A stretch of 64,000 nt of DNA, from NCBI RefSeq assembly GCF_001761485.1, contig NC_090774.1:3224001-3288000 (forward strand), written 5' to 3'. The position numbers and the translations under genes are program-made. This DNA comes from Yarrowia lipolytica. Lineage: Eukaryota > Ascomycota > Dipodascomycetes > Dipodascales. The notes beneath the pieces are model-generated. The model saw only the letters and a program-made list of their open reading frames with translations. It did not search any database and was not told where the DNA came from. How positions within the stretch are numbered: the first letter of the stretch is position 1; each line of letters starts with the position of its first letter. Shown here in pieces: positions 1 through 64,000 of the stretch.

Positions 1-109
1 CGACATGGGGGAACTTCTCCTCCAGGGATGGCAGGTACTCGACGCTGGTTACGGCGTCATTGAGCTTCTCCACAGATTCAATGTGGGTGTTTGAGTCTTT
101 GGTCTCCAT
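1..109 (-). CDS. 5' end of an unidentified protein-coding gene (runs off the left edge)
   Basis: Reading the minus strand from the ATG at 109 gives an open frame of 36 codons with no stop before the window edge. It begins METKDSNTHIESVEKLND and continues with an acidic, helix-friendly stretch. No domain can be recognised from so short a piece. Charged hydrophilic N-termini like this are common in fungal MFS permeases and in soluble proteins alike, so I give no function. A TATA-like, nearly palindromic CCTATATAAGG lies about 55-65 bases upstream (around 163-173), at a suitable distance for a promoter of this gene. Confidence 0.6.
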   Translation of the reverse strand, partial: METKDSNTHIESVEKLNDAVTSVEYLPSLEEKFPHV

Positions 110-2888
110 AGATGATTGTTTAATGTGTTGGATGGTTTGATGATCAGGACAACGTCTCCTAAGGCCTATATAAGGGCAATGTGGGGTATCTTGCTGATTT
201 GTGGGGTGTCATACGTCGAGTCACTGTTGCTGATCATAGCTCATCGAGTTCGGTGTCTGAGCCGGCATCATATCGGTGGTTACTCGGCTCGACTTGCCAG
301 TATGCACACCGATAGGGCCTATCAAGGCGATTGCCAAGCTGCAGGAGGTCTTGTTTGATGCACGCCTCCTTTTTTAAGCCTCCGCAACTTTTCTTATATA
401 GGGCTTGTAGCCAATTTTTCGACACTAACGGGGGCTTGTGGTTTATTAACACTTGGGATGGGCAGATTGGACGCAGCGGCCGTGTGGGGAAGGGAAATCG
501 GTTGAGTGGATCTGCCAGCCCGAGTTGCAAGGCTCTGGAGCCCGTTTCACACCACCTTTCAACACCTCTGGCGATGACCCACGGCACCACATCAGATACG
601 GAACAACATCAACCAACAACTGATATTATGAAGAAATCCACGGGTGAATAGTGTCAAAAGTTTACCCGGATAGACAAGCTTAGGGCTCAAAGGCCGGCTT
701 TGCCACACAACATGCAGATCCCGAGACGCCGTACATTGCGACTTTCCCAGCAATGATTTTTCTTCCCCCTTGCACCATCGTCTTGGCAGAAATATTTTAT
801 GTTTCTATGTGGGCATCCAGTCCGACTCGCATATCTGTGGGGTAATTAGAGCTGACTGACAAATATATGCATATTGCTTCAGCCGCACGGGAAGCCAGCC
901 GTATCAACCCTAAGCAGCCGCCACGCAAAAAGACAGAGTGAGACAATTGTGGCTAAACATGTTGCGGGTGGCGCGTTTAGTGAGTCATTTTTTCACTTGT
1001 TGAAAGCACGTTGTACTAAGAGCACTTTTAGACCCGGGTCTGCGCTAGGTCAACGTGTTTGTCGCCATATTGGGACACTACAGCATTGTGTCTTTGATTG
1101 GGGGCAAAGAGAGTACATCCGATGTATTTTAGGTATCGTGGAGTATGACATATACATACGGGATGTCTACATAGGCCTGAAATAGCTGATTGGTATTCGG
1201 TGGGGTAACAATCAACCTACAAGTAGTATTGTACATACTGTAATTTTAGTTTGTAGCTTGAGACTGTTCGAGTTTTCGTCTGTCTTGTATTCACGAGTGG
1301 TCTCACGACCATATAATATTCCCGAGTATGGTCTAACCAGTTGCTTTGTCTACTACAGTAAATCACGTAATCTCAATGCATCACCATCTTGGCACTGCTC
1401 GCTTCGAATCGCCCTCTTTGTGCACAACTACAGTCGAATTTAACAGGGCGTGTTAAGATACCGTAACTGGAATGTTGTAGAAGTGATGGATGAGATGTCT
1501 CAAATCTCATACAGTAGATTATGTCGACGGTAACTGGAATTCTACTGATACAGTTAAAGTACAGTACAAACACCCTTTAAAGGGTGCCCGCTGGAGGACT
1601 ACAACTTTTCTGCGAAAAAAAGTCACACCCCTTTATTTTAACCATATCCCGATGCAACAAATATCCAATGAGTCAAGTCCCAAACCAGGAATATTATCCT
1701 TTCATATCGCATTCTCTGTATTTGTCCTTTTTGGGTCTGGTAGAATCAAGAGCAATCTGTAGCCTTCCGCCATGTCACATTTTGTTGTGTCGTTGGGTCC
1801 AAGTGCTTCAATACCTGACTCCCGCACAATACGATACAGTATTAGAATATGGCCACCTGCTCTTGGTGCTTTCGATCCCCTCTCCACGACTACTGCGATG
1901 TTTCCCATGGTTTTGATGCAAGTCTACCGTTGTTCAGTTATCAGAGAGAGCGTCATTGGTATCGTAGCATTGTGCGGAGTATATAGTAGTAGGTACGATA
2001 CAGCACTCGGGCAAGTGTTACAAGTACTGGTACGAGTACAAATATTGGCATCTTAAACCCGTATAGTCTCGTATCATCGTATGTAAGTGTACAGAATCTC
2101 CAGATTACCAATATACAGTAGCCAGTGTATGTACATACTGTACATACTGTAGCTATACTAGATCATCATTCTTCCCGTGAGGTTTTCTTTCCTATTTCAC
2201 GATACTTTCATATCCAGGATTGGCGCAGAGCGACCGTTACTTATTTTTCGCGTAATGGGGGCGGATACTGGATTTCCAAAGGGTAGATACTGATTTATCG
2301 TGAGGGATGCTCCGTTCCTTGCACCATTCATGTGTGGTGGAGGGAGGGTGGGGTTTTGCATGGACAGCAGTTAGAGATGGAGCTCAAAACTCCGCTACTT
2401 GTACGAAGATAGTTCTTCTGCAAAAATAGTGAGTGCACAAAAAAAAGCGTCTTATCAGATGCTTTGTCTACATTCATCAGTATATGCGTATTTTTGTCAT
2501 TATTTGTTCAACAATTTCTCAAGTACTATTGCGATATTAGTTGGTAAATTTTGTTTAGAAACAGAGACACAATCAGTATGCTTAAAAGACTACTTGTACT
2601 TGTACCCAGAAGACAAACTTGGTATTGCAGGTACGAACATTGATTCCCGACACAGGATCTGTTTCGCTTTCAGTACAGTAGCTACAGATAGATAATCGTT
2701 TGTGCTTACACGAACCCCCAATCCTGTGAGTTCGCCACTGACGCGCGTCGAGCCTAATTCACGTCATTAGATCTACAGTAGGTCGTGATCTAAACATTTC
2801 AGGAAGAATTTGAGGCAGACAACAGAGCGGAATTCGGCCAAATAACTACACAAAAAACCAGCATCATCACCGCTACACTACAAGGCAC
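110..2888. other. Long intergenic region between divergent genes
   Basis: About 2.8 kb without a supportable gene. Short frames occur on both strands, but none has a recognisable domain, favourable codon use or a good start context. The stretch must hold the promoters of the minus-strand gene at the left edge and of the SRS2-type helicase on the right. It carries several of the short motifs seen throughout this window, for example the TGTACATACTGTACATACTG run near 2131-2150 and CTACAGTAG-like words near 2772-2781. I see no tRNA, no transposon ends and no long direct repeat. Confidence 0.5.
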
Positions 2889-5360
2889 ATGTCAGATATG
2901 CTTAATCTGATTCGTGGAAACCTCAACGCGGCCCAATACCGAGCTGCGTCGTTTCGCAAGGATGCCGTGCTCCAGATCGTGGCGGGACCCGGTACCGGCA
3001 AAACCAAGACGCTGGTGAGCCGAGTAGCTCATCTACTAGAACAAGGTGTGCCCGCTCGAGGAATTGTGGTGACGACCTTCACAAACAAGGCCGCTGACGA
3101 GCTGAAAGAACGACTGGGGGCTCTGCTAGCAGACTCGAAGACAAACTTTTCGCTAGTCAAGGCAGGCACGTTTCATTCCATCTGTTATAAACTGTTACAG
3201 AAGCATGGGGATAAGGTAGGACTGCGGCCCAAGTTTGGAGTGGCTGACGACGCTCAGCAAGTGGCACATTTGAAGAGGGTCCAGAAGCAGCTGAAGACAA
3301 TGGAGAAACAAAAGAAGGGCAAGAAGACGGAGGCAGATGAGGAGGAACCAGACACGTTGTCAAAATCAGGATCAGGATCGGAGTCTGAATTCTCATCGCT
3401 GTACTCGCCGTTCAAGATGAAGAGTTACATTTCAGAGCTCAAGGTAAACATGACTTCGGATGACTCAGACGACGCTCTCCGACTTTATCAAAAACAACTG
3501 GAAATGTCTAACCACATTGATTTCGACGACATTCTCACCAAGACAGCCGAACTGATCAGGAAGCACCCAGAGGTGGTCTCAGAGGTTGAGACAGTCCTGG
3601 TAGACGAGTTCCAAGACACAAACAAGATCCAGATGGAACTAGTGGACCTGTTCTCTCGTCACACACCGCAAAGATCAATCACAGTCATTGGAGACCCCGA
3701 CCAAAGTATCTACAAATTCCGATTTGCTACAGAAAGGAACTTTCAGGAGATGAGAGACATGTACCCAGACACAGAGGTCGTGTTTCTGACAGAAAATTAC
3801 AGATCTACAGACCCAATCCTGGCTATAGCAGAAGAGGTTATTTCACAAGACGCATCGCGATACGGCGGGTGTGGACAATCACGCAAGCTGGTGGGTCATT
3901 CAGACTTTGCTGTCACTCCCGAGCTAACCAAGTACGCCAACAAGTATAAGGAAGCAGTTGGAGTAGCCGAGACAATTCGGGACTTGCGAAAGGTGACAAA
4001 GAATAGGCTGCCTCTCAGCTCTATTGCAATCCTATGTCGTACCAATAGACAGGCTTCCATGTTCGAGGAAGCTCTAGTGGCTGGTAACACGGCCTGTTAT
4101 CTTGCTGAAGGAGGAGCCAATTTTTGGGACAAATCGCATATTCGTATTGTGTTAAACTACCTACGATGTGCTTACTCAGATGAGGATCGATCGGCTTTTA
4201 TGGAAGCTATGAACAACCCTCGTCGAAGGCTCTCAGGTAAGACTGCCATGTTGATCTCACAGTATTTAGATGACAACTACGGAGGTCCAAACTCAGTGTA
4301 TGATCTTTTACACGATGCTGCCCATCGAAAGGGTCTGCTAAATATCACCCAGCCTTCTTTCGAGGGTCTTCGACAGTTTATGGACCATATTGATCATCTC
4401 AGGGACCTTATCAACAGCAAGGAGTATTACATGGATGAGGTTATTGAGTATCTTCTGGACAAAGTGGGACTGGATGAATACATTACTACAATGGGAGTTC
4501 GTGAAAAGGCATACGAGCGTCTTTCTGAAGTTGGTCAGATCTCTGATCGGTTTTCTGTCATCACTGAGGCTGCAGACAATAATCTGTGGGACAATGAGGT
4601 ATCTGGAGATATCAGTGAGCAGTTATCACCCCTAGGACAGTTTCTCAACGCACAGGCTCTCCGGGCTGATAACTCTGGTAACGCAGAGAATGGTGTTATC
4701 ATTTCCACCATCCATAGGGCCAAGGGTCTCGAATGGCCAGTTGTGTTCGTCCCTAATCTTCTCGACGGCGATCTTCCCATGCGGATGCCCGACACTGATA
4801 TCGACGAGGAGAGACGACTTTTCTTCGTTGCACTGACACGTGCCAAGCGTCTGTTGTACATGTCGTACTCGCGTGAAGGTGAGCCCAGTACTTTCATTAC
4901 CGAAAATGTGTCTGCTCTCACATCTACTCCGACTTGGACCACTGAGTCTGTCAACATGCTTCTCGGTTCGCTGGGTCTGGAAGAAATTGATGAGATGGGT
5001 AGCAAGTCCAAGACTAATGCCACCCCACCTGGGGGCTTCTCTGGGTTCACCACGGCCTCTCAGTTGCTGAAGGATAAGGCCAAGCAGTCCATCACTCGAT
5101 CTGCAGGCTTCAAGCGCACTTCTGAGTTGGATTCTGAGCTACCTGCAACCAAAAAGATGTCTCCGGTTGCAGCCGCTTCGATAAAATCCACGACTAAACG
5201 CAAATCGAATGCCAAAGGCAAGGCCCAAAGCAGCATTTTCAGCTTCACAAAGAATTCTACTGTCCCTCCAGCTCCTGAAGATCGTAAGGGTCACAGTGAG
5301 CTGTTGAAGACGCTACCCAAAGGGACAGAAATCAAATACAGAGAGAAAGTGGAGAAATAA
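2889..5360 (+). CDS. SRS2: UvrD/Srs2-type superfamily 1 DNA helicase
   Basis: An 823-residue 3'-5' DNA helicase. All SF1A motifs are visible in order: Q motif (LNAAQ, about residue 12), Walker A GPGTGKT (about 33-39), TFTNKAADE (Ia), TFHSICYKLL (Ib), VLVDEFQDTN (II), GDPDQSIYKF (III), LTENYRST (IV), STIHRAKGLEWPVVF (V) and FFVALTRAKR (VI). The pattern follows yeast Srs2, including TFTNKAA and GLEWPVVF, better than Hmi1. Srs2 dismantles Rad51 filaments and limits recombination at forks. The protein is shorter than S. cerevisiae Srs2 (1174 residues) and close to the fission-yeast size. A lysine/acid/serine-rich insert lies at about 135-180. The basic tail contains QSSIFSFTK at 780-788, which resembles a PCNA-binding box with one aromatic missing. 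The start ATG is the first in frame and no intron is visible. Family is certain; orthology to Srs2 is likely. Confidence 0.88.
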   Translation: MSDMLNLIRGNLNAAQYRAASFRKDAVLQIVAGPGTGKTKTLVSRVAHLLEQGVPARGIVVTTFTNKAADELKERLGALLADSKTNFSLVKAGTFHSICYKLLQKHGDKVGLRPKFGVADDAQQVAHLKRVQKQLKTMEKQKKGKKTEADEEEPDTLSKSGSGSESEFSSLYSPFKMKSYISELKVNMTSDDSDDALRLYQKQLEMSNHIDFDDILTKTAELIRKHPEVVSEVETVLVDEFQDTNKIQMELVDLFSRHTPQRSITVIGDPDQSIYKFRFATERNFQEMRDMYPDTEVVFLTENYRSTDPILAIAEEVISQDASRYGGCGQSRKLVGHSDFAVTPELTKYANKYKEAVGVAETIRDLRKVTKNRLPLSSIAILCRTNRQASMFEEALVAGNTACYLAEGGANFWDKSHIRIVLNYLRCAYSDEDRSAFMEAMNNPRRRLSGKTAMLISQYLDDNYGGPNSVYDLLHDAAHRKGLLNITQPSFEGLRQFMDHIDHLRDLINSKEYYMDEVIEYLLDKVGLDEYITTMGVREKAYERLSEVGQISDRFSVITEAADNNLWDNEVSGDISEQLSPLGQFLNAQALRADNSGNAENGVIISTIHRAKGLEWPVVFVPNLLDGDLPMRMPDTDIDEERRLFFVALTRAKRLLYMSYSREGEPSTFITENVSALTSTPTWTTESVNMLLGSLGLEEIDEMGSKSKTNATPPGGFSGFTTASQLLKDKAKQSITRSAGFKRTSELDSELPATKKMSPVAAASIKSTTKRKSNAKGKAQSSIFSFTKNSTVPPAPEDRKGHSELLKTLPKGTEIKYREKVEK

Positions 5361-5380
5361 GAGCGACACCCGTTCCACTC

Positions 5381-5404
5381 ACATGGTCACATGGTCACAT
5401 GGTT
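5381..5404. repeat. Three tandem copies of an 8-bp unit just after SRS2
   Basis: The unit ACATGGTC is present twice exactly and once as ACATGGTT, about 20 bases after the SRS2 stop codon. It lies in the expected 3' UTR. It is probably a small slippage repeat; no function is evident. Confidence 0.7.
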
Positions 5405-7382
5405 AGCAACTATAGAAAATTCCCGCAACGGGGCATAGCATATTCCTCAAGGGGTTGCCTCCAATTTTGGCCACTCAACAAAACAGAGATTGTGGCAGTG
5501 GAGAGGGGCAACCAGTACGAATCCGTCATTAATTTGTAAATAGCATGTATACGAATACAAGTACCACGTTTTATGACATGTTTTGTTTCCCCTCTTAACT
5601 TATTCAAGCTGTTCCGTGCTTTTACCGAGGCAGGAGGTACACTTTATCGTAGCCACAAAATTGTCAGTACTTGTACTTGTAGTAATCTTGCAATGTTAAG
5701 AGAAACAATCTTCTGGTGTAAATAGCTTGCAATTATCCAGTAGAAATGGCACCGTTCGAAGAGTACATCCAGATAACACTCGTAAACACGGGCAGACAGT
5801 ACATCTAACGCCTTCTGATGAGGTTAGACCCCCCTTGTTAGTCTTATCATCGACCCCCACGCTAACTATTTGCTTGTTTGTCACATTCTGTGACGGGATA
5901 ATCTTTTTTCGGAAGGTATGAGGAGGACGGAACTAAAGTCGATAAAACAGGTTCCGATCCACCTTCCACACAAAGACAAGAGACAAGAGGCACAAGCAAT
6001 GGATTCAATGCAAGTCCCTGCCAAGCATCAGACGCGATGACACTCGTTGCTTAGCAAAGGTATGTCATGAATAAATACAGCACTCCTTTAGATAGCTACA
6101 AGTAGTGCGAGTTTGCCAAGTAATAGACCTATGCTAGCTATACATAAGCGTAGTTGATCGAGCTAGAGACCATTGTCGTGCACCATCACCCCACATATCT
6201 TTGGGTGGTTAATAACTGCTCAGTGGGGTGAGTTCTGGTCCTCTATTCATTCCTCAAACTCGGCTGTTATGTGCCTGTCATAAATATCTATTTGCCCGGT
6301 AATACACCGAAGAGTCGCATTTGAGTTGCCGCTTAGTATTTTGACGTGCGTTTTTCCCCACAACATAAAGGACCAACTGTGCATGTGGTATGTAAGAAAA
6401 GAGCTAGAGACAAAGAGAAAAGAATAGCCTCGCCGCGATGTTACCGAACGCCCTACTCCAATACCTGTAACATGTCCTACCATAGTCGTAACTTGACCTC
6501 GAAAGTACATGTAGCAACTATAGTGTAAGAGGAAATAGAGGACACGCCACAGGCAAGATTAGAGTAAAATACCACAAATAAGCAGGTCTCAACCACAGCC
6601 GCAGTATCTCGCCATTAGTCTGAGTTAAGATGATACTACGGTTCACAGAAGCGATCAGCCTCGCTGTCCTAGTGGCCGCTATTTCAGCAGATACCACGTC
6701 AGCCTTACACGACGTTCTTAGTTTTTTTCCACCAAACTCAGCCCTGTCTCAGTGCAACAAGGGGAGCGTCGAGACCCGCGCTACCCCAGCTTTTTTTGAA
6801 AACCCTACTCTGGCTTTTCACACTTGAGGCCGGACGGGTGGAAAGACGATTTATGCAAGTGGGTGCGGCTCGCCAAGATTGCCAAGCACCCGAAACAACT
6901 TGGCAGTCGGAAAGTCGACTTTGCCAAAGAGCTGGAAGATCCACTTTAACATACACGACGGCGTGTGGTTACGAATTGGGTATAAACCGAGTAACCTCTC
7001 TGTCACTCAACCAGTCGCCACGCCTTCTTTTAGTTCCGTTAAGAGTATAAATTCTTAACTCTGCTTAAAAAACTCAGAGTGGGCTTCCTCCACTCGTTCG
7101 CCTATAGTCAGAGTTTTATATGCACGACAACATGACGCATTCCGCTCCTCCGTGGCAATAGGCGAGTCCACAGAGCTGTGCCTAGAAGGACGAATGGTAT
7201 TGGTGTATGGTACCACTGATCACCCTGATTATGCGGGCATCACAAACTGTTCCAACATCCTCAGATCCACGATCCTCAACAGAAAAAATGCTCGCGCTAG
7301 GCCAAACAAGGAAGACAAACGCATCTCCATCGAAGTTCATGCACTTACCCCACATCTCCACCACTACCCTCGGCCAGATTAA

Positions 7383-7390
7383 TATATAAA
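7383..7390 (+). promoter_or_regulatory. TATA box of the GPR1-like gene
   Basis: TATATAAA sits 124-131 bases upstream of the ATG at 7514, a normal distance for a yeast TATA promoter, and is followed by a pyrimidine-rich C/A-rich leader. Confidence 0.6.
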
Positions 7391-7513
7391 GGGCTGAAGT
7401 GATGTCCATAACTTATATCTCCCAGTCTACTATCCTGTCAGACAATCACTTCTGTCAGCCAACTAACAACACCACCCGCCCACAAGTTCCCCCCTCAGAT
7501 CAGTCCCTACGCA

Positions 7514-8296
7514 ATGTCCCAGCCAATCGATCTGGAACGAGGAGAGTCCCACTCGTCTCTAAACGACATGGAGAAGGTCGCCCAGGTTCACACCTCGGGA
7601 GATAACAACGAATACATTCATATTGCTGGTAACCGTTACCACAAGGAGGACTTCATGCGAGCCTTCGGTGGTACTCTTAATCCCGGTTCCGCTCCCATGC
7701 CCTCTCGAAAGTTTGGTAATGCTGCCCCCATTGGTCTTTTTTCCTTCTCCATTACCATTTTCATTCTTGGCATGTGTCTTGTCAACGCTCGAGGAGTTCA
7801 TGCTCCTAACGTCATGGTTGGATGTGCCATCTTTGGTGGAGGTCTCGTTGAGTTCACTGCTGGAATCTGGGAAATTGTCGCAGAGAACACCTTTGCTGCT
7901 ACCGTCTTCATGTGTTTTGCCTGCTTTTGGTGGTCCTGGGCCGTTCTTAACCTGCCCATTGGAATCGAGAAATACTACGCTACCGAAGAAGAGTTCATGC
8001 AGGCTGTGGGAATCTTCCTCATGGGCTGGTTCATCTTTGCTATTCTCATGACTCTGTGCACATTAAAATCAACGGTGGCTTTCTTCATTCTCTTTGTGTC
8101 TCTTGATCTGGCTGTCATCTTCCTCGCTGCCGGCTACTTCAACAACAACCCCAAGCTCCTCCAAGCCGGGGGTGGATTCTGTATCTCCACTGGTCTTCTT
8201 GGTTGCTGGAACGGTTTCTCAGGTGTTGCTACTCCTCAGTCCACTTACAAGTGGCTTATCCCCAAGGCTATTATGATGCCCGGTGCCCATGCCTAA
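7514..8296 (+). CDS. GPR1/FUN34/YaaH (SatP)-family acetate transporter-like membrane protein
   Basis: A 260-residue protein with a hydrophilic N-terminus of about 70 residues followed by six hydrophobic segments. This is the layout of the acetate uptake porter family (Y. lipolytica Gpr1, S. cerevisiae Ady2, E. coli SatP). The signature just before the first membrane segment, normally N-P-A-P-L-G, reads NAAPIGLFSF at about residues 74-83, so the first proline is replaced by alanine. Y. lipolytica carries several GPR1 paralogs and this looks like one of them rather than GPR1 itself, whose N-terminus differs as I recall it. Family members move acetate/succinate-type acids or adjust sensitivity to acetic acid at the plasma membrane. 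Strong preferred-codon use suggests good expression. Substrate is unknown. Confidence 0.85.
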   Translation: MSQPIDLERGESHSSLNDMEKVAQVHTSGDNNEYIHIAGNRYHKEDFMRAFGGTLNPGSAPMPSRKFGNAAPIGLFSFSITIFILGMCLVNARGVHAPNVMVGCAIFGGGLVEFTAGIWEIVAENTFAATVFMCFACFWWSWAVLNLPIGIEKYYATEEEFMQAVGIFLMGWFIFAILMTLCTLKSTVAFFILFVSLDLAVIFLAAGYFNNNPKLLQAGGGFCISTGLLGCWNGFSGVATPQSTYKWLIPKAIMMPGAHA

Positions 8297-8466
8297 GTCT
8301 TCCCTTATTTATATTCTCAATAAACTGATGTGTAAAACATTGTGAACCCTCAGAGTTTGTAGCCGAATGATTTGGACACCATACTCCACCACCATAATTT
8401 CTTGGAAAGTGGCGTATGCTGGAGCAATGCCTCCACACCAAAAATACACTGCCATGAGGCGACTAT

Positions 8467-8472
8467 AAAAAA
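8467..8472 (-). terminator. RNA polymerase III terminator of the tRNA-5S unit
   Basis: Six A on the plus strand give a T6 run on the minus strand directly after the 5S 3' end. This is the usual pol III stop. No comparable T-run separates the tRNA from the 5S part, so one terminator probably serves both. Confidence 0.7.
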
Positions 8473-8473
8473 T

Positions 8474-8600
8474 GATTACAGCACCCAGGATTCTCGTATG
8501 GTCTCCCACTACAATACTAACTAGGCTCTCCTGGTGCTTTGAACTATGGCCTGATCGGACGGGAAGCCCGTATTTTCACCAGGAAATATGGCCGATAACC
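8474..8600 (-). rRNA. 5S ribosomal RNA, fused behind tRNA-Gly
   Basis: The minus strand from 8600 begins GGTTATCGGCCATAT, contains TTCCCGTCCGATCA and AGTGGGAGACCATACGAGAA, and ends GGTGCTGTAATC. These are the conserved 5' end, loop A region, C-box internal promoter and 3' end of eukaryotic 5S rRNA. The two ends pair (GGTTAT with GTAATC), and TCCTGGTG pairs with CACCAGGA as helix II. The length by these ends is about 127 nt, slightly longer than the usual 119-121, so an end may be off by a few bases. It starts 4 nt after the tRNA discriminator base. Y. lipolytica has dispersed 5S genes, many fused to a tRNA and transcribed from the tRNA promoter; this is one of that class. Confidence 0.9.
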
Positions 8601-8604
8601 GAAA

Positions 8605-8675
8605 TGCGCCGACCCGGAATCGAACCGGGGGCCCATCGATGGCAACGATGGATTTTACCACTAAACCATCGGCGC
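8605..8675 (-). tRNA. tRNA-Gly (anticodon GCC)
   Basis: A 71-nt cloverleaf on the minus strand. Acceptor GCGCCGA pairs with TCGGCGC, with discriminator A. The D arm has GGTTTAGTGGT (A box). The anticodon stem CATCG/CGATG encloses loop TTGCCAT with anticodon GCC. The T arm is CCCGGTTCGATTCCGGG (B box). There is no intron and no T-run before the following 5S rRNA, so both are probably one pol III transcript processed by RNase Z. Confidence 0.96.
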
Positions 8676-9266
8676 AGTTTTTCTGACTTTTTTTAAAGAT
8701 TGAGTCTGCTCTGTGACAGCATACTCACGTGACCGGCCTCTGTAGCTGAAATGTAGTAGTAGAATACAAAAAACCATGCAATGTTTGAAGATTTTGTGTA
8801 CCTGTGGGATATTGTGGACAAACCTATTTCAGAGGGATAAAACAGCTGTGAGACGTCTCTAATATTATAATTCATTCACCCAGAATCCGTTATCGTGTGA
8901 CTTGGTTTCATGTTTGGTTTCGCACCAATCAAGGTTGATGACAGTATAGAGGGAGGTTGGGAGGAATCCGAACTGTGTAGATAGCGAAAAGGGACGACTA
9001 ACTAAGGAGAGAAGAAATAGACACCAGCAAATGACTGCCAGATTTGTAATTTTTTTGCTCGATAATCCATTTAGCTTGAGGCTTCATATTACTCTTAATC
9101 CACCACGTTTCCCATCTTCTCCCGTCCTCTCCATCGCCCCACAGCCCATCTCGCTAAATAAGTCACATGACTTTAACTTCCCAGGGTAACGTCTACCGTC
9201 CACGTTGCTGCATGTCGACGACAACCACCCATCTCATCCATCAACAGAACGGGCCAATTGCACACA
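8676..9266. other. Intergenic region with the VMA2 promoter
   Basis: About 590 bases between the tRNA-5S unit and VMA2. A T-rich run (8678-8695) immediately precedes the tRNA 5' end. The right half is pyrimidine-rich (TCCACC, TCTCCCGTCC near 9100-9140), as is common upstream of highly expressed Yarrowia genes. No gene is seen. Confidence 0.5.
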
Positions 9267-10805
9267 ATGACTTCTGCACGAATGACGGACAAGGAGCTCT
9301 TTGAGCTCAACAAGTCTGCTGTGACTCAGGACTTCCGAATCACCCCCCGACTCTCTTACAACACCGTTGGCGGTGTTAACGGTCCCCTTGTCATTCTTGA
9401 CAACGTCAAGTTCCCCCGTTACAACGAAATTGTCAACCTGACTCTTCCTGACGGTTCCGAGCGAGCCGGTCAGGTACTGGAAGTCCGAGGCTCCCGAGCC
9501 ATTGTCCAGGTCTTTGAGGGTACCTCTGGTATTGATGTCAAGAAGACGAAGGTCGAGTTTACCGGAGAGAACCTGAAAATTGCCGTGTCCGAGGATGTGC
9601 TGGGACGAGTCTTTGACGGTTCCGCCCGACCTATCGACAACGGCCCCAAGGTATTTGCCGAAGACTACCTCGATATTAACGGCTCCCCCATCAACCCCTA
9701 CTCTCGAATCTACCCCGAGGAAATGATTTCCACTGGTATCTCCACCATCGACACCATGAACTCCATTGCCCGTGGCCAGAAGATTCCCATTTTCTCCGCC
9801 TCTGGTCTGCCACACAACGAAATCGCCGCCCAGATTTGTCGACAGGCCGGTCTGGTCCGACCCACCAAGGATGTCCATGACGGACACGAGGAGAACTTCT
9901 CTATCGTCTTCGCCGCCATGGGTGTCAACCTGGAAACCTCACGATTCTTCAAGCAGGATTTCGAGGCCTCCGGTGCCCTGGAGCGAACCTCCCTGTTCCT
10001 CAACTTGGCCAATGACCCCACCATTGAGCGAATCATTACTCCCCGACTGGCCCTCACCACCGCCGAGTACCTGGCCTACCAGACCGAGCGACACGTTCTC
10101 ACCATTCTTACCGATATGTCTTCGTACGCCGACGCCCTGCGAGAGGTTTCTGCCGCCCGGGAAGAGGTGCCCGGTCGACGAGGTTACCCCGGTTACATGT
10201 ACACTGATTTGTCCACTATCTACGAGCGAGCTGGCCGAGTCGAGGGCCGAAACGGTTCCATCACCCAGGTGCCCATTCTCACCATGCCTAACGATGATAT
10301 CACTCATCCTATTCCCGATCTTACCGGTTACATCACTGAGGGCCAGATCTCTGTCGACCGACAGCTCTACAACCGAGGTATCTACCCTCCCATCAACGTT
10401 CTTCCCTCTCTGTCTCGTCTCATGAAGTCGGCCATTGGTGAGGGCCGAACCAGAAAGGACCACGGTGATGTGTCTAACCAGCTGTACGCCAAGTACGCCA
10501 TTGGTAAGGATGCCGCTGCCATGAAGGCCGTTGTCGGTGAGGAGGCTCTGTCTACCGAAGACAAACTGTCTCTGGAGTTCCTGGACAAGTTTGAGAAGCA
10601 GTTTGTGTCCCAGGGCCCCTACGAGGACCGATCCATCTTCGAGTCCCTTGACCTTGCATGGGAGCTTCTGCGAATCTACCCCAAGGAGATGCTCAACCGA
10701 ATCTCTCCTAAGATCATCGATGAGTTCTACGACCGAGAGTCCGACGAGTTTGCCGGCAAGGATACCGAGGAGATTATTGAAACCGAGAATCTCATTGATG
10801 CCTAA
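9267..10805 (+). CDS. VMA2: V-type H+-ATPase subunit B (V1 sector)
   Basis: A 512-residue protein with the full B-subunit pattern: N-terminal beta-barrel ([20 protein letters not shown]), the [12 protein letters not shown] region, the degenerate nucleotide-binding segment [84 protein letters not shown] and [12 protein letters not shown]. Three B and three A subunits make the catalytic ring that pumps protons into the vacuole. The length fits yeast Vma2 (517). The ATG at 9267 is chosen; a frame-open TTG nine bases earlier is not a plausible start. Codon use is strongly biased, as expected for an abundant protein. It converges on the pseudophosphatase gene. Confidence 0.97.
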
Positions 10806-10890
10806 GTACTAATAAATCATGTTGAATTAAGCAGCTTATATTTGGTGTAGTAGTGTCAGGATGTAAGACATCATGCGTTATTAATGTGTT

Positions 10891-10967
10891 GTGTACAGTA
10901 TGTACACTGTACGATACAATGTACAGCAAGTACAAGTGCAAGTACAAGTATGTACAGTACATGTACT
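10891..10967. repeat. GTAC-rich short-motif array between convergent genes
   Basis: A 77-base stretch made almost entirely of GTACA/TGTAC and AAGTACAAGT words, partly palindromic. It lies in the 205-base gap where VMA2 and the pseudophosphatase gene converge, so it is within or near both 3' ends. The same words recur in most long gaps of this window. Confidence 0.7.
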
Positions 10968-11010
10968 AATGGTGTTACAGTCTCGTGTTAATAAGTTATT
11001 TATGGTTAGT

Positions 11011-11721
11011 CTAGAATTCGATCTTGTCTCGATCCGCCTGTTCTTCCAGCCACATGTCTCGCTGGAACTTGAACCACTCGGGGAGAACTTCTTCATCAGG
11101 GACCTTGATGATGACGGTCTGAACAGGATTGGAGTTCATATTGCTCATAACCGATGTGACCGAGTACATACGTGAACGCATGAACTCGGGTGAAGAAGGG
11201 CCTAGAAACTGGCCACCACTGCTGCTTTTGATATCTTCCTCGTCATCCGTGACAGCACACTCTCCATCCCATGCCACACATTTGATATCGATCATTTCCA
11301 GGAAGATCTCGGCCATGTAATGCGGCTTTGCGCCCGAGAAGATGCGGTATTCGGCCACCACACTGGAGTAATTCCACTTGAGCATTCGTCGTAATGCGCC
11401 CACAAAGGCGTTTGTCGAGTCCAGAATGAGAATGGGATATGAAGTCTTGTCGAGAACGTAATCAAACGAGTCCTGTAGCAGGTCCTCCGACAGGACCAGA
11501 GCATTGCTGGATGCCCTCCAAGGCCGAAGACCCACATGGGCAAGCTTGATGTCTTGCTCGGAGCAGAATCCTCGAATGTGTTTTGGCGGTCGATCAGGGT
11601 TCAGCGATATGATGGTCTTGAGACCCAGAGTCTCGAGAAATGCAAAGTTGAGTGTTGTCAATGCCGAACATCGGTACACACCGTCTTCGACCACTCCGAA
11701 GTATTCTGGTGGTGCAAGCAT
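11011..11721 (-). CDS. Oca/Siw14-type dual-specificity phosphatase-like protein, probably inactive
   Basis: A 236-residue protein. It opens with LAPPEYFGVVEDGVYRCS and continues with TLGLKTIISLNPDRPP, the hallmark start of the plant/fungal atypical DSP family (Siw14, Oca1, Oca2, Oca4, Oca6). In active members a P-loop of the HCxxGxxRT type follows. Here the equivalent place reads LDSTNAFVGALRRMLKW at about 98-114, with no cysteine before the arginines, so phosphatase activity is unlikely. Oca4 and Oca6 of budding yeast are the closest types by this feature. Active family members are pyrophosphatases or phosphatases linked to inositol pyrophosphate and stress signalling. The acidic/serine middle (VTDDEEDIKSSSGG) and the C-terminal DMWLEEQADRDKIEF are typical tails. 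The start is the first in-frame ATG (11721); the open frame upstream begins only with GTG. Confidence 0.75.
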   Translation of the reverse strand: MLAPPEYFGVVEDGVYRCSALTTLNFAFLETLGLKTIISLNPDRPPKHIRGFCSEQDIKLAHVGLRPWRASSNALVLSEDLLQDSFDYVLDKTSYPILILDSTNAFVGALRRMLKWNYSSVVAEYRIFSGAKPHYMAEIFLEMIDIKCVAWDGECAVTDDEEDIKSSSGGQFLGPSSPEFMRSRMYSVTSVMSNMNSNPVQTVIIKVPDEEVLPEWFKFQRDMWLEEQADRDKIEF

Positions 11722-12140
11722 CGTGTCAGGTTGTGATCGAATGTAGTTGGTGGTTAGAGTGGGTCTTTGTAGCTGTTTCTTAGTGTGACCTCCGGTCGTT
11801 GATCGCTGGGTTGGTTTGTGCACTCGTTTTGGCAGCAGCCTTCAGTTACGGACTTGTTCTTGATGGTGCTCGTTCTGCCAGAACCTTATATTCTTTGATG
11901 AAGGAGGTGGCATGAAATTGTATGTATCAACATGAGCTTGCTAGGCCGCTTTACGGGGAACAAAACAACATCACTCAATCAAATACTCTGGTCGTTATAG
12001 TCTAGTGTTAGTTTCTTTGACCCAATAATATCGCTCTTGTCCCCTTCCTTCATCCACTCATCCCATGCCAAATATTTCACCCTGCACATGCATGAACAAA
12101 ATCTAAATCAAATCAAATCATCATCGCCATCACAACCAGC
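11722..12140. other. Divergent promoter region
   Basis: 419 bases between two divergent genes. It contains CA/TC-rich leader-like sequence next to the right-hand ATG (ATCATCGCCATCACAACC) and ATAT-rich words near 11890-11960. No gene or strong single TATA is clear. Confidence 0.5.
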
Positions 12141-14816
12141 ATGAAACGACTCTGGGGGACCCTGCCCCGAGTCAAGAGAGTGCGCCACCAACGCGCAATA
12201 GGGATGCTATCAACTAAAAAATCTCATGCTCGACAAATACATCAACACACGTTTTATCCAGTAGCTACCGACCAAGCATTTTCACAGCTCGACCCCCAGA
12301 AGAAAAAACGGGCTGATCTCGGAACCTCAGTGCCGCTATATCTGCCACCAGAGGCCTGCGGATTACGACAACTAGCTGCCGGAGACTTCGTCGAAGCTAT
12401 TGTCGCTGGAATACCATACTGGGGAGTAGTTACGACACGACAACCATTCACCCTGGAGATGCTGGACAGCGATGGAATCAACAGAGAAGTGCCAGTGGAT
12501 TGCGTCACGTTTGGGCTCTACGGCTTCACAGAATTGACAGGCAAGAAGGAGCGACTCGCACTTCTGTCGAACTATCTTAATTCGGTCTCCTACTATCACA
12601 GTGTAGCAATGCGGAAGCTTTCGACCATCCATTCACTCTTTGCTAAGCAGGCAATCCCGTGGTCTGTCGGGCTGGACGAAATAACCGAGACCCTTCTCAA
12701 GATCTCTCCGGCAATAAATGCATACTCTTGGTCCGCTGCGGCTTTGGCTTCACATATCGCCGTCGTCAATCAGCCGCGCTACTTCAGATGTGACTATGCT
12801 CAGACAGCAGATTATGACTCCTGGTCACCCCTCAATTACGTGGCTCTACCTATCGATATCGTGAGCAAACTGGAACTGGTTGTCCATCCTGACAATGCTG
12901 CCAGATCAATCAAAGAGTTCACAGCAATTGCTCTGAGATATATGGAATCTACAGAGCATGTTCAGCATCGTCATTTGCCTCTCAGGGCACTATTTACGGC
13001 CAAACAGTCGTATGACACCTGGGATGCCGTAGTGGTGTTCCTTCGACATTACGTGGAGTATCCTCACCGTAACCTCATGTGGGTTGTTCCTGAGATTCTT
13101 GGTAGCTGGTATCGAGACAGGTACGAGGGCCATGGAGACCCCTATGACCCGTATGTGGTTCGAGAGTTCTTGGAAAGAATCAACGAAACGACCCCCAGTG
13201 GTCCAGGATCAGTATTCCTCGCTGGTCCGAACGACATTGCATTTACAAAACATAGACTGCCTGCAGATACGACGGTGGCAGCCGAGGAGCTCGAGCTAAC
13301 AGACGGAAATTCAACATTCTTCGACTACTGCAGTCAAAAGTTTACTGAGTGGGAACCATACACATCCGTGTCCGCAGCCCAATTTCTACATAAGTGGAGA
13401 GACCCGGCATACCTGCTAGATCGTCACATTGGCTTCGGCATATATGTGGAGAACGGGGTGCCAGAATTCCTCCATCTGCATGTTCCTGACGTCACCCAAA
13501 CTGTTCCAGTCAAGTCTAGCGTGCTATCTGTGGTCGGCCAGCGAAGTTATTCTCTCGATACAGTAGAGGGTCGACTAGACATGCTTCCAGGAGCTGTAGC
13601 TGACGAGCTGGCTCTCACAGGAGAGGGCAGACGACGAGTCATGACGGTCACTGTAAGACTACAGGATGGCAAGCTCCCTGAGAGCATCACACCGGATCTA
13701 CTTTTCGTATCTTTCGGTACGGTCGAGTTCGAAGAACTAACAGAGTCAAACAACTCCAGCCGAGCTTTGACAGAGCTGCTACAAGAACATTACGACTACC
13801 GACTATCTCACGGAGCACTTCCTGGGTTTGCCAAGTCTAACAAGAACGTCAGCTTGTCTTACCAGGTTGGAGAAGTATCTGAGCTGCCCAAGTCAATCTT
13901 CCTTAGCTCGGTCGAATACCAGAAAGACGATCAGATCGCGCCACGGAATGAAAAGGTTTCGATTTTGCATGCTACCGAGGACTTGGATGTGTTGAGCGAG
14001 GCTCGCATTCTCATGAACCGACTCGGAGCCATCTACGCGTCTGAAAACAAGCTGGCTGTCATGTATCGACAGCAGCAGGACCCCTTGCACGCGGAAAAGT
14101 CGGATCATCCGCTCAATCGAAAGATCCAGTCTCTCTATTTCGAAAAGGAACATTTTTCGGACACACCCGGTCCCCATGAGTCCCTCGGACTGGATTCTGT
14201 TATACAGATTGCTTCTCCCATCGACTCCCTGGAGGACATTGTGAATCAGCATCAGCTGTATTGCAAATACGCCAACCTGTGCGCATCGAGAAGACATGGA
14301 GAAGACGTGGTGAACTTAGCAACTCTTCGAGGAACACCCAAAGTAGACTGGCTTGCGCCTGCTGGAAAGGAGGAATACACACCTCTTTCAGACAGATGGC
14401 ATGATATCCAGGACGATGTGTGTGACGTTCTGGAGGAGGAGACCCCTCGAATGATTCTGGAGCTGCCTCAACCTCTCTCTGCTGGACAGCTTCGAAGTGT
14501 CTACTTACAGTACCTGCGACCTCGACAACGGTTGACTGACCGGGCAGCTCAACTGGTTGAACGATACTGGAAGATTCTGTGGATCGAAACGCAGAATAAC
14601 TTTGCATACAAGTGTGTTGTGACTCGACCTGCTCTTACCTATAAGCGAGATCCTATCACCAAGCTGTCTACACGAGCGCGGGCTTATTGCATTGATTTGG
14701 ACATGGAGGTTGAGGTTGAGGTTGGAGATCTTCAGCTTGAGCGAGGAGATCGGCTTGTCAGCATGGGAGTTGTGCGCGCTAATAAATACACTGGAGAGCT
14801 GGTCCTGTGTGTTTAG
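12141..14816 (+). CDS. Mitochondrial RNase II (RNB)-family protein, Dss1/cyt-4-like, catalytic aspartates not seen
   Basis: An 891-residue protein. The first 45 residues are rich in Arg/Lys and contain no acidic residue (MKRLWGTLPRVKRVRHQR), a typical mitochondrial presequence. The middle contains a segment like the Dss1/cyt-4 helical domain (DPYVVREFLERINETTPSG, about 340). An RNB-like core follows: RDPAYLLDRHIGFGIYVENG (about 422-441), then RLDMLPGAVADELALTGEG and RRRVMTVTVRL, which match the usual SLLP...L..GE..R...V layout. It ends with an S1-like strand-rich tail. In active RNase II enzymes the first segment carries a cluster of aspartates (DDP...EIDDA/G); here only scattered acids are present. 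Dss1 is the 3'-5' exonuclease of the mitochondrial degradosome. This could be a diverged, non-catalytic relative with an RNA-binding or mitoribosome role. The assignment rests on pattern memory only. Confidence 0.55.
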   Translation: MKRLWGTLPRVKRVRHQRAIGMLSTKKSHARQIHQHTFYPVATDQAFSQLDPQKKKRADLGTSVPLYLPPEACGLRQLAAGDFVEAIVAGIPYWGVVTTRQPFTLEMLDSDGINREVPVDCVTFGLYGFTELTGKKERLALLSNYLNSVSYYHSVAMRKLSTIHSLFAKQAIPWSVGLDEITETLLKISPAINAYSWSAAALASHIAVVNQPRYFRCDYAQTADYDSWSPLNYVALPIDIVSKLELVVHPDNAARSIKEFTAIALRYMESTEHVQHRHLPLRALFTAKQSYDTWDAVVVFLRHYVEYPHRNLMWVVPEILGSWYRDRYEGHGDPYDPYVVREFLERINETTPSGPGSVFLAGPNDIAFTKHRLPADTTVAAEELELTDGNSTFFDYCSQKFTEWEPYTSVSAAQFLHKWRDPAYLLDRHIGFGIYVENGVPEFLHLHVPDVTQTVPVKSSVLSVVGQRSYSLDTVEGRLDMLPGAVADELALTGEGRRRVMTVTVRLQDGKLPESITPDLLFVSFGTVEFEELTESNNSSRALTELLQEHYDYRLSHGALPGFAKSNKNVSLSYQVGEVSELPKSIFLSSVEYQKDDQIAPRNEKVSILHATEDLDVLSEARILMNRLGAIYASENKLAVMYRQQQDPLHAEKSDHPLNRKIQSLYFEKEHFSDTPGPHESLGLDSVIQIASPIDSLEDIVNQHQLYCKYANLCASRRHGEDVVNLATLRGTPKVDWLAPAGKEEYTPLSDRWHDIQDDVCDVLEEETPRMILELPQPLSAGQLRSVYLQYLRPRQRLTDRAAQLVERYWKILWIETQNNFAYKCVVTRPALTYKRDPITKLSTRARAYCIDLDMEVEVEVGDLQLERGDRLVSMGVVRANKYTGELVLCV

Positions 14817-14930
14817 GTGTAGAGGAGTTTGGTAAAGGATGATAAGGGAGCATTTGTATATAGTAAATCATGCATTAATCTATGAGTTTCGTTGTTCAGT
14901 TGCTGTCTATATGCCCAGCACTTCAGTCGC

Positions 14931-15593
14931 TTACAGCAACTTTAGATGACCAGTGACTCGGTCAATCTCAGACTTGGGAGCAGGGCCGACACCTAGAACA
15001 GTGGCACTTCCTGCAGCAATCTGGGTTCGGCCAGCGTCTCGGATCACACAGGCGATGATACCTCGCTCGAGAGCTTGTCGCTTGAGCTCGAACAGCTCGG
15101 CCTCAGACTTGACCTGGAGGGCCACCTTGGCCTGGCCCCATCGGACCCATGATCGGGTGGTTTTAGGCTTGAGATCGGAGGACTGTCTGTAGCATGCCAG
15201 AGCTGCATGTGCACACTGGGCTGCGATCTTGCCCTTAGTCATCTTGAGATCAGTTCTCACCACCAGCACCATTTTCAATTCTCCACGGGCTTTGTCCTCG
15301 TGAGCCTGCAGCTGCTTGATGTCTTCCTCTGTGAACTCATCCTCGGACGAGTCGGCCTCGGAAGAGGATATCGAAGATGAAGATAGTCTTCGTGCAGCTA
15401 GCTTTCGGGGAGCAGGAGTGGTGGCTCGAGGAATGACGTATCGTCCAAGAATGACACCTGCGCCGACCAGACCGGATGCCACGAGGTAGTTGATTGTTTG
15501 TGTAGACAGGGTCGCGGGAAGAGTCAACATTGTAATGGTGTGTTGAAGTTGATTGAAATTTCGATGCAACGAAGTTTGATTTGGGTCATGCAT
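14931..15593 (-). CDS. PTH2: Peptidyl-tRNA hydrolase 2
   Basis: A 220-residue protein with a C-terminal PTH2 domain (about 105-220). KMVLVVRTDLKMTKGKIAAQ followed by CAHAALACY, and DAGRTQIAAGSATVLGVGPA are diagnostic. It frees tRNA from peptidyl-tRNA dropped by ribosomes. A hydrophobic segment (NYLVASGLVGAGVILGRYVI, about 34-53) followed by a basic and then a Ser/acid linker suggests a membrane anchor, as in yeast Pth2 on the mitochondrial outer membrane. Two starts are possible. The first ATG at 15593 overlaps an out-of-frame ATG at 15589. The second in-frame ATG at 15530 would give 199 residues with the anchor nearer the N-terminus, closer to the 208 residues of yeast Pth2. It is convergent with the RNB-like gene, about 115 bases away. 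Confidence 0.92.
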   Translation of the reverse strand: MHDPNQTSLHRNFNQLQHTITMLTLPATLSTQTINYLVASGLVGAGVILGRYVIPRATTPAPRKLAARRLSSSSISSSEADSSEDEFTEEDIKQLQAHEDKARGELKMVLVVRTDLKMTKGKIAAQCAHAALACYRQSSDLKPKTTRSWVRWGQAKVALQVKSEAELFELKRQALERGIIACVIRDAGRTQIAAGSATVLGVGPAPKSEIDRVTGHLKLL

Positions 15594-16268
15594 GACATAA
15601 AGTGACGGAAGATGAGTGCACGCACTGCACTCTGTACCGATACAAGCGTCGGTACACTACTTGTACTTGTAGCTGCGATAAACAAGTTCAACGATGACAA
15701 CTTACTTGCATTGTATAATGGAAGGAAAAATTATGTGCCATTTTGATATACAACCGAACTGTGTACTCGTACTGTATCTGAATATCAACATCACCTCGTT
15801 TGCTCTATGGTTAGCACCGTTAGAGTTCGGGACATCTCCAGCACAAGGCACAGTTACATGTATGTACAGTACTCTTCCTGTTAACAACCACCCAGCACTG
15901 ATGTACTCCAATGACCAGGATTGGATGTGTTGGGTCTGACATGGCTCGTTGAACTTAAGCGATGCACTCTCGTATACGGTTTGCGCTCATACTGTAGACA
16001 GCTTTTTATGTTGCCTATTATGAGCAATGGAGATACACTACAGTAAAGAGATCCCTGATTGGATACTACTGATAGCAAGCCATGTGTAAACCCATCAAGA
16101 GCCTCATTCATATGTTTGTCCACGTGCCAAAACAGATCTCCAAGGAAACACTCACTAACAAATCTTTCTGCTAGTCAGATGAGATTCTCTCAGGGCCTTT
16201 CTTGGGTTGGTTAGTGCACTAGCGCATGGGCAGGATACAAACGAGTTGGAAAAACGCCACGCGCCATG
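15594..16268. other. Intergenic region upstream of PTH2 and of the glucanase fossil
   Basis: About 675 bases with no gene. GTAC-type motifs lie near 15651-15670 (ACTACTTGTACTTGTAGC) and 15858-15872. The right part may be the eroded 5' region of the GH81 pseudogene, but I cannot recognise any of its coding sequence before about 16269. Confidence 0.45.
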
Positions 16269-17801
16269 GGTGAACGGAAACCTGTTCGCATCCATCTCGA
16301 CTGCAGACCCCTTGGGCATGTTTCCCCGATGAGCACACCTCGTCAAGCTGCCGTCATTTGTTACAGCTCCCGTATGCATTGGGCTGGAAGTTATGCTGTG
16401 GGAACTTCTGCCACTGATGACATTGTTCAGGATGGCCTTCGTGGATCTTAAAGCATTAACTTCAAACATGCCGGCTCTAGCGAAAGGGACAAACCATCGA
16501 TGTTTGTACTCGAACATCAGATCCAGAGCATGACAGACTGCCTGCTGTCTACTCTACTTGGACCATGGCGACCCATGATTCTTCTGCCAAGGGCCAGATG
16601 CGTGGGTTCATCACCGACAAATTCACAATGGTCGAGCCGTCGTTGCCTCAAGATGTGGGCTATCTCCCAAAGGCAGTTCTACCCAACTACAAGTCTCCCT
16701 CGATGATGCCAATGTTCGCGTTCGCAGATTATCGCCGATGTTGCCAACCAAGAGAAGCCGCACTCGGACCAATCTTGATTCCATGTACTTCTCCAGAAAG
16801 GGTCTAGACAGATTTACTCAGATTCTGGTGGTTCTGAACGATGTCGTTGGTGATAAGGCATGTGCTCGCGACCTTCTTGGTCGATTGAAGAACGCATTTA
16901 CTGTGTTCGTCAATCACAGACAGCAGAATCCACTTGCTTACAACACCCTCTGGAAGGGCATTGTCTCTACTGCGGGCCTTGGTACGGACTCCCCCGCTGA
17001 TTTCGGTAACTTACTACAATGACCTTCATATCCACTATGGTTATTTTGTTCATGCCGCTGCTATATCGCCAAAGTTGATAGAGAGCTGGGAGACGGGAAA
17101 TGGCTCACTCAGAGAGACAGTGGGTCGATAATCTGGTGATAGACTACGCTAACCCCAGTCCTCAGGGTAAGAGCTTTCCTATTCATCGATCTTTCTACTG
17201 GTGGTCTGGTCACTCGTGGGCTAAGGGCCTGCATCTTAGTGCTGATGGTAAGGATGAAGAGTCTTCTTCTAAAGACTACCACTCAGTGTATGCCATCAAG
17301 CTCTGGGGTAATGCCAATGGTAACCAGGCAATGGAGGCCCGTGCCAATCTTCAGCTGGCTATAATGAAGCGTGCCATGAATACCTACATACTGGTACATG
17401 AAGGACAACAAGTGGAACCAGCCCATGAAACATTAAGAACAAGGTCCCTGGTATTTCGTTTGAGCACAAAGCTGATCATGCAACGTACTTTGGTATGAAT
17501 CCCGAGTACATTATTGGTATCCATGCTCTTCCCACTACTCCTGTTTCTGCATACATTAGAGACCCTGCGTTTGTCAGAGACATGGGATCAGCGGCGGGTT
17601 AAAAGGTTCATCAACTGGGTCGATAGTGGGTGGAAAGGTATTCTTCAGCTAGATCGAAGTAAGCTAGATCGGAGAACCTTCGATTCCCATGTTGCGTATC
17701 AGTTTGTCACCCAAGGTTTCCAGCCTCGATGGCTGGATCCAGGTAACCTCTCTTACCTGGTCTCTTACTGTACCATGGTTGCTGGGTTGGGAGGCCAATA
17801 A
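16269..17801 (+). pseudogene. Decayed GH81 endo-1,3-beta-glucanase gene (ENG1/ENG2 type)
   Basis: Pieces of a glycoside hydrolase family 81 protein follow one another in the right order but in different frames. NLFASISTADPLG is near 16279, and FITDKFTMVEP near 16608. GLDRFTQILVVLNDVVGDKA begins near 16800, and DFGNLLQ near 16999. HRSFYWWSGHSWAKGLHLSA plus DGKDEESSSKDYHSVY lies at 17187-17289. ATYFGMNPEYIIGIHALPTT lies near 17480-17540. The C-terminal piece (INWVDSGWKGILQ to YCTMVAGLGGQ) ends at the stop at 17801. At least four frame changes and several stops interrupt it. In the conserved DGKDEESSSED segment, where I place two catalytic glutamates, the SSSE glutamate reads SSSK. Active members hydrolyse cell-wall beta-1,3-glucan during cell separation or remodelling. 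The good word-by-word match suggests fairly recent decay. Upstream limits are uncertain. Confidence 0.85.
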
Positions 17802-18307
17802 AATATACAGAACTATTAGAATAAATGAGTACGGTACGATAGTGTATATGTTTGTGTCTTGGTTGTTTACCATTGTCTCGACGAGTGTTTGAAAGATGGC
17901 TTACTAACATGGTTCAAACTGTGGCTGGTTAATTACTGTAGCTACCGTATCCAGAAATCTGTCGTCGTCATTGCGAAGGTTTGGTATCGCATATAAGCCG
18001 TTAACACCGATCCTTCCTTTGGGACGATCACAGCAATGAACAAGACCCATGACGTCCACACCTAGCTTACTCGGTTATATGTCGACCACCAATAAACCAA
18101 TAGCAATACATTCTATCTCTCTATACTGCATGGTAACGGTCATGTGTGTATCCACACTCCGCCCACACATGTTTCCCCACATGGTTATTGGACGCAACTG
18201 CATAAGCTCTGCAGCTATAGCTACACTCGTAATAGAGCTTTTGGAATATAAATTGGGCTTGAAGCCTGAAGTTGTCAAGAACACTCAACACCGACTATAA
18301 ATACACA
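17802..18307. other. Promoter region of the old yellow enzyme gene
   Basis: About 505 bases with no gene. A TATA-like ATATAAA lies at 18246-18252, 55-62 bases before the ATG at 18308, followed by a short A/C-rich leader. Confidence 0.5.
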
Positions 18308-19429
18308 ATGGCTCCTGCTCTGTTCAGTCCCATCAATGTGGGAGACACTCACCTGCTCAACCGGGTCGTTATGGCTCCATTGACCCGATTTCGAGCTGAT
18401 GAGGGAGGTGTTCCCTCTGATCTTCAGAAGGACTACTACGTCCAGCGATCCCAGACCCCTGGCACTCTTCTCGTTGCTGAGGCAACCTACGTTTCTCCTG
18501 GTGCAGGCGGCATGAAGACCTTTGGAGGCCATGTTCCTGGTCTGTGGAACGAGGCTCAGATTGCTGGCTGGAAAAAAGTGATTGATGCGGTCCATGCCAA
18601 GGGATGCAAGTTCTACATCCAGCTGTGGGATCTCGGCCGAACTGCCAACCAGCAGGTTCTGGAGAAGGAAGGACTGCCCTTCACTGGTCCCTCTGCTATC
18701 CCTCAGAAGGGAGACAAGTTTGGAGACAAGATCCGAGCCCTTACCGTGCCTGAGATCAAGCAGAAGATCAAGGACTACGCCACCGCTGCTGAGAATGCAA
18801 TCAAGGCCGGTGCTGACGGAGTTGAAATCCACTCGGCAAACGGTTATCTGCCCGATCAGTTCATTCACTGGAATTCTAATCACCGAACAGACGAGTACGG
18901 AGGAAGTATAGAAAACCGATGTCGGTTTTCTCTGGAGATCGTGGACGCCATTTCTGCCTCCATCGGTTCAGACAAACTGGCGATCCGACTGTCCCCCTGG
19001 ACCGACGTTCAGGACGTCGAGGTTGATCAGGTCAACACGCTCCCCACTTTTGAATACATCTTCCGTCAGCTCCAAAAGCGAGCAGACAATGGCCAGAAGC
19101 TAGCCTACGTGCATCTCATTGAGCCCCGAGTCAATGGCACCAAGACCAAGCGGGAGGATATTGCGTGGCAGACCAACGAGCCTTTCCGAAAGATCTGGAA
19201 GGGTCCTCTTGTTCGAGCTGGAGGTTTCACTCGAGAAACTGCTCTCGAGGCTGCGGCTTCTGACCCCCTTACTCTGGTTGCGTTCGGCCGATTCTTCATC
19301 AGTACTCCCGATCTCGTTGAACGACTGGAGAAGGACGAGAAGCTCAATCCTTACAATCGAAAGACTTTCTACTCCTCCGGTCCAGTTGGATACATTGACT
19401 ATCCCACTTACGAAAAGGCCAAGTTGTAG
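18308..19429 (+). CDS. Old yellow enzyme (FMN-dependent NADPH dehydrogenase / ene reductase) ending in AKL
   Basis: A 373-residue TIM-barrel flavoprotein of the OYE family. Visible features are LFSPINVGDTHLLNRVVMAP followed by LTRF (FMN-binding start), YIQLWDLGR, and VEIHSANGYLPDQF with the substrate-binding His and Asn and the proton-donor Tyr. DEYGGSIENRCRF and LVAFGRFFISTPDLVERL (phosphate-binding end) complete the fold. Such enzymes reduce activated C=C bonds with NADPH; the physiological substrate in yeasts is unsettled. The ATG at 18308 is chosen because the longer open frame begins with TTG. The C-terminus stops at PTYEKAKL, where budding-yeast Oye proteins continue for several residues (LGW-type tail). 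The final AKL fits the peroxisomal PTS1 consensus (S/A/C)(K/R/H)(L/M). Family assignment is firm; location is inference. Confidence 0.93.
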   Translation: MAPALFSPINVGDTHLLNRVVMAPLTRFRADEGGVPSDLQKDYYVQRSQTPGTLLVAEATYVSPGAGGMKTFGGHVPGLWNEAQIAGWKKVIDAVHAKGCKFYIQLWDLGRTANQQVLEKEGLPFTGPSAIPQKGDKFGDKIRALTVPEIKQKIKDYATAAENAIKAGADGVEIHSANGYLPDQFIHWNSNHRTDEYGGSIENRCRFSLEIVDAISASIGSDKLAIRLSPWTDVQDVEVDQVNTLPTFEYIFRQLQKRADNGQKLAYVHLIEPRVNGTKTKREDIAWQTNEPFRKIWKGPLVRAGGFTRETALEAAASDPLTLVAFGRFFISTPDLVERLEKDEKLNPYNRKTFYSSGPVGYIDYPTYEKAKL

Positions 19430-19538
19430 ACAACCATAGACACATTTGAATAATCCAATGCCCAAATTATGTATTTTTGCAGCTATGTATACCGTATGCA
19501 ATGTGAATGTCCGCCTGACTGATTTAGGCAGAGTCTTT

Positions 19539-20567
19539 TTATTCATTGACAATAACAACAAGCACTGTGATATCGTCGGGCTTGCCTCCCATGTAGTGCA
19601 CTTTCATCACCTGCTGCACCTCCTTGGCAAACGGAGAAAGATGCTGCTTATTGGTGCTTAGCGACTTGGCCTTTAGCACGATTCGCCGCGCTAGATCCAT
19701 GGCACCCTTGTGTTCACCGCTGGACTTGATGCCCTCCTTGTCGTCCTTGATCCACGATCCGTGCTCCAGCATGGTTTCGTTGACAATCTTGAGGGTGTCC
19801 TGAGCGCTCATGTTGTCGGTGAGACCGTCAGTAGCAAGCACAATGACATCCCCAGGCTCGGCAGTGAAAGAGAACTGATCGGCCATTGCGGGAGTGTCCT
19901 CAATGTGACGCAGACCCTGTCGTTCATCACTTCGCTTGAGTTCATCAGGGATGATAGCCAGCTGGTAAGGGGTGTTGAAGGCATGAGTCTGCGCTTTCGA
20001 GCCTCCAGCAAGCTTGCCGTTACGGAAAACCATGAATCCGGAGTCTCCGAGGTTGGCAACAGCCACCTGGCCGTCCTGACCAGCGACCCCAATGCATGCT
20101 GTGCTTCCTCCTGCCTTGACGGTCTTTTCCCGGACAATCTTGTTGTAGGCGTTGGTGAGCAGCTGTTTGGGGGAAATGAGTGAGGCTAGGGGCTTTTCAG
20201 CGAATGCAGGCTCCTTCTCGATCTCCTTAGCCTTCTCCACAGCCAGATTGGAGCTCTCGTGGCATAGGTAGTAGCTGAAATCGGAGGAATTGACTCCCAT
20301 TTCTGCCCAGCCGCCCACGCCGTCGGTGACGCCAAACGCCGTGTTGCTGTATGTGTATGAATCGGGCGAGTCCGTCTTGCTCAGCGAAACATGGAAAAAT
20401 GCATCTTCTCCGGTAGGCGGTCTGTTTTCTCCAGCCGGAGGTTTGGACTGCTGGTGAGGTGGCCGGGGCTTCGCGCTGTAGGCCTCGGCGATTGTGTAGC
20501 TGAGAAAGCGCCTAGAGAAGAGTGGCTTCAGAAGCTGGATTCGGGGTAGTCGGGTTGGTCGGAACAT
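19539..20567 (-). CDS. PTC7: Mitochondrial PP2C-type protein phosphatase
   Basis: A 342-residue PPM/PP2C phosphatase, almost the length of yeast Ptc7 (343). The basic N-terminus MFRPTRLPRIQLLKPLFSRR, without acidic residues, is a mitochondrial presequence. The metal-binding motifs are present: GVTDGVGGWAEMG (about 80-92), GGSTACIGV, VANLGDSGFMVFRNGKL, VLATDGLTDNMS and the final GGKPDDITVLVVIV. The VGGW form of the first motif is typical of the Ptc7/PPTC7 subgroup. Ptc7 dephosphorylates matrix proteins, including the coenzyme Q protein Coq7 in yeast. Budding yeast PTC7 has a regulated intron; none is visible here. It is convergent with the old yellow enzyme gene with a gap of only 109 bases. 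The ATG at 20567 is preferred over an upstream in-frame TTG. Confidence 0.93.
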   Translation of the reverse strand: MFRPTRLPRIQLLKPLFSRRFLSYTIAEAYSAKPRPPHQQSKPPAGENRPPTGEDAFFHVSLSKTDSPDSYTYSNTAFGVTDGVGGWAEMGVNSSDFSYYLCHESSNLAVEKAKEIEKEPAFAEKPLASLISPKQLLTNAYNKIVREKTVKAGGSTACIGVAGQDGQVAVANLGDSGFMVFRNGKLAGGSKAQTHAFNTPYQLAIIPDELKRSDERQGLRHIEDTPAMADQFSFTAEPGDVIVLATDGLTDNMSAQDTLKIVNETMLEHGSWIKDDKEGIKSSGEHKGAMDLARRIVLKAKSLSTNKQHLSPFAKEVQQVMKVHYMGGKPDDITVLVVIVNE

Positions 20568-20843
20568 GGCTTTTGTTAGGGGGGCCAAGTGTAGGATTTA
20601 TCCAGGAACACACCTCACAGTTTCACAGTCGAATAAAAATAGGCTCTCCGAAAAGAAATGCTTTTAGAGTTGAGGTGCGTGCACACCAACAGCAGAGCAC
20701 GGACACCCAAAAACAAATGCATGTGGGAGCAACTGTAGAAAGACACGGATACGAGAAGTGCTAAAAAAGCTGATCAGATGTGTACAGTGAGACCACTTAC
20801 GTTACACACTATTGTAGATTCAAACAGATACTCAAAACATACA

Positions 20844-22528
20844 TTACTGATAGTTGACACTTTCGGACGAGGCAGAGACTCTGATATCGTCCACCTTGAT
20901 GTCGTCTCCCTTGATACTCTCCTTCCTGTCGGTGGTGTTGTCCTTCTCGGCTTCGATACACTCCACGGCGGAGCCAACTAGAATGATGCCGTTCTTGTGG
21001 CAGATTCGCTTCTCATCTCGCTTGTAGAAATAAAGAACCGCAATACCTCCAACAACGCAACCGAAGGCACAGGCAGCACAAGTTGCGAAACCCTTGGTAA
21101 ATCGAGGTGATTCCTCAGTGGGGAAAACCAGAACAGACACCCATGCCTGGGTGGACTGGCCCATCATATTCATGGCCACAATCACAATGGCATATGCCTG
21201 TGGATCGTGTCTCATAATGTCACTAACCCAGCCGAAGTAGGATGGACTCATGGACCAGGACGTGTATTGTAGACAGAAGGCAAACCACTTTGCAGCTTCC
21301 GACACGTCCCATACTGCCAGAATCACGCAGCCTATGAAGTTGAGGGTCTGGGTGATGGCAATGGCTCCCCATCGACATTTGAACATGTCTGCAAAAAGAG
21401 ATGCCGAGTAGACGTACACAAAACCAAGACCTGGTGCCACAGACGACAACTGGTTAATCTTCTGGTTTGTGTATCTCTGGTTTCCTTCCGAGTCCGTAAG
21501 ACTTTTCAGCCAGAGGATGAAAGAACCAGATGTTCCACTATTGTTGTTGAAGAATATGCAGGCCACCAGTACCAGTAGTGGCATGCGCCAGGTAGTGAGG
21601 AGAGGTTTCCAGAGCTCCCAAGAGAAGAACTTCTTCTTCTCCACCGCGGTAGTTTCGGTAGCATATGGTTTCATTCTTAGTCGACATCTTCGGATTTCAT
21701 CGTCCGTCAAAAACAGCGAAACACATTTGTCTGGGGTTCCTGGAATGACAAAGAAGCCAATGACAGCCAGTGGAAGAGTTGCAATGGCGTCCACGATGAA
21801 CACCCATCTCCACCCCTCAAATCCTCCAACTCCATCTAGATCAAGGGCTGCACTAGCCAGTAGACCCGAACTCAGCAGACCAAGAAACTGGCCCATGTAG
21901 AAGAAACCTGCTCGGCGAGCGACCTCAGATGGCTTGTACCACGAGCCCATGAGGAAATATGCAGTTGGCACAAATCCAGACTCGAAAACTCCAACAAAAA
22001 ATCGAATCACCTTGAGAGCTGCGACAGAATGGATCTTGCAACACAAGAGAGTCATGATACCCCAACAGAGATCCATGGCAGGAATGACAATATTTAGCGG
22101 CACTTTGGGAAGCATGAACATGAAGGGAAGCTGGAAAACAACTCTCCCACCAGGTACATGGCCTGTACATTGACCAAGTCGTTACCCTTGAAACCCAAGT
22201 CTTCTCTCATACCGCTGACATAAGCATTGTTGACATTGGTCTGGTCTAGATACTTGACCCAGTAGACTGCCAGAGAGTAACATGTCAAAAGGAGATCGAG
22301 CTTGAGAATCAATTTCTTGTCCTCCTTGGTATCTCGTTCGTCGAACCACTTGAACCACTTATGACCGGATTTCTCGTAGCTGTTCTGTCTGTACTCATAC
22401 TCATCAAAGAACTTCCACCACGGGCGATTGGTTTCGTCTCTGTACTCTATGACGAGTTCTTGTTCATCTGTGACAGCTTCAATAGCCAAGTCGTCTGCGA
22501 CGTGACGTATGGTTGGAATAAATTTCAT
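20844..22528 (-). pseudogene. Allantoate/nicotinate permease-like MFS transporter, broken by one frameshift
   Basis: Two consecutive minus-strand frames together spell one major facilitator of the Dal5/Tna1 (anion:cation symporter) family, about 561 residues. The first part (ATG at 22528) has a soluble N-terminus, then [37 protein letters not shown] and VQAMYLVG. The second resumes with [16 protein letters not shown], then AMDLCWGIMTLL, RFFVGVFESGFVPTAYFLMG, GWRWVFIVD and the C-terminal half. The switch falls within about ten bases around 22142-22151, where the minus strand reads GGTGGGAGAG. One missing base there explains it, and no splice signals fit. Everything else looks intact, so this is either a very young pseudogene, a strain-specific lesion or a sequence error. 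Family members import allantoate, nicotinate or related carboxylates at the plasma membrane. Confidence 0.8.
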
Positions 22529-23768
22529 GTGTTGATATGCGATTATGTGATGGGTGAGAGGTTCTCGATTGCAGAGACTTGTACTTATAGCCATGTGTAG
22601 ATCGACCCCCGCCCCTTGGATCAGTGCATCCTTTTGCCGCCGTCCTTTATCCATGTGCTTCGCTACTGGACGATTGTTATCGCGTTCCCATGCATATATC
22701 ACTGTCAGGTTTTACCCAATCGCTCTTGGCGTGAGGGGCGCACTTCTTCAAACACTCCTACCTGGATGATCTGTCCTTTTTGGGATAGCTGGGGTCGGCA
22801 ATAACCACCGCCTGTGCCCAATTAATAGTCACGTGACCAATGAGACAACAAGCATACATTTCCCCCACGCATATATCCCATATCCACTATTACACGTCCT
22901 GGCATGATGAGCCTCCAAAAATGACTTCGTGACGCGAATGTCCATATAGCCGCCAGACAAGCTCAGACTCACTGATAAGCTTCTTGGGGGTCCAAACTCT
23001 GATGTACTCCAAACTCAAACCAACAAGACTCATCAATCACGATCTTCAGACACAGCGGCAAAAACGACGGAGAGCGATAAAGGTTTGATTGATGGCCTTT
23101 TCATTCAATTGAGGCCATATTATTAATGACGTTTAGAAAGAGGTGGAAGATAAGGCCTTGTTGGCACGTGTTGTACATGTGGATGTGCACCCGTTCGTCT
23201 AGACCTTACCCCACACAGCCTTACAGCTTGCCCCCCACGAACCCAAGGTCCACTTGTAGACAATGGACTCAATTTTGAGCCCCGCATTCCAAGGCTCTAT
23301 CTTGCTTATCCATTGTCTGTTGTTTTTGGGTTCATAATCCCTTCTGTAGGTTTGTGTGCATTAATCAGTAATGAGGGTCCGATATGTTACCGTATCGAAA
23401 AATGAGACAGTGGCTCTGTTCTAAATGCGTCCTAAAATAGTTTACAATTACAGCATTGCTTGATGACGTTACTGTGTTGAACTGTCCACTTGTAGTAGAA
23501 TTACGGGTTTTCGCGGCGTCCCTAAATTCACACATAAGTGACACAGATCATTGCCTCACAACGGCTAGCCCCCAGTCCCGAATTACCACCAAGTCTACTG
23601 TTGTGAATAAAACAGTAGGTACGCTTTCTAGGCATCGTACCGTTACAAGTAGTCTACTCTTGCTTCAAATACAAGTACAGTAGCTACAGTAACTCGCATG
23701 TAAAAATATCGATTACACTAATAGACAGATCAAAACAGAAAAGAAGGCAAAGTTAGCGGAGTGGGCAT
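22529..23768. other. Intergenic region upstream of the MFS gene
   Basis: About 1.24 kb with no gene. On the minus strand a TATA-like GGCTATAAGTAC lies near 22576-22590, which supports the ATG at 22528 rather than in-frame ATGs further upstream. Other GTAC and CTACAGTA words occur near 23670-23695. Nothing else is recognisable. Confidence 0.5.
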
Positions 23769-24932
23769 CTACCACAGTCGATAGTACTCGTTTCGGAAGG
23801 GGAACTGGAGATCTTTGAAGAAACCCCGCTCGGTCCACATACCATTTCCTCGTTCATTCTTGTACTCTGAGAGTCTGAGGCTCTCATGCAATGGCAGGTT
23901 AGCAGGCTCTGTGTATGTGAAGCCGTTGTAGGCGGAGTCGATGAAGAAGTTCTGGTTGTACTCGTTCTCTCCAGTCTTGGCAATGTTCTCCGACAGTGAG
24001 TTCACATCTTCCACGAGCCACTCATTTGTCTTTGCATCGAGCTGGGTCAACAGAGCGTCCAGGCGGTCAGATTGGGAGAGATGAGACTTCACGGCATTGT
24101 GCCACTGGGCAGCCAACTTTCCCAGAAGCTCACATGCAACCACATAATACAAAATATGCATGTAAGTGGTCTTGGGAATGTTCTTGTTCTGACACGACTT
24201 GAGGAACCAGGTCTCGGCCAGCTCTGCTCGCTTGGCAGCAGCATAGTAGTGCAGCTCTGGACCCTTGAACTTGTGCTTCTTCTGGGGAACAGTGACATGG
24301 AGGTGCTTGACGCCCACCTCCTTGCTGGTAGGAGGAGGGTGAAGGCTCTCAACCAGCTCATTCTGCAGCAGGTAAAGAAACTCTGCTGCAAAAGGAGCTG
24401 AGAAATCAACCTTGGACTCTTCAAAGAAAGAATGCAGGCTTTCGTCGGAGGCAATAACGTTGGACAGGAAAGAAGGGTCCATCAACTTAACCAGATGTAG
24501 CTCAATTGCAGGAACATGCTTAGTGGGGAAGACACGCTTGAATATACCAGTATCGGCTGTAGGTAGGAAGTTTTGTTCAAGTTCCCAACCCTTCTGCTCT
24601 GAGAACTTGTTAAAAATGAAAGTCTCTTCCGATCGATCTGTTCCAAGAAGACCCCATTGCTGCATGAAGTATTCGGTGGGCTCGACAACACCTCCATTCT
24701 GCTCAACGAGATCAGTGAGAAACTCGACACTGTCTCGCTCGTCGGCCTCGTCGTATTGGTCTCTCAATGGGGAATTGACGAGAATTTGGTAAGCGTAGGA
24801 CATGCAGTCGAAAGTTTCACGCCCCTGGGGGGACTGCAGCAGCTCGACGCATCGGTTTCTGTAAGCGAATCTGAGACGGCTTTCAGAGGCGGAGGAGGGG
24901 CATCGCAGAGCGAGGTAAAGAAGAGGAACCAT
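23769..24932 (-). CDS. Unidentified protein with a degenerate J-domain-like N-terminus
   Basis: A 387-residue protein that I do not recognise as a named gene. The first 65 residues read like a DnaJ domain that lost its HPD: a helix-forming start (LLYLALRCPSSASESRLRFA), YRNRCVELLQSPQGRETFDC, then MSYAYQILVNSPLRDQYDE. The last piece is the usual J-domain end (AYxxLsxxxxRxxYD). At the HPD position the sequence is ELLQSPQG. The rest (about 66-387) is a soluble alpha-rich region with no motif I can name, including LHYYAAAKRAELAETWFLKS and YMHILYYVVACELLGKLAAQ. The N-terminal similarity is an inference from pattern only. The start is the ATG at 24932; the frame before it opens only with TTG. A TATA (ACATATATACC) lies about 90 bases upstream near 25015-25025. 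Confidence 0.7.
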   Translation of the reverse strand: MVPLLYLALRCPSSASESRLRFAYRNRCVELLQSPQGRETFDCMSYAYQILVNSPLRDQYDEADERDSVEFLTDLVEQNGGVVEPTEYFMQQWGLLGTDRSEETFIFNKFSEQKGWELEQNFLPTADTGIFKRVFPTKHVPAIELHLVKLMDPSFLSNVIASDESLHSFFEESKVDFSAPFAAEFLYLLQNELVESLHPPPTSKEVGVKHLHVTVPQKKHKFKGPELHYYAAAKRAELAETWFLKSCQNKNIPKTTYMHILYYVVACELLGKLAAQWHNAVKSHLSQSDRLDALLTQLDAKTNEWLVEDVNSLSENIAKTGENEYNQNFFIDSAYNGFTYTEPANLPLHESLRLSEYKNERGNGMWTERGFFKDLQFPFRNEYYRLW

Positions 24933-27023
24933 TGTTGTCAATATTTGTTTGTGTGAGTGTTTGTGTGTCCAATTGAGGTTGATGAATAACTATTTGCAAG
25001 GGGAAGACTGCTCTACATATATACCCCACCCAGGGTTTGTACAGGCCGTGTGACCTTCACTAAAGCCGTTTAACGTCAACAATTTGGCTTCGGCGAGGTC
25101 TAGTGCGGTATTTTTTAGACTACCTAGGCTATCAAAGAGTGCCACCATGAGACCTATGTATAATCCTTGTGGGGTGATAAAAATTTAAATACGGTTCGAG
25201 GTTGTCTTACCAGTACGGCTGGTGTAGGGAACTTACCTGTAGAGGTTACACACAGAGAGGAATTTACCGTGTTGAGAGACCGATAAAACGACTAGAGGTG
25301 TCACTCTAATGTCGCTTTTCTTAATTCATTGTCCGGATAATGTTCATTGCATTTTCTGCAGTGAAAGGGGCAAGACTCAACGTTTTTGCATTATCGAGGC
25401 ATTAGCGATGGGATAGCAGGGTACGGTGCATGTCTTAAGTCCGTGGCACGTTTCTCCTACTAGAAACATAATTGGGCCGGCCCTGCATTTCCGGGCAAAG
25501 AATCTGAGACAGCCGCGGAGCTAAAGTTGATACGACTGAAAACCCACTTTGAGTCCACATCTTTCACATTTCACAATGGCAACGCAAGCGAAGTCCTAAT
25601 GAGAGATTATCTACAAAACCGTAAGGCTGAAGACTATCCTGTGACTTTCGTTGCACCTTAAGTCGGACGATTCACTCAAGATTAAAGTCTCACCGGTACG
25701 ACGGTTGATTTTTCGGTTCTCGGGCAATTAGAAGTCGGGGCGGTGAAGTGATAGGGAATGGTCACTATAGTTTGATGTTTTAGAGCCCTCGAAGCTCCAT
25801 ATCTACAGTGTACTTGTTCTGTACAGTACCCAAACACTCTAGGAGCTTCGTTAACTTGGCAAGGACAGTTCACCACTTGCGACTGTAAGCCCTCCATGCG
25901 GAGTAGAAACTTGTACCACAGTAACCCATCCAAAAGTGCTCCTCGAGATGTTGGACTCCCTTGATTGATGACTCCACACGGTCGATACTACGGTAACTGG
26001 GGCTAGCCCCGTATACGACTAAAACGATCTGTGCAAGTCTAAGCGAGTGATTGCGAAGACAAAGCTTCTTCCGAATTGCGGATATAAAGGGACCACGGAA
26101 ATTATGGATTTAAGACGAGCTAAAAACAACACATACTGTACTTGGATAGAGCAGTTTCGTGTCAAAGTCACTGCGTCGCCTTCGACAAGATGTTATCTGA
26201 TGCTCCTTGTGATCACTTGGCAATGAAGGCAGATGAGGTCCACTTCTTTGTTTGGGTTACGAGTTCGGGAATAGTAATTTTTCAATTTAATTGGAAAAAG
26301 AAAAGGTGCTTGTAGGATCAAGAAAAGCAATGAACGGGCTCAAACTCCTGTCCAAAGCAAGCCTTTTTACCTTCTTCCAGAACGGTGTGGCTAACAGCGG
26401 ATCTCCATTTAGAAGGAATCAAAGGCAACATCTCTCGGAAATGTCTTTGATAATTTCCTTCCTTCCAATTTTACACGCTTATCACCTTTCATCATCACAT
26501 GGGTGCACATCGGCTATTAAATGTTCCGAAACTCAAGGTCAACCCTCCGTTCAATAACCCTTAATAAGTATCATTTCATTTCATCTGACCGCTAAACTCC
26601 ATTTTATCCCTCTTTCAATCTCACCACCTCCACTATTTATCCCTTTCAGCTAAATAACTCCCATTTTAGTTTCCATTCCTGTTTTTTTATTTATTCTAAT
26701 GATTCATTTCAGCTATATACCTATTTGTAGTAAGCTTGATTTTTTTTTTTTTTTGTTTTATTCTAGGGAAATACATTTCAACTACTTGAGGGTCTATTTT
26801 TTTATTATTATTTATTCTAGGGAAATTTTGTATTCTTTTTTTTATTCTATTTTTTATTACAATGTTTCATTTTGTTTTTTATTCTAATGATTCATTATAT
26901 TATTTTTTTTTCTAATGACTTTTTTATTTTATTTTCTTAAAGATTTTTTATTTTTATTCTATTTATTACACGTGACATGGGTGTCAAATTCTATATTTCA
27001 TTTTTTAAAAATAGCGTGTTCCG
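24933..27023. other. Long intergenic region before tRNA-Arg
   Basis: About 2.1 kb with no supportable gene. The first 100 bases hold the promoter of the J-like protein. From about 26290 the sequence becomes progressively AT-rich and ends in the T-rich repeat block just before the tRNA. No transposon ends, target duplications or open frames of transposon enzymes are visible. Confidence 0.5.
26687..26970. repeat. T-rich low-complexity block with recurring TTTATTCTA words
   Basis: About 280 bases, very rich in T on the plus strand. The phrase TTATTCTA recurs (near 26691, 26758, 26812, 26841, 26879 and 26954). Two copies are followed by GGGAAAT and two by ATGATTCAT, so longer units (TTATTCTAATGATTCATT and TTATTCTAGGGAAAT) are each duplicated. 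It ends about 50 bases before the tRNA-Arg gene. It may be a decayed tandem repeat or the old T/A tail of a retroposed element; the sequence does not decide. Confidence 0.6.
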
Positions 27024-27096
27024 GCCCGAGTAGCGCAATGGTTAACGCGTTGGACTTCTAATCCAAAGATTGTGGGTTCGAGTCCCACCCCGGGTG
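27024..27096 (+). tRNA. tRNA-Arg (anticodon TCT)
   Basis: A 73-nt cloverleaf. Acceptor GCCCGAG pairs with CCCGGGT (one A-C mismatch and a terminal G-T), discriminator G. The D arm contains TAGCGCAATGGTTAACGC (A box). Anticodon stem TTGGA/TCCAA encloses loop CTTCTAA with anticodon TCT. The T arm is GTGGGTTCGAGTCCCAC (B box). There is no intron. A T6 pol III terminator follows at 27110-27115, so no 5S gene is attached. It resembles yeast tRNA-Arg(UCU). Confidence 0.94.
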
Positions 27097-27200
27097 CTTA
27101 TACACTTACTTTTTTGTCTATTGAGGAAAATAAGGTTTTGATCAATATTGTTCGACTCACCCAAAATGTCAACCTGAACACGCACCCACAGACACAAAAA

Positions 27201-27689
27201 ATGGCCCCCAAGCACAATTACAGAGGAGTGAGTATCCTACCGACCGTCGACAACACATCAAGCTACTAATCTAAGGCAACAGTCGAGGATCTGGAGTTCC
27301 CCCCAGCCTTTTCTGTCACTCCTCAGACATCTCTGATCGAGGCTCTGGAGTTGTCGTACGAGAAAGAATACTCATACTTACCCGTTATTTCGGGCAAGAA
27401 CCGGGCTCTTCTCGGATACCTTACGGCCGACCAATTGAGACAGCAGAGCTCCCGGTCCAGTTTGGACGGCTCTGTGCCTGTTGCCAGTGTCTACAACAAG
27501 TTTCACAAGGATGCTTCTCGACCTTTCAAGCCCATCACCCCCGCTACTCCTCTGGAGCAGCTGGAGAACTTTTTTGAGTCTGGACAGCCTTTTGCTGTGG
27601 TGACTGACGATAGCAGACAGTTTGTGTTGGGAGTGGTTGTCAAGGAGGATCTGGACAAGTATGTTAAGTGCCGACCTGAGCTGCAGTAA
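27201..27689 (+). CDS. Small CBS-domain protein with one 48-nt intron
   Basis: Two exons: 27201-27227 (MAPKHNYRG) and 27276-27689, giving 146 residues. The intron (27228-27275) starts GTGAGTATCC and ends CTACTAATCTAAG, the Yarrowia pattern with the branch site nearly touching the 3' AG. Splicing is in phase 0 and joins MAPKHNYRG to ATVEDLEFPPAFSVTP. The protein has two CBS-like halves: TPQTSLIEALELSYEKEYSY then LPVIS up to LGYLTADQL, and PITPATPLEQLENFFESG then QPFAVVTDDSRQFVLGVVVK. Small CBS pairs bind adenine nucleotides or similar ligands. Similar short proteins are widespread in fungi, but I know of no assigned role. The gene begins only 105 bases after the tRNA, so its promoter lies within or around a pol III gene. 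Confidence 0.85.
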
Positions 27690-28041
27690 ATTGCATAGTT
27701 ATGATTGATATTCAGTTGGTCTTGGTATGAGTAAATCGTGGAGCGCGTTTAGACTTCCCAACAGAAACATCACGTTGTATAATGTATGAGGAAGATATTA
27801 TGAATTCAGTATTTTAACACATTGATTAAAAGATCATTATATTCGTGTTTGTGCTTTTTCTGTTGGTTCCATGAATAACTACGGCATTTAATTGGGTATT
27901 TCGAAACCCCAGTTTCTCATGGGACTTTAGAATTACAGTAGGTGCGATTAGACTTGAGCATGCATCACCGTGTTGTGCTTCTTCATAATCCACAGTGGTG
28001 TGGGTTTCACTAACCTGATAAAGCCCATATGAACGACAGAA
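27690..28041. other. Short intergenic gap
   Basis: 352 bases between two plus-strand genes. AT-rich sequence suitable for a 3' end is followed by the leader of the next gene. An out-of-frame ATG at 28029 precedes the ATG at 28042 by 13 bases. Nothing else is seen. Confidence 0.5.
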
Positions 28042-30507
28042 ATGGACAAAGAACGGTACATTCAGCTGTGCTACAATGCCGTCAAGCTGCCTGATCAGTT
28101 GGATAATTACCAGCACTATTACAACCTCTTTGATGGCTGGTCAACTAAGTTGATGGAATCAACCAAGCGTGAAGTCAACATCATAATCGACAGGAGACTC
28201 ATGAAGGAAAACGTGGTGTCACTGATTGGGGTGGACGAATTGAAGGGTATTGATCTAGGTAAAGACGTTGTTAGACTGAAATTGGAACGCTTCGCAGTTC
28301 CCTGGGTGATCTTGGCAGCTCACGTCCTCTTGGGTTTCACGACAGACGCGCTTGAAATCGTGACCTCATTGGTGGAGACTTTCCATATCCACGGCATCCC
28401 CGAGTCGATGGTAGAGCAAGTTGTTGCTTGGAGTCTTTATTCTATGGGCCTAGATTACACTGTTGTTTTACACGATAGCAAGACTCGACACGACCAGTTG
28501 AAGTACGCAGCCGCGAACGCGTCAAGACTGTCGGAAAAGCGGACGGAAATTTGGCGGGAAATCTTTGACCATCTTCATGAACAGAAGGCTTTCGCTCATC
28601 CAAAGGTCGAAGCCGGCGTGGTCTACTTTGCCCTGTTTCGCTTGCCAGAAAATGCATCTCGTGGATTATATACCGTCTTATTCCTTGATGCTGCCACTGG
28701 TGCTCTCGCTTTCACATCACCATTTCAACGGGAGCAGGAAGGGCTTGGGGCTATCAGTCGATATATCCGTAAGCATATCGATGTCTTTTTGAGAGAGCAT
28801 GGCCAGCCAGCGTTCATGGTTTGTGTCAATCCTTGGGATAGTGGAGAGAAGTACGCGTCGCTTGTGGGCGTTCTTCAGGATGCGGTAAAGGGACTTCCCC
28901 CTCTTTCCACGCATTTTTGCATCTACACGACTAGGGATGGAGATATATTTTGCGACTTGCCTTCGACACTCGCCAACCTCCTTCTACATATCACTGAGAG
29001 ACTGGAATCTGGGCTACAGAGACTCAAAGTTGATCCAATTCTATCATTCTATACCGAAAAGGGCTCAACTGCCTGCTGGGAATACATCTTGGAGTCATCT
29101 TTTGGAGACCTTCTTCAAAGAAAATTTCACACGAATCAGCCTGTTTCGTATTACCTTGGCAACAATGGCATGAACCCCACGCCCTGTAGGTTGAGCTATG
29201 CCGTACCAGGTAAAGGGGCTACGATTTCCCTGACGGGCCAACACAGTTGGGATCGCCTCTATGTCTCTCCTTATTTGGATGTGGATGGTGGCGACATGAC
29301 GGTTCAACATGAAGCAGTGGAACATTTGGATGAATGTGATCAGGATGAACTTGACCGGCTTCTGACTCTTTCTGCAAACTACTTTTTGCATGATGTTTCA
29401 TCGGAATCTAACGTTGTGGGGCTCCAAAAACCTTGGCACCAACTGCTTCTGTACATTTGGCGTGTGGCTGAAACGCCCAAGACCAGTCTTGAGTCCACGC
29501 TAGTGAGAACTACTCCTGTCGAAACCATACCTGTAGACGTTGTGGATCGACAACTTGTGCTCAATGATGAGCCAAAGGGTGAGCCAAAGGGTAAGGCATT
29601 TGACCCAACCGCGAGCTCAAAGAAGCCCCCCTCACCTGCTCGCACTCCTGCGGGAACTCCTGTTTACTCGGCAGATGCGGCAGTTGCCATGATGCTTGGT
29701 CTAAAGTCTAGGATGAAAAGGCGTGAGAGGGCACCTTGGGGACAATGTGGTATTAAGAAGGATGCAACTGCGAAGGATAGAGCCTCTCCTTGGACAACGA
29801 AGGCCCTTGATGGAAAGAAGTTTCTTACTGCACAGAGGGTCTCTCATGAACAGAGAGTCGCATATGGCAACATGTCTTCTGGTGAAAATGAAAACGCTCA
29901 TGGGAATAGAATGCTTTCTAGGAGGGTTGAAGCTGCTGTTTCTGAGACATCTTCCTCGGCCCCCAAGCATTCTCAGAAAGTCTCCCTAACTGTGGCAGAT
30001 ACCAAGTCTCCTTCTTTCAATGCGACCTCTACTGGAAAGGATCGAAAGAGGCAGGATCAAGCCATTGGCCATAAGAGATGCAGTGTCGCGGCTTTCAAAG
30101 ATAAAGGTTCCATTCTAGGAGGAAAGCTTGCTCAGCCCCGGCCAGTTCCAAAGAAAACATTTCGAGTTCCTCTGGCTCATAATACGCCTGATATTAAGCC
30201 ATCAACACCCGCTTCTCGGGTCCGCAGACTTTCTGTTCTAGAAGCTCTCTCTGAAAGGGCCCTGGTCCAGAAGTCCGCTGATGACCCTGCCAGTCATACT
30301 ACTGAGATGCCTGCCTGCCATTTAGCTATAAAGAAGCCTGTCAGCTATGCAGCGGCGACGAATTCTGTTACTGTGGCTTCTTTCAAGAGGTCTGTTGACA
30401 TGGCATTGAAGAAGTCTGTCCATAACACTCTTCCAGGGATGCCCGAAGACTTTCAAAAAAGCACGTCGCCAAATCAAAGAAGACCGAGGACGGGGAGTCC
30501 CAGGTAA
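28042..30507 (+). CDS. Unrecognised 821-residue protein with a low-complexity basic tail
   Basis: I cannot place this protein in a family. Residues 1-460 look globular, with regular hydrophobic patterning (PWVILAAHVLLGFTTDALEI, AGVVYFALFRLP, GLYTVLFLDAATGALAF). Residues 490-821 are rich in Ser, Thr, Lys and Pro (EPKGEPKGKA, SKKPPSPARTPAGTP, SRVRRLSVLEALSERAL), as in nuclear or cytoskeletal scaffolds. No signal peptide or convincing membrane segment is present. Codon use is weakly biased, unlike VMA2 or eL6, suggesting low expression. The stop at 30507 is probably premature: Ser/Thr/Lys-rich coding-like sequence continues in other frames to about 31547. A six-A run at 30455-30460, just before the end, is the likeliest point of the first frame change. 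An upstream out-of-frame ATG at 28029 overlaps the start. It could be a fast-evolving Yarrowia-specific gene. Confidence 0.7.
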   Translation: MDKERYIQLCYNAVKLPDQLDNYQHYYNLFDGWSTKLMESTKREVNIIIDRRLMKENVVSLIGVDELKGIDLGKDVVRLKLERFAVPWVILAAHVLLGFTTDALEIVTSLVETFHIHGIPESMVEQVVAWSLYSMGLDYTVVLHDSKTRHDQLKYAAANASRLSEKRTEIWREIFDHLHEQKAFAHPKVEAGVVYFALFRLPENASRGLYTVLFLDAATGALAFTSPFQREQEGLGAISRYIRKHIDVFLREHGQPAFMVCVNPWDSGEKYASLVGVLQDAVKGLPPLSTHFCIYTTRDGDIFCDLPSTLANLLLHITERLESGLQRLKVDPILSFYTEKGSTACWEYILESSFGDLLQRKFHTNQPVSYYLGNNGMNPTPCRLSYAVPGKGATISLTGQHSWDRLYVSPYLDVDGGDMTVQHEAVEHLDECDQDELDRLLTLSANYFLHDVSSESNVVGLQKPWHQLLLYIWRVAETPKTSLESTLVRTTPVETIPVDVVDRQLVLNDEPKGEPKGKAFDPTASSKKPPSPARTPAGTPVYSADAAVAMMLGLKSRMKRRERAPWGQCGIKKDATAKDRASPWTTKALDGKKFLTAQRVSHEQRVAYGNMSSGENENAHGNRMLSRRVEAAVSETSSSAPKHSQKVSLTVADTKSPSFNATSTGKDRKRQDQAIGHKRCSVAAFKDKGSILGGKLAQPRPVPKKTFRVPLAHNTPDIKPSTPASRVRRLSVLEALSERALVQKSADDPASHTTEMPACHLAIKKPVSYAAATNSVTVASFKRSVDMALKKSVHNTLPGMPEDFQKSTSPNQRRPRTGSPR

Positions 30508-31547
30508 CAAGGCTTGACATGCCTGTTTCAATTGTACCTGGCATTGGGTCATCTGCTGATAAGGCATTTGCTACGTATGCCAGTCTAATGAAGACATCTT
30601 CAGTCAAGACACCTTCAGTCAAGACAACTTCAGTCAAGACAACTTCAGTCAAGACAACTTCAGTCAATTCGGTCAAGAAAACTTTAGAAAAGTCCTCTTC
30701 CGACAAGTCCTTTTCAGACAAGTCCTCTACAAGCCATACCGCTCCTGTTGCTACTTCTATCAAGGCCGCTTCACTCGCGACTGCTTCTGCTATGTCTGCT
30801 GCCACTAGGATGTCATTGCCTGGGACACCGTTGACAAAGACCCCTTCTGTGAAAACGCCTTCAAGAAGTATCTCTTCAACCAAGTCCCCATCCACGAAAG
30901 AACCCACTCTCAAAGGTTTCATCATCATCAAAAGGCTCATCTTCGAAGTTTACCTCCACCAAAAATTTATCAAGAGGACTGCTGTTGAGAGAGACTACAT
31001 CATCCAACCCTTCTGACTAAGAGCCCCACCAATCCACAAAGTTATGAATTCCGCGCCAAAAATTCCGACCAATAACGCCCCTACGACGAAAGGGTCTACG
31101 AACCAGTCAGCTACCCCCACATATTCTTCGTCGAAGACTTCTACCGCCAAGATGCCCCTTGAGAAGGCATCTTCAATCAATTCCTCTATTTTTATATCAA
31201 CCAAGTCTCCCCGCATTCAGACCGCATCATCCTAGGTTTCTGTCAAACCACCAATCTGCAAGTCTTCTCTCGAACCATCGATGAGTAGGGCTTCCCCGTT
31301 TACCGTTAGTGACACCCCGTCAAGACTAGCGACAGCTCCAAAAGACAAGAAATATACGCCGGCTGAGAGTTTGAAGCGCAAGGGAAAGACAGAAGATCGA
31401 GGCGAGAATTTCATGTCCAAGAAACCAAGGGCTGTAGCCACACCTGAGCGACAGACCGGATCTTCACACCAGCCTCAAAGCACTACCAGTCTTTATCACA
31501 GAGACTCTCACGAACGTTCATACACGATAGCATCAGGTATATTATAA
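30462..31547 (+). pseudogene. Frame-broken continuation of the tail of the preceding gene
   Basis: After the A-run at 30455-30460 a different frame reads HVAKSKKTEDGESQVTRLDM and then runs open to 31016 through Ser/Thr/Lys-rich sequence with tandem SVKTT repeats. Near 30905 the serine-rich reading passes to a third frame (SKVSSSSKGSSSKF), which soon stops. Similar composition resumes at 31044-31235 (APKIPTNNAPTTKGSTNQSA) and 31281-31547 (GRGENFMSKK-like basic text with PRAVATPERQTG). No recognisable domain, start context or promoter supports these as separate genes. The simplest reading is a formerly longer C-terminal tail now broken by several indels. Less likely, introns I cannot see join the pieces. 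Confidence 0.5.
30591..30665 (+). repeat. Five tandem 15-bp units coding SVKT(S/P/T)-type repeats
   Basis: The unit AAGACAACTTCAGTC occurs five times in a row, the first two copies with one change each. In the open frame it encodes Lys-Thr-Thr-Ser-Val. Being a multiple of three, copy-number change would keep the frame. A sixth, degenerate copy follows. Confidence 0.85.
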
Positions 31548-31648
31548 CAACACAGTAAAATATTCAATCAAATTCTGCAGATGTTTATAAATTATTGATG
31601 ACAGATTTTTGTACTTGTACTACACATTATAATTCTTAAGATATCCAC

Positions 31649-32839
31649 TTACTTCTCCTCCGCAGCGTCCTGTTTGCTCGCCTTCTCCTTCTCAAGAAGT
31701 TCCTTGTTTCTCTTTGCAGCAAGCACCACCTCCTGGAAAGCAGCAGCTCCGGTGCCACTCTTAGACCGCGAATGGGCTCGTGGTCGCATGCTGCTGGCAA
31801 CAGATAGCAGAGAGGGCTTCTCGGTGTCTGCGACAGCTTCTTCTTCCTCGTCTTCATCGTCAGAGTCCACCATGTTAAGAGACTTGATACGGTTATGCAG
31901 TCGTACAGCCTCGATAGCCTGTCTGAACTTGGATCGAGCGTTGAAGCCTTCTCGAATGTTGGGCAGTAGATCGATAGATTTGGTGGTATCGCCCGTGATC
32001 CACTCGTGTTTCAGCAGTTCCGCAGATGTGGGTCTGAGAGCAGGGTCTAGAGCTAGACACGACTTGATGAAGTCCTTGGCGTCCTCAGACACATCTTGCC
32101 AGTACTTTTTGTGGAATACAAGCGCGTTGGGGCCCTCGATCTCCTCCAGGAAGTCCCGAACGGTCTCAGATCGGAATGGAGAGTAGCCGGACAAAATGGT
32201 GAAGGTGATGACACCGAGAGACCAGATGTCGCAAGGCTTTCCGTGTCCTGTGCCCTTGAGCACCTCGGGGGCTGCATATCCAAAGGAACCGGCCATGGAG
32301 TGTAGCACCTCATCGGGAGACTTGAGGTGTTTGGCGATACCGAAATCGGTGAGCACCAAAGACGCATGGGGATCGGGGGTAACGAACAGCAGGTTCTCGG
32401 GCTTGAGATCTCGGTGCACAATGTCCTTGCTGTGCAGGTAATCGACGGCCTCGAGGATGTCCTTCACGGACTGTCGGGCATCCTTTTCGGTGAACTTGCC
32501 ATAATCGCAGATTCGGTCGAAGAGCTCGCCTCCGGTAGCGAGCTGGGTGACAATGTAGAACTTCTCCTTGCTCTCGAACCAGTCCTTGAAGGCGATGATG
32601 TGTGGGTGGTGGCACTCCTTGAGCAAAGAGAGCTCTTCAATTACCACGTGGTCGTTTCCCTTGAGGTTTTTCTTGACAATGATCTTGACGGCCACCTCTT
32701 CGCCGGTCGAGTGCTGTTTTGCGTACTTGACAATACCGAAGGTACCGGCTCCCAGGGTCTTGCCAAACTTGTAGTCGGCCTTCTTGTTGTAGGAAGGTGG
32801 TTGACCCGAGACTTTGTTGACCAAGCTGTGGAAGGTCAT
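31649..32839 (-). CDS. Ca2+/calmodulin-dependent protein kinase
   Basis: A 396-residue Ser/Thr kinase of the CaMK group, equivalent to yeast Cmk1/Cmk2. Visible are the glycine loop LGAGTFGIVK (29-38), catalytic Lys52 (VAVKII), HRDLKPENLL (Asp144), TDFGIAKHL (Asp165), GYAAPEVLKG and GHGKPCDIWSLGVI. After the kinase domain comes GFNARSKFRQAIEAVRLHNR, a basic amphipathic stretch fitting the autoinhibitory/calmodulin-binding segment. An acidic run (DSDDEDEEEE) and a Ser/Arg-rich, coiled C-terminal tail follow. Ser181 stands at about the position of the activating Thr of CaMKI. It acts in the cytosol in Ca2+ stress and mating-type signalling in other yeasts. The start is the ATG at 32839; an upstream frame opens only with TTG. 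Which CMK paralog this is cannot be told here. Confidence 0.92.
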   Translation of the reverse strand: MTFHSLVNKVSGQPPSYNKKADYKFGKTLGAGTFGIVKYAKQHSTGEEVAVKIIVKKNLKGNDHVVIEELSLLKECHHPHIIAFKDWFESKEKFYIVTQLATGGELFDRICDYGKFTEKDARQSVKDILEAVDYLHSKDIVHRDLKPENLLFVTPDPHASLVLTDFGIAKHLKSPDEVLHSMAGSFGYAAPEVLKGTGHGKPCDIWSLGVITFTILSGYSPFRSETVRDFLEEIEGPNALVFHKKYWQDVSEDAKDFIKSCLALDPALRPTSAELLKHEWITGDTTKSIDLLPNIREGFNARSKFRQAIEAVRLHNRIKSLNMVDSDDEDEEEEAVADTEKPSLLSVASSMRPRAHSRSKSGTGAAAFQEVVLAAKRNKELLEKEKASKQDAAEEK

Positions 32840-34214
32840 GTTGTGTGTAGATGTTCGTGATTGGCGGCGGTCTGTGTGTGAGGCAATTGAATAGTTATCA
32901 CGATTTGATGTGTTGTGGTGCGACAATCATGCACCGTGGCTTCAATAGGAGTTGGGAAGGAGACAAGGCGAGAAGTTAATTCAGTGAGATGAAAACGCCA
33001 AGATTTCCGTGGTACGTTACTTGAGGGTAGCTGGGAGGCAGGGTGGCAAAAGGAGCCGTTATATATATGCACCGAAGACCGAGGAGGCGTTCTATGTGTG
33101 TCACGGGCGCGCTTGTTCGTGAGTTTGTATCCTTGATTGTTATGTATGTACACTTGTACATACTGCGCCTTGCGGCGGAACTACTGTATCATCACGCTTC
33201 TACTGTACAAGTAGTGCGGGTGCCAGCACCGCATGTGTATTTTTGGATCACGTCCATCCCCGCTATAGCTCAGAGTTTGATGGAGACAGGCAAAAGAGCA
33301 ACTACCAAGTCAGGAAACCATCGCTGAGAGCTGACAAGGAGGCGCCTAACCGTGACGGTGAGGGACATGTGTACAGTCCTTGTGACACAAAAACACGCTG
33401 CTGACAACTGCACAAACGTCCGCGTGTATGTCCCATGCCAGGCACTTCTAACATGTGCTGCATTTACCTTCGCCCTTTCTTGTCTGCGAGGCGATGCAAA
33501 CCATATGCCAAAAAAAAGATCGGCGGGTCATGGACAACGGAACTTCACCGGTGTCACAGACGCAACACACTCCGCACAAGATGTTCGGATCTTCTGCTTT
33601 CTCCCGTTCCGTGGCGTGGTAGGACACTGTTGTCTAAAATTAATGATAGCCCACGCATAAGCTACAAGAGTACATCGTACAAGTAGCTACTTTTATCGAC
33701 AAGGCTGTGTCAGCAAAATTAGCTGCCGCACTTTTAATAGTGAGTCTGCACCGGTTCAGATGTATAGACCAACTTGGGGCTATAAGAGGGGTCCGAAATT
33801 ACAGTGCACAGTAATACCGCAGTTCGGCGTGCTACAAGTACCGGTACGAGTACACGTACAATGTCGTCATAATTCCTCCCCCCCCCCTGCTTAATAGTAA
33901 TACGTAGACCATTTGCAGCGGGAATATGATGATAGCTCTAGATGATGATGTCACACATTGGCATGCACAAGTACATGTGATTGTGGCTGTGCCATAGAAG
34001 TACTCGGACGACGAGTGGTGATCTCATGGTGGGGAAAAGTGCCTGTGTCTGATCTCTTTACAGCAGCTACGATGACGGTACAAGTACTCGCATAATTATT
34101 GCCACAGTGTACCTATCTTTGGACCTACAGTACAGTATGTAGGTGTACCTGTACAAGTTACACACAACTCCAAATCATAAAAAACGTTAATACTTACTAA
34201 AACCTACAAAATCA
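32840..34214. other. Intergenic region, CMK promoter to POX4 3' end
   Basis: About 1.4 kb with no gene. It contains the kinase promoter (TATATATA at 33060-33067 on a pyrimidine/purine-skewed background). Many GTAC-type words occur (near 33142-33160, 33829-33860 and 34130-34156), and there is a C9 run near 33887. No RNA gene or mobile element is seen. Confidence 0.5.
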
Positions 34215-36320
34215 TTACTGAATATCCTCGGGCTCCATGGGGACATCGGGAATTCGCTCTCGATGCAGGAAGGGCTTCATGACATCCTCGTAGTAGTGAG
34301 GCTTGCCACCCTCAGGAGGGTACTGCTGTTTGACCTTCTCAAAGTAGTTCTTGTACACGTCTCCGTCGTATCGTCCAATGGCAGCGTTGATGAAGTAGTC
34401 GGACAGGTTGAAGGCATCGGTGTATCCAATAACGTTCTTTCGAACAATTCCGCAGTACTTGTTGACAAGAGAAGTCACCTCAATGATATCCTCAGGCTCA
34501 AAGTAGCCCTCAGCCAGGAACAGAGCAGAGTCCTCCTCAATGGACCACAGGGCAAACAGGTTGGCCAGAGGGATCAGATGAGGCTTCACCTTCTCATCAG
34601 CAGTGGCGATTCGTGAGTAGAAGGCCTCGATAAGAGCTCGTCGAGTGTGGATTCGGGCAGCCTGGAATCGCTCCTGGGACACCTGCTCAAAGCACTCGTC
34701 AACAGAAACTCCCTGCTTGGAGAGCTCCTCGTAAGCGTCAGTAGCAGCGTTGATAGCACCGGCAGAGACAGCCTCCCATGCCTCCACGAGCAGCTTGGGG
34801 TCTTCCAGGGATCGTCCGTTTCTCTTGGCGTTGGCAAGCTCCTTGGACCGAGAGAGGTACTTCGTGGCGTTACCTAGTTTGCCCTCCTTTCGGTAGACGA
34901 GAGCAGATTGGATCAGAGCTCGGCCGGCAGATAGAGTCAGAACAGTATTGTCACCCTCCCAAGTGCACTGGACAACCCAGTCCTGGAAGGCCTGTCCAAA
35001 GCCGTTGTAGGCAGAGTATCCGTGGCCTCCACACGCCTGTCGGGCCTTGTCAATGATGTCAGCACAAGCCCATGTAGTGGCAGCCTTGAGACCAGCAGAA
35101 ACAGAGAAGAGCTCCTTGATATCCTGGACGTAAGACTCAACTCCGGCTTTGTCGTCCTCCTTGAGGCTCTCAGCCTTCTCCTGGGATGCAAAGAACAGCT
35201 CTCGGACGTGATCTCCAGCTAGTTTCATGGCGTAAGAGTAAGCCATAAGAGGCAGGAGTCGTCTTTGGTGGTACAGGTAGTCAATTAGTCGGGTTTCGGG
35301 CTCTCCTGGAGTTGACGAGAACTGTCGTCGGATGGTGGCGTATCTCAGGGCAATGGTGAGGAACTTTTTGGACACATTGTGAGAGTCAGTGGTCATCTGG
35401 ACTCGTCCAGTGATGAGAGATCCGTAAGTCAGTTGGGCCAAAGGCGGCTGCTTGACGGTACCGTCTCGAAGAACCTTGGTATGCTTCATGAGCATGTAGT
35501 TTCGGGGCACTCGGACGTTGGTGAACTGAATCCAGCCGTTGTCAACGGCATCTCGACCCATCTTCTTACCAATATCACCTGTGGCGATTCCAGGACGCAG
35601 CGAATGGTCGTCCAGGTTTCGGAGAGGTACGACAAACGATTTCACACCGTAGTCCTTTCCGTCTACTTGAAGACGGGCAAAGGCAAGTGTGTGAGTAGCA
35701 GTGTGGGCGGCTCCTCCAATCCACCACTTTGTGGCTCCAACGTGGGGCGTGTTAATGATAAATTCGTCGGTCTCTTTGTCGAAAGTGGCGATGGTTTCCA
35801 GACGCGACAGGTTAGATCCATGGCCCATTTCGGTCATGGCAAAACAGCCGTAGAAGCCCTTGATGACCATGGCTCCCTGGTCCAGCCAGTACATGAGCTG
35901 ATCGGGGGTTCCCTGGCCCCGGATGGAGTTACAGAAGAGCGCGTAGTGGACTCCCAGTCGAGCATACGTTCCCATGTCAAGAATACCCAGGAACCCAATC
36001 TTTCGGAAAGACATGGGCTCGGGGTCCATGGCGATGGACTTGGACAGCTGGAAAATTCGCTTCACAGATCGCTCTCGCAGTGTTTCAAACGATTCATCGT
36101 ACTCGTTCTGGTTGTTGAAGAGAGGGTCTCGCTCGTACATGAGCATGAGCGACTCCAGCAGCTCGGTCTCCTCCTTAGAGCCATCCAGAAAGTAGGTGAT
36201 GTCTCTAGGGTCGAAGTCCAGCTGAGCTCGCTCCTGAGCCATCAGCTTGGGGGGCTCAGTGAAGGTGTCGTAGAGCTTGCCGTCATGGACAATGTCGTTA
36301 GCGGGGTTTGGGGTGATCAT
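34215..36320 (-). CDS. POX4: Peroxisomal acyl-CoA oxidase 4
   Basis: A 701-residue FAD enzyme that I recognise as the Y. lipolytica Pox4/Aco4 sequence (MITPNPANDIVHDGKLYD). Acyl-CoA oxidases do the first step of peroxisomal beta-oxidation, making trans-2-enoyl-CoA and H2O2. Typical segments are GFYGCFAMTEMGHGSNLSRL, GGAAHTATHTLAFARL, GDIGKKMGRDAVDNGWIQF, TYGSLITGRVQM, IDKARQACGGHGYSAYNGFG and the C-terminal LFALWSIEEDSALFLAEGYF. The catalytic glutamate lies in TWEGDNTVL. There is no C-terminal PTS1 (ends EPEDIQ), as known for Yarrowia oxidases, which enter peroxisomes as a preassembled complex. Of the six Pox proteins, Pox2 (long-chain) and Pox3 (short-chain) have clear specificities; Pox4 is weak and broad. 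The ATG at 36320 is the family start; the open frame upstream begins with TTG. Confidence 0.97.
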   Translation of the reverse strand: MITPNPANDIVHDGKLYDTFTEPPKLMAQERAQLDFDPRDITYFLDGSKEETELLESLMLMYERDPLFNNQNEYDESFETLRERSVKRIFQLSKSIAMDPEPMSFRKIGFLGILDMGTYARLGVHYALFCNSIRGQGTPDQLMYWLDQGAMVIKGFYGCFAMTEMGHGSNLSRLETIATFDKETDEFIINTPHVGATKWWIGGAAHTATHTLAFARLQVDGKDYGVKSFVVPLRNLDDHSLRPGIATGDIGKKMGRDAVDNGWIQFTNVRVPRNYMLMKHTKVLRDGTVKQPPLAQLTYGSLITGRVQMTTDSHNVSKKFLTIALRYATIRRQFSSTPGEPETRLIDYLYHQRRLLPLMAYSYAMKLAGDHVRELFFASQEKAESLKEDDKAGVESYVQDIKELFSVSAGLKAATTWACADIIDKARQACGGHGYSAYNGFGQAFQDWVVQCTWEGDNTVLTLSAGRALIQSALVYRKEGKLGNATKYLSRSKELANAKRNGRSLEDPKLLVEAWEAVSAGAINAATDAYEELSKQGVSVDECFEQVSQERFQAARIHTRRALIEAFYSRIATADEKVKPHLIPLANLFALWSIEEDSALFLAEGYFEPEDIIEVTSLVNKYCGIVRKNVIGYTDAFNLSDYFINAAIGRYDGDVYKNYFEKVKQQYPPEGGKPHYYEDVMKPFLHRERIPDVPMEPEDIQ

Positions 36321-38195
36321 TGTTGTGGGTCGTTTCAATGAAAGAGCATGCCACTGCAACTATATAGTGGCTCCAGCTGTTAGGCTTTCTGTCTCCTCGG
36401 GGTGATTATTAAACGAATAGGCTTGTCAAAATGTGGGGTAGAAGTTTATGTGGGACGTGGTGTTTGGGAGTGGCAGTGGAGGAATGTGTTTAGAACGTGG
36501 TGGGACTGTTGGTTCGTGTCCATAATGGCTTATTTCGTCTCCTTGATGCCTTGAGGAACACTTATTGTAAATTTTTACCACTCAACACAGCTTTTAACTG
36601 CTCATTCTACCCGTCTCTATGCGATCTCTGCCTACCCCACCAAACTCATTTGCACGTTCAGAGCCTAAAAGACCTACTGGTTCCGTATGTGGGGATGGTA
36701 CACACGACGTGAGATGGCAGGTAAAGATAGAAATGGAAGGCAATAGAAAACAATCAGAAGAGGTATTAAAATAATTGTACACAACCAACTCTCCCAATCG
36801 CTCAATATACACCTATTCCACCTGCTCGGATCACCTCCAACGCGCAACGCATGTAAGAAAAATCCGAAACTCAATCCCCGCATTCTAATCATTTAATGGT
36901 GCATATGTATCGGCAAAAGAGCGAAGGTGTATTATTATACAGAAGGAGGTAGTAGGAATGATAGCACAAATAAGACCAGTGTAATTATTCAGCGTGTGTG
37001 ATCCGATTATCAAATAATGGGGCATGACTATAGCTAACTACTCATATAAACTACCACAAACTCACGCCGACTTGTGCGAAGTACAGTAGTTCCGTTACCC
37101 CAGTGTCATCTCCGGACTTTCTAGCTGTCAAAATAATATTGTTTCACCTGGCAGCCTAACGCAACGGTGAGGTTGATTAGTCCGACCCTTTTTCACGAGC
37201 GTGTCTCCGAAGCTGCATGGCCGAGCCGAAAAATGTTGTACATTGTACATTGTGTTAGGATAGAATGAGACTGTGCCAGGCATGTACTCGTACAAGTACG
37301 TACGATGTGTGCTACCTTACACACTTCAGGTAAATGCTGTGGTGATCGACGGTTTGTTCTTGATCAAATTGAAGCAATCAGTCGTGTTATGTTATAGGCT
37401 ACTGTATGAAGGAGAACGGTGGACACAGCGTTGTGTAGCCCCGCTCAATAAAATTGAAGTAATAGTTCAACTGTAAACCGAGGTTTACTAAGGGGAAAGT
37501 ATTTGAACAATATAGTGGCGAAGTGTGACGTCTGAGGAAGCTGGAGGATCAGTTTGGATATTCCACTCTCTTAGAAAAAGTTATCTTTTACTCGATCGAT
37601 CATGTCGCCCTTCTGTGCTTCTGGTCTTGCTGTGGAGTCACCTTCGAGACCCAAGCAGATATGGATATTCTGTATGTACATACTGTAGCTAATATACTTG
37701 TATGTACTGTATATACTGTACTTGTACTTGTATTACTGTTGTACCGCCAAGACAAGTGTTTCAAGTGCTCTACAGTAGGTAGAAAATATTCGATTGGGAG
37801 CATCAGTGTGTAGATGTCTACAAGTATCGTGGCTACAATGGCTACTTGCACTTACAGTAGAGACATCTTCACTTGTGGCTATAGCACTGGTTCATAGGCG
37901 AGGTTGGTGGCGAACTACAAGTTGCCCTCCTTTGGGCAGTCAATGTGGCAACTCACTGTCATTAATTGACATGGAGCATCTAACTACATATACTGTATAT
38001 ATGGTACCACATATTCTCTGTTAAATTCTTTGTATTACGTTCGACGTCATTGCCTTTCTCATTTAGCGATTCAAAAGCACCCACTCGTCACATGACCACC
38101 CCCACTTTAGGTTTTCTTATGCAGGAATCATCATTTTTTTTCCGACCGCATAATCAGCCAAAAATACATACTCACGAACGACACCCATAAGAATA
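36321..38195. other. Divergent intergenic region, POX4 to RPC19
   Basis: About 1.9 kb holding two promoters. Near POX4 are a TATA and a CCTCGG motif (listed separately). GTAC-type arrays occur at 37240-37310 and densely at 37671-37740 (TGTACATACTG, ACTGTATATACTGTAC, TTGTACTTGTA). No gene, RNA or mobile element is seen. Confidence 0.5.
36361..36400 (-). promoter_or_regulatory. POX4 core promoter: TATA and CCTCGG element
   Basis: TATATA at 36361-36366 lies 41-46 bases upstream of the POX4 ATG. CCTCGG at 36395-36400 lies about 30 bases further upstream. CCTCGG is the core bound by fungal fatty-acid regulators FarA/FarB, whose Yarrowia relative Por1 controls beta-oxidation genes. The match is six bases, so chance is possible, but place and gene fit. 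Confidence 0.5.
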
Positions 38196-38651
38196 ATGTC
38201 AGCACACGATAAAGACGGCGACGTGGTCATGGACGAGGACGTGGCTCCCGAAATCTCCGAGGAGGAGCGTCTGGCTCAGGAGAAGGCCGAGCGAAAACAG
38301 GAGCTGAACCAGAAGGCCGACGACTTCCACGCCGAGTTCATGGCCAACAAGTTCACAATTCTGCCCGGAGCTTCGGCCGACAAGACTGCCTGCTCGTTCC
38401 AGTTCACCGAGGAGGACCACACCATTGGAAACGCTCTTCAGTACATCATCATGAAGAACCCCGAGGTGGAGTTTTGCGGTTACTCGATCCCACATCCTTC
38501 CGAGGCCAAGCTCAACATCCGTATACAGACATACGGCGACATCACTGCCATTGAGGCTCTTCAGAAAGGTCTGGACGACCTGATTCAGGCCTGTGACGTC
38601 GTCAAGAACAAGTTCACCGACGCCGTCACCGACTTCACTTCCAAGAACTAA
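38196..38651 (+). CDS. RPC19: RNA polymerase I and III subunit AC19
   Basis: A 151-residue subunit; yeast Rpc19 has 142. The acidic N-terminal tail (VVMDEDVAPEISEEERLAQE) is followed by the alpha-like dimerisation domain: KTACSFQFTEEDHTIGNALQ, IIMKNPEVEFCGYSIPHPSE and LNIRIQTYGDITAIEALQKG. It pairs with AC40 (Rpc40) to seed assembly of RNA polymerases I and III, as the bacterial alpha dimer does. It ends in a short helix (FTDAVTDFTSKN). Codon use is well biased. There is no intron and the start is the first in-frame ATG. Confidence 0.96.
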   Translation: MSAHDKDGDVVMDEDVAPEISEEERLAQEKAERKQELNQKADDFHAEFMANKFTILPGASADKTACSFQFTEEDHTIGNALQYIIMKNPEVEFCGYSIPHPSEAKLNIRIQTYGDITAIEALQKGLDDLIQACDVVKNKFTDAVTDFTSKN

Positions 38652-39669
38652 GCATGTAAAAGGGGTATGGGGCCATTGGGCTGTATTAATAGATAGATTG
38701 ATTATGAGTGGATGTAGGGGTTTGTGGTAAAGAAACGGTTTATTTGGGGTGTCTACTTTACTTGTAGCAGAGGATACGGGGCTCTAGCCTTCCAAATGGG
38801 TACTGACGGATCTTTTGATCTGATTGTACTAGCGTGAGAGGTTGTTGCTGACCAGAAGAGTTATTGTAACGTTGAAAAGGTAATTCGGCCAGCTGTTTAC
38901 AATAGGTAGTCTGACCTGGTACAGTATACTCTTCCTCCTAACAATCCTCGAAGTACATGAGAAGAGGCATTGGTAGTCTTCAGAATGACTGGCTACTCAT
39001 AATTGGGGGTGTCCTATGATGCCTCTACTGTTACTTGTACGAACACAAGTACATACTATGGTTGTGCAAGCAAGACGAAACGCTCTCAAGAACACCACCT
39101 GCCTGAATTTGTAACATTTGCGTACAGCACTTGTAGCTACAGCATGATACATACTGGAAGAAAGGGTGTGCAGTCGCTAGTTTAAGATACTACAAGATAT
39201 TACAACACTAATTTATCATCAATAAAGACGAATCAAATAGAGGGATGTGCTTTCGTTGTTTACTCCCTTGTTTCACCATTTTTTCACTGTTCTTTTGATC
39301 ATAATATTCAGAAGCTGACTCCACTGTCTGCCTCCTTCTTTTGCCTATTCTGCCTCGCCTTTTACAAGGAACTATTTTTCGCGCCGTGCTCTGCATTAAG
39401 TTTGTGCGCGTGTCATTTTGTTTCATTTGGACGGGATGTAGACAAGGCACCAGGAGGGGGATAATAAGAGACTGACAGTAGATAAATATCCATAAAATAT
39501 ATATGAGAACCCGTAGCTCCCATATGTCCGTAGAACAAAAAAAAAACACGTACCATCATCTCTCTAGCTTGCTTCCGCTATCAGGGCTCAGATATGCATA
39601 AGATCAGGTGCTCGCGCACACAAGGCAACTTTCATCACCCTACCAGCACAACTACAACCACACCCGACT
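38652..39669. other. Intergenic region, RPC19 to CEX1
   Basis: About 1 kb without a gene. A GTAC-type run lies near 39032-39060 (TACTTGTACGAACACAAGTAC), a near-palindrome. A TATAT near 39497-39501 may serve the CEX1 promoter, and an A8 run lies at 39537-39545. Nothing else is recognisable. Confidence 0.5.
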
Positions 39670-41919
39670 ATGGACTTTCTCACCAAGGCCATTGGCACCG
39701 TCTCGTCGTACGGCTCCAAGCTGCCGTTTGTGCTGGGCGACGCGACGCAAAAGGCCAGCGAGGGCAGATCGCTATGGACGGTATATGATGCGACCCTCAA
39801 GTCCAATTCTTCCGACTGCACCGTGTTTGAATTTGTCGCTGACCAGACATATCCTCGTGACCGCATTGTTGTTGTCAAACACTTCGCACGGTCGCTCAAA
39901 ACTTATCGTTTTCCGGGTATTCTCAAGGTCCACGACACGGTTGAAACAGACACTTCGGTACACGTTGTGACTGAAAGATGCAGATCTCTGGCACAGGTGA
40001 TCCGAGACTCCAAGGACGAGCTATCGGCCGACCGAATTTTGTGGGGACTCTACTTTGTGACCGAAACGCTCAAACAAATCAACGCAGAAGGAGCTTCAAC
40101 TCACGGCAACATCTCTCTCGACTCCATCTTCATCACAGCTTCTGGAGAATGGAAGGTGGGGGGTCTGGAACTTATCACCGCCCAGAAAGACGCTCAGAGT
40201 GCTCTGGCTTCATTTGGACCTCTTCTTCCTAACTCCTCAAACAATGCCCCTCCTGAAATCAAGAACCAAGGATACCAGTCTGCCCAGAGCGCAGCCTCCA
40301 AGCTGGCCATTGATTCCTGGCAGTTTGGAAACCTGCTGCAGTCTCTCTACACAGCTGTGGGTGTGGATATGCCTGCTGGAATGCCCGCCATGGTATCTCA
40401 GATGACCAGCGTCAAGCCTGAGAAGCGACCTCGTATCCCCAAGTTCCTGGAACAGGCGCAGGTCTCGTTTTTCGGCGACCATGACATGATTTCCGTGTCC
40501 CAGGACATCTCTCAGTTCCATATCATTTCCGAACCCATGGAGCGACGCCATGTGCTGGAAACACTTACAAAATTTAGGCAGGCGTTCCCCCCTGCATACC
40601 TGGCTTCCAGCGTTATCCCCGAGCTCCTTAGAGCTCTGACTCCACCTACACCGTCGTCATCTCAGATCAACTTGTCCAACGACCCCGGTGTCTTCCAATC
40701 TGACTCAGAGAGACCCCAGATTCTCGTATGCATCTTGGCCCTGGCTGAGGGACTGTCTTCCAAGGACTATGCAACTCTGGTGATCCCCACCATCGCCAAG
40801 ATGTACACTTGTCCCGATAGACCTATTCGAATGGCTCTTCTGGAGGCCCTGCCTTCTTATGCCCCCCATGTGTCCGAGAAGGTGGCCTCTGATCAGATTT
40901 TCCCTCAGTTTATCACCGGTTTCTCCGATACATCCCCTCTCATTCGAGAGTCCACTGTAAAGGCTGTGTTGCCGCTGATTCCTCATCTTAATTCCCGAAT
41001 CAAAAACAACGATCTTCTGCGCTACCTCGCCAAGACTCACAACGACAAGGAGCCCGGTATTCGAACGAACACCACCGTCATTCTCGGCAAGATTGCTGAC
41101 GAGCTGTCTTCCTCTGCACGAACAGGTATTCTGGTGACTGCGTTTGGTCGAGCTCTCAAGGACCCCTTCGTACACACACGAAACGCTGCTCTTTTGGCAT
41201 TGGCCTCCAACATGGACATTTTCGATGCGTCCTCCATCGTCAACAAGGTGCTGCCTGCCATTGCTCCTAGTCTCATTGACAACGATCCTGCTATTCGCGC
41301 TCAAGCGAAATTGACCTTTGACGAGTTTCTGGCTGAAGTTGTCAAGCATACCTATAATCTGGATGATGATACCGAGATCACTGAGCCTCCTCAGTCGTCA
41401 GTTACACTCTTGGCCACCAAACAGAAGGAGAAGGATGCATCCAAGACCGAGGCAGGCTCTGCGTGGTCTCTTTCGTGGTCCTCTCCTTTCACATTTGGTA
41501 CTAAAACCCAATCCACATCTTCCTCCACTGCCGGAACTCCCGTGGTGGCTCAAGGCACCATCTCTCGACAGGAGTCCCCTGCTCCTATTGTTGACGAAGT
41601 TGATTCACTGGCTTCCGCAGCCCGAACCATGTCCATCAAGCCCAAGAGCGGTCTCTCTCTCGGCTCCACCAAGCCCAAGCTTGCTGCTAGTGGCCTAGGT
41701 ATCAAAAGTACTCTTGCTACAAAGAAACCAGCTGCTCCTCCTACCCTGCAAGACAACGACGGCTGGGGTCTGGATGACAACTGGGACGATGGATCTGACG
41801 GCGAGGTGGTCATCAAGGAGGCCCCCAAAACTAAGCCTGCTCCCAAGACCAAGAAGCCTGCCAAACTGGATCTGGATGACGATGAAGATGGAGATGATGA
41901 TGGCTGGGACAATTGGTAG
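39670..41919 (+). CDS. CEX1: SCY1-family pseudokinase, cytoplasmic tRNA export protein
   Basis: A 749-residue protein; yeast Cex1 has 761. The N-terminal half is a kinase-like fold without catalytic residues. The HRD place reads STHGNISLDSIFI (about 140-152), and the DFG place reads WKVGGLELI (about 157-165). From about 310 to 560 come HEAT repeats (VIPTIAKMYTCPDRPIRMAL, LIRESTVKAVLPLIPHL, PAIRAQAKLTFDEFLAEV). The C-terminal 180 residues are low complexity and end with repeated Trp/acid motifs (DGWGLDDNWDDGSDGE, DDDGWDNW). Cex1 takes aminoacylated tRNAs from exporters at the cytoplasmic face of nuclear pores to elongation factor eEF1A, and family members also touch COPI coats through such tails. 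The start is the first ATG; no intron is seen. Confidence 0.9.
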   Translation: MDFLTKAIGTVSSYGSKLPFVLGDATQKASEGRSLWTVYDATLKSNSSDCTVFEFVADQTYPRDRIVVVKHFARSLKTYRFPGILKVHDTVETDTSVHVVTERCRSLAQVIRDSKDELSADRILWGLYFVTETLKQINAEGASTHGNISLDSIFITASGEWKVGGLELITAQKDAQSALASFGPLLPNSSNNAPPEIKNQGYQSAQSAASKLAIDSWQFGNLLQSLYTAVGVDMPAGMPAMVSQMTSVKPEKRPRIPKFLEQAQVSFFGDHDMISVSQDISQFHIISEPMERRHVLETLTKFRQAFPPAYLASSVIPELLRALTPPTPSSSQINLSNDPGVFQSDSERPQILVCILALAEGLSSKDYATLVIPTIAKMYTCPDRPIRMALLEALPSYAPHVSEKVASDQIFPQFITGFSDTSPLIRESTVKAVLPLIPHLNSRIKNNDLLRYLAKTHNDKEPGIRTNTTVILGKIADELSSSARTGILVTAFGRALKDPFVHTRNAALLALASNMDIFDASSIVNKVLPAIAPSLIDNDPAIRAQAKLTFDEFLAEVVKHTYNLDDDTEITEPPQSSVTLLATKQKEKDASKTEAGSAWSLSWSSPFTFGTKTQSTSSSTAGTPVVAQGTISRQESPAPIVDEVDSLASAARTMSIKPKSGLSLGSTKPKLAASGLGIKSTLATKKPAAPPTLQDNDGWGLDDNWDDGSDGEVVIKEAPKTKPAPKTKKPAKLDLDDDEDGDDDGWDNW

Positions 41920-42090
41920 GACTAATGGTTCATATAGATGATATTGCCGATGACGGGAGTCCGTGAAAATAAGAGTTGAAAAGAGACTCGTGTATGTAAA
42001 TCTCCACATTATTAATATTGGTTTGTACGCTGTTCGTTCATTTGAAAGTCAATTAATCTATACCATTTTTTCTATGAAGTTTTAGTTAGT

Positions 42091-45299
<3,209 letters not shown>

Positions 45300-47117
45300 A
45301 TGACGATGAAACGATCGCTAAACGACATTCTGGACGGCCACGAGGATGTGGATCTCGACTCTACCGCCGAGCTGGATGTAGACATGGAGACCCCACCCTT
45401 CCAGGATGCCCCAGACACCCAGATGCGAATGTGTGTGGACTGTGGAGATCAGCCAGCGGACAAGAACTGCCAGGGCTGTGAGGAAGACTTTTGCGACGTA
45501 TGTTTTCAGTACATTCACCGAACCGGCAACCGATCTAAACACGCTACTCTGCCCATTGAGAACGCTATCACCAACTCGGCAGGTGGCGCGACTGGAGCCA
45601 CCACAGCGAGCAATGGAGCTGGACAAGAGCCTGAGGACAAGGTCGACATGTCTCTGTCGAAGCACTCCATGATTGAACCCGATGAGACCCAGCTCAAGGT
45701 TCTGGCCCTGCTGAAAGAGCGGGCTAAGGATGTTCCTGTTCGGCTCACTTATGACGAGAGAAAACTGCTCAGACTGTTGGAGGCTGCTCTCAACGTCTCC
45801 GAGTACACCGACAAGGTCGACATTCTGTCCTACACTTCCAAAGCCAAGCGTATTGTGGCCCAGCTCCGAGAAATGTGCTCGATTATGGCTGCTCTGGTTG
45901 TGGCTACAGACATGAAGACTGGACAGGCACTATTTGAGAATAAGAACTTTGCTGATAACGCCGATTGGTTCCAGACTGTGTTTGAAATTGGCCGGCGATA
46001 CAAGATCATGAACCCTGACAAGATGCGAGACTCTTTTGGTAAACTCATGTACATGATCATGGACTCAAGGCTGGCAGAAGTGTCTCAGGTCATGGAGTTT
46101 GATCTCTACAAGCCTGTCAAGAGCGTCTATAGCCATCTGCGATCATTTGGAGATGGCGCTGACGGTTCCGGCGTCGCTGTCTTTGGAGATCCTCTAATTG
46201 TCGATGCCATCATGGAGATCAACCCTGATGGCAAGAACCGAAGACAGATTCAGCAGGCGATCCAGACCAAGGAGCGAGCTATCGAGATTCTGGCCAAGCG
46301 ATACTCCAAGGGCAAGCTGCTTAAGGAGGATGTTCGACAGTGTCTCTATTCTCTCGGAGATTACCATGCCTATCTCCGAGCCAACCAGGAGCCTGTGGAG
46401 CGAATGATGAAGTACCTCAATGAAGACTTTGACGAGTCTTCCGACACATCTGGTGAGTTCCATCTGGCTATCAGATACGGCTCTGGAGGGGCTCGTCTGT
46501 CCCACAACCACTCAAAGCAGTACCAGTACGTCCGCCAGTCTCTGTCTTTGTGGTCCGAGATTATGAAGGAGATGTTCCGAATGTGGTCGCTTTCGGACGC
46601 GGACCTCACCAGCACTGGCCGATACCAGCTCACCGACACTGGTCAGGGTCTCAACCGAATCAAGGGCTGCCCTGGTGTGTCTCGAGCCATTCATGGTGTC
46701 ATATCCAAGGCTCAGCATCGAACTGGCTCGTGGATTGGTTCCTCAGTCGTCCACCTGGGGGATCATACTGTGCCCAACGCCCTCTTTTTCCTGGACAAGT
46801 ACCTCCAAGTGCCCCGTATTCTCATTCCCGTGGACATGGTGGTCTCCAATATCGAAAGCCTCGCAAAGGACCCACATGTGTCCCTGTGGATAAAGGAGCA
46901 GTTTGGTTCACCTGACCGGCTCCGGAAGACTATTCTGGCTGACTTCTTCAAGCACGCCTTTGACGGATCTGGAGCAGACAACTTCTACGACGCCGGCTCG
47001 TGTATCGACGGCCGACTCACCTCTGCATGGAACTGGGCCAACTCCATTTCCAAAAAGAGCTATTACAAGATCTTCCTTGTCAGTGGCTTCACTGGGTTCG
47101 ATGGAGCTGGCTTTTAA
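45300..47117 (+). CDS. UPF0652 (DUF2009) family protein with an N-terminal B-box zinc finger
   Basis: A 605-residue protein. Residues 45-81 form a B-box: Cys45, Cys48, Cys57, Cys60, Cys65, Cys68, His73 and His81 (CVDCGDQPADKNCQGC, FCDVCFQYIH). The large remainder (about 140-605) matches what I remember of the conserved eukaryotic family UPF0652/DUF2009, known from fission yeast, Dictyostelium and plants: LTYDERKLLRLLEAALNVSE, DNADWFQTVFEIGRRYKIMN, KLMYMIMDSRLAEVSQ, GSGGARLSHNHSKQYQYVRQ, and IGSSVVHLGDHTVPNALFFL up to LDKYLQVPRIL. No activity is known to me. B-boxes usually support protein-protein contact or ubiquitin-ligase function. There is no signal peptide or membrane segment. Codon bias suggests moderate expression. 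Confidence 0.75.
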   Translation: MTMKRSLNDILDGHEDVDLDSTAELDVDMETPPFQDAPDTQMRMCVDCGDQPADKNCQGCEEDFCDVCFQYIHRTGNRSKHATLPIENAITNSAGGATGATTASNGAGQEPEDKVDMSLSKHSMIEPDETQLKVLALLKERAKDVPVRLTYDERKLLRLLEAALNVSEYTDKVDILSYTSKAKRIVAQLREMCSIMAALVVATDMKTGQALFENKNFADNADWFQTVFEIGRRYKIMNPDKMRDSFGKLMYMIMDSRLAEVSQVMEFDLYKPVKSVYSHLRSFGDGADGSGVAVFGDPLIVDAIMEINPDGKNRRQIQQAIQTKERAIEILAKRYSKGKLLKEDVRQCLYSLGDYHAYLRANQEPVERMMKYLNEDFDESSDTSGEFHLAIRYGSGGARLSHNHSKQYQYVRQSLSLWSEIMKEMFRMWSLSDADLTSTGRYQLTDTGQGLNRIKGCPGVSRAIHGVISKAQHRTGSWIGSSVVHLGDHTVPNALFFLDKYLQVPRILIPVDMVVSNIESLAKDPHVSLWIKEQFGSPDRLRKTILADFFKHAFDGSGADNFYDAGSCIDGRLTSAWNWANSISKKSYYKIFLVSGFTGFDGAGF

Positions 47118-47405
47118 GGAGCATGCCTCGAGTACAGCACATGGAGTGACGGCGCCTTCGGTCATCCAACGCTCATATAGAAATAACATGTTAGAATAGT
47201 GTTGAATTGTAAATTCTGCCAAAGTCATCATCATGAGCACATAGAAATCTGCAAACTGTACATTCTCATGGGAAAATAATTGTTTATACTACATACGCTC
47301 CGAATAAGTATTCTTCTACAATACAAAGTTTCCAAGCAATTTTGTGTTTTATTTATGTGATTATGGGTTTTTTAAAAGAGTTAGCTTTTGTTTTGAGAAT
47401 TATGT

Positions 47406-48251
47406 TTACTTCTGCATAGCACGGAGTCGGGCAACCTCGGCCTCGAGCTCCTTGTTTCGAGTCAGAAGCTCCTCGACTCGCTCCTCAAGCTGGGACATTC
47501 GCTCCATCTTTCGGGCTCGGGATCGTCGAGCGGCCTCGGTGTTTCGAGCTCGCTTGACGGCCACAGAGTCAGCACCCTCCTCAACAACAATGGGAGAGAG
47601 AGGAGCCTGTCGAGGCTTTCGGTTGTAAGCAGTAAGACCATGCTGGTCCTTCTTGTTCTCAAAAGAGGGAGACTCAGAGCCATCTCGCGGTCGCTTGAGA
47701 GGGTTCACATCCATACCGCCGAGAGATTCAGGTCCAACACTGCTGGAGGCAGGGCTGACCGAAGCAGACACGGTAGTAGGAGCGAACGAGTCAATGTTCT
47801 GAGTGAAGGCCATGGGGAAGGGCATGAGCTCAGCGTCAGGCTCAGCCTTGACAGCGACGGGCGCAACCTGGGGGGCAGGGCTGGCCTGGGGAGCAGCAGC
47901 GTCGTCATTGAACAGCGACTCCCAGTTGTTGCAGTCTCCAAGGTCGGCATCACCGAAGATAGGAGAGGCATCAAAGTCGTCGTTGCCAAAGCTGTGGCCC
48001 ATGAGTTCCTGGGGCGAAATTGTACCAGTTGCCGGGGTGAGAGAGGCAACTAGGGGATCAATCTGTTGGGGCTGCTGAGGGGCAGCAGTCTGAGCATGAG
48101 CGTGGCCAGTCTTGCCAAACTCTCCGACAGCCTCGTGCTTGGGGGTCAGCATGGGAGAGAAGGGCATCTGGTTGCCGCTCATCGAAGCAGCGAAGCCGCC
48201 AAAGGCAGACTCGTGCTTCGAGAATCGCTTGTAATCGTGGTAGATAGACAT
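47406..48251 (-). CDS. GCN4: Gcn4/CpcA-type bZIP transcription activator
   Basis: A 281-residue protein, the length of yeast Gcn4 (also 281). The basic region [20 protein letters not shown] starts at 233. [12 protein letters not shown] is the Gcn4 form of the DNA-contact motif. A short leucine zipper ([20 protein letters not shown], ending RLRAM) reaches the C-terminus. The acidic/aromatic stretch [20 protein letters not shown] followed by NNWESLF (about 88-113) looks like the activation domain. Gcn4 turns on amino-acid synthesis genes when uncharged tRNA activates Gcn2, binding TGA(C/G)TCA. The leader holds four very short uORFs (see the next entry), the classic translational switch of this factor, which strongly supports the identity. 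Confidence 0.93.
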
Positions 48252-48324
48252 TTTGACTGGATTGAATGTTGGATCAAATGTAACGGGGGTAATGTTGGTC
48301 GTTGTTGTAATGTTTGTTGTATGT

Positions 48325-48574
48325 TCAGCTGGGGGTAAGGGACACCATTTTGTTGGGATAAGGCCGCGATAAGAATCGGACGGGAAGTTTACTTGAGTTT
48401 CAGCATTTTTAAAAGGGGGGCGTGAGGCGAGCTTTTAAAAATTGTTTAGAGAGGATTCTGTAACAATTTTTCTTCGACTAATAAGAGGGGGACTTATTAA
48501 TTCTTTCGTTATTCTTTCAATTCATTGTGTGTTGTTTTTGGTTGACGCGGGGGAAAAATTTAGAAAGCGGACAT
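48325..48574 (-). promoter_or_regulatory. GCN4 leader with four short upstream ORFs
   Basis: Reading the minus strand from the TATA to the GCN4 ATG, there are exactly four ATGs and each opens a tiny ORF. uORF1 (48560-48574) encodes MSAF, uORF2 (48517-48525) MN, uORF3 (48389-48406) MLKLK and uORF4 (48325-48348) MVSLTPS. All end before the main ATG at 48251; the last stop lies 73 bases upstream of it. In budding yeast four uORFs of two or three codons give reinitiation control that lets GCN4 be made when eIF2 is phosphorylated. By analogy the early uORFs would be permissive and the later ones inhibitory. Confidence 0.85.
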
Positions 48575-48658
48575 CTTGACTGTATCGTATCTAAATTCTT
48601 GGTGTGTAGTGTTGTAAATTGAAAGGCTTGGAGAAAAGAAGAAGAGGAAAGAGAAGGG

Positions 48659-48678
48659 TGAGTCAGAGTGTATATATA
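48659..48678 (-). promoter_or_regulatory. GCN4 TATA box with an adjacent Gcn4-type site
   Basis: TATATATA at 48671-48678 is about 420 bases upstream of the GCN4 ATG, leaving room for a leader of roughly 350-390 nt. A perfect palindromic TGAGTCA (48659-48665) lies five bases downstream of it on the minus strand. TGA(C/G)TCA is the binding site of Gcn4 itself, so autoregulation is possible. Confidence 0.6.
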
Positions 48679-50660
48679 GTGAGTTGGGAGGAATAAATTT
48701 TTCGTTGGTCCAGCAACCTTAATTCCAGAGGCCTGTGTCTTGCCTTGTTCAGGCTCCCGAAAACGGCAACTTTATCCCATCTGTTGCAGGCTTCCTCTCT
48801 TTCTATTGGCCAACGATAGCGGCGGTGAACTTTGAAATCGGAGCGAGGTCGCTAGGCTTCTGGCGAACTGAGTATGTGTGCTCTGTGAGAGTTGTGGCAG
48901 GGAAATAGCGGTCGGAATCAGGAAATTGGGGTTTGAAAAACCCCCTGAAGATGCCACTTCTTGCCACTTTTTCGTTTGGGGCTCTCATACGTTCGTCCGC
49001 ACCCCACAAGTTCACGTGCGGTGACTAATTTCTGCAGACCATCAAGGCTAAACTTAGAGCGTGAGAAACTCGAGTGACTAATTCGTGGCTAGTGCCAGAA
49101 TTGATATTGGTTGTCGCTTGACTAATTGCTTCTGGTTTCAGGCGATCCACTTCCTCATGGTTTCATCATCCTCGCCAATCATTTATCTCACCAATTAGCC
49201 CTCTTTATTCTCACGCCCCTTGGGAAATCCAAGCCCATCTCCGCCACCTCCGCTAAAGGAACCGCTTCCGCTCGACACCTCGGCATGAATTTAATATGAA
49301 CCTTGGCGTTGGAACTGTACATCGTTGTTTCCACACGCGACAGACATACAGCCGGCTGTAGCAGATCCAAAGGGGCAACCGTTCAGCAGACAAGGACTCC
49401 ATAGTGTATGTATCGGTATTATACTACTCGTACAGTAGTTACACTGTATCCTCTAAAAATCATGGCGATAAATAAGCGCTACAGGAGTGACACTCACGGT
49501 TAGAGACTGTAGCATACATAGATGCACGCGTGGAAGGCTGGATCTGTCCTCTTCTACTGTAAAAGCCGCACTCAGTCCCTCACACACCAGCATCATGCGG
49601 ATAACGATACCCGTCTATCAGCGCATGTTCCGTTTCCATTGGCCGTTGAGTCAGAGAACCGGCTTCTTGGCCTTTCTTGCTCCTTTTCTGTGCCTGTTTC
49701 TGCACCTCCAAGCCACGGGTCCCACCTTATTTCACGAAGCGGTAGGTCCGAGTAGATGCTGTATTTCGCCTGTACCTCACCCATTTAGATGCATGAGTAC
49801 AGCGCTGTAGGAGCTGAGTCGACTCGATCTGTATCAGACGCGAGCAGTCGTCCTTCTACAGGTATCGGGAGGAGCAGTCTTTTCTTCTTCCTGAATCAGT
49901 CATTTAGTCTCTCGACACGTTCCGCCGTCGGGAATGTTGTGAATCATTTAGCCGCTTCAGGTGCCTCCGAATTGATGTTCTGTTCCGCCTCCCGGCATAG
50001 CTAATTACCAATCCCACTGGCCTAGTGCACTTGTACCTACACCAGAAACAAGGCACTAAATATAATGTGCGTGGTCGCGACACTGTCACTACACAAATTA
50101 TTGTACCGCAGCACAATATTAGTCGTCCCAATGGTTATTGAGTCATAGCAAGTGTCAAGCGCATCGTCGAGCTAAGCAGGTAATATACGGCTCGTGCCTG
50201 TCTCTGATACAGAGCTCGTTCGTATGCGTCTTATACAGACATGCCGAGTAGCTGTGAGGAGGTGTTGAAATAAAGTGAACTGCTGAGAGCCAGGCACTAT
50301 CATAAAAAACTCGCGACTACTACTTGCAGTACAAATACTCAAAAGTCTGTGTCCGTTATGATGAATCCAGTCACTATGCTACATCCACTAAACGCCGATC
50401 ATCGAAGGGGTCACGGATGCAGTTTGCAATATACTTGTGCATTCAGACCCAGATACAAGTACAAGTACAGTAGTAATTGTTTTGGTATGAAGGATGTGGT
50501 TATCAGGTACCAGTTTCGTGGCAGGTCTCAATATCTTCTAAAGGTCCTTACGCGAGTAACACTGATGTGAAGGTATGTGAAAAGTATACCCTTACATCGG
50601 CAGTAGGCCTGCCATTAACCAGTCTGTCGTATCTCATATCATTTCCACGATCTATTTACA
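48679..50660. other. Long intergenic region, GCN4 upstream to COQ11 3' end
   Basis: About 2 kb with no supportable gene. Short frames on both strands lack domains or good codon use. GTAC-type words occur near 49428-49450 and 50453-50472. No RNA or mobile element is seen. Confidence 0.5.
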
Positions 50661-51518
50661 TTAGTTTCTACTTTTGGAGTCACTAAATCGTTTGAGAGCA
50701 GCCAGGGCAATGACTCCCTCGATGTCCTCATTCAGAGCATCTACCGCTGCCTCCGCAACAACGTTGACACTGAGAGGAGGCTGGATGAACTGTGGAAGAG
50801 CAGGGAAGAAGGATCGAGCAACGGTCTGGGCGCCGAATCCGACCTTTAAAGCCTCGGCAAGAGCGTCTCGAGGTGTAGACTTGTGAATGCCAAATTGACG
50901 GTCCCCGGAAGACTCGTACATGAATGCGGGTCGCAGGAACACCGATCTGAGGTTGGTGAGGTCGGAGATTTCGGTCTCTGCCATTCGTTTGGAGGTGATA
51001 TATCCATCGGGGATGAGATTGCTGGTCTTCTCGGCAGACACCATGACGTAGGGCTTTCTCTCGTCCATCGGAACAGTGTCGGCAAATGCTGTTGCCGTCA
51101 GAACTGCGCTCAATCTGTTCATTTTGTCGTAGGAAAAGTTTGGGTCCTTGGCCATAGGATTGGAGCCCTTGACGAGACCACACAGGGCGTCTTTAACTCC
51201 TCCGTTAAGTCCCTGCTTGTAGTTGCCGCCCTCCAGCAAGATTCCCATTGAGTGAATCACTGCCGACGCCTTCTCTAGCTCGTTGGTGTATGTAGAGGGC
51301 TCAAAGACGTCAGCTCGCTTCCATTGGACCTTGGACATCCAGCTCTCGGCGTTCTTGGGAGGTCCAGATCGAGAGATGGAAGTGACTGCCCATCCCTTGG
51401 AGAGGGCCTGCTTGCAAATGTGTCGTCCTGTGTTAGCAGCTGTGTGTGAGGTGTGTGTTGAGACTTGCTACTTACCAAGGAATCCGTTTCCGCCAAAGAC
51501 AACGAGGTTTTTCGACAT
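50661..51518 (-). CDS. COQ11: Coq11-type NAD(P)-binding protein with one 48-nt intron
   Basis: Exon 1 is 51476-51518 and exon 2 is 50661-51427, giving 269 residues. The intron (51428-51475) begins GTAAGTAGC and ends GCTAACACAG, and splits a Gly codon inside the nucleotide-binding motif. Spliced, the N-terminus reads MSKNLVVFGGNGFLG then RHICKQALSKGWAVTS, an atypical short-chain dehydrogenase Rossmann start. Then come ISRSG, VQWKRADVFEPSTY, AVIHSMGILLEGGNYKQ, SYDKMNRLSAV, GYITSKRMAETEI and FLRPAFMYE. This order closely follows budding-yeast Coq11 (YLR290C), a mitochondrial inner-membrane protein of the coenzyme Q synthome. No strong presequence is visible, as in the yeast protein. Confidence 0.92.
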
Positions 51519-53581
51519 TATGTGCTGTGGTGGTAACACTCGATAATTTGTGATGATACGACAAGGTTCGGTGGTAAGGTTTGTGCTGCGTGTGTGATGC
51601 GGGTTGTTGAGGCGTTGACTGGATGTGGTGATGGTAGTGGGTATGTAGATACCGGTAGGTTGTGTACATGCTGTATTGGATGGCAGCTAATGGATGTTGG
51701 TGTGCTGATTATCCTTGGTATTGGCTACAGATACTGGTGCTGTGTTTTTATGGATAGCTTGGTCGGCTTAGCAACCGTATGGCAAAGTCGTCTCTCTTAC
51801 ACAAGCTAGGAAGGCTCCATATAGCCCCTTCAAGTGAAGTTGTCTGGGCGCGATTCCTCCTCAAGATACGCAGGCCAGGCACAAGTACTTGTACTTGTAG
51901 CTCCAACCTGCCCCAAAGGTAATATCCCAGGCCACAAAGCAGGTGCCACTTCCTCTCGTCAGTCCTTGCTATAACTCAAGTATTGTTCCACGCTCACATG
52001 TCCGTGGCTTACTAATTCAACAAACCTCCTCCTGGGTTCGACTCTCACCGGGGTACTATAAGTAGTATTATGAAGGCGCCTACAGGGGACCCCAACTGTC
52101 ATGATATCATCGGATATCAAAAGATAGCCCATCGCCAAGAAAAGCAATCCGGGGAGAGATAGCCGATCGAGAAGTGTGGGGATAGACACAGTATCCTTGA
52201 GCCTTGCACCAAAACCCAACAAACTACTATATACGGCAACACTCCACCCCCTCCGGAATCCACCAATTTATTATTCCGGATGCTCTTGCCCCACCAAGTT
52301 CCAGTCCGTGATAGTACGCTTGGTAGAGAGGGTCCCACATGTACGAGTAGTGCACAACCGCATACAAAAGCTGCGATATTCCTGCACAGAAAAGTAGTGG
52401 CGGATATATATTGATTGATCAAATAACATGTGTGCACAGCCCCGCACTCTACGTGCTCGTATTCAGCCTCATAGAGTGTCACCACGTTGTCGCAACCAAC
52501 CATCATCCACCTTAGCTCGGCCGAGTCACGTCATGTATTAGGGGCGCGCACCAATGTACACAAAGTTGCACTAACAAGAGCTTCTTGCGCGTTGCAGCTC
52601 TACGCCGCAAAGTGCCGTGCCGAACACAAAGACCTACTCAGCAGCTCCAAGGGCGCTCGGCCAACGATATAAATACACTCTCACCTCCGTATTCATGTTC
52701 CCTGCATTGCGGTTCTCACCATGGGCAATAGGCTTCATGTTTGAGACCCTCTCGCATAGAAGTGGCAAAGGTAGGCGAGCAAAGCGGAAGCAAGCAGGAA
52801 CGCTGGAATTGGCAGTAAACACAGCGTAGCCCCGGCGTTCGAAGCGGCTGAACGACACAAAGCGACATGTAACATCATTGCGGTTATGCTCAGCCTCGCC
52901 CTCGTATCATCGGGTCTCTAAAGTGTCTCTTGGCTTTTCTCGGGTTTGGCTTCCGAGCAACTGCGTGTGTTTTGCCTGTATAGCGCTCCACCAAATTATT
53001 CCAAGAGTGTATCGGACAGCATTCTCTGGAAGTCTACGAAGCCAACTTGTACTCTTCCAATCTTCTTTTTATTACCTCGAAGCTATAAAAAATGACCTGA
53101 TCCGCGGCAAGATCGGAGCCCAACCCTCATTCTAACTTGTCCATTCTTTTGCTTGTCCATGACCATTATTTAGCCCTTCAAGCTGCCTAAACGGTTTTTG
53201 GAGTTGAACTCTTGATCCGTTAACCTCAGCATTTAAATCTTTTTAAACGCGCATGAGATGTTGCTGCCGGAACACTTTAGGAATGGGACGTAGTAGGGGG
53301 CGTATCAGAGCCCCAGAAGAGAGATTTGAACACAGAACTGAATATAACAAGGCTCGAATAACCATCCGGTTACCCCATACATCGTTATAATCCCACTACT
53401 TCCTCCCACCGACACTCTTCGACCCCAGACATTAAAGCCTATACAAATTACAAAAGCCTACTCTGCAGACAGTAAACTCAGCCTAGCACGGCTCATGTAT
53501 CTCTCAATGTAGATCTACCGTACAAGTGTACTTGATGGCCGCCTTCTCCACTCCCAACCTCCTTCGTCTCCATCGACACCA
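51519..53581. other. Divergent intergenic region, COQ11 to the RTA1-family gene
   Basis: About 2.1 kb with no gene. A CA/TG-rich leader precedes COQ11. A GTAC-type run lies at 51881-51900 (AAGTACTTGTACTTGTAG), and CTACAGTA-like words are scattered. A T-arm-like GGGTTCGACTC near 52033 is not part of a tRNA. Confidence 0.5.
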
Positions 53582-54658
53582 ATGAAAATCTCAACGCTCA
53601 TAGTCGTGGCAGCTCTCATTGGCCTGTGTTTGGCTGCTCCCCCCAGTGCAGAGGAGATGGGAATGACCCCAGACGAATGGTCCAACTGGGTGTACTCCCA
53701 GTATGGTGTCTACGGAATGCGACCCAGTCGAGCCGCCAATCTCGTGGGAATGATTCTCTTCATTATCCTGTGGGCTATCCAAGGAGCGCTGGCCTTGTAC
53801 TACCGACAATGGTGGTTTGGAGGAGCCTTCTTCTGTGGCATCTGTCTGGAGTTTCTCGGATACCTGGGCCGATTCCTGTCCACCTGGGATCTCCAGAACT
53901 TGAACGAGTTCATTCTACAGATTGTCTGTCTGACTCTGGCACCTGCCTTCATAATGGCGGGTGTCTACTGTCTGCTGGCAAAGTTTGTCGTCATCTACGG
54001 AGAGAGCTACAGTCGGGTAGCTCCTCTGGTGTACACATTGATCTTCGTGGCCTGTGATTTGATTTCCATTGTCATCCAGGCTGTAGGAGGAGGTATTTCA
54101 GCCACTGCTCTCTACGACAACAAGTCTACCGACGACGGAACTCACATCATGGTCGCCGGTATGGCTTTTCAGGTCTTCACCATGTCAATTTTCTTTATCA
54201 TGACCACTGACTTCTTGTGGCGAGTGCACAAGGGTATCCGTAACCCCAACGTCGCGGACTCTCGAGCCAATGACCCCGAAATCATTGCTATTCGAGAGTC
54301 GCCCAAGATGAAGTACTTTGTCATTGCTACATACATTGCCTTTGGCTTTGTCTTCACTCGGTCCGTCTACCGAGTCGTCGAGCTGGCTGAGGGCTGGTAC
54401 GGCAATCTTCTTCAGCACGAGGCCTACCTGCTTGTGCTGGACGGTCTGATGATGCTCATTGCCATCACCATTCTGACCGTCTTCTACCCCGGCTTCGTCT
54501 GGGGCCGAACCCACATCAACGCCGGAGCTGTCAAGCATAGCAAGAGCGAAAAAAACGAGTTCCAGGACGTTCAGCAGGAACATTACCCCGAACAGCAAGA
54601 ATACCCGGAACAGCGAGACGATGGGTCTTACGGAAAGGAGACCGAAAGCAGTGTTTAG
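53582..54658 (+). CDS. RTA1/Rsb1-family membrane protein
   Basis: A 358-residue protein that starts with a cleavable-type signal peptide (MKISTLIVVAALIGLCLAAP). About seven hydrophobic segments follow, the layout of the fungal RTA1-like family (Rta1, Rtm1, Rsb1). Family landmarks are FGGAFFCGICLEFLGYLGRF, LTLAPAFIMAGVYCLLAKFV, FVACDLISIVIQAVGGGISA, FVFTRSVYRVVELAEGWYG and LLVLDGLMMLIAITILTVFY. RTA1-family proteins export or flip sphingoid bases or give resistance to toxic compounds such as aminocholesterol and molasses toxins. The hydrophilic C-terminus holds YPEQQEYPEQ, a small repeat. The signal peptide plus seven TM layout is receptor-like, but no function can be assigned to this paralog. 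Confidence 0.88.
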   Translation: MKISTLIVVAALIGLCLAAPPSAEEMGMTPDEWSNWVYSQYGVYGMRPSRAANLVGMILFIILWAIQGALALYYRQWWFGGAFFCGICLEFLGYLGRFLSTWDLQNLNEFILQIVCLTLAPAFIMAGVYCLLAKFVVIYGESYSRVAPLVYTLIFVACDLISIVIQAVGGGISATALYDNKSTDDGTHIMVAGMAFQVFTMSIFFIMTTDFLWRVHKGIRNPNVADSRANDPEIIAIRESPKMKYFVIATYIAFGFVFTRSVYRVVELAEGWYGNLLQHEAYLLVLDGLMMLIAITILTVFYPGFVWGRTHINAGAVKHSKSEKNEFQDVQQEHYPEQQEYPEQRDDGSYGKETESSV

Positions 54659-55207
54659 AAGTCATATATAATGTATTATTTTGTTTTGAGCTACGAGAAT
54701 CTAAGGCATGGGAGGCTACCCTAAGGCCCAGATGTTTGAGACATAGGACACTGAGACCAGACATTGTGAGACAGTACTAAATAGGTACTCGTGCAAGCAC
54801 ACATGCAAGTTCGAGACGGTACAATGTAGATACTTGTACGAGTACTCATTATGATGACACTCACAAGATGCTAGTATCCAGATCTAGACTGATGCACCCT
54901 CCGAAGCCGAATAAACAAGTTGACACTAGTAGCCAAGACTACAATAGTGCATGTAGCATCGTTGGATAGAGAAGAGTTCCTTGGGGAAGTGCTGTATTTA
55001 TGAGTAAAACTAGGGATCGTATAACCATGACAAAATTACTGAGCAAATATCTCAAATCTGTCACCGACTCTCACTTTTCAAATTTATCGCCTTTAACGAA
55101 CATGAACCCACATGTTTTTCCACCGAAATGCATCCTAACATACACTAAAACACAATGTCACAAGGACTTTTGCCAGACCTTTGGAAACCGCTCAAACAAC
55201 TGAAAAC
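54659..55207. other. Intergenic gap
   Basis: About 550 bases with no gene. GTAC-type words lie at 54778-54850 (GGTACTCGTGCAAGCAC, ACTTGTACGAGTACTC). The leader of the next gene contains an out-of-frame ATG at 55155. Confidence 0.5.
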
Positions 55208-56236
55208 ATGCTTAACCACGATATTTGGACTCAGATTTTCTCTTTGGTCGACTTTCGCACCGCGCTGAACCTCAGATACTCGTGCAGAGAGCTCTTTCAT
55301 CTGAGCAACGAACTGTCCGATGCAGTTTGGGCTCTATACCTGAAAGATATCGGGGGAGAGTTCTGTGAGAAGGCCAAAAACAGCGTCATTCGACTCAACA
55401 GACCTCTGGTTTTCACCACAGGACCTTTGACCAAGTGCAGTCAGAAGGCAGGTCCTCCTAGTCCGAAGGCTGGGTTCCTCAAACACCTCGTATACATACA
55501 AGGAGACGGTAAGATCGGGTATGTGGTGAACTATCGGGAATGGAGTGTTAAAGCGGTGGAAACTGAAGGAGGAACTGATACTACGTCCTGGTACTGTTTC
55601 TCTGAATTCAACAAGGAGTTTGAGTCCATCGCCCTAGAAGAAAACAGCGTGGTGTGGCAGAAACGACAGGGACCAGATTTGAGAGTCCAGATACCTATGA
55701 AATACCAAAACACAAGACACAAGCATCTCTTTAGAGCCTCGAATCCAAACCAGACCTTTGTCTATCTCCATAGATACTGGGAAGACTCAGAGGAAACAGA
55801 CAAACAAGACTTTCTTAGTGACATACTGTTTGTGAACTGGAAGGAGAGGAGAATGAACTTGTTGGAAGGATGTATAACTATGGCTTCCGCCAACAGTGTC
55901 AATTGCGTCCTTATAAATGGACTGCTATTCTTCAAGGGACCTAACTACACTCTTCAAGTGAAGAACATGCTTACTGGAGAACATCATCAGGTGAGTCCCA
56001 ATGGGGTGGAAATCGGTTACCATGATGATAGATACGTGTGCTACAACACTCTGGAAACAACACATGTGATAGATACACTCACTCTGTTAATCTACCCTCT
56101 GACTAATGTGCTATTCGACTTTCGCAGTGGAATTCAGCATATTGAAGGCCAGTTTATAAGCTGGTTGCACCCTGTAGTTGGTTCAGGCACCTTAAATCTC
56201 AAACCAGGCCAAGTCATGAACCTCAGTGACGTGTGA
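55208..56236 (+). CDS. F-box-like protein of unknown target
   Basis: A 342-residue protein. The N-terminus (MLNHDIWTQIFSLVDFRTAL then NLRYSCRELFHLSNE) matches the F-box pattern of a short helix, I..IF..L, then a Cys-Arg helix, which binds Skp1 in SCF ubiquitin ligases. It lacks the usual Leu-Pro start. The remaining 290 residues are beta-rich and repetitive in feel (GKIGYVVNYREWSVKAVETE, SDILFVNWKERRMNLLEGC, NCVLINGLLFFKGPNYTL), perhaps a divergent propeller. I do not recognise the gene. Codon use is weakly biased, so expression is probably low. The start is the first in-frame ATG (55208). An out-of-frame ATG 53 bases upstream could reduce translation. No intron is evident. Confidence 0.7.
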   Translation: MLNHDIWTQIFSLVDFRTALNLRYSCRELFHLSNELSDAVWALYLKDIGGEFCEKAKNSVIRLNRPLVFTTGPLTKCSQKAGPPSPKAGFLKHLVYIQGDGKIGYVVNYREWSVKAVETEGGTDTTSWYCFSEFNKEFESIALEENSVVWQKRQGPDLRVQIPMKYQNTRHKHLFRASNPNQTFVYLHRYWEDSEETDKQDFLSDILFVNWKERRMNLLEGCITMASANSVNCVLINGLLFFKGPNYTLQVKNMLTGEHHQVSPNGVEIGYHDDRYVCYNTLETTHVIDTLTLLIYPLTNVLFDFRSGIQHIEGQFISWLHPVVGSGTLNLKPGQVMNLSDV

Positions 56237-56376
56237 CCGGGGTTAAGTACATTCACATCAACCTACATACAAGTATACTGCATACACCTTAACGTCTATA
56301 TCAATAATACATTAAATACATACTTAACCAATATGTTTGTCTTGGCCAGTCGTTTGTGGGCTTGGAAGATAATCGC

Positions 56377-57600
56377 TTATTTGATGTTAACGACCTTAAC
56401 ATCGAAAGTAAGCTGGGAGTTGGGGGGGATACCGGGCAGCTTCTGCTTACCGTAGGCCATTCCAGGGGGGATAATGATTCGTCGCTCACCCTTGACCTTC
56501 ATACCCTGGACACCAATGTCCCATCCTCGGATGACCTCGCCCTTACCGACAGAGAAGTAGAAAGGCTTACCCTTGGAGTTGGAGTCAAAGACCTTACCGT
56601 TGGCGAGCTTGCCAACGTATCGGACACCGACCTTGGAGCCGACCTTGGCGGAAGGACCCTCACCGACGGTTCGGTCCTCAATCTTGACACCACCCTCAAG
56701 CTGTCGGGTGACAAGCTTGGGCTTGGGCTCGGAGGGAGTGGGGCCCTGCTCGAGGTTCTTGGTGAAGGCAACCTTGGCCTTCTTGGCGGCCTTCTCCTGC
56801 TTCTTCTCCTCGGCGGCTCGCTTGAGGATCTTCTTAGGCTCGACAACGGGCTCTTCCTCCTCATCCTCATCGTCCTCATCGTCCTCGTCGTCCTGCTCCA
56901 TGAGCTCGACAAGTCGCTCGTCACCGTTGATGACCTCATCCTCATCGGGAGAGAGATCGTACTCGCCTTCGTCGAGCTCGTCCTCATCATCCTCGTCGTC
57001 CTCACCGAGAGCAAGGAGCTCATCCTCGTCCTCCATGTCGTAGGGGTGCTCAATGTAGTTACCGGAGAGGTGGATGGCGTAGGAGCCAGTGACCTCGAAC
57101 ATGATCTGCTCACCGGGGGTGATAACGAGATCAAGAGTCTGCTGGTATCCAAACTTGGGGGAGAGAGTGCAGACAACAAAGTCCTCAATCTCACCCTCGT
57201 CGTCGTCGTCCTCATCGTCCTCCTCGAACTCCATCTCGTCGTCCTCGTCGTCATCCTCATCGTCGTCTCCTCCCTCAACCTCATCGAGACCGTCCTCGTT
57301 GGCGGCGATCAGCTTCTTGATCTGAGCCATGTCCTCAGCAGAGACTTCGTCATCCTCATCGTCGTCATCCTCGTCCTCGTCATCCTCGTCGTCCTCATCG
57401 TCGAAGTTGTCGGCAGGCTTAAGGATTCGGAGAGTGGCGGGCTCCTCCTCATCACCCTCAATTCGGGCGGGATCAATGGCAGCCATGGTGATTCGCACAG
57501 AAACAGGGAAGTCCTGCTCAATGGGGGCCACGGGAATTCCGGGGAACACGGCCAGGGTGTAGGAGGCCAGGGGAAGGCAGTTGTTGGCGTTGTTAGACAT
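56377..57600 (-). CDS. FPR4: Nucleolar FKBP-type prolyl isomerase (Fpr3/Fpr4 type)
   Basis: A 407-residue protein. An N-terminal nucleoplasmin-like fold (CLPLASYTLAVFPGIPVAPI, then FVVCTLSPKFGYQQTLDLVI and MFEVTGSYAIHLSGNY) is interrupted by long Asp/Glu runs (about 65-140 and 190-260). A basic nucleolar-type stretch follows (PKKILKRAAEEKKQEKAAKK). The C-terminal 108 residues are a complete FKBP domain: VGSKVGVRYVGKLANGKVFD, FYFSVGKGEVIRGWDIGVQG and ERRIIIPPGMAYGKQKLPGI. Fpr4 isomerises prolines in histone H3 tails and acts as a histone chaperone at rDNA. The ATG at 57600 fits the family start. The acidic runs are coded by GA-rich DNA and produce a long meaningless frame on the opposite strand. 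Confidence 0.95.
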   Translation of the reverse strand: MSNNANNCLPLASYTLAVFPGIPVAPIEQDFPVSVRITMAAIDPARIEGDEEEPATLRILKPADNFDDEDDEDDEDEDDDDEDDEVSAEDMAQIKKLIAANEDGLDEVEGGDDDEDDDEDDEMEFEEDDEDDDDEGEIEDFVVCTLSPKFGYQQTLDLVITPGEQIMFEVTGSYAIHLSGNYIEHPYDMEDEDELLALGEDDEDDEDELDEGEYDLSPDEDEVINGDERLVELMEQDDEDDEDDEDEEEEPVVEPKKILKRAAEEKKQEKAAKKAKVAFTKNLEQGPTPSEPKPKLVTRQLEGGVKIEDRTVGEGPSAKVGSKVGVRYVGKLANGKVFDSNSKGKPFYFSVGKGEVIRGWDIGVQGMKVKGERRIIIPPGMAYGKQKLPGIPPNSQLTFDVKVVNIK

Positions 57601-59633
57601 GGTTGTTGTGTGTGATAGATACAAAAGTGCAGACCCAAGTATTTAAAATGGGCAAATTTTTGGAATAAGGTTGCATATGCACTAAGAGCTTAACGGGAGT
57701 GCTGTACATTTGGCTGGAGCTCGTGGAAGACGGTGAAACCGTTATTGTGGCAATGGTGGGATCTATCGAGGTAATTGGTAGGACACATGCACCAACATAC
57801 GTGTATATGACATGTAGAACCGTCCACTGCTGTTAGGCGATATGTCGTCTTTCGCAGCCCATCAAGGCACTCTCAAACCCAATCCATGGAAAATAAACGT
57901 GGGACTATTTGGACTTGGGACTTGGTGCTTGCAATCGTTGTTGGTTGTGTCGTCACGTAACATTTATAGCAACTTAGGGACATCTGGCAGAGAAGGCTGC
58001 TTGGTCCAGTAGTGTGGTAGCCTTGAATTGGTCATGTGAGATTGTGATTGGTCTGCATTGGTCGCCCCCATCTCGAGCAATGGCTTTTTTCGTTCCCATG
58101 GAACTCTTTGGAACAGCAACACCATACACATTATTCATGTAAGGCGTGCAGGATAAGGTGGCGGCGAGGTGAGGCAGAGATGGGAATGGATATTTGTCAC
58201 ATGTATAGGGGTTGGACTATGGCGGGTCACTATAGAATGTGTAACTGTACTTCTTCTCAGTCCATATAGCCATTTTTGGTCTTGTTACTCTTTTTTCCAT
58301 CTCATTTCACCCCCAATACTTGCTGCTTTGTTGGCAGGCACCACACGGACATTGGGCGGCTGCTTTAAGTGAAACACCAACTGAGCCTTAACTAAAGACG
58401 ACGGTTTTTTCACAAATCGTGGCCCACCAAAACTGGCTCCATGGACTGTATATAAAGCTGCACAGTGAAAAAAACAAAAAACGCACTCCACATAGACGAT
58501 GCACTGATGACGTCGTACTGTAGATGAGGAGATACATGTTGACATGTTGTAGCAGAAGATGTGGTAGAGGTCCAGTTGGTGGCAAACACCCAGGTGGCGA
58601 CTCAATTAATGCCATGGTGACAGAGGGGCTGTAATTGGTGTTCATTCTGGTGAGATACATTCCGCAGTGTAGCCACCAGAAGCTACGGGTCATGATAGGC
58701 GGTTGTACATTTGTAGGAAGAGTGTCCAAGTTGAGAGAGAGTGGTATCGCGAATGGACACCTACCGTACATGCTGTGTGAACAGCAACTGGCACCAATAT
58801 GTCTGAGAGGTAAAGACGAGGGGAGCTATCTTAAGTCATCTACCAGGTCAGAGGAAACTTGCGAGTTTAGAAGGTCATTGTTTTATCAAGCCTAGTCCAG
58901 TATGACAGTTGTCTAAAAGTAGCATTTACAGTAACAAGGTCTGGACAGGTTGGTAATACAAAAAAAAGTGCAAAGAACACCAGTTTCCAATACTTCGACT
59001 CTTACTACTCGTGCCAGAAGAGCCATCATTGTTCTACTTGTAGGTAACTACAAGCAACATCCTCCCACACCCCAGAGCCACTAATGGATGCCCGCTTCAC
59101 AACGGAACAACAGCGACCAGAGATGCATGGCAGTAGCAGTCTGAACAGCATGGAATGTATTTACAGAGAGAGACCGCAGCAACAAGCTACAAGTACAATG
59201 GTTCTTCACAGAAGACCGTTTGTCAAGTGAGTGATTACGTACAAGTGGCTTCCATGGTCTGAGTCGAACTCGGGACGTAAATATCGGTGAGTACATGTAA
59301 ACACAGGTTCTAATACAGCACATCACCGCTAGTCAGCGCTGTTCAGCACAACGCCATCACCACAGGCAAGCATTTTGTGGAACAATTTATAAAATGCGGT
59401 TTACAAGTAAGAGCTACAGATACCAGTGCCTTTTTTTGGTTCTACGTGTGCACGCAGTCGTATATATACGCTCCTACTTTTGACTCCCACTTGTGGCTAC
59501 GAGTACAAATAGTCGCTTCGCGCCTACTTGTAAGTAAAATTCAAATTGCATTGCTATACAGCTTTTGACAGACGACGGCTTCACCACCGTCCACCATTTT
59601 CCACCCCCATGTTCCATTTTGTGTTTTTATAAT
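57601..59633. other. Intergenic region, FPR4 upstream to RPL6 3' end
   Basis: About 2 kb with no gene. The FPR4 side has a TATTTAAA-like AT word near 57640-57648 (on the minus strand TTTAAATA). ACTTGTA/GTACAAGT-type words occur near 59035-59050 and 59239-59243. No RNA or mobile element is seen. Confidence 0.5.
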
Positions 59634-60197
59634 TTAAAACTTGAGCAGGTGGGGCTTGTCACCAGACTTGAGAGAGAACTGGGAAGCCAGGTACTGCTTG
59701 AGAAGAGGAGTCTTCTTGATCTCGGCAATGAGAGCAGCATCGACGTCCTTCTGGTCGGCGACTCGCTCGGCCTTGAGCTCCTTCTGCTTGCCCTCGGCGA
59801 AGAACTGCTTCTCGGCCTTCTTGTCGGCGGAAGATCGAGCGAAGTAGGCAGGGGTGAACTTGTCAGCCTTGACACCGGAGACATCGACCTTAGTGGAGGT
59901 GGCAATGACGTATCGGGCGTTGACTCGTCGGAGAGGGACACCGTTGACCTTGAAGGGACCGGTCACAAGGAGAGTGCCATCCTCAAGAGACTTGAGGAGA
60001 ACAACTCGCTTGCCTCGGAATCGGCCGGCAAGGAGAATGAGTACGGCACCGGGAACAAGAGAAGGTCGCAGCTTGGACTTGTTCTGGACGGTGGGGATCT
60101 TGACGTGAGTGGGCTCAGCGACGTACCACTTGGGGGCCTTCTCAGTGGGGACGGTTCGGCTACCGCCGTTCTTGGCTCCTCCGATCTGCTTGGACAT
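59634..60197 (-). CDS. RPL6: 60S ribosomal protein eL6
   Basis: A 187-residue ribosomal protein. [20 protein letters not shown] followed by [10 protein letters not shown] and [20 protein letters not shown] up to [10 protein letters not shown] are diagnostic for eL6. The tail (about 115-187) is Lys/Ala-rich helix ending [11 protein letters not shown]. The length is close to yeast Rpl6 (176). It sits on the large-subunit surface contacting 25S rRNA expansion segments. Codon use is very strongly biased, as expected. The start is the ATG at 60197 with no intron, although many Yarrowia ribosomal protein genes have one near the start. Confidence 0.96.
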
Positions 60198-62800
60198 TTT
60201 TGATGTTTAGGGTGTTGAGGTGAGTGGAAAATGAGAGCGGTGAAAATCCACTATACCTGACGGCGGCCGATGCTCCGGAGCTGCATGAAAAAAGAGTGTA
60301 CATCTGGGAATGGGAATGTGTGACTGCCTTTTGGCTTAATTGGGAAATTCACGTGACAGTTGGGAGGAAACAGAGCCAAAGTCACACCCTAACCCAGGGT
60401 TGGGAGGTACGAGAGGTTGCCTGTTTGGGACAGACCACTCAGATGAGGAAACAGTCCTAACCCTATTTAACCGAACAGGCACGGTTTGATTAGTAACGAT
60501 TAGGGGATATACAGTGCTCTTTTCGCTTTTCCTGAGTGTCTTTTTGGAGCTCAAATGGCCTTCTCACAGCTGCTACTAAATTAAAGTTCACCAATCTCAG
60601 GAGTTAGAGTGGTTATGCAGCGTGATAGAGACCCTTCTGTGGGACACGATGCGCCATGCGACATAACGTGAGCTGCAGTTGGTGTTGCGGAGTACGCGGT
60701 TGGTTGCTGTGGCTCGGGAGGGCGTTGGGACGTCACGTGTATCAATATATGGTTGATATTGCAGTACGAGTACAAGTAGTCACCTGTAAAATGTCTATTA
60801 GGGCTGAGTGGTTATTAGTTAGAATTGGTTGAGTAACTAGCTAACATTAGTTGGATTTTACTTGTGCATTAGCGTGATTCTGTATTGTACTGTTTTTTTT
60901 TCTCCTTCTTTTTACAGTACATGAAATCCGTTCTTCTGTAACAGTAAGGAAAGAAGTTACTCATACTGTACTCATACAGTAGGGTTAGTTGCTGTCCAAG
61001 AACACGCGAGTATCCTCAGATGCTACTGTACATGTTGTATAGGAACTCCTTATGGGCACTGTCTAGGCTACACAACCATTCGAATCTATGCATATGCCAC
61101 CATCGAGATCTACAGTACAAATACCGTACACTAATGGGTAAGGGAAGGCACTCCACACCCGAAGCCGACTGCTCGTAGTTGTACTGATACTCGCACTGGA
61201 ACTAATGCAGAAAAAAATAATATATACCGCTTCTGTTTAAAACAATGGGTAGGGTTTGCCCGTTGCCGTTGGGTGACGGAGATCTCTCTGATGGTGATAT
61301 ACTAAGAAAAGCAGCCCAGCCTTGTCGCGCGGTTATTGAGACACAGCGCGTCTTTTGGGTCGGCGTACTGTCGCCGAAACCAAATGGGATTGGCTAGTAT
61401 CTGGAGCAGATATCGTTCTTGGCGTAGGTTGTGAGAGTGTCAAGCGGCTGATTGATAAGGGTGTAATATTATAGGTGACATGTGAATGATATGTTGACAC
61501 AATTACAATAAGCACCGAATGAACATGTACTTGTAATACAAGTACTTCACTTGTACCGGCACTTGTACACCTAAAAATGTACTGCATGAACATCACCATC
61601 GTTTGGGGGGTACACAAGGGGTTCGGATAGGTCCGTCAGCAATCTTCTGGAAGACAACTGCTTGAAACATGCAAGGTCAATCCTAACTCCCTGGCCACGT
61701 GGACTATAGCGGGTGAGTCGTATCGTCATTCTTAGGGCCGGAGACGGGCCTGTGTTTATGAGCCAGCCAAACTCTGAATCCTTCGGTCTTCGCCGTATGA
61801 GCCAAACGGGCAACTTTGAGTTTTTCCACCCGAAGATAGTGTACTGGTGAACTGTGTCATCAAACTGAAAATTGCTCGGGGGAGGCTCAAGCAATGAGGG
61901 AGTGACGTGTGTAACGACAACAGACCATGGGTTATGTATGACTAACTGCTCAGACCTGTTTTTTTCAGTCCTACTAAGACTGTTCCGGTAGTAGCCCTTA
62001 GCCTCGAAAGATAAGAAACAGAAAAAGCAAAATGTCTTGGAATTCGACTGTGCGGAGTTCCGAATAGCTTATGGATGGGTGTAAGGAACAGAGAAGTCCC
62101 TAATCTTCAGTGACTACGCGGGGAAACACGAGATTGCACCCAAGACAATGACCGGGAAAAGGCGCAGCTATCAGTACAGTACGAAGCCAGACCCATTTCA
62201 CTTACACGCCGTTGCCTTGATAAGGTCTGATTCATGTGGGTGTTGTGAGAGGCCAGCAGGTATAAGCCTGCTTGGCATGTATCTGGCGTTGTACATACAG
62301 TAGCCACGATATCACTATCACAGAGTTACTGTGTGAAACAGGGAGTGTTCTTATCAGGTACAGTTTTGTTATTATCACGTGCAGAACGAATACCTCTTGG
62401 TCCCGTGAGTCTTTAAGATGTGGCCGAACCATTTTATCCATACAACCAAATCACGTATCTGCCTATTTCATTCTTTTTCTCTCACTTTCGGCCTCTCTTG
62501 CTCCCCTTTGTTACGCCGCCATATGAAGATCATGGAGGTCGCTCTACCAGGGAAAACTTTGTTAGCTTATCAACCAATCACAGCGCGTAGCATGGAACGG
62601 AGAAGACCGAAATGCTGGGAGAAAATATAGATGGAGCTTATCTGTCTCTCCTGGACTGCTTGTTATCTATGCATATTGAACTGTAAGAGGATTAAGCGAC
62701 AGGGACGGGCAGAAGACATCGATGGTATAAAAAAGAAGGGTGGTGGAGATATTTCACCCCAGATTCTATCAGATCAGCTTCGAAAGGTCAAACACGCAAG
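60198..62800. other. Long intergenic region between RPL6 and the purine permease
   Basis: About 2.6 kb, the longest gap apart from the left end, holding the promoters of two divergent genes. Near RPL6 is CAACCCTGGGTTAGGGTG (60386-60403, minus strand), a possible Rap1/telomere-like element as found before ribosomal genes in other yeasts. GTAC-type motifs are dense at 60761-60779 and 61527-61570. No gene, RNA or mobile element is convincing. Confidence 0.5.
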
Positions 62801-64000
62801 ATGCTTGGACACGTCCCAACCAAAACGTTCTCGGAAAAGGCCGGAAAGATGGCCCGAATCATCAAACACAAGCTCACCACTCGAGAAGGACTCATTGGAG
62901 ACTACGACTACGCATTTCTCTTCACCCCCAAGATCCCCTTCATGAAGAAACGAGAAGACGAACCCTCGACCTTTTTCCCTCTCAACTCGTCACTTCCTCT
63001 CTTCCTAGCAATTCTGCTGGGATTCCAGCATTCTCTGGCCATGGTGGCTGGAGTCGTCACACCTCCTCTGATCATGGGTGGTTCTGCCAACTTTGGACCT
63101 GATCTCAGCCAGTACCTCGTCTCTGCATGCCTCATTGGCTCTGGAATTCTGTCGCTCATCCATATTATTCGATTCAAAATTCCCAAAACTAATATCTACA
63201 TTGGAACCGGCCTGATTTCCGTGGTTGGAACCTCATTCGCTACCATCAACGTCTTCACCAGTTCACTGCCCATTATGTACCGATCAGGTATTTGTCAGAC
63301 AGCTGCTGACGGAACTCCTCTTCCCTGTCCTGATGGCTACGGTCGTCTCATTGCTACTGCCATGGTCTGCGCGCTTCTGGAAGTCGTGCTTTCATTCCTG
63401 CCTGCTAAGGTCCTCAAGAAGGTCTTCCCTCCCATCGTCACCGGCCCTGTAGTGCTTCTCATTGGTGTCGAGCTTGTATCTTCCGGTTTCAAGGACTGGG
63501 CTGGAGGATCTGGCCCCTGCTACGGACGACCTACTTCTGGAGACTTCATGATGTGTCCTGCCAACGGTGCTCCGATGGCCGCTCCCTGGGGCTCAGCCCA
63601 GTTCATCGGTCTTGGATTCCTCGTCTTCATCTCTATTCTCTTCTGTGAAAAGTGGGGAGCTCCCATCATGAAGTCCTGCTCGGTTGTCATTGGTCTGCTG
63701 GTCGGATGTATTGTGGCTGCTGCTTGTGGATACTTTGATGGAACCAACATCGATGCTGCTCCTGTCGGAACCTTCCTGTGGACCCACACCTTCAAGCTCA
63801 AGATCTACGGACCAGCAGTACTTCCTATGCTTGCTGTCTATCTAGTGCTGATGATGGAGTCCATTGGTGACATTACCGCCACATGTGACGTATCTCGACA
63901 AGCCGTTGAGGGCCCCGAGTACGAGTCTCGAATCAAGGGAGGCATTCTTGGTGATGGTATCATTGGTATCCTTGCCGGAGCCTTCACTCTTACTCCCATG
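62801..64000 (+). CDS. UapA-type urate/xanthine permease (NCS2/NAT family), cut by the right edge
   Basis: The first 400 residues of a nucleobase-ascorbate transporter, equivalent to Aspergillus UapA/UapC. The soluble N-terminus ends in HKLTTREGLIGDYDYAFLF. Membrane segments follow, with the family QH motif (LLGFQHSLAMVAGVVTPPL), SGILSLIHIIRFKIP, KVFPPIVTGPVVLLIGVEL, SSGFKDWAGG, KSCSVVIGLLVGCIVAAACG and VLMMESIGDITATCDVSR, which carries the substrate-binding glutamate region. The NAT signature after TM9 lies beyond the window. Family members import uric acid and xanthine with protons at the plasma membrane for use as nitrogen. The ATG at 62801 is chosen; a second in-frame ATG lies at 62849. 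A start-proximal leader rich in A follows no clear TATA. Confidence 0.94.
   Translation, partial: MLGHVPTKTFSEKAGKMARIIKHKLTTREGLIGDYDYAFLFTPKIPFMKKREDEPSTFFPLNSSLPLFLAILLGFQHSLAMVAGVVTPPLIMGGSANFGPDLSQYLVSACLIGSGILSLIHIIRFKIPKTNIYIGTGLISVVGTSFATINVFTSSLPIMYRSGICQTAADGTPLPCPDGYGRLIATAMVCALLEVVLSFLPAKVLKKVFPPIVTGPVVLLIGVELVSSGFKDWAGGSGPCYGRPTSGDFMMCPANGAPMAAPWGSAQFIGLGFLVFISILFCEKWGAPIMKSCSVVIGLLVGCIVAAACGYFDGTNIDAAPVGTFLWTHTFKLKIYGPAVLPMLAVYLVLMMESIGDITATCDVSRQAVEGPEYESRIKGGILGDGIIGILAGAFTLTPM

What the first reader, a model, noticed from the sequence alone, without database searches (positions are those of the whole stretch)
48325..48574. Four tiny uORFs in the leader of the Gcn4-type gene
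Between the TATA and the main ATG there are exactly four ATGs on the coding strand, and each opens a complete ORF of 4, 2, 5 or 7 codons. Budding-yeast GCN4 also has four, while filamentous fungi (cpcA) usually have two longer ones. This suggests the four-uORF reinitiation switch is kept, or was regained, in an early-branching yeast. The uneven spacing (34 nt between uORF1 and 2, 110 between 2 and 3, 40 between 3 and 4) is a concrete pattern to compare.
Basis: partly seen in the sequence, partly recalled or inferred. Interest (0 to 1): 0.75.

Follow-up and report, generated by a model that had tools for sequence, protein, structure and literature searches.

The report
Four tiny uORFs before Yarrowia GCN4
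The gene for the yeast amino-acid-starvation regulator Gcn4 is preceded by four tiny reading frames that probably act as a translation switch; such frames were already reported for this species in 2007, so the find is mostly a confirmation with a few new details.

Summary
Upstream of a 281-codon Gcn4-type bZIP gene (minus strand, 48251-47406) lie four ATGs below a TATA box, opening closed ORFs of 4, 2, 5 and 7 codons. The genome fits Yarrowia lipolytica (inferred). Four ATGs are what composition gives; but of 1434 shuffled leaders with four ATGs only 9 close all within 7 codons, 3 match the mean start context and 0 do both. Gcn2 and the eIF2-alpha phosphorylation-site motif are present, so a GCN4-type delayed-reinitiation switch is the best reading. 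It is not new: Cvijovic et al. 2007 traced GCN4 uORFs 1, 2 and 4 as far as Y. lipolytica. My context scores agree: uORF3 is weakest, and its ATG ends an 11-bp inverted repeat. Differences from S. cerevisiae: no room or fold for the uORF1 5' enhancer, and the signatures of an inhibitory uORF4 are absent. A cluster of Gcn4-like sites upstream suggests transcriptional autoregulation. Transcript ends, translation and the leaders of relatives could not be tested.

The parts
47406..48251 (-). Main ORF: Gcn4-type bZIP factor, 281 aa (probably YALI0E27742g)
   Evidence: ORF; Pfam bZIP; S. cerevisiae GCN4 chain 2dgc E 2.6e-17; start Met-Ser shared with the four closest full-length homologues; Ser219 present
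48560..48574 (-). uORF1, MSAF, stop TAA; ATG 323 nt upstream of the main ATG
   Evidence: context at 53rd percentile of 53 Yarrowia ORF starts, 83rd among ATGs of shuffled leaders
48517..48525 (-). uORF2, MN, stop TGA
   Evidence: context at 89th percentile, 99.1 among shuffled-leader ATGs
48389..48406 (-). uORF3, MLKLK, stop TAA; weakest context; its A and T are the last bases of an inverted repeat
   Evidence: context at 25th percentile, 53rd among shuffled-leader ATGs; inverted repeat
48325..48348 (-). uORF4, MVSLTPS, stop TGA; 73 nt from stop to main ATG; likely the inhibitory one (inferred)
   Evidence: context at 91st percentile, 99.5 among shuffled-leader ATGs
48405..48442 (-). 11-bp perfect inverted repeat ATTTTTAAAAG/CTTTTAAAAAT with 16-nt spacer, ending in the AT of the uORF3 ATG
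   Evidence: local fold -7.5 kcal/mol, z about -4; 2 of 300 leader shuffles reach 11 bp
48477..48501 (-). Predicted 9-bp AU-rich hairpin with a C-rich 7-nt loop between uORF2 and uORF3
   Evidence: fold of 48516-48404: -14.5 kcal/mol, z -2.8, 3 of 300 shuffles as stable
48671..48678 (-). TATA box (TATATATA); start site expected downstream, not mapped
   Evidence: sequence
48659..48665 (-). TGACTCA, Gcn4-type site just below the TATA
49022..49125 (-). Three TTAGTCA (TGACTAA) sites, starting at 49028, 49081 and 49125; with TGACTCA at 48665 and TGAGTCA at 49647 and 50139 (+ strand starts) a cluster of 6 of the window's 15 such sites
   Evidence: cluster P about 1e-4 by random placement, widths and motif set chosen after looking

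Best explanation
This is the translational control leader of Y. lipolytica GCN4. Scanning ribosomes enter at a cap between the TATA and uORF1, translate uORF1 and/or the well-placed 2-codon uORF2, and keep scanning as 40S subunits. With plentiful ternary complex they reinitiate at uORF4 (strong start context, 7 codons, only 73 nt before the main ATG) and mostly fall off. When Gcn2 phosphorylates eIF2-alpha, ternary complex returns late, uORF4 is skipped and Gcn4 is made. uORF3 probably plays a small part. Shown by sequence: the four uORFs, their contexts, the inverted repeat, a Gcn2-type kinase and the eIF2-alpha motif. Inferred: transcript start, uORF translation, which uORFs are permissive or inhibitory, and starvation induction.
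For: Gcn4-type gene. Four closed non-overlapping tiny uORFs, rarer than chance in length and start context (1 of 47 genes). Paired spacing (34/110/40/73) resembles the S. cerevisiae description: 1-2 close, 3-4 closer still, 2-3 and 4-GCN4 wide (PMC5972666 passage). Gcn2-type protein of 1599 aa with RWD, kinase, HisRS-like and HGTP_anticodon2 domains. eIF2-alpha with MILLSELSRRRIRS around the phosphorylation site (that this is the Ser51 site is recalled). Published tracing of uORFs 1, 2 and 4 to this species.
Against: The 5' enhancer that makes S. cerevisiae uORF1 permissive (about 160 nt; hairpin element at -129 to -83; PMC3131280 passages) has no visible counterpart: TATA to uORF1 ATG is about 100 nt, -129 to -83 folds to 0 kcal/mol, the last 76 nt to -0.3, and the last 96 and 146 nt fold no better than shuffles (z 0.12 and 1.16). 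uORF3 and uORF4 do not end in a Pro codon (uORF4 ends CCC AGC TGA), and 7 of 10 nt after the uORF4 stop are A or T, the opposite of the proposed S. cerevisiae uORF4 signature. The spacing match is weak: 3-4 (40 nt) is not closer than 1-2 (34 nt), and the middle of three gaps is the largest one time in three by chance. uORF1's context is only average. 73 nt from uORF4 to the main ATG is short for late ternary-complex loading. No expression data.
Confidence: 0.62

Rival explanations
1. Candida albicans-type control: one inhibitory uORF, here uORF4, carries the regulation by stress-induced bypass, and the other uORFs are minor.
For: C. albicans GCN4 has three uORFs but uORF3 alone suffices (PMC5972666 passage). 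uORF4 has the strongest context of the four. A 5' enhancer of uORF1 is not seen.
Against: uORF1 and uORF2 contexts are average to good (53rd and 89th percentile), so few ribosomes should reach uORF4 without first translating one of them; a strong uORF4 context is unfavourable to leaky scanning (inference).
Confidence: 0.2
2. The uORFs only lower Gcn4 output all the time, by repression or nonsense-mediated decay, and starvation control is mainly transcriptional through Gcn4 sites in the promoter.
For: Cluster of 6 of the window's 15 Gcn4/AP-1-like sites upstream of the gene; TGACTCA sits right below the TATA.
Against: A Gcn2-type kinase and the eIF2-alpha site are present. N. crassa cpc-1 and C. 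albicans GCN4 are described as autoregulated and as translationally controlled (PMC5487733 and PMC5972666 passages).
Confidence: 0.1
3. Some or all of the four ATGs are not in the mRNA because transcription starts downstream, or they are chance ATGs.
For: The start site is not mapped here; four ATGs are expected from composition.
Against: The TATA lies about 100 nt above uORF1; uORF lengths and contexts together occur in 0 of 1434 four-ATG shuffles; a published comparison places homologous uORFs here.
Confidence: 0.08

Closest known systems
S. cerevisiae GCN4 leader (four uORFs, delayed reinitiation)
   Same: Homologous bZIP gene, four tiny non-overlapping uORFs, a 2-codon uORF2 (the S. cerevisiae uORF2 length is recalled), a wider gap between uORFs 2 and 3, Gcn2 and eIF2-alpha site present.
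   Different: uORF1-uORF2 AUGs 49 nt apart against 68 nt (PMC4027193 passage); uORF1 close to the TATA with no visible 5' enhancer; no Pro-codon ending on uORF3/4; A/T-rich after uORF4; inverted repeat at uORF3; uORF3/4 of 5 and 7 codons; Gcn4-type sites upstream.
Candida albicans GCN4 leader (three uORFs, one sufficient)
   Same: Several uORFs; autoregulation reported there, suggested here by sites.
   Different: Four uORFs rather than three; which ones matter here is untested.
Neurospora cpc-1 / Aspergillus cpcA leaders
   Same: Short first uORF (cpc-1); Gcn4-type sites upstream suggesting autoregulation.
   Different: No long uORF2 and no long stop-free extension: the main frame is open for 61 codons upstream (TAA at 48437), with no in-frame CTG, GTG or TTG.

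Membership tests
GCN4-type uORF reinitiation leader | Main ORF is a Gcn4/CPC1 homologue | tested here: met
   the genome's five other bZIP_2 matches were not compared
GCN4-type uORF reinitiation leader | At least two short uORFs, closed and not overlapping the main ORF | tested here: met
   better than composition by length and context
GCN4-type uORF reinitiation leader | Gcn2 kinase and phosphorylatable eIF2-alpha in the genome | tested here: met
   by sequence
GCN4-type uORF reinitiation leader | uORFs lie on the mRNA and are translated | not testable with these tools
   no transcript-end or ribosome data at hand
GCN4-type uORF reinitiation leader | Starvation and Gcn2 dependent induction at the level of translation | not testable with these tools
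   needs a reporter experiment
S. cerevisiae GCN4 mechanism in the strict sense | Structured 5' enhancer within about 160 nt upstream of uORF1 | tested here: not met
   -129 to -83 folds to 0 kcal/mol and spans the TATA; 76 nt upstream folds to -0.3; the transcript start is inferred
S. cerevisiae GCN4 mechanism in the strict sense | uORF3/4 end in a Pro codon, GC-rich after the uORF4 stop | tested here: not met
   uORF3 ends AAG, uORF4 ends AGC; 7 of 10 nt after the uORF4 stop are A or T
Pezizomycotina cpc-1 leader | uORF2 of 35-70 codons and a stop-free extension of the main frame of at least 160 codons | tested here: not met
   against PMC5487733 passages

The most novel reading that the evidence does not exclude
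Y. lipolytica GCN4 is a compact, mixed form of the switch: uORF1 and uORF2 allow reinitiation without the S. cerevisiae-type 5' enhancer, perhaps because this yeast keeps eIF3 subunits lost in S. cerevisiae, while uORF3 is damped by a hairpin at its start codon, so that uORFs 1, 2 and 4 are the ancestral working set. The uORF1 start region may be an old local copy of the main start region.
Probability: 0.25. Interest if true: 0.5.

Novelty: already known. Interest (0 to 1): 0.3.

Why it matters
GCN4 is the textbook reinitiation switch. A leader that keeps the uORFs but lacks the S. cerevisiae enhancer, in a yeast with eIF3 subunits that S. cerevisiae has lost, would let one ask which parts of the mechanism are ancestral. 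Y. lipolytica is an industrial yeast, so the leader could also serve as a starvation-responsive control part.

Tried and rejected
Intron in the leader: no GTGAGT, GTAAGT, GTATGT, TACTAAC or CTAAC in the 419-nt leader, one CTGAC at 48666 above uORF1 (motifs recalled), so the uORFs are not obviously spliced out. Near-cognate N-terminal extension as in cpc-1: 61 open codons upstream with five near-cognate codons (AAG, ATC, ATT, ACG, ATT) and no CTG, GTG or TTG; the ACG at 48302 and the ATTs at 48311 and 48293 have A at -3, so weak use is not excluded. Rfam over 47300-50700: one match, a CRISPR repeat model at E 0.54, below its cut-off. tRNA genes: two in the window (8604-8676, 27024-27097), none near the leader. 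Related leaders: a scan of viral contigs and one of bacterial/archaeal contigs confirmed no relative (8 and 40 pattern matches); the metagenome cap was zero and not tried; relatives of this genome are not held. Conservation of the uORFs, the decisive test, therefore rests on the 2007 paper, whose Figure 1 I could not see.

Two hairpins competing for one strand as a switch: they exist on paper, but the uORF3 ATG bases are 69-94% unpaired in the ensemble of that 76-nt fold, so strong masking is not supported; left as weak.

Full report
Where it is. The window is G000:C5:3224001-3288000 of a 20.5-Mb, 6-contig genome, which fits Yarrowia lipolytica; the tools name no organism, so this is my inference. 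The gene on the minus strand, 48251-47406, encodes 281 aa with a bZIP domain. Its best match among solved structures is S. cerevisiae GCN4 (2dgc, E 2.6e-17). A protein search found 231 homologues, 120 listed, among them one 94% identical from 'Yarrowia sp. B02' named General control protein and several named GCN4. The genome has six bZIP_2 matches, this gene being one; I did not compare the other five. Two papers name YALI0E27742g as the Y. lipolytica GCN4 homologue (passages). One reports a phosphorylation site at S219, and residue 219 here is Ser; that this gene is YALI0E27742g is therefore likely, not proven. Neither paper saw a clear expression signal: no significant expression under nitrogen limitation (PMC3222671) and no Gcn4-specific peptides in the global proteome (PMC4766638). 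Of the 15 proteins aligned, the four closest full-length homologues (77-94% identical) share the start Met-Ser; one (P0004) has an extra in-frame Met six codons upstream.

The number of ATGs is ordinary (mean 2.6-3.8 in shuffles; 27 of 47 Yarrowia upstream regions have at least four in 330 nt, though much of that is probably untranscribed promoter). What is unusual is that all four close within 7 codons (9 of 1434 four-ATG shuffles), and that their mean start context is so good (3 of 1434); both together 0 of 1434. Limits: the 7-codon threshold was set after looking, and the context matrix rests on 52 ORF starts found mechanically, some of which may be misplaced.

Which uORFs matter. Scored against 53 Yarrowia ORF starts (this gene included), uORF1 lies at the 53rd percentile, uORF2 at the 89th, uORF3 at the 25th, uORF4 at the 91st and the main ATG at the 68th; among 3286 arbitrary ATGs the uORFs lie at 96.4, 99.8, 76.8 and 99.9. 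Without this gene in the matrix the scores are 2.28, 5.03, 0.13 and 5.36, main 2.79, and among ATGs of shuffled leaders the percentiles are 83.0, 99.1, 53.0 and 99.5. So uORF2 and uORF4 stand out, uORF1 is average to good, uORF3 is not better than chance. This agrees with Cvijovic et al. 2007 (PMC1964767; abstract, outline, passages and section 5 read; [quoted passage not shown] lipolytica. Gunisova and Valasek 2014 (PMC4027193, passages) cite three or more GCN4 uORFs in all hemiascomycetal yeasts. In substance the finding is already in print. My searches showed no title or abstract of an experimental study of this leader, but I opened passages of only some listed papers, one search listed 10 of 1,007, and most subscription journals are not held.

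Structure. Between uORF2 and uORF3 the RNA is predicted to form AU-rich hairpins with C-rich loops (-14.5 kcal/mol, z -2.8, 3 of 300 shuffles as stable). One is an 11-bp perfect inverted repeat that ends in the AT of the uORF3 ATG (2 of 300 shuffled leaders reach 11 bp). Elsewhere the segments are near the shuffle mean or weaker, except uORF3-uORF4 (z -1.9, 12 of 300); the whole leader has z -1.6 to -1.7 (8 of 100 and 15 of 300 shuffles as stable). In the ensemble the uORF3 ATG is mostly unpaired (69-94%), because a second hairpin competes for one arm. Masking is possible but weak, and there is no covariation evidence.

Differences from S. cerevisiae. There, uORF1 needs a 5' enhancer of about 160 nt with a hairpin at -129 to -83, which I read as counted from uORF1 (PMC3131280 passages). 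Here that stretch spans the TATA and folds to 0 kcal/mol, the 76 nt before uORF1 fold to -0.3, and 96 and 146 nt fold no better than shuffles. uORF3 and uORF4 lack the terminal Pro codon, and the sequence after the uORF4 stop is A/T-rich. The strict S. cerevisiae cis-elements are thus not met, while the general layout is. Y. lipolytica keeps eIF3 subunits that S. cerevisiae lost (PMC7049704 passages); the Pfam families that I recall as eIF3d and eIF3l are in this genome. Linking the two is speculation.

Trans-acting parts. A 1599-aa Gcn2-type protein (RWD, kinase, HisRS-like and HGTP_anticodon2 domains) and eIF2-alpha with MILLSELSRRRIRS are present, so the signalling arm exists by sequence.

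Promoter. TGACTCA sits at 48665, just below the TATA, with three TTAGTCA upstream. Of the window's 15 TGASTCA/TGACTAA sites (16.6 expected), 6 begin within 48659-50139 (P about 1e-4 by random placement) and four within 470 bp (P 0.0019), against a maximum of 2 in any 470 bp of the 20 background stretches. Motif set and widths were chosen after looking. [GA]TGAGTCA is linked to amino-acid biosynthesis genes in this yeast (PMC4766638 passage). Autoregulation is reported for cpc-1, cpcA and C. albicans GCN4 but not S. cerevisiae GCN4 (PMC5487733 passage). TTAGTCA can also be a Yap-type site (recalled).

A curiosity. The 18 nt before the uORF1 ATG match the 18 nt before the main ATG at 13 places, followed by ATGTC in both. 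None of 3286 arbitrary ATGs (+ strands of the 20 background stretches) and none of 1378 gene-gene pairs reach this; 7 of 10000 shuffles do. It may be an old local duplication of the main start, or chance found after the fact.

Verdict. A correct observation and a sensible reading of a published case. The functional claim is likely but, as far as my searches show, untested in this species; the exact count of four is probably less meaningful than uORFs 1, 2 and 4.

Noticed in passing
48572-48592 and 48249-48269: The uORF1 start region is a near copy of the main start region (13 of 18 upstream bases, then ATGTC); 7 of 10000 shuffles do as well.
   Followed up: partly
48659-50145: Cluster of 6 of the window's 15 Gcn4/AP-1-like sites upstream of GCN4, suggesting transcriptional autoregulation.
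   Followed up: partly
48405-48471: Two alternative hairpins share one strand (AACAATTTTTAAAAG) just before uORF3, with nearly equal predicted energy.
   Followed up: partly
48285-48553: Five tracts of 5-6 C on the coding strand of the GCN4 leader, two in or next to hairpin loops; meaning unknown.
   Followed up: no
P0004 (homologous protein): A close homologue from an unnamed source has an extra in-frame Met six codons upstream of the shared start (MTNPIN-MSLY), so its leader may carry one more ATG near the main start.
   Followed up: no
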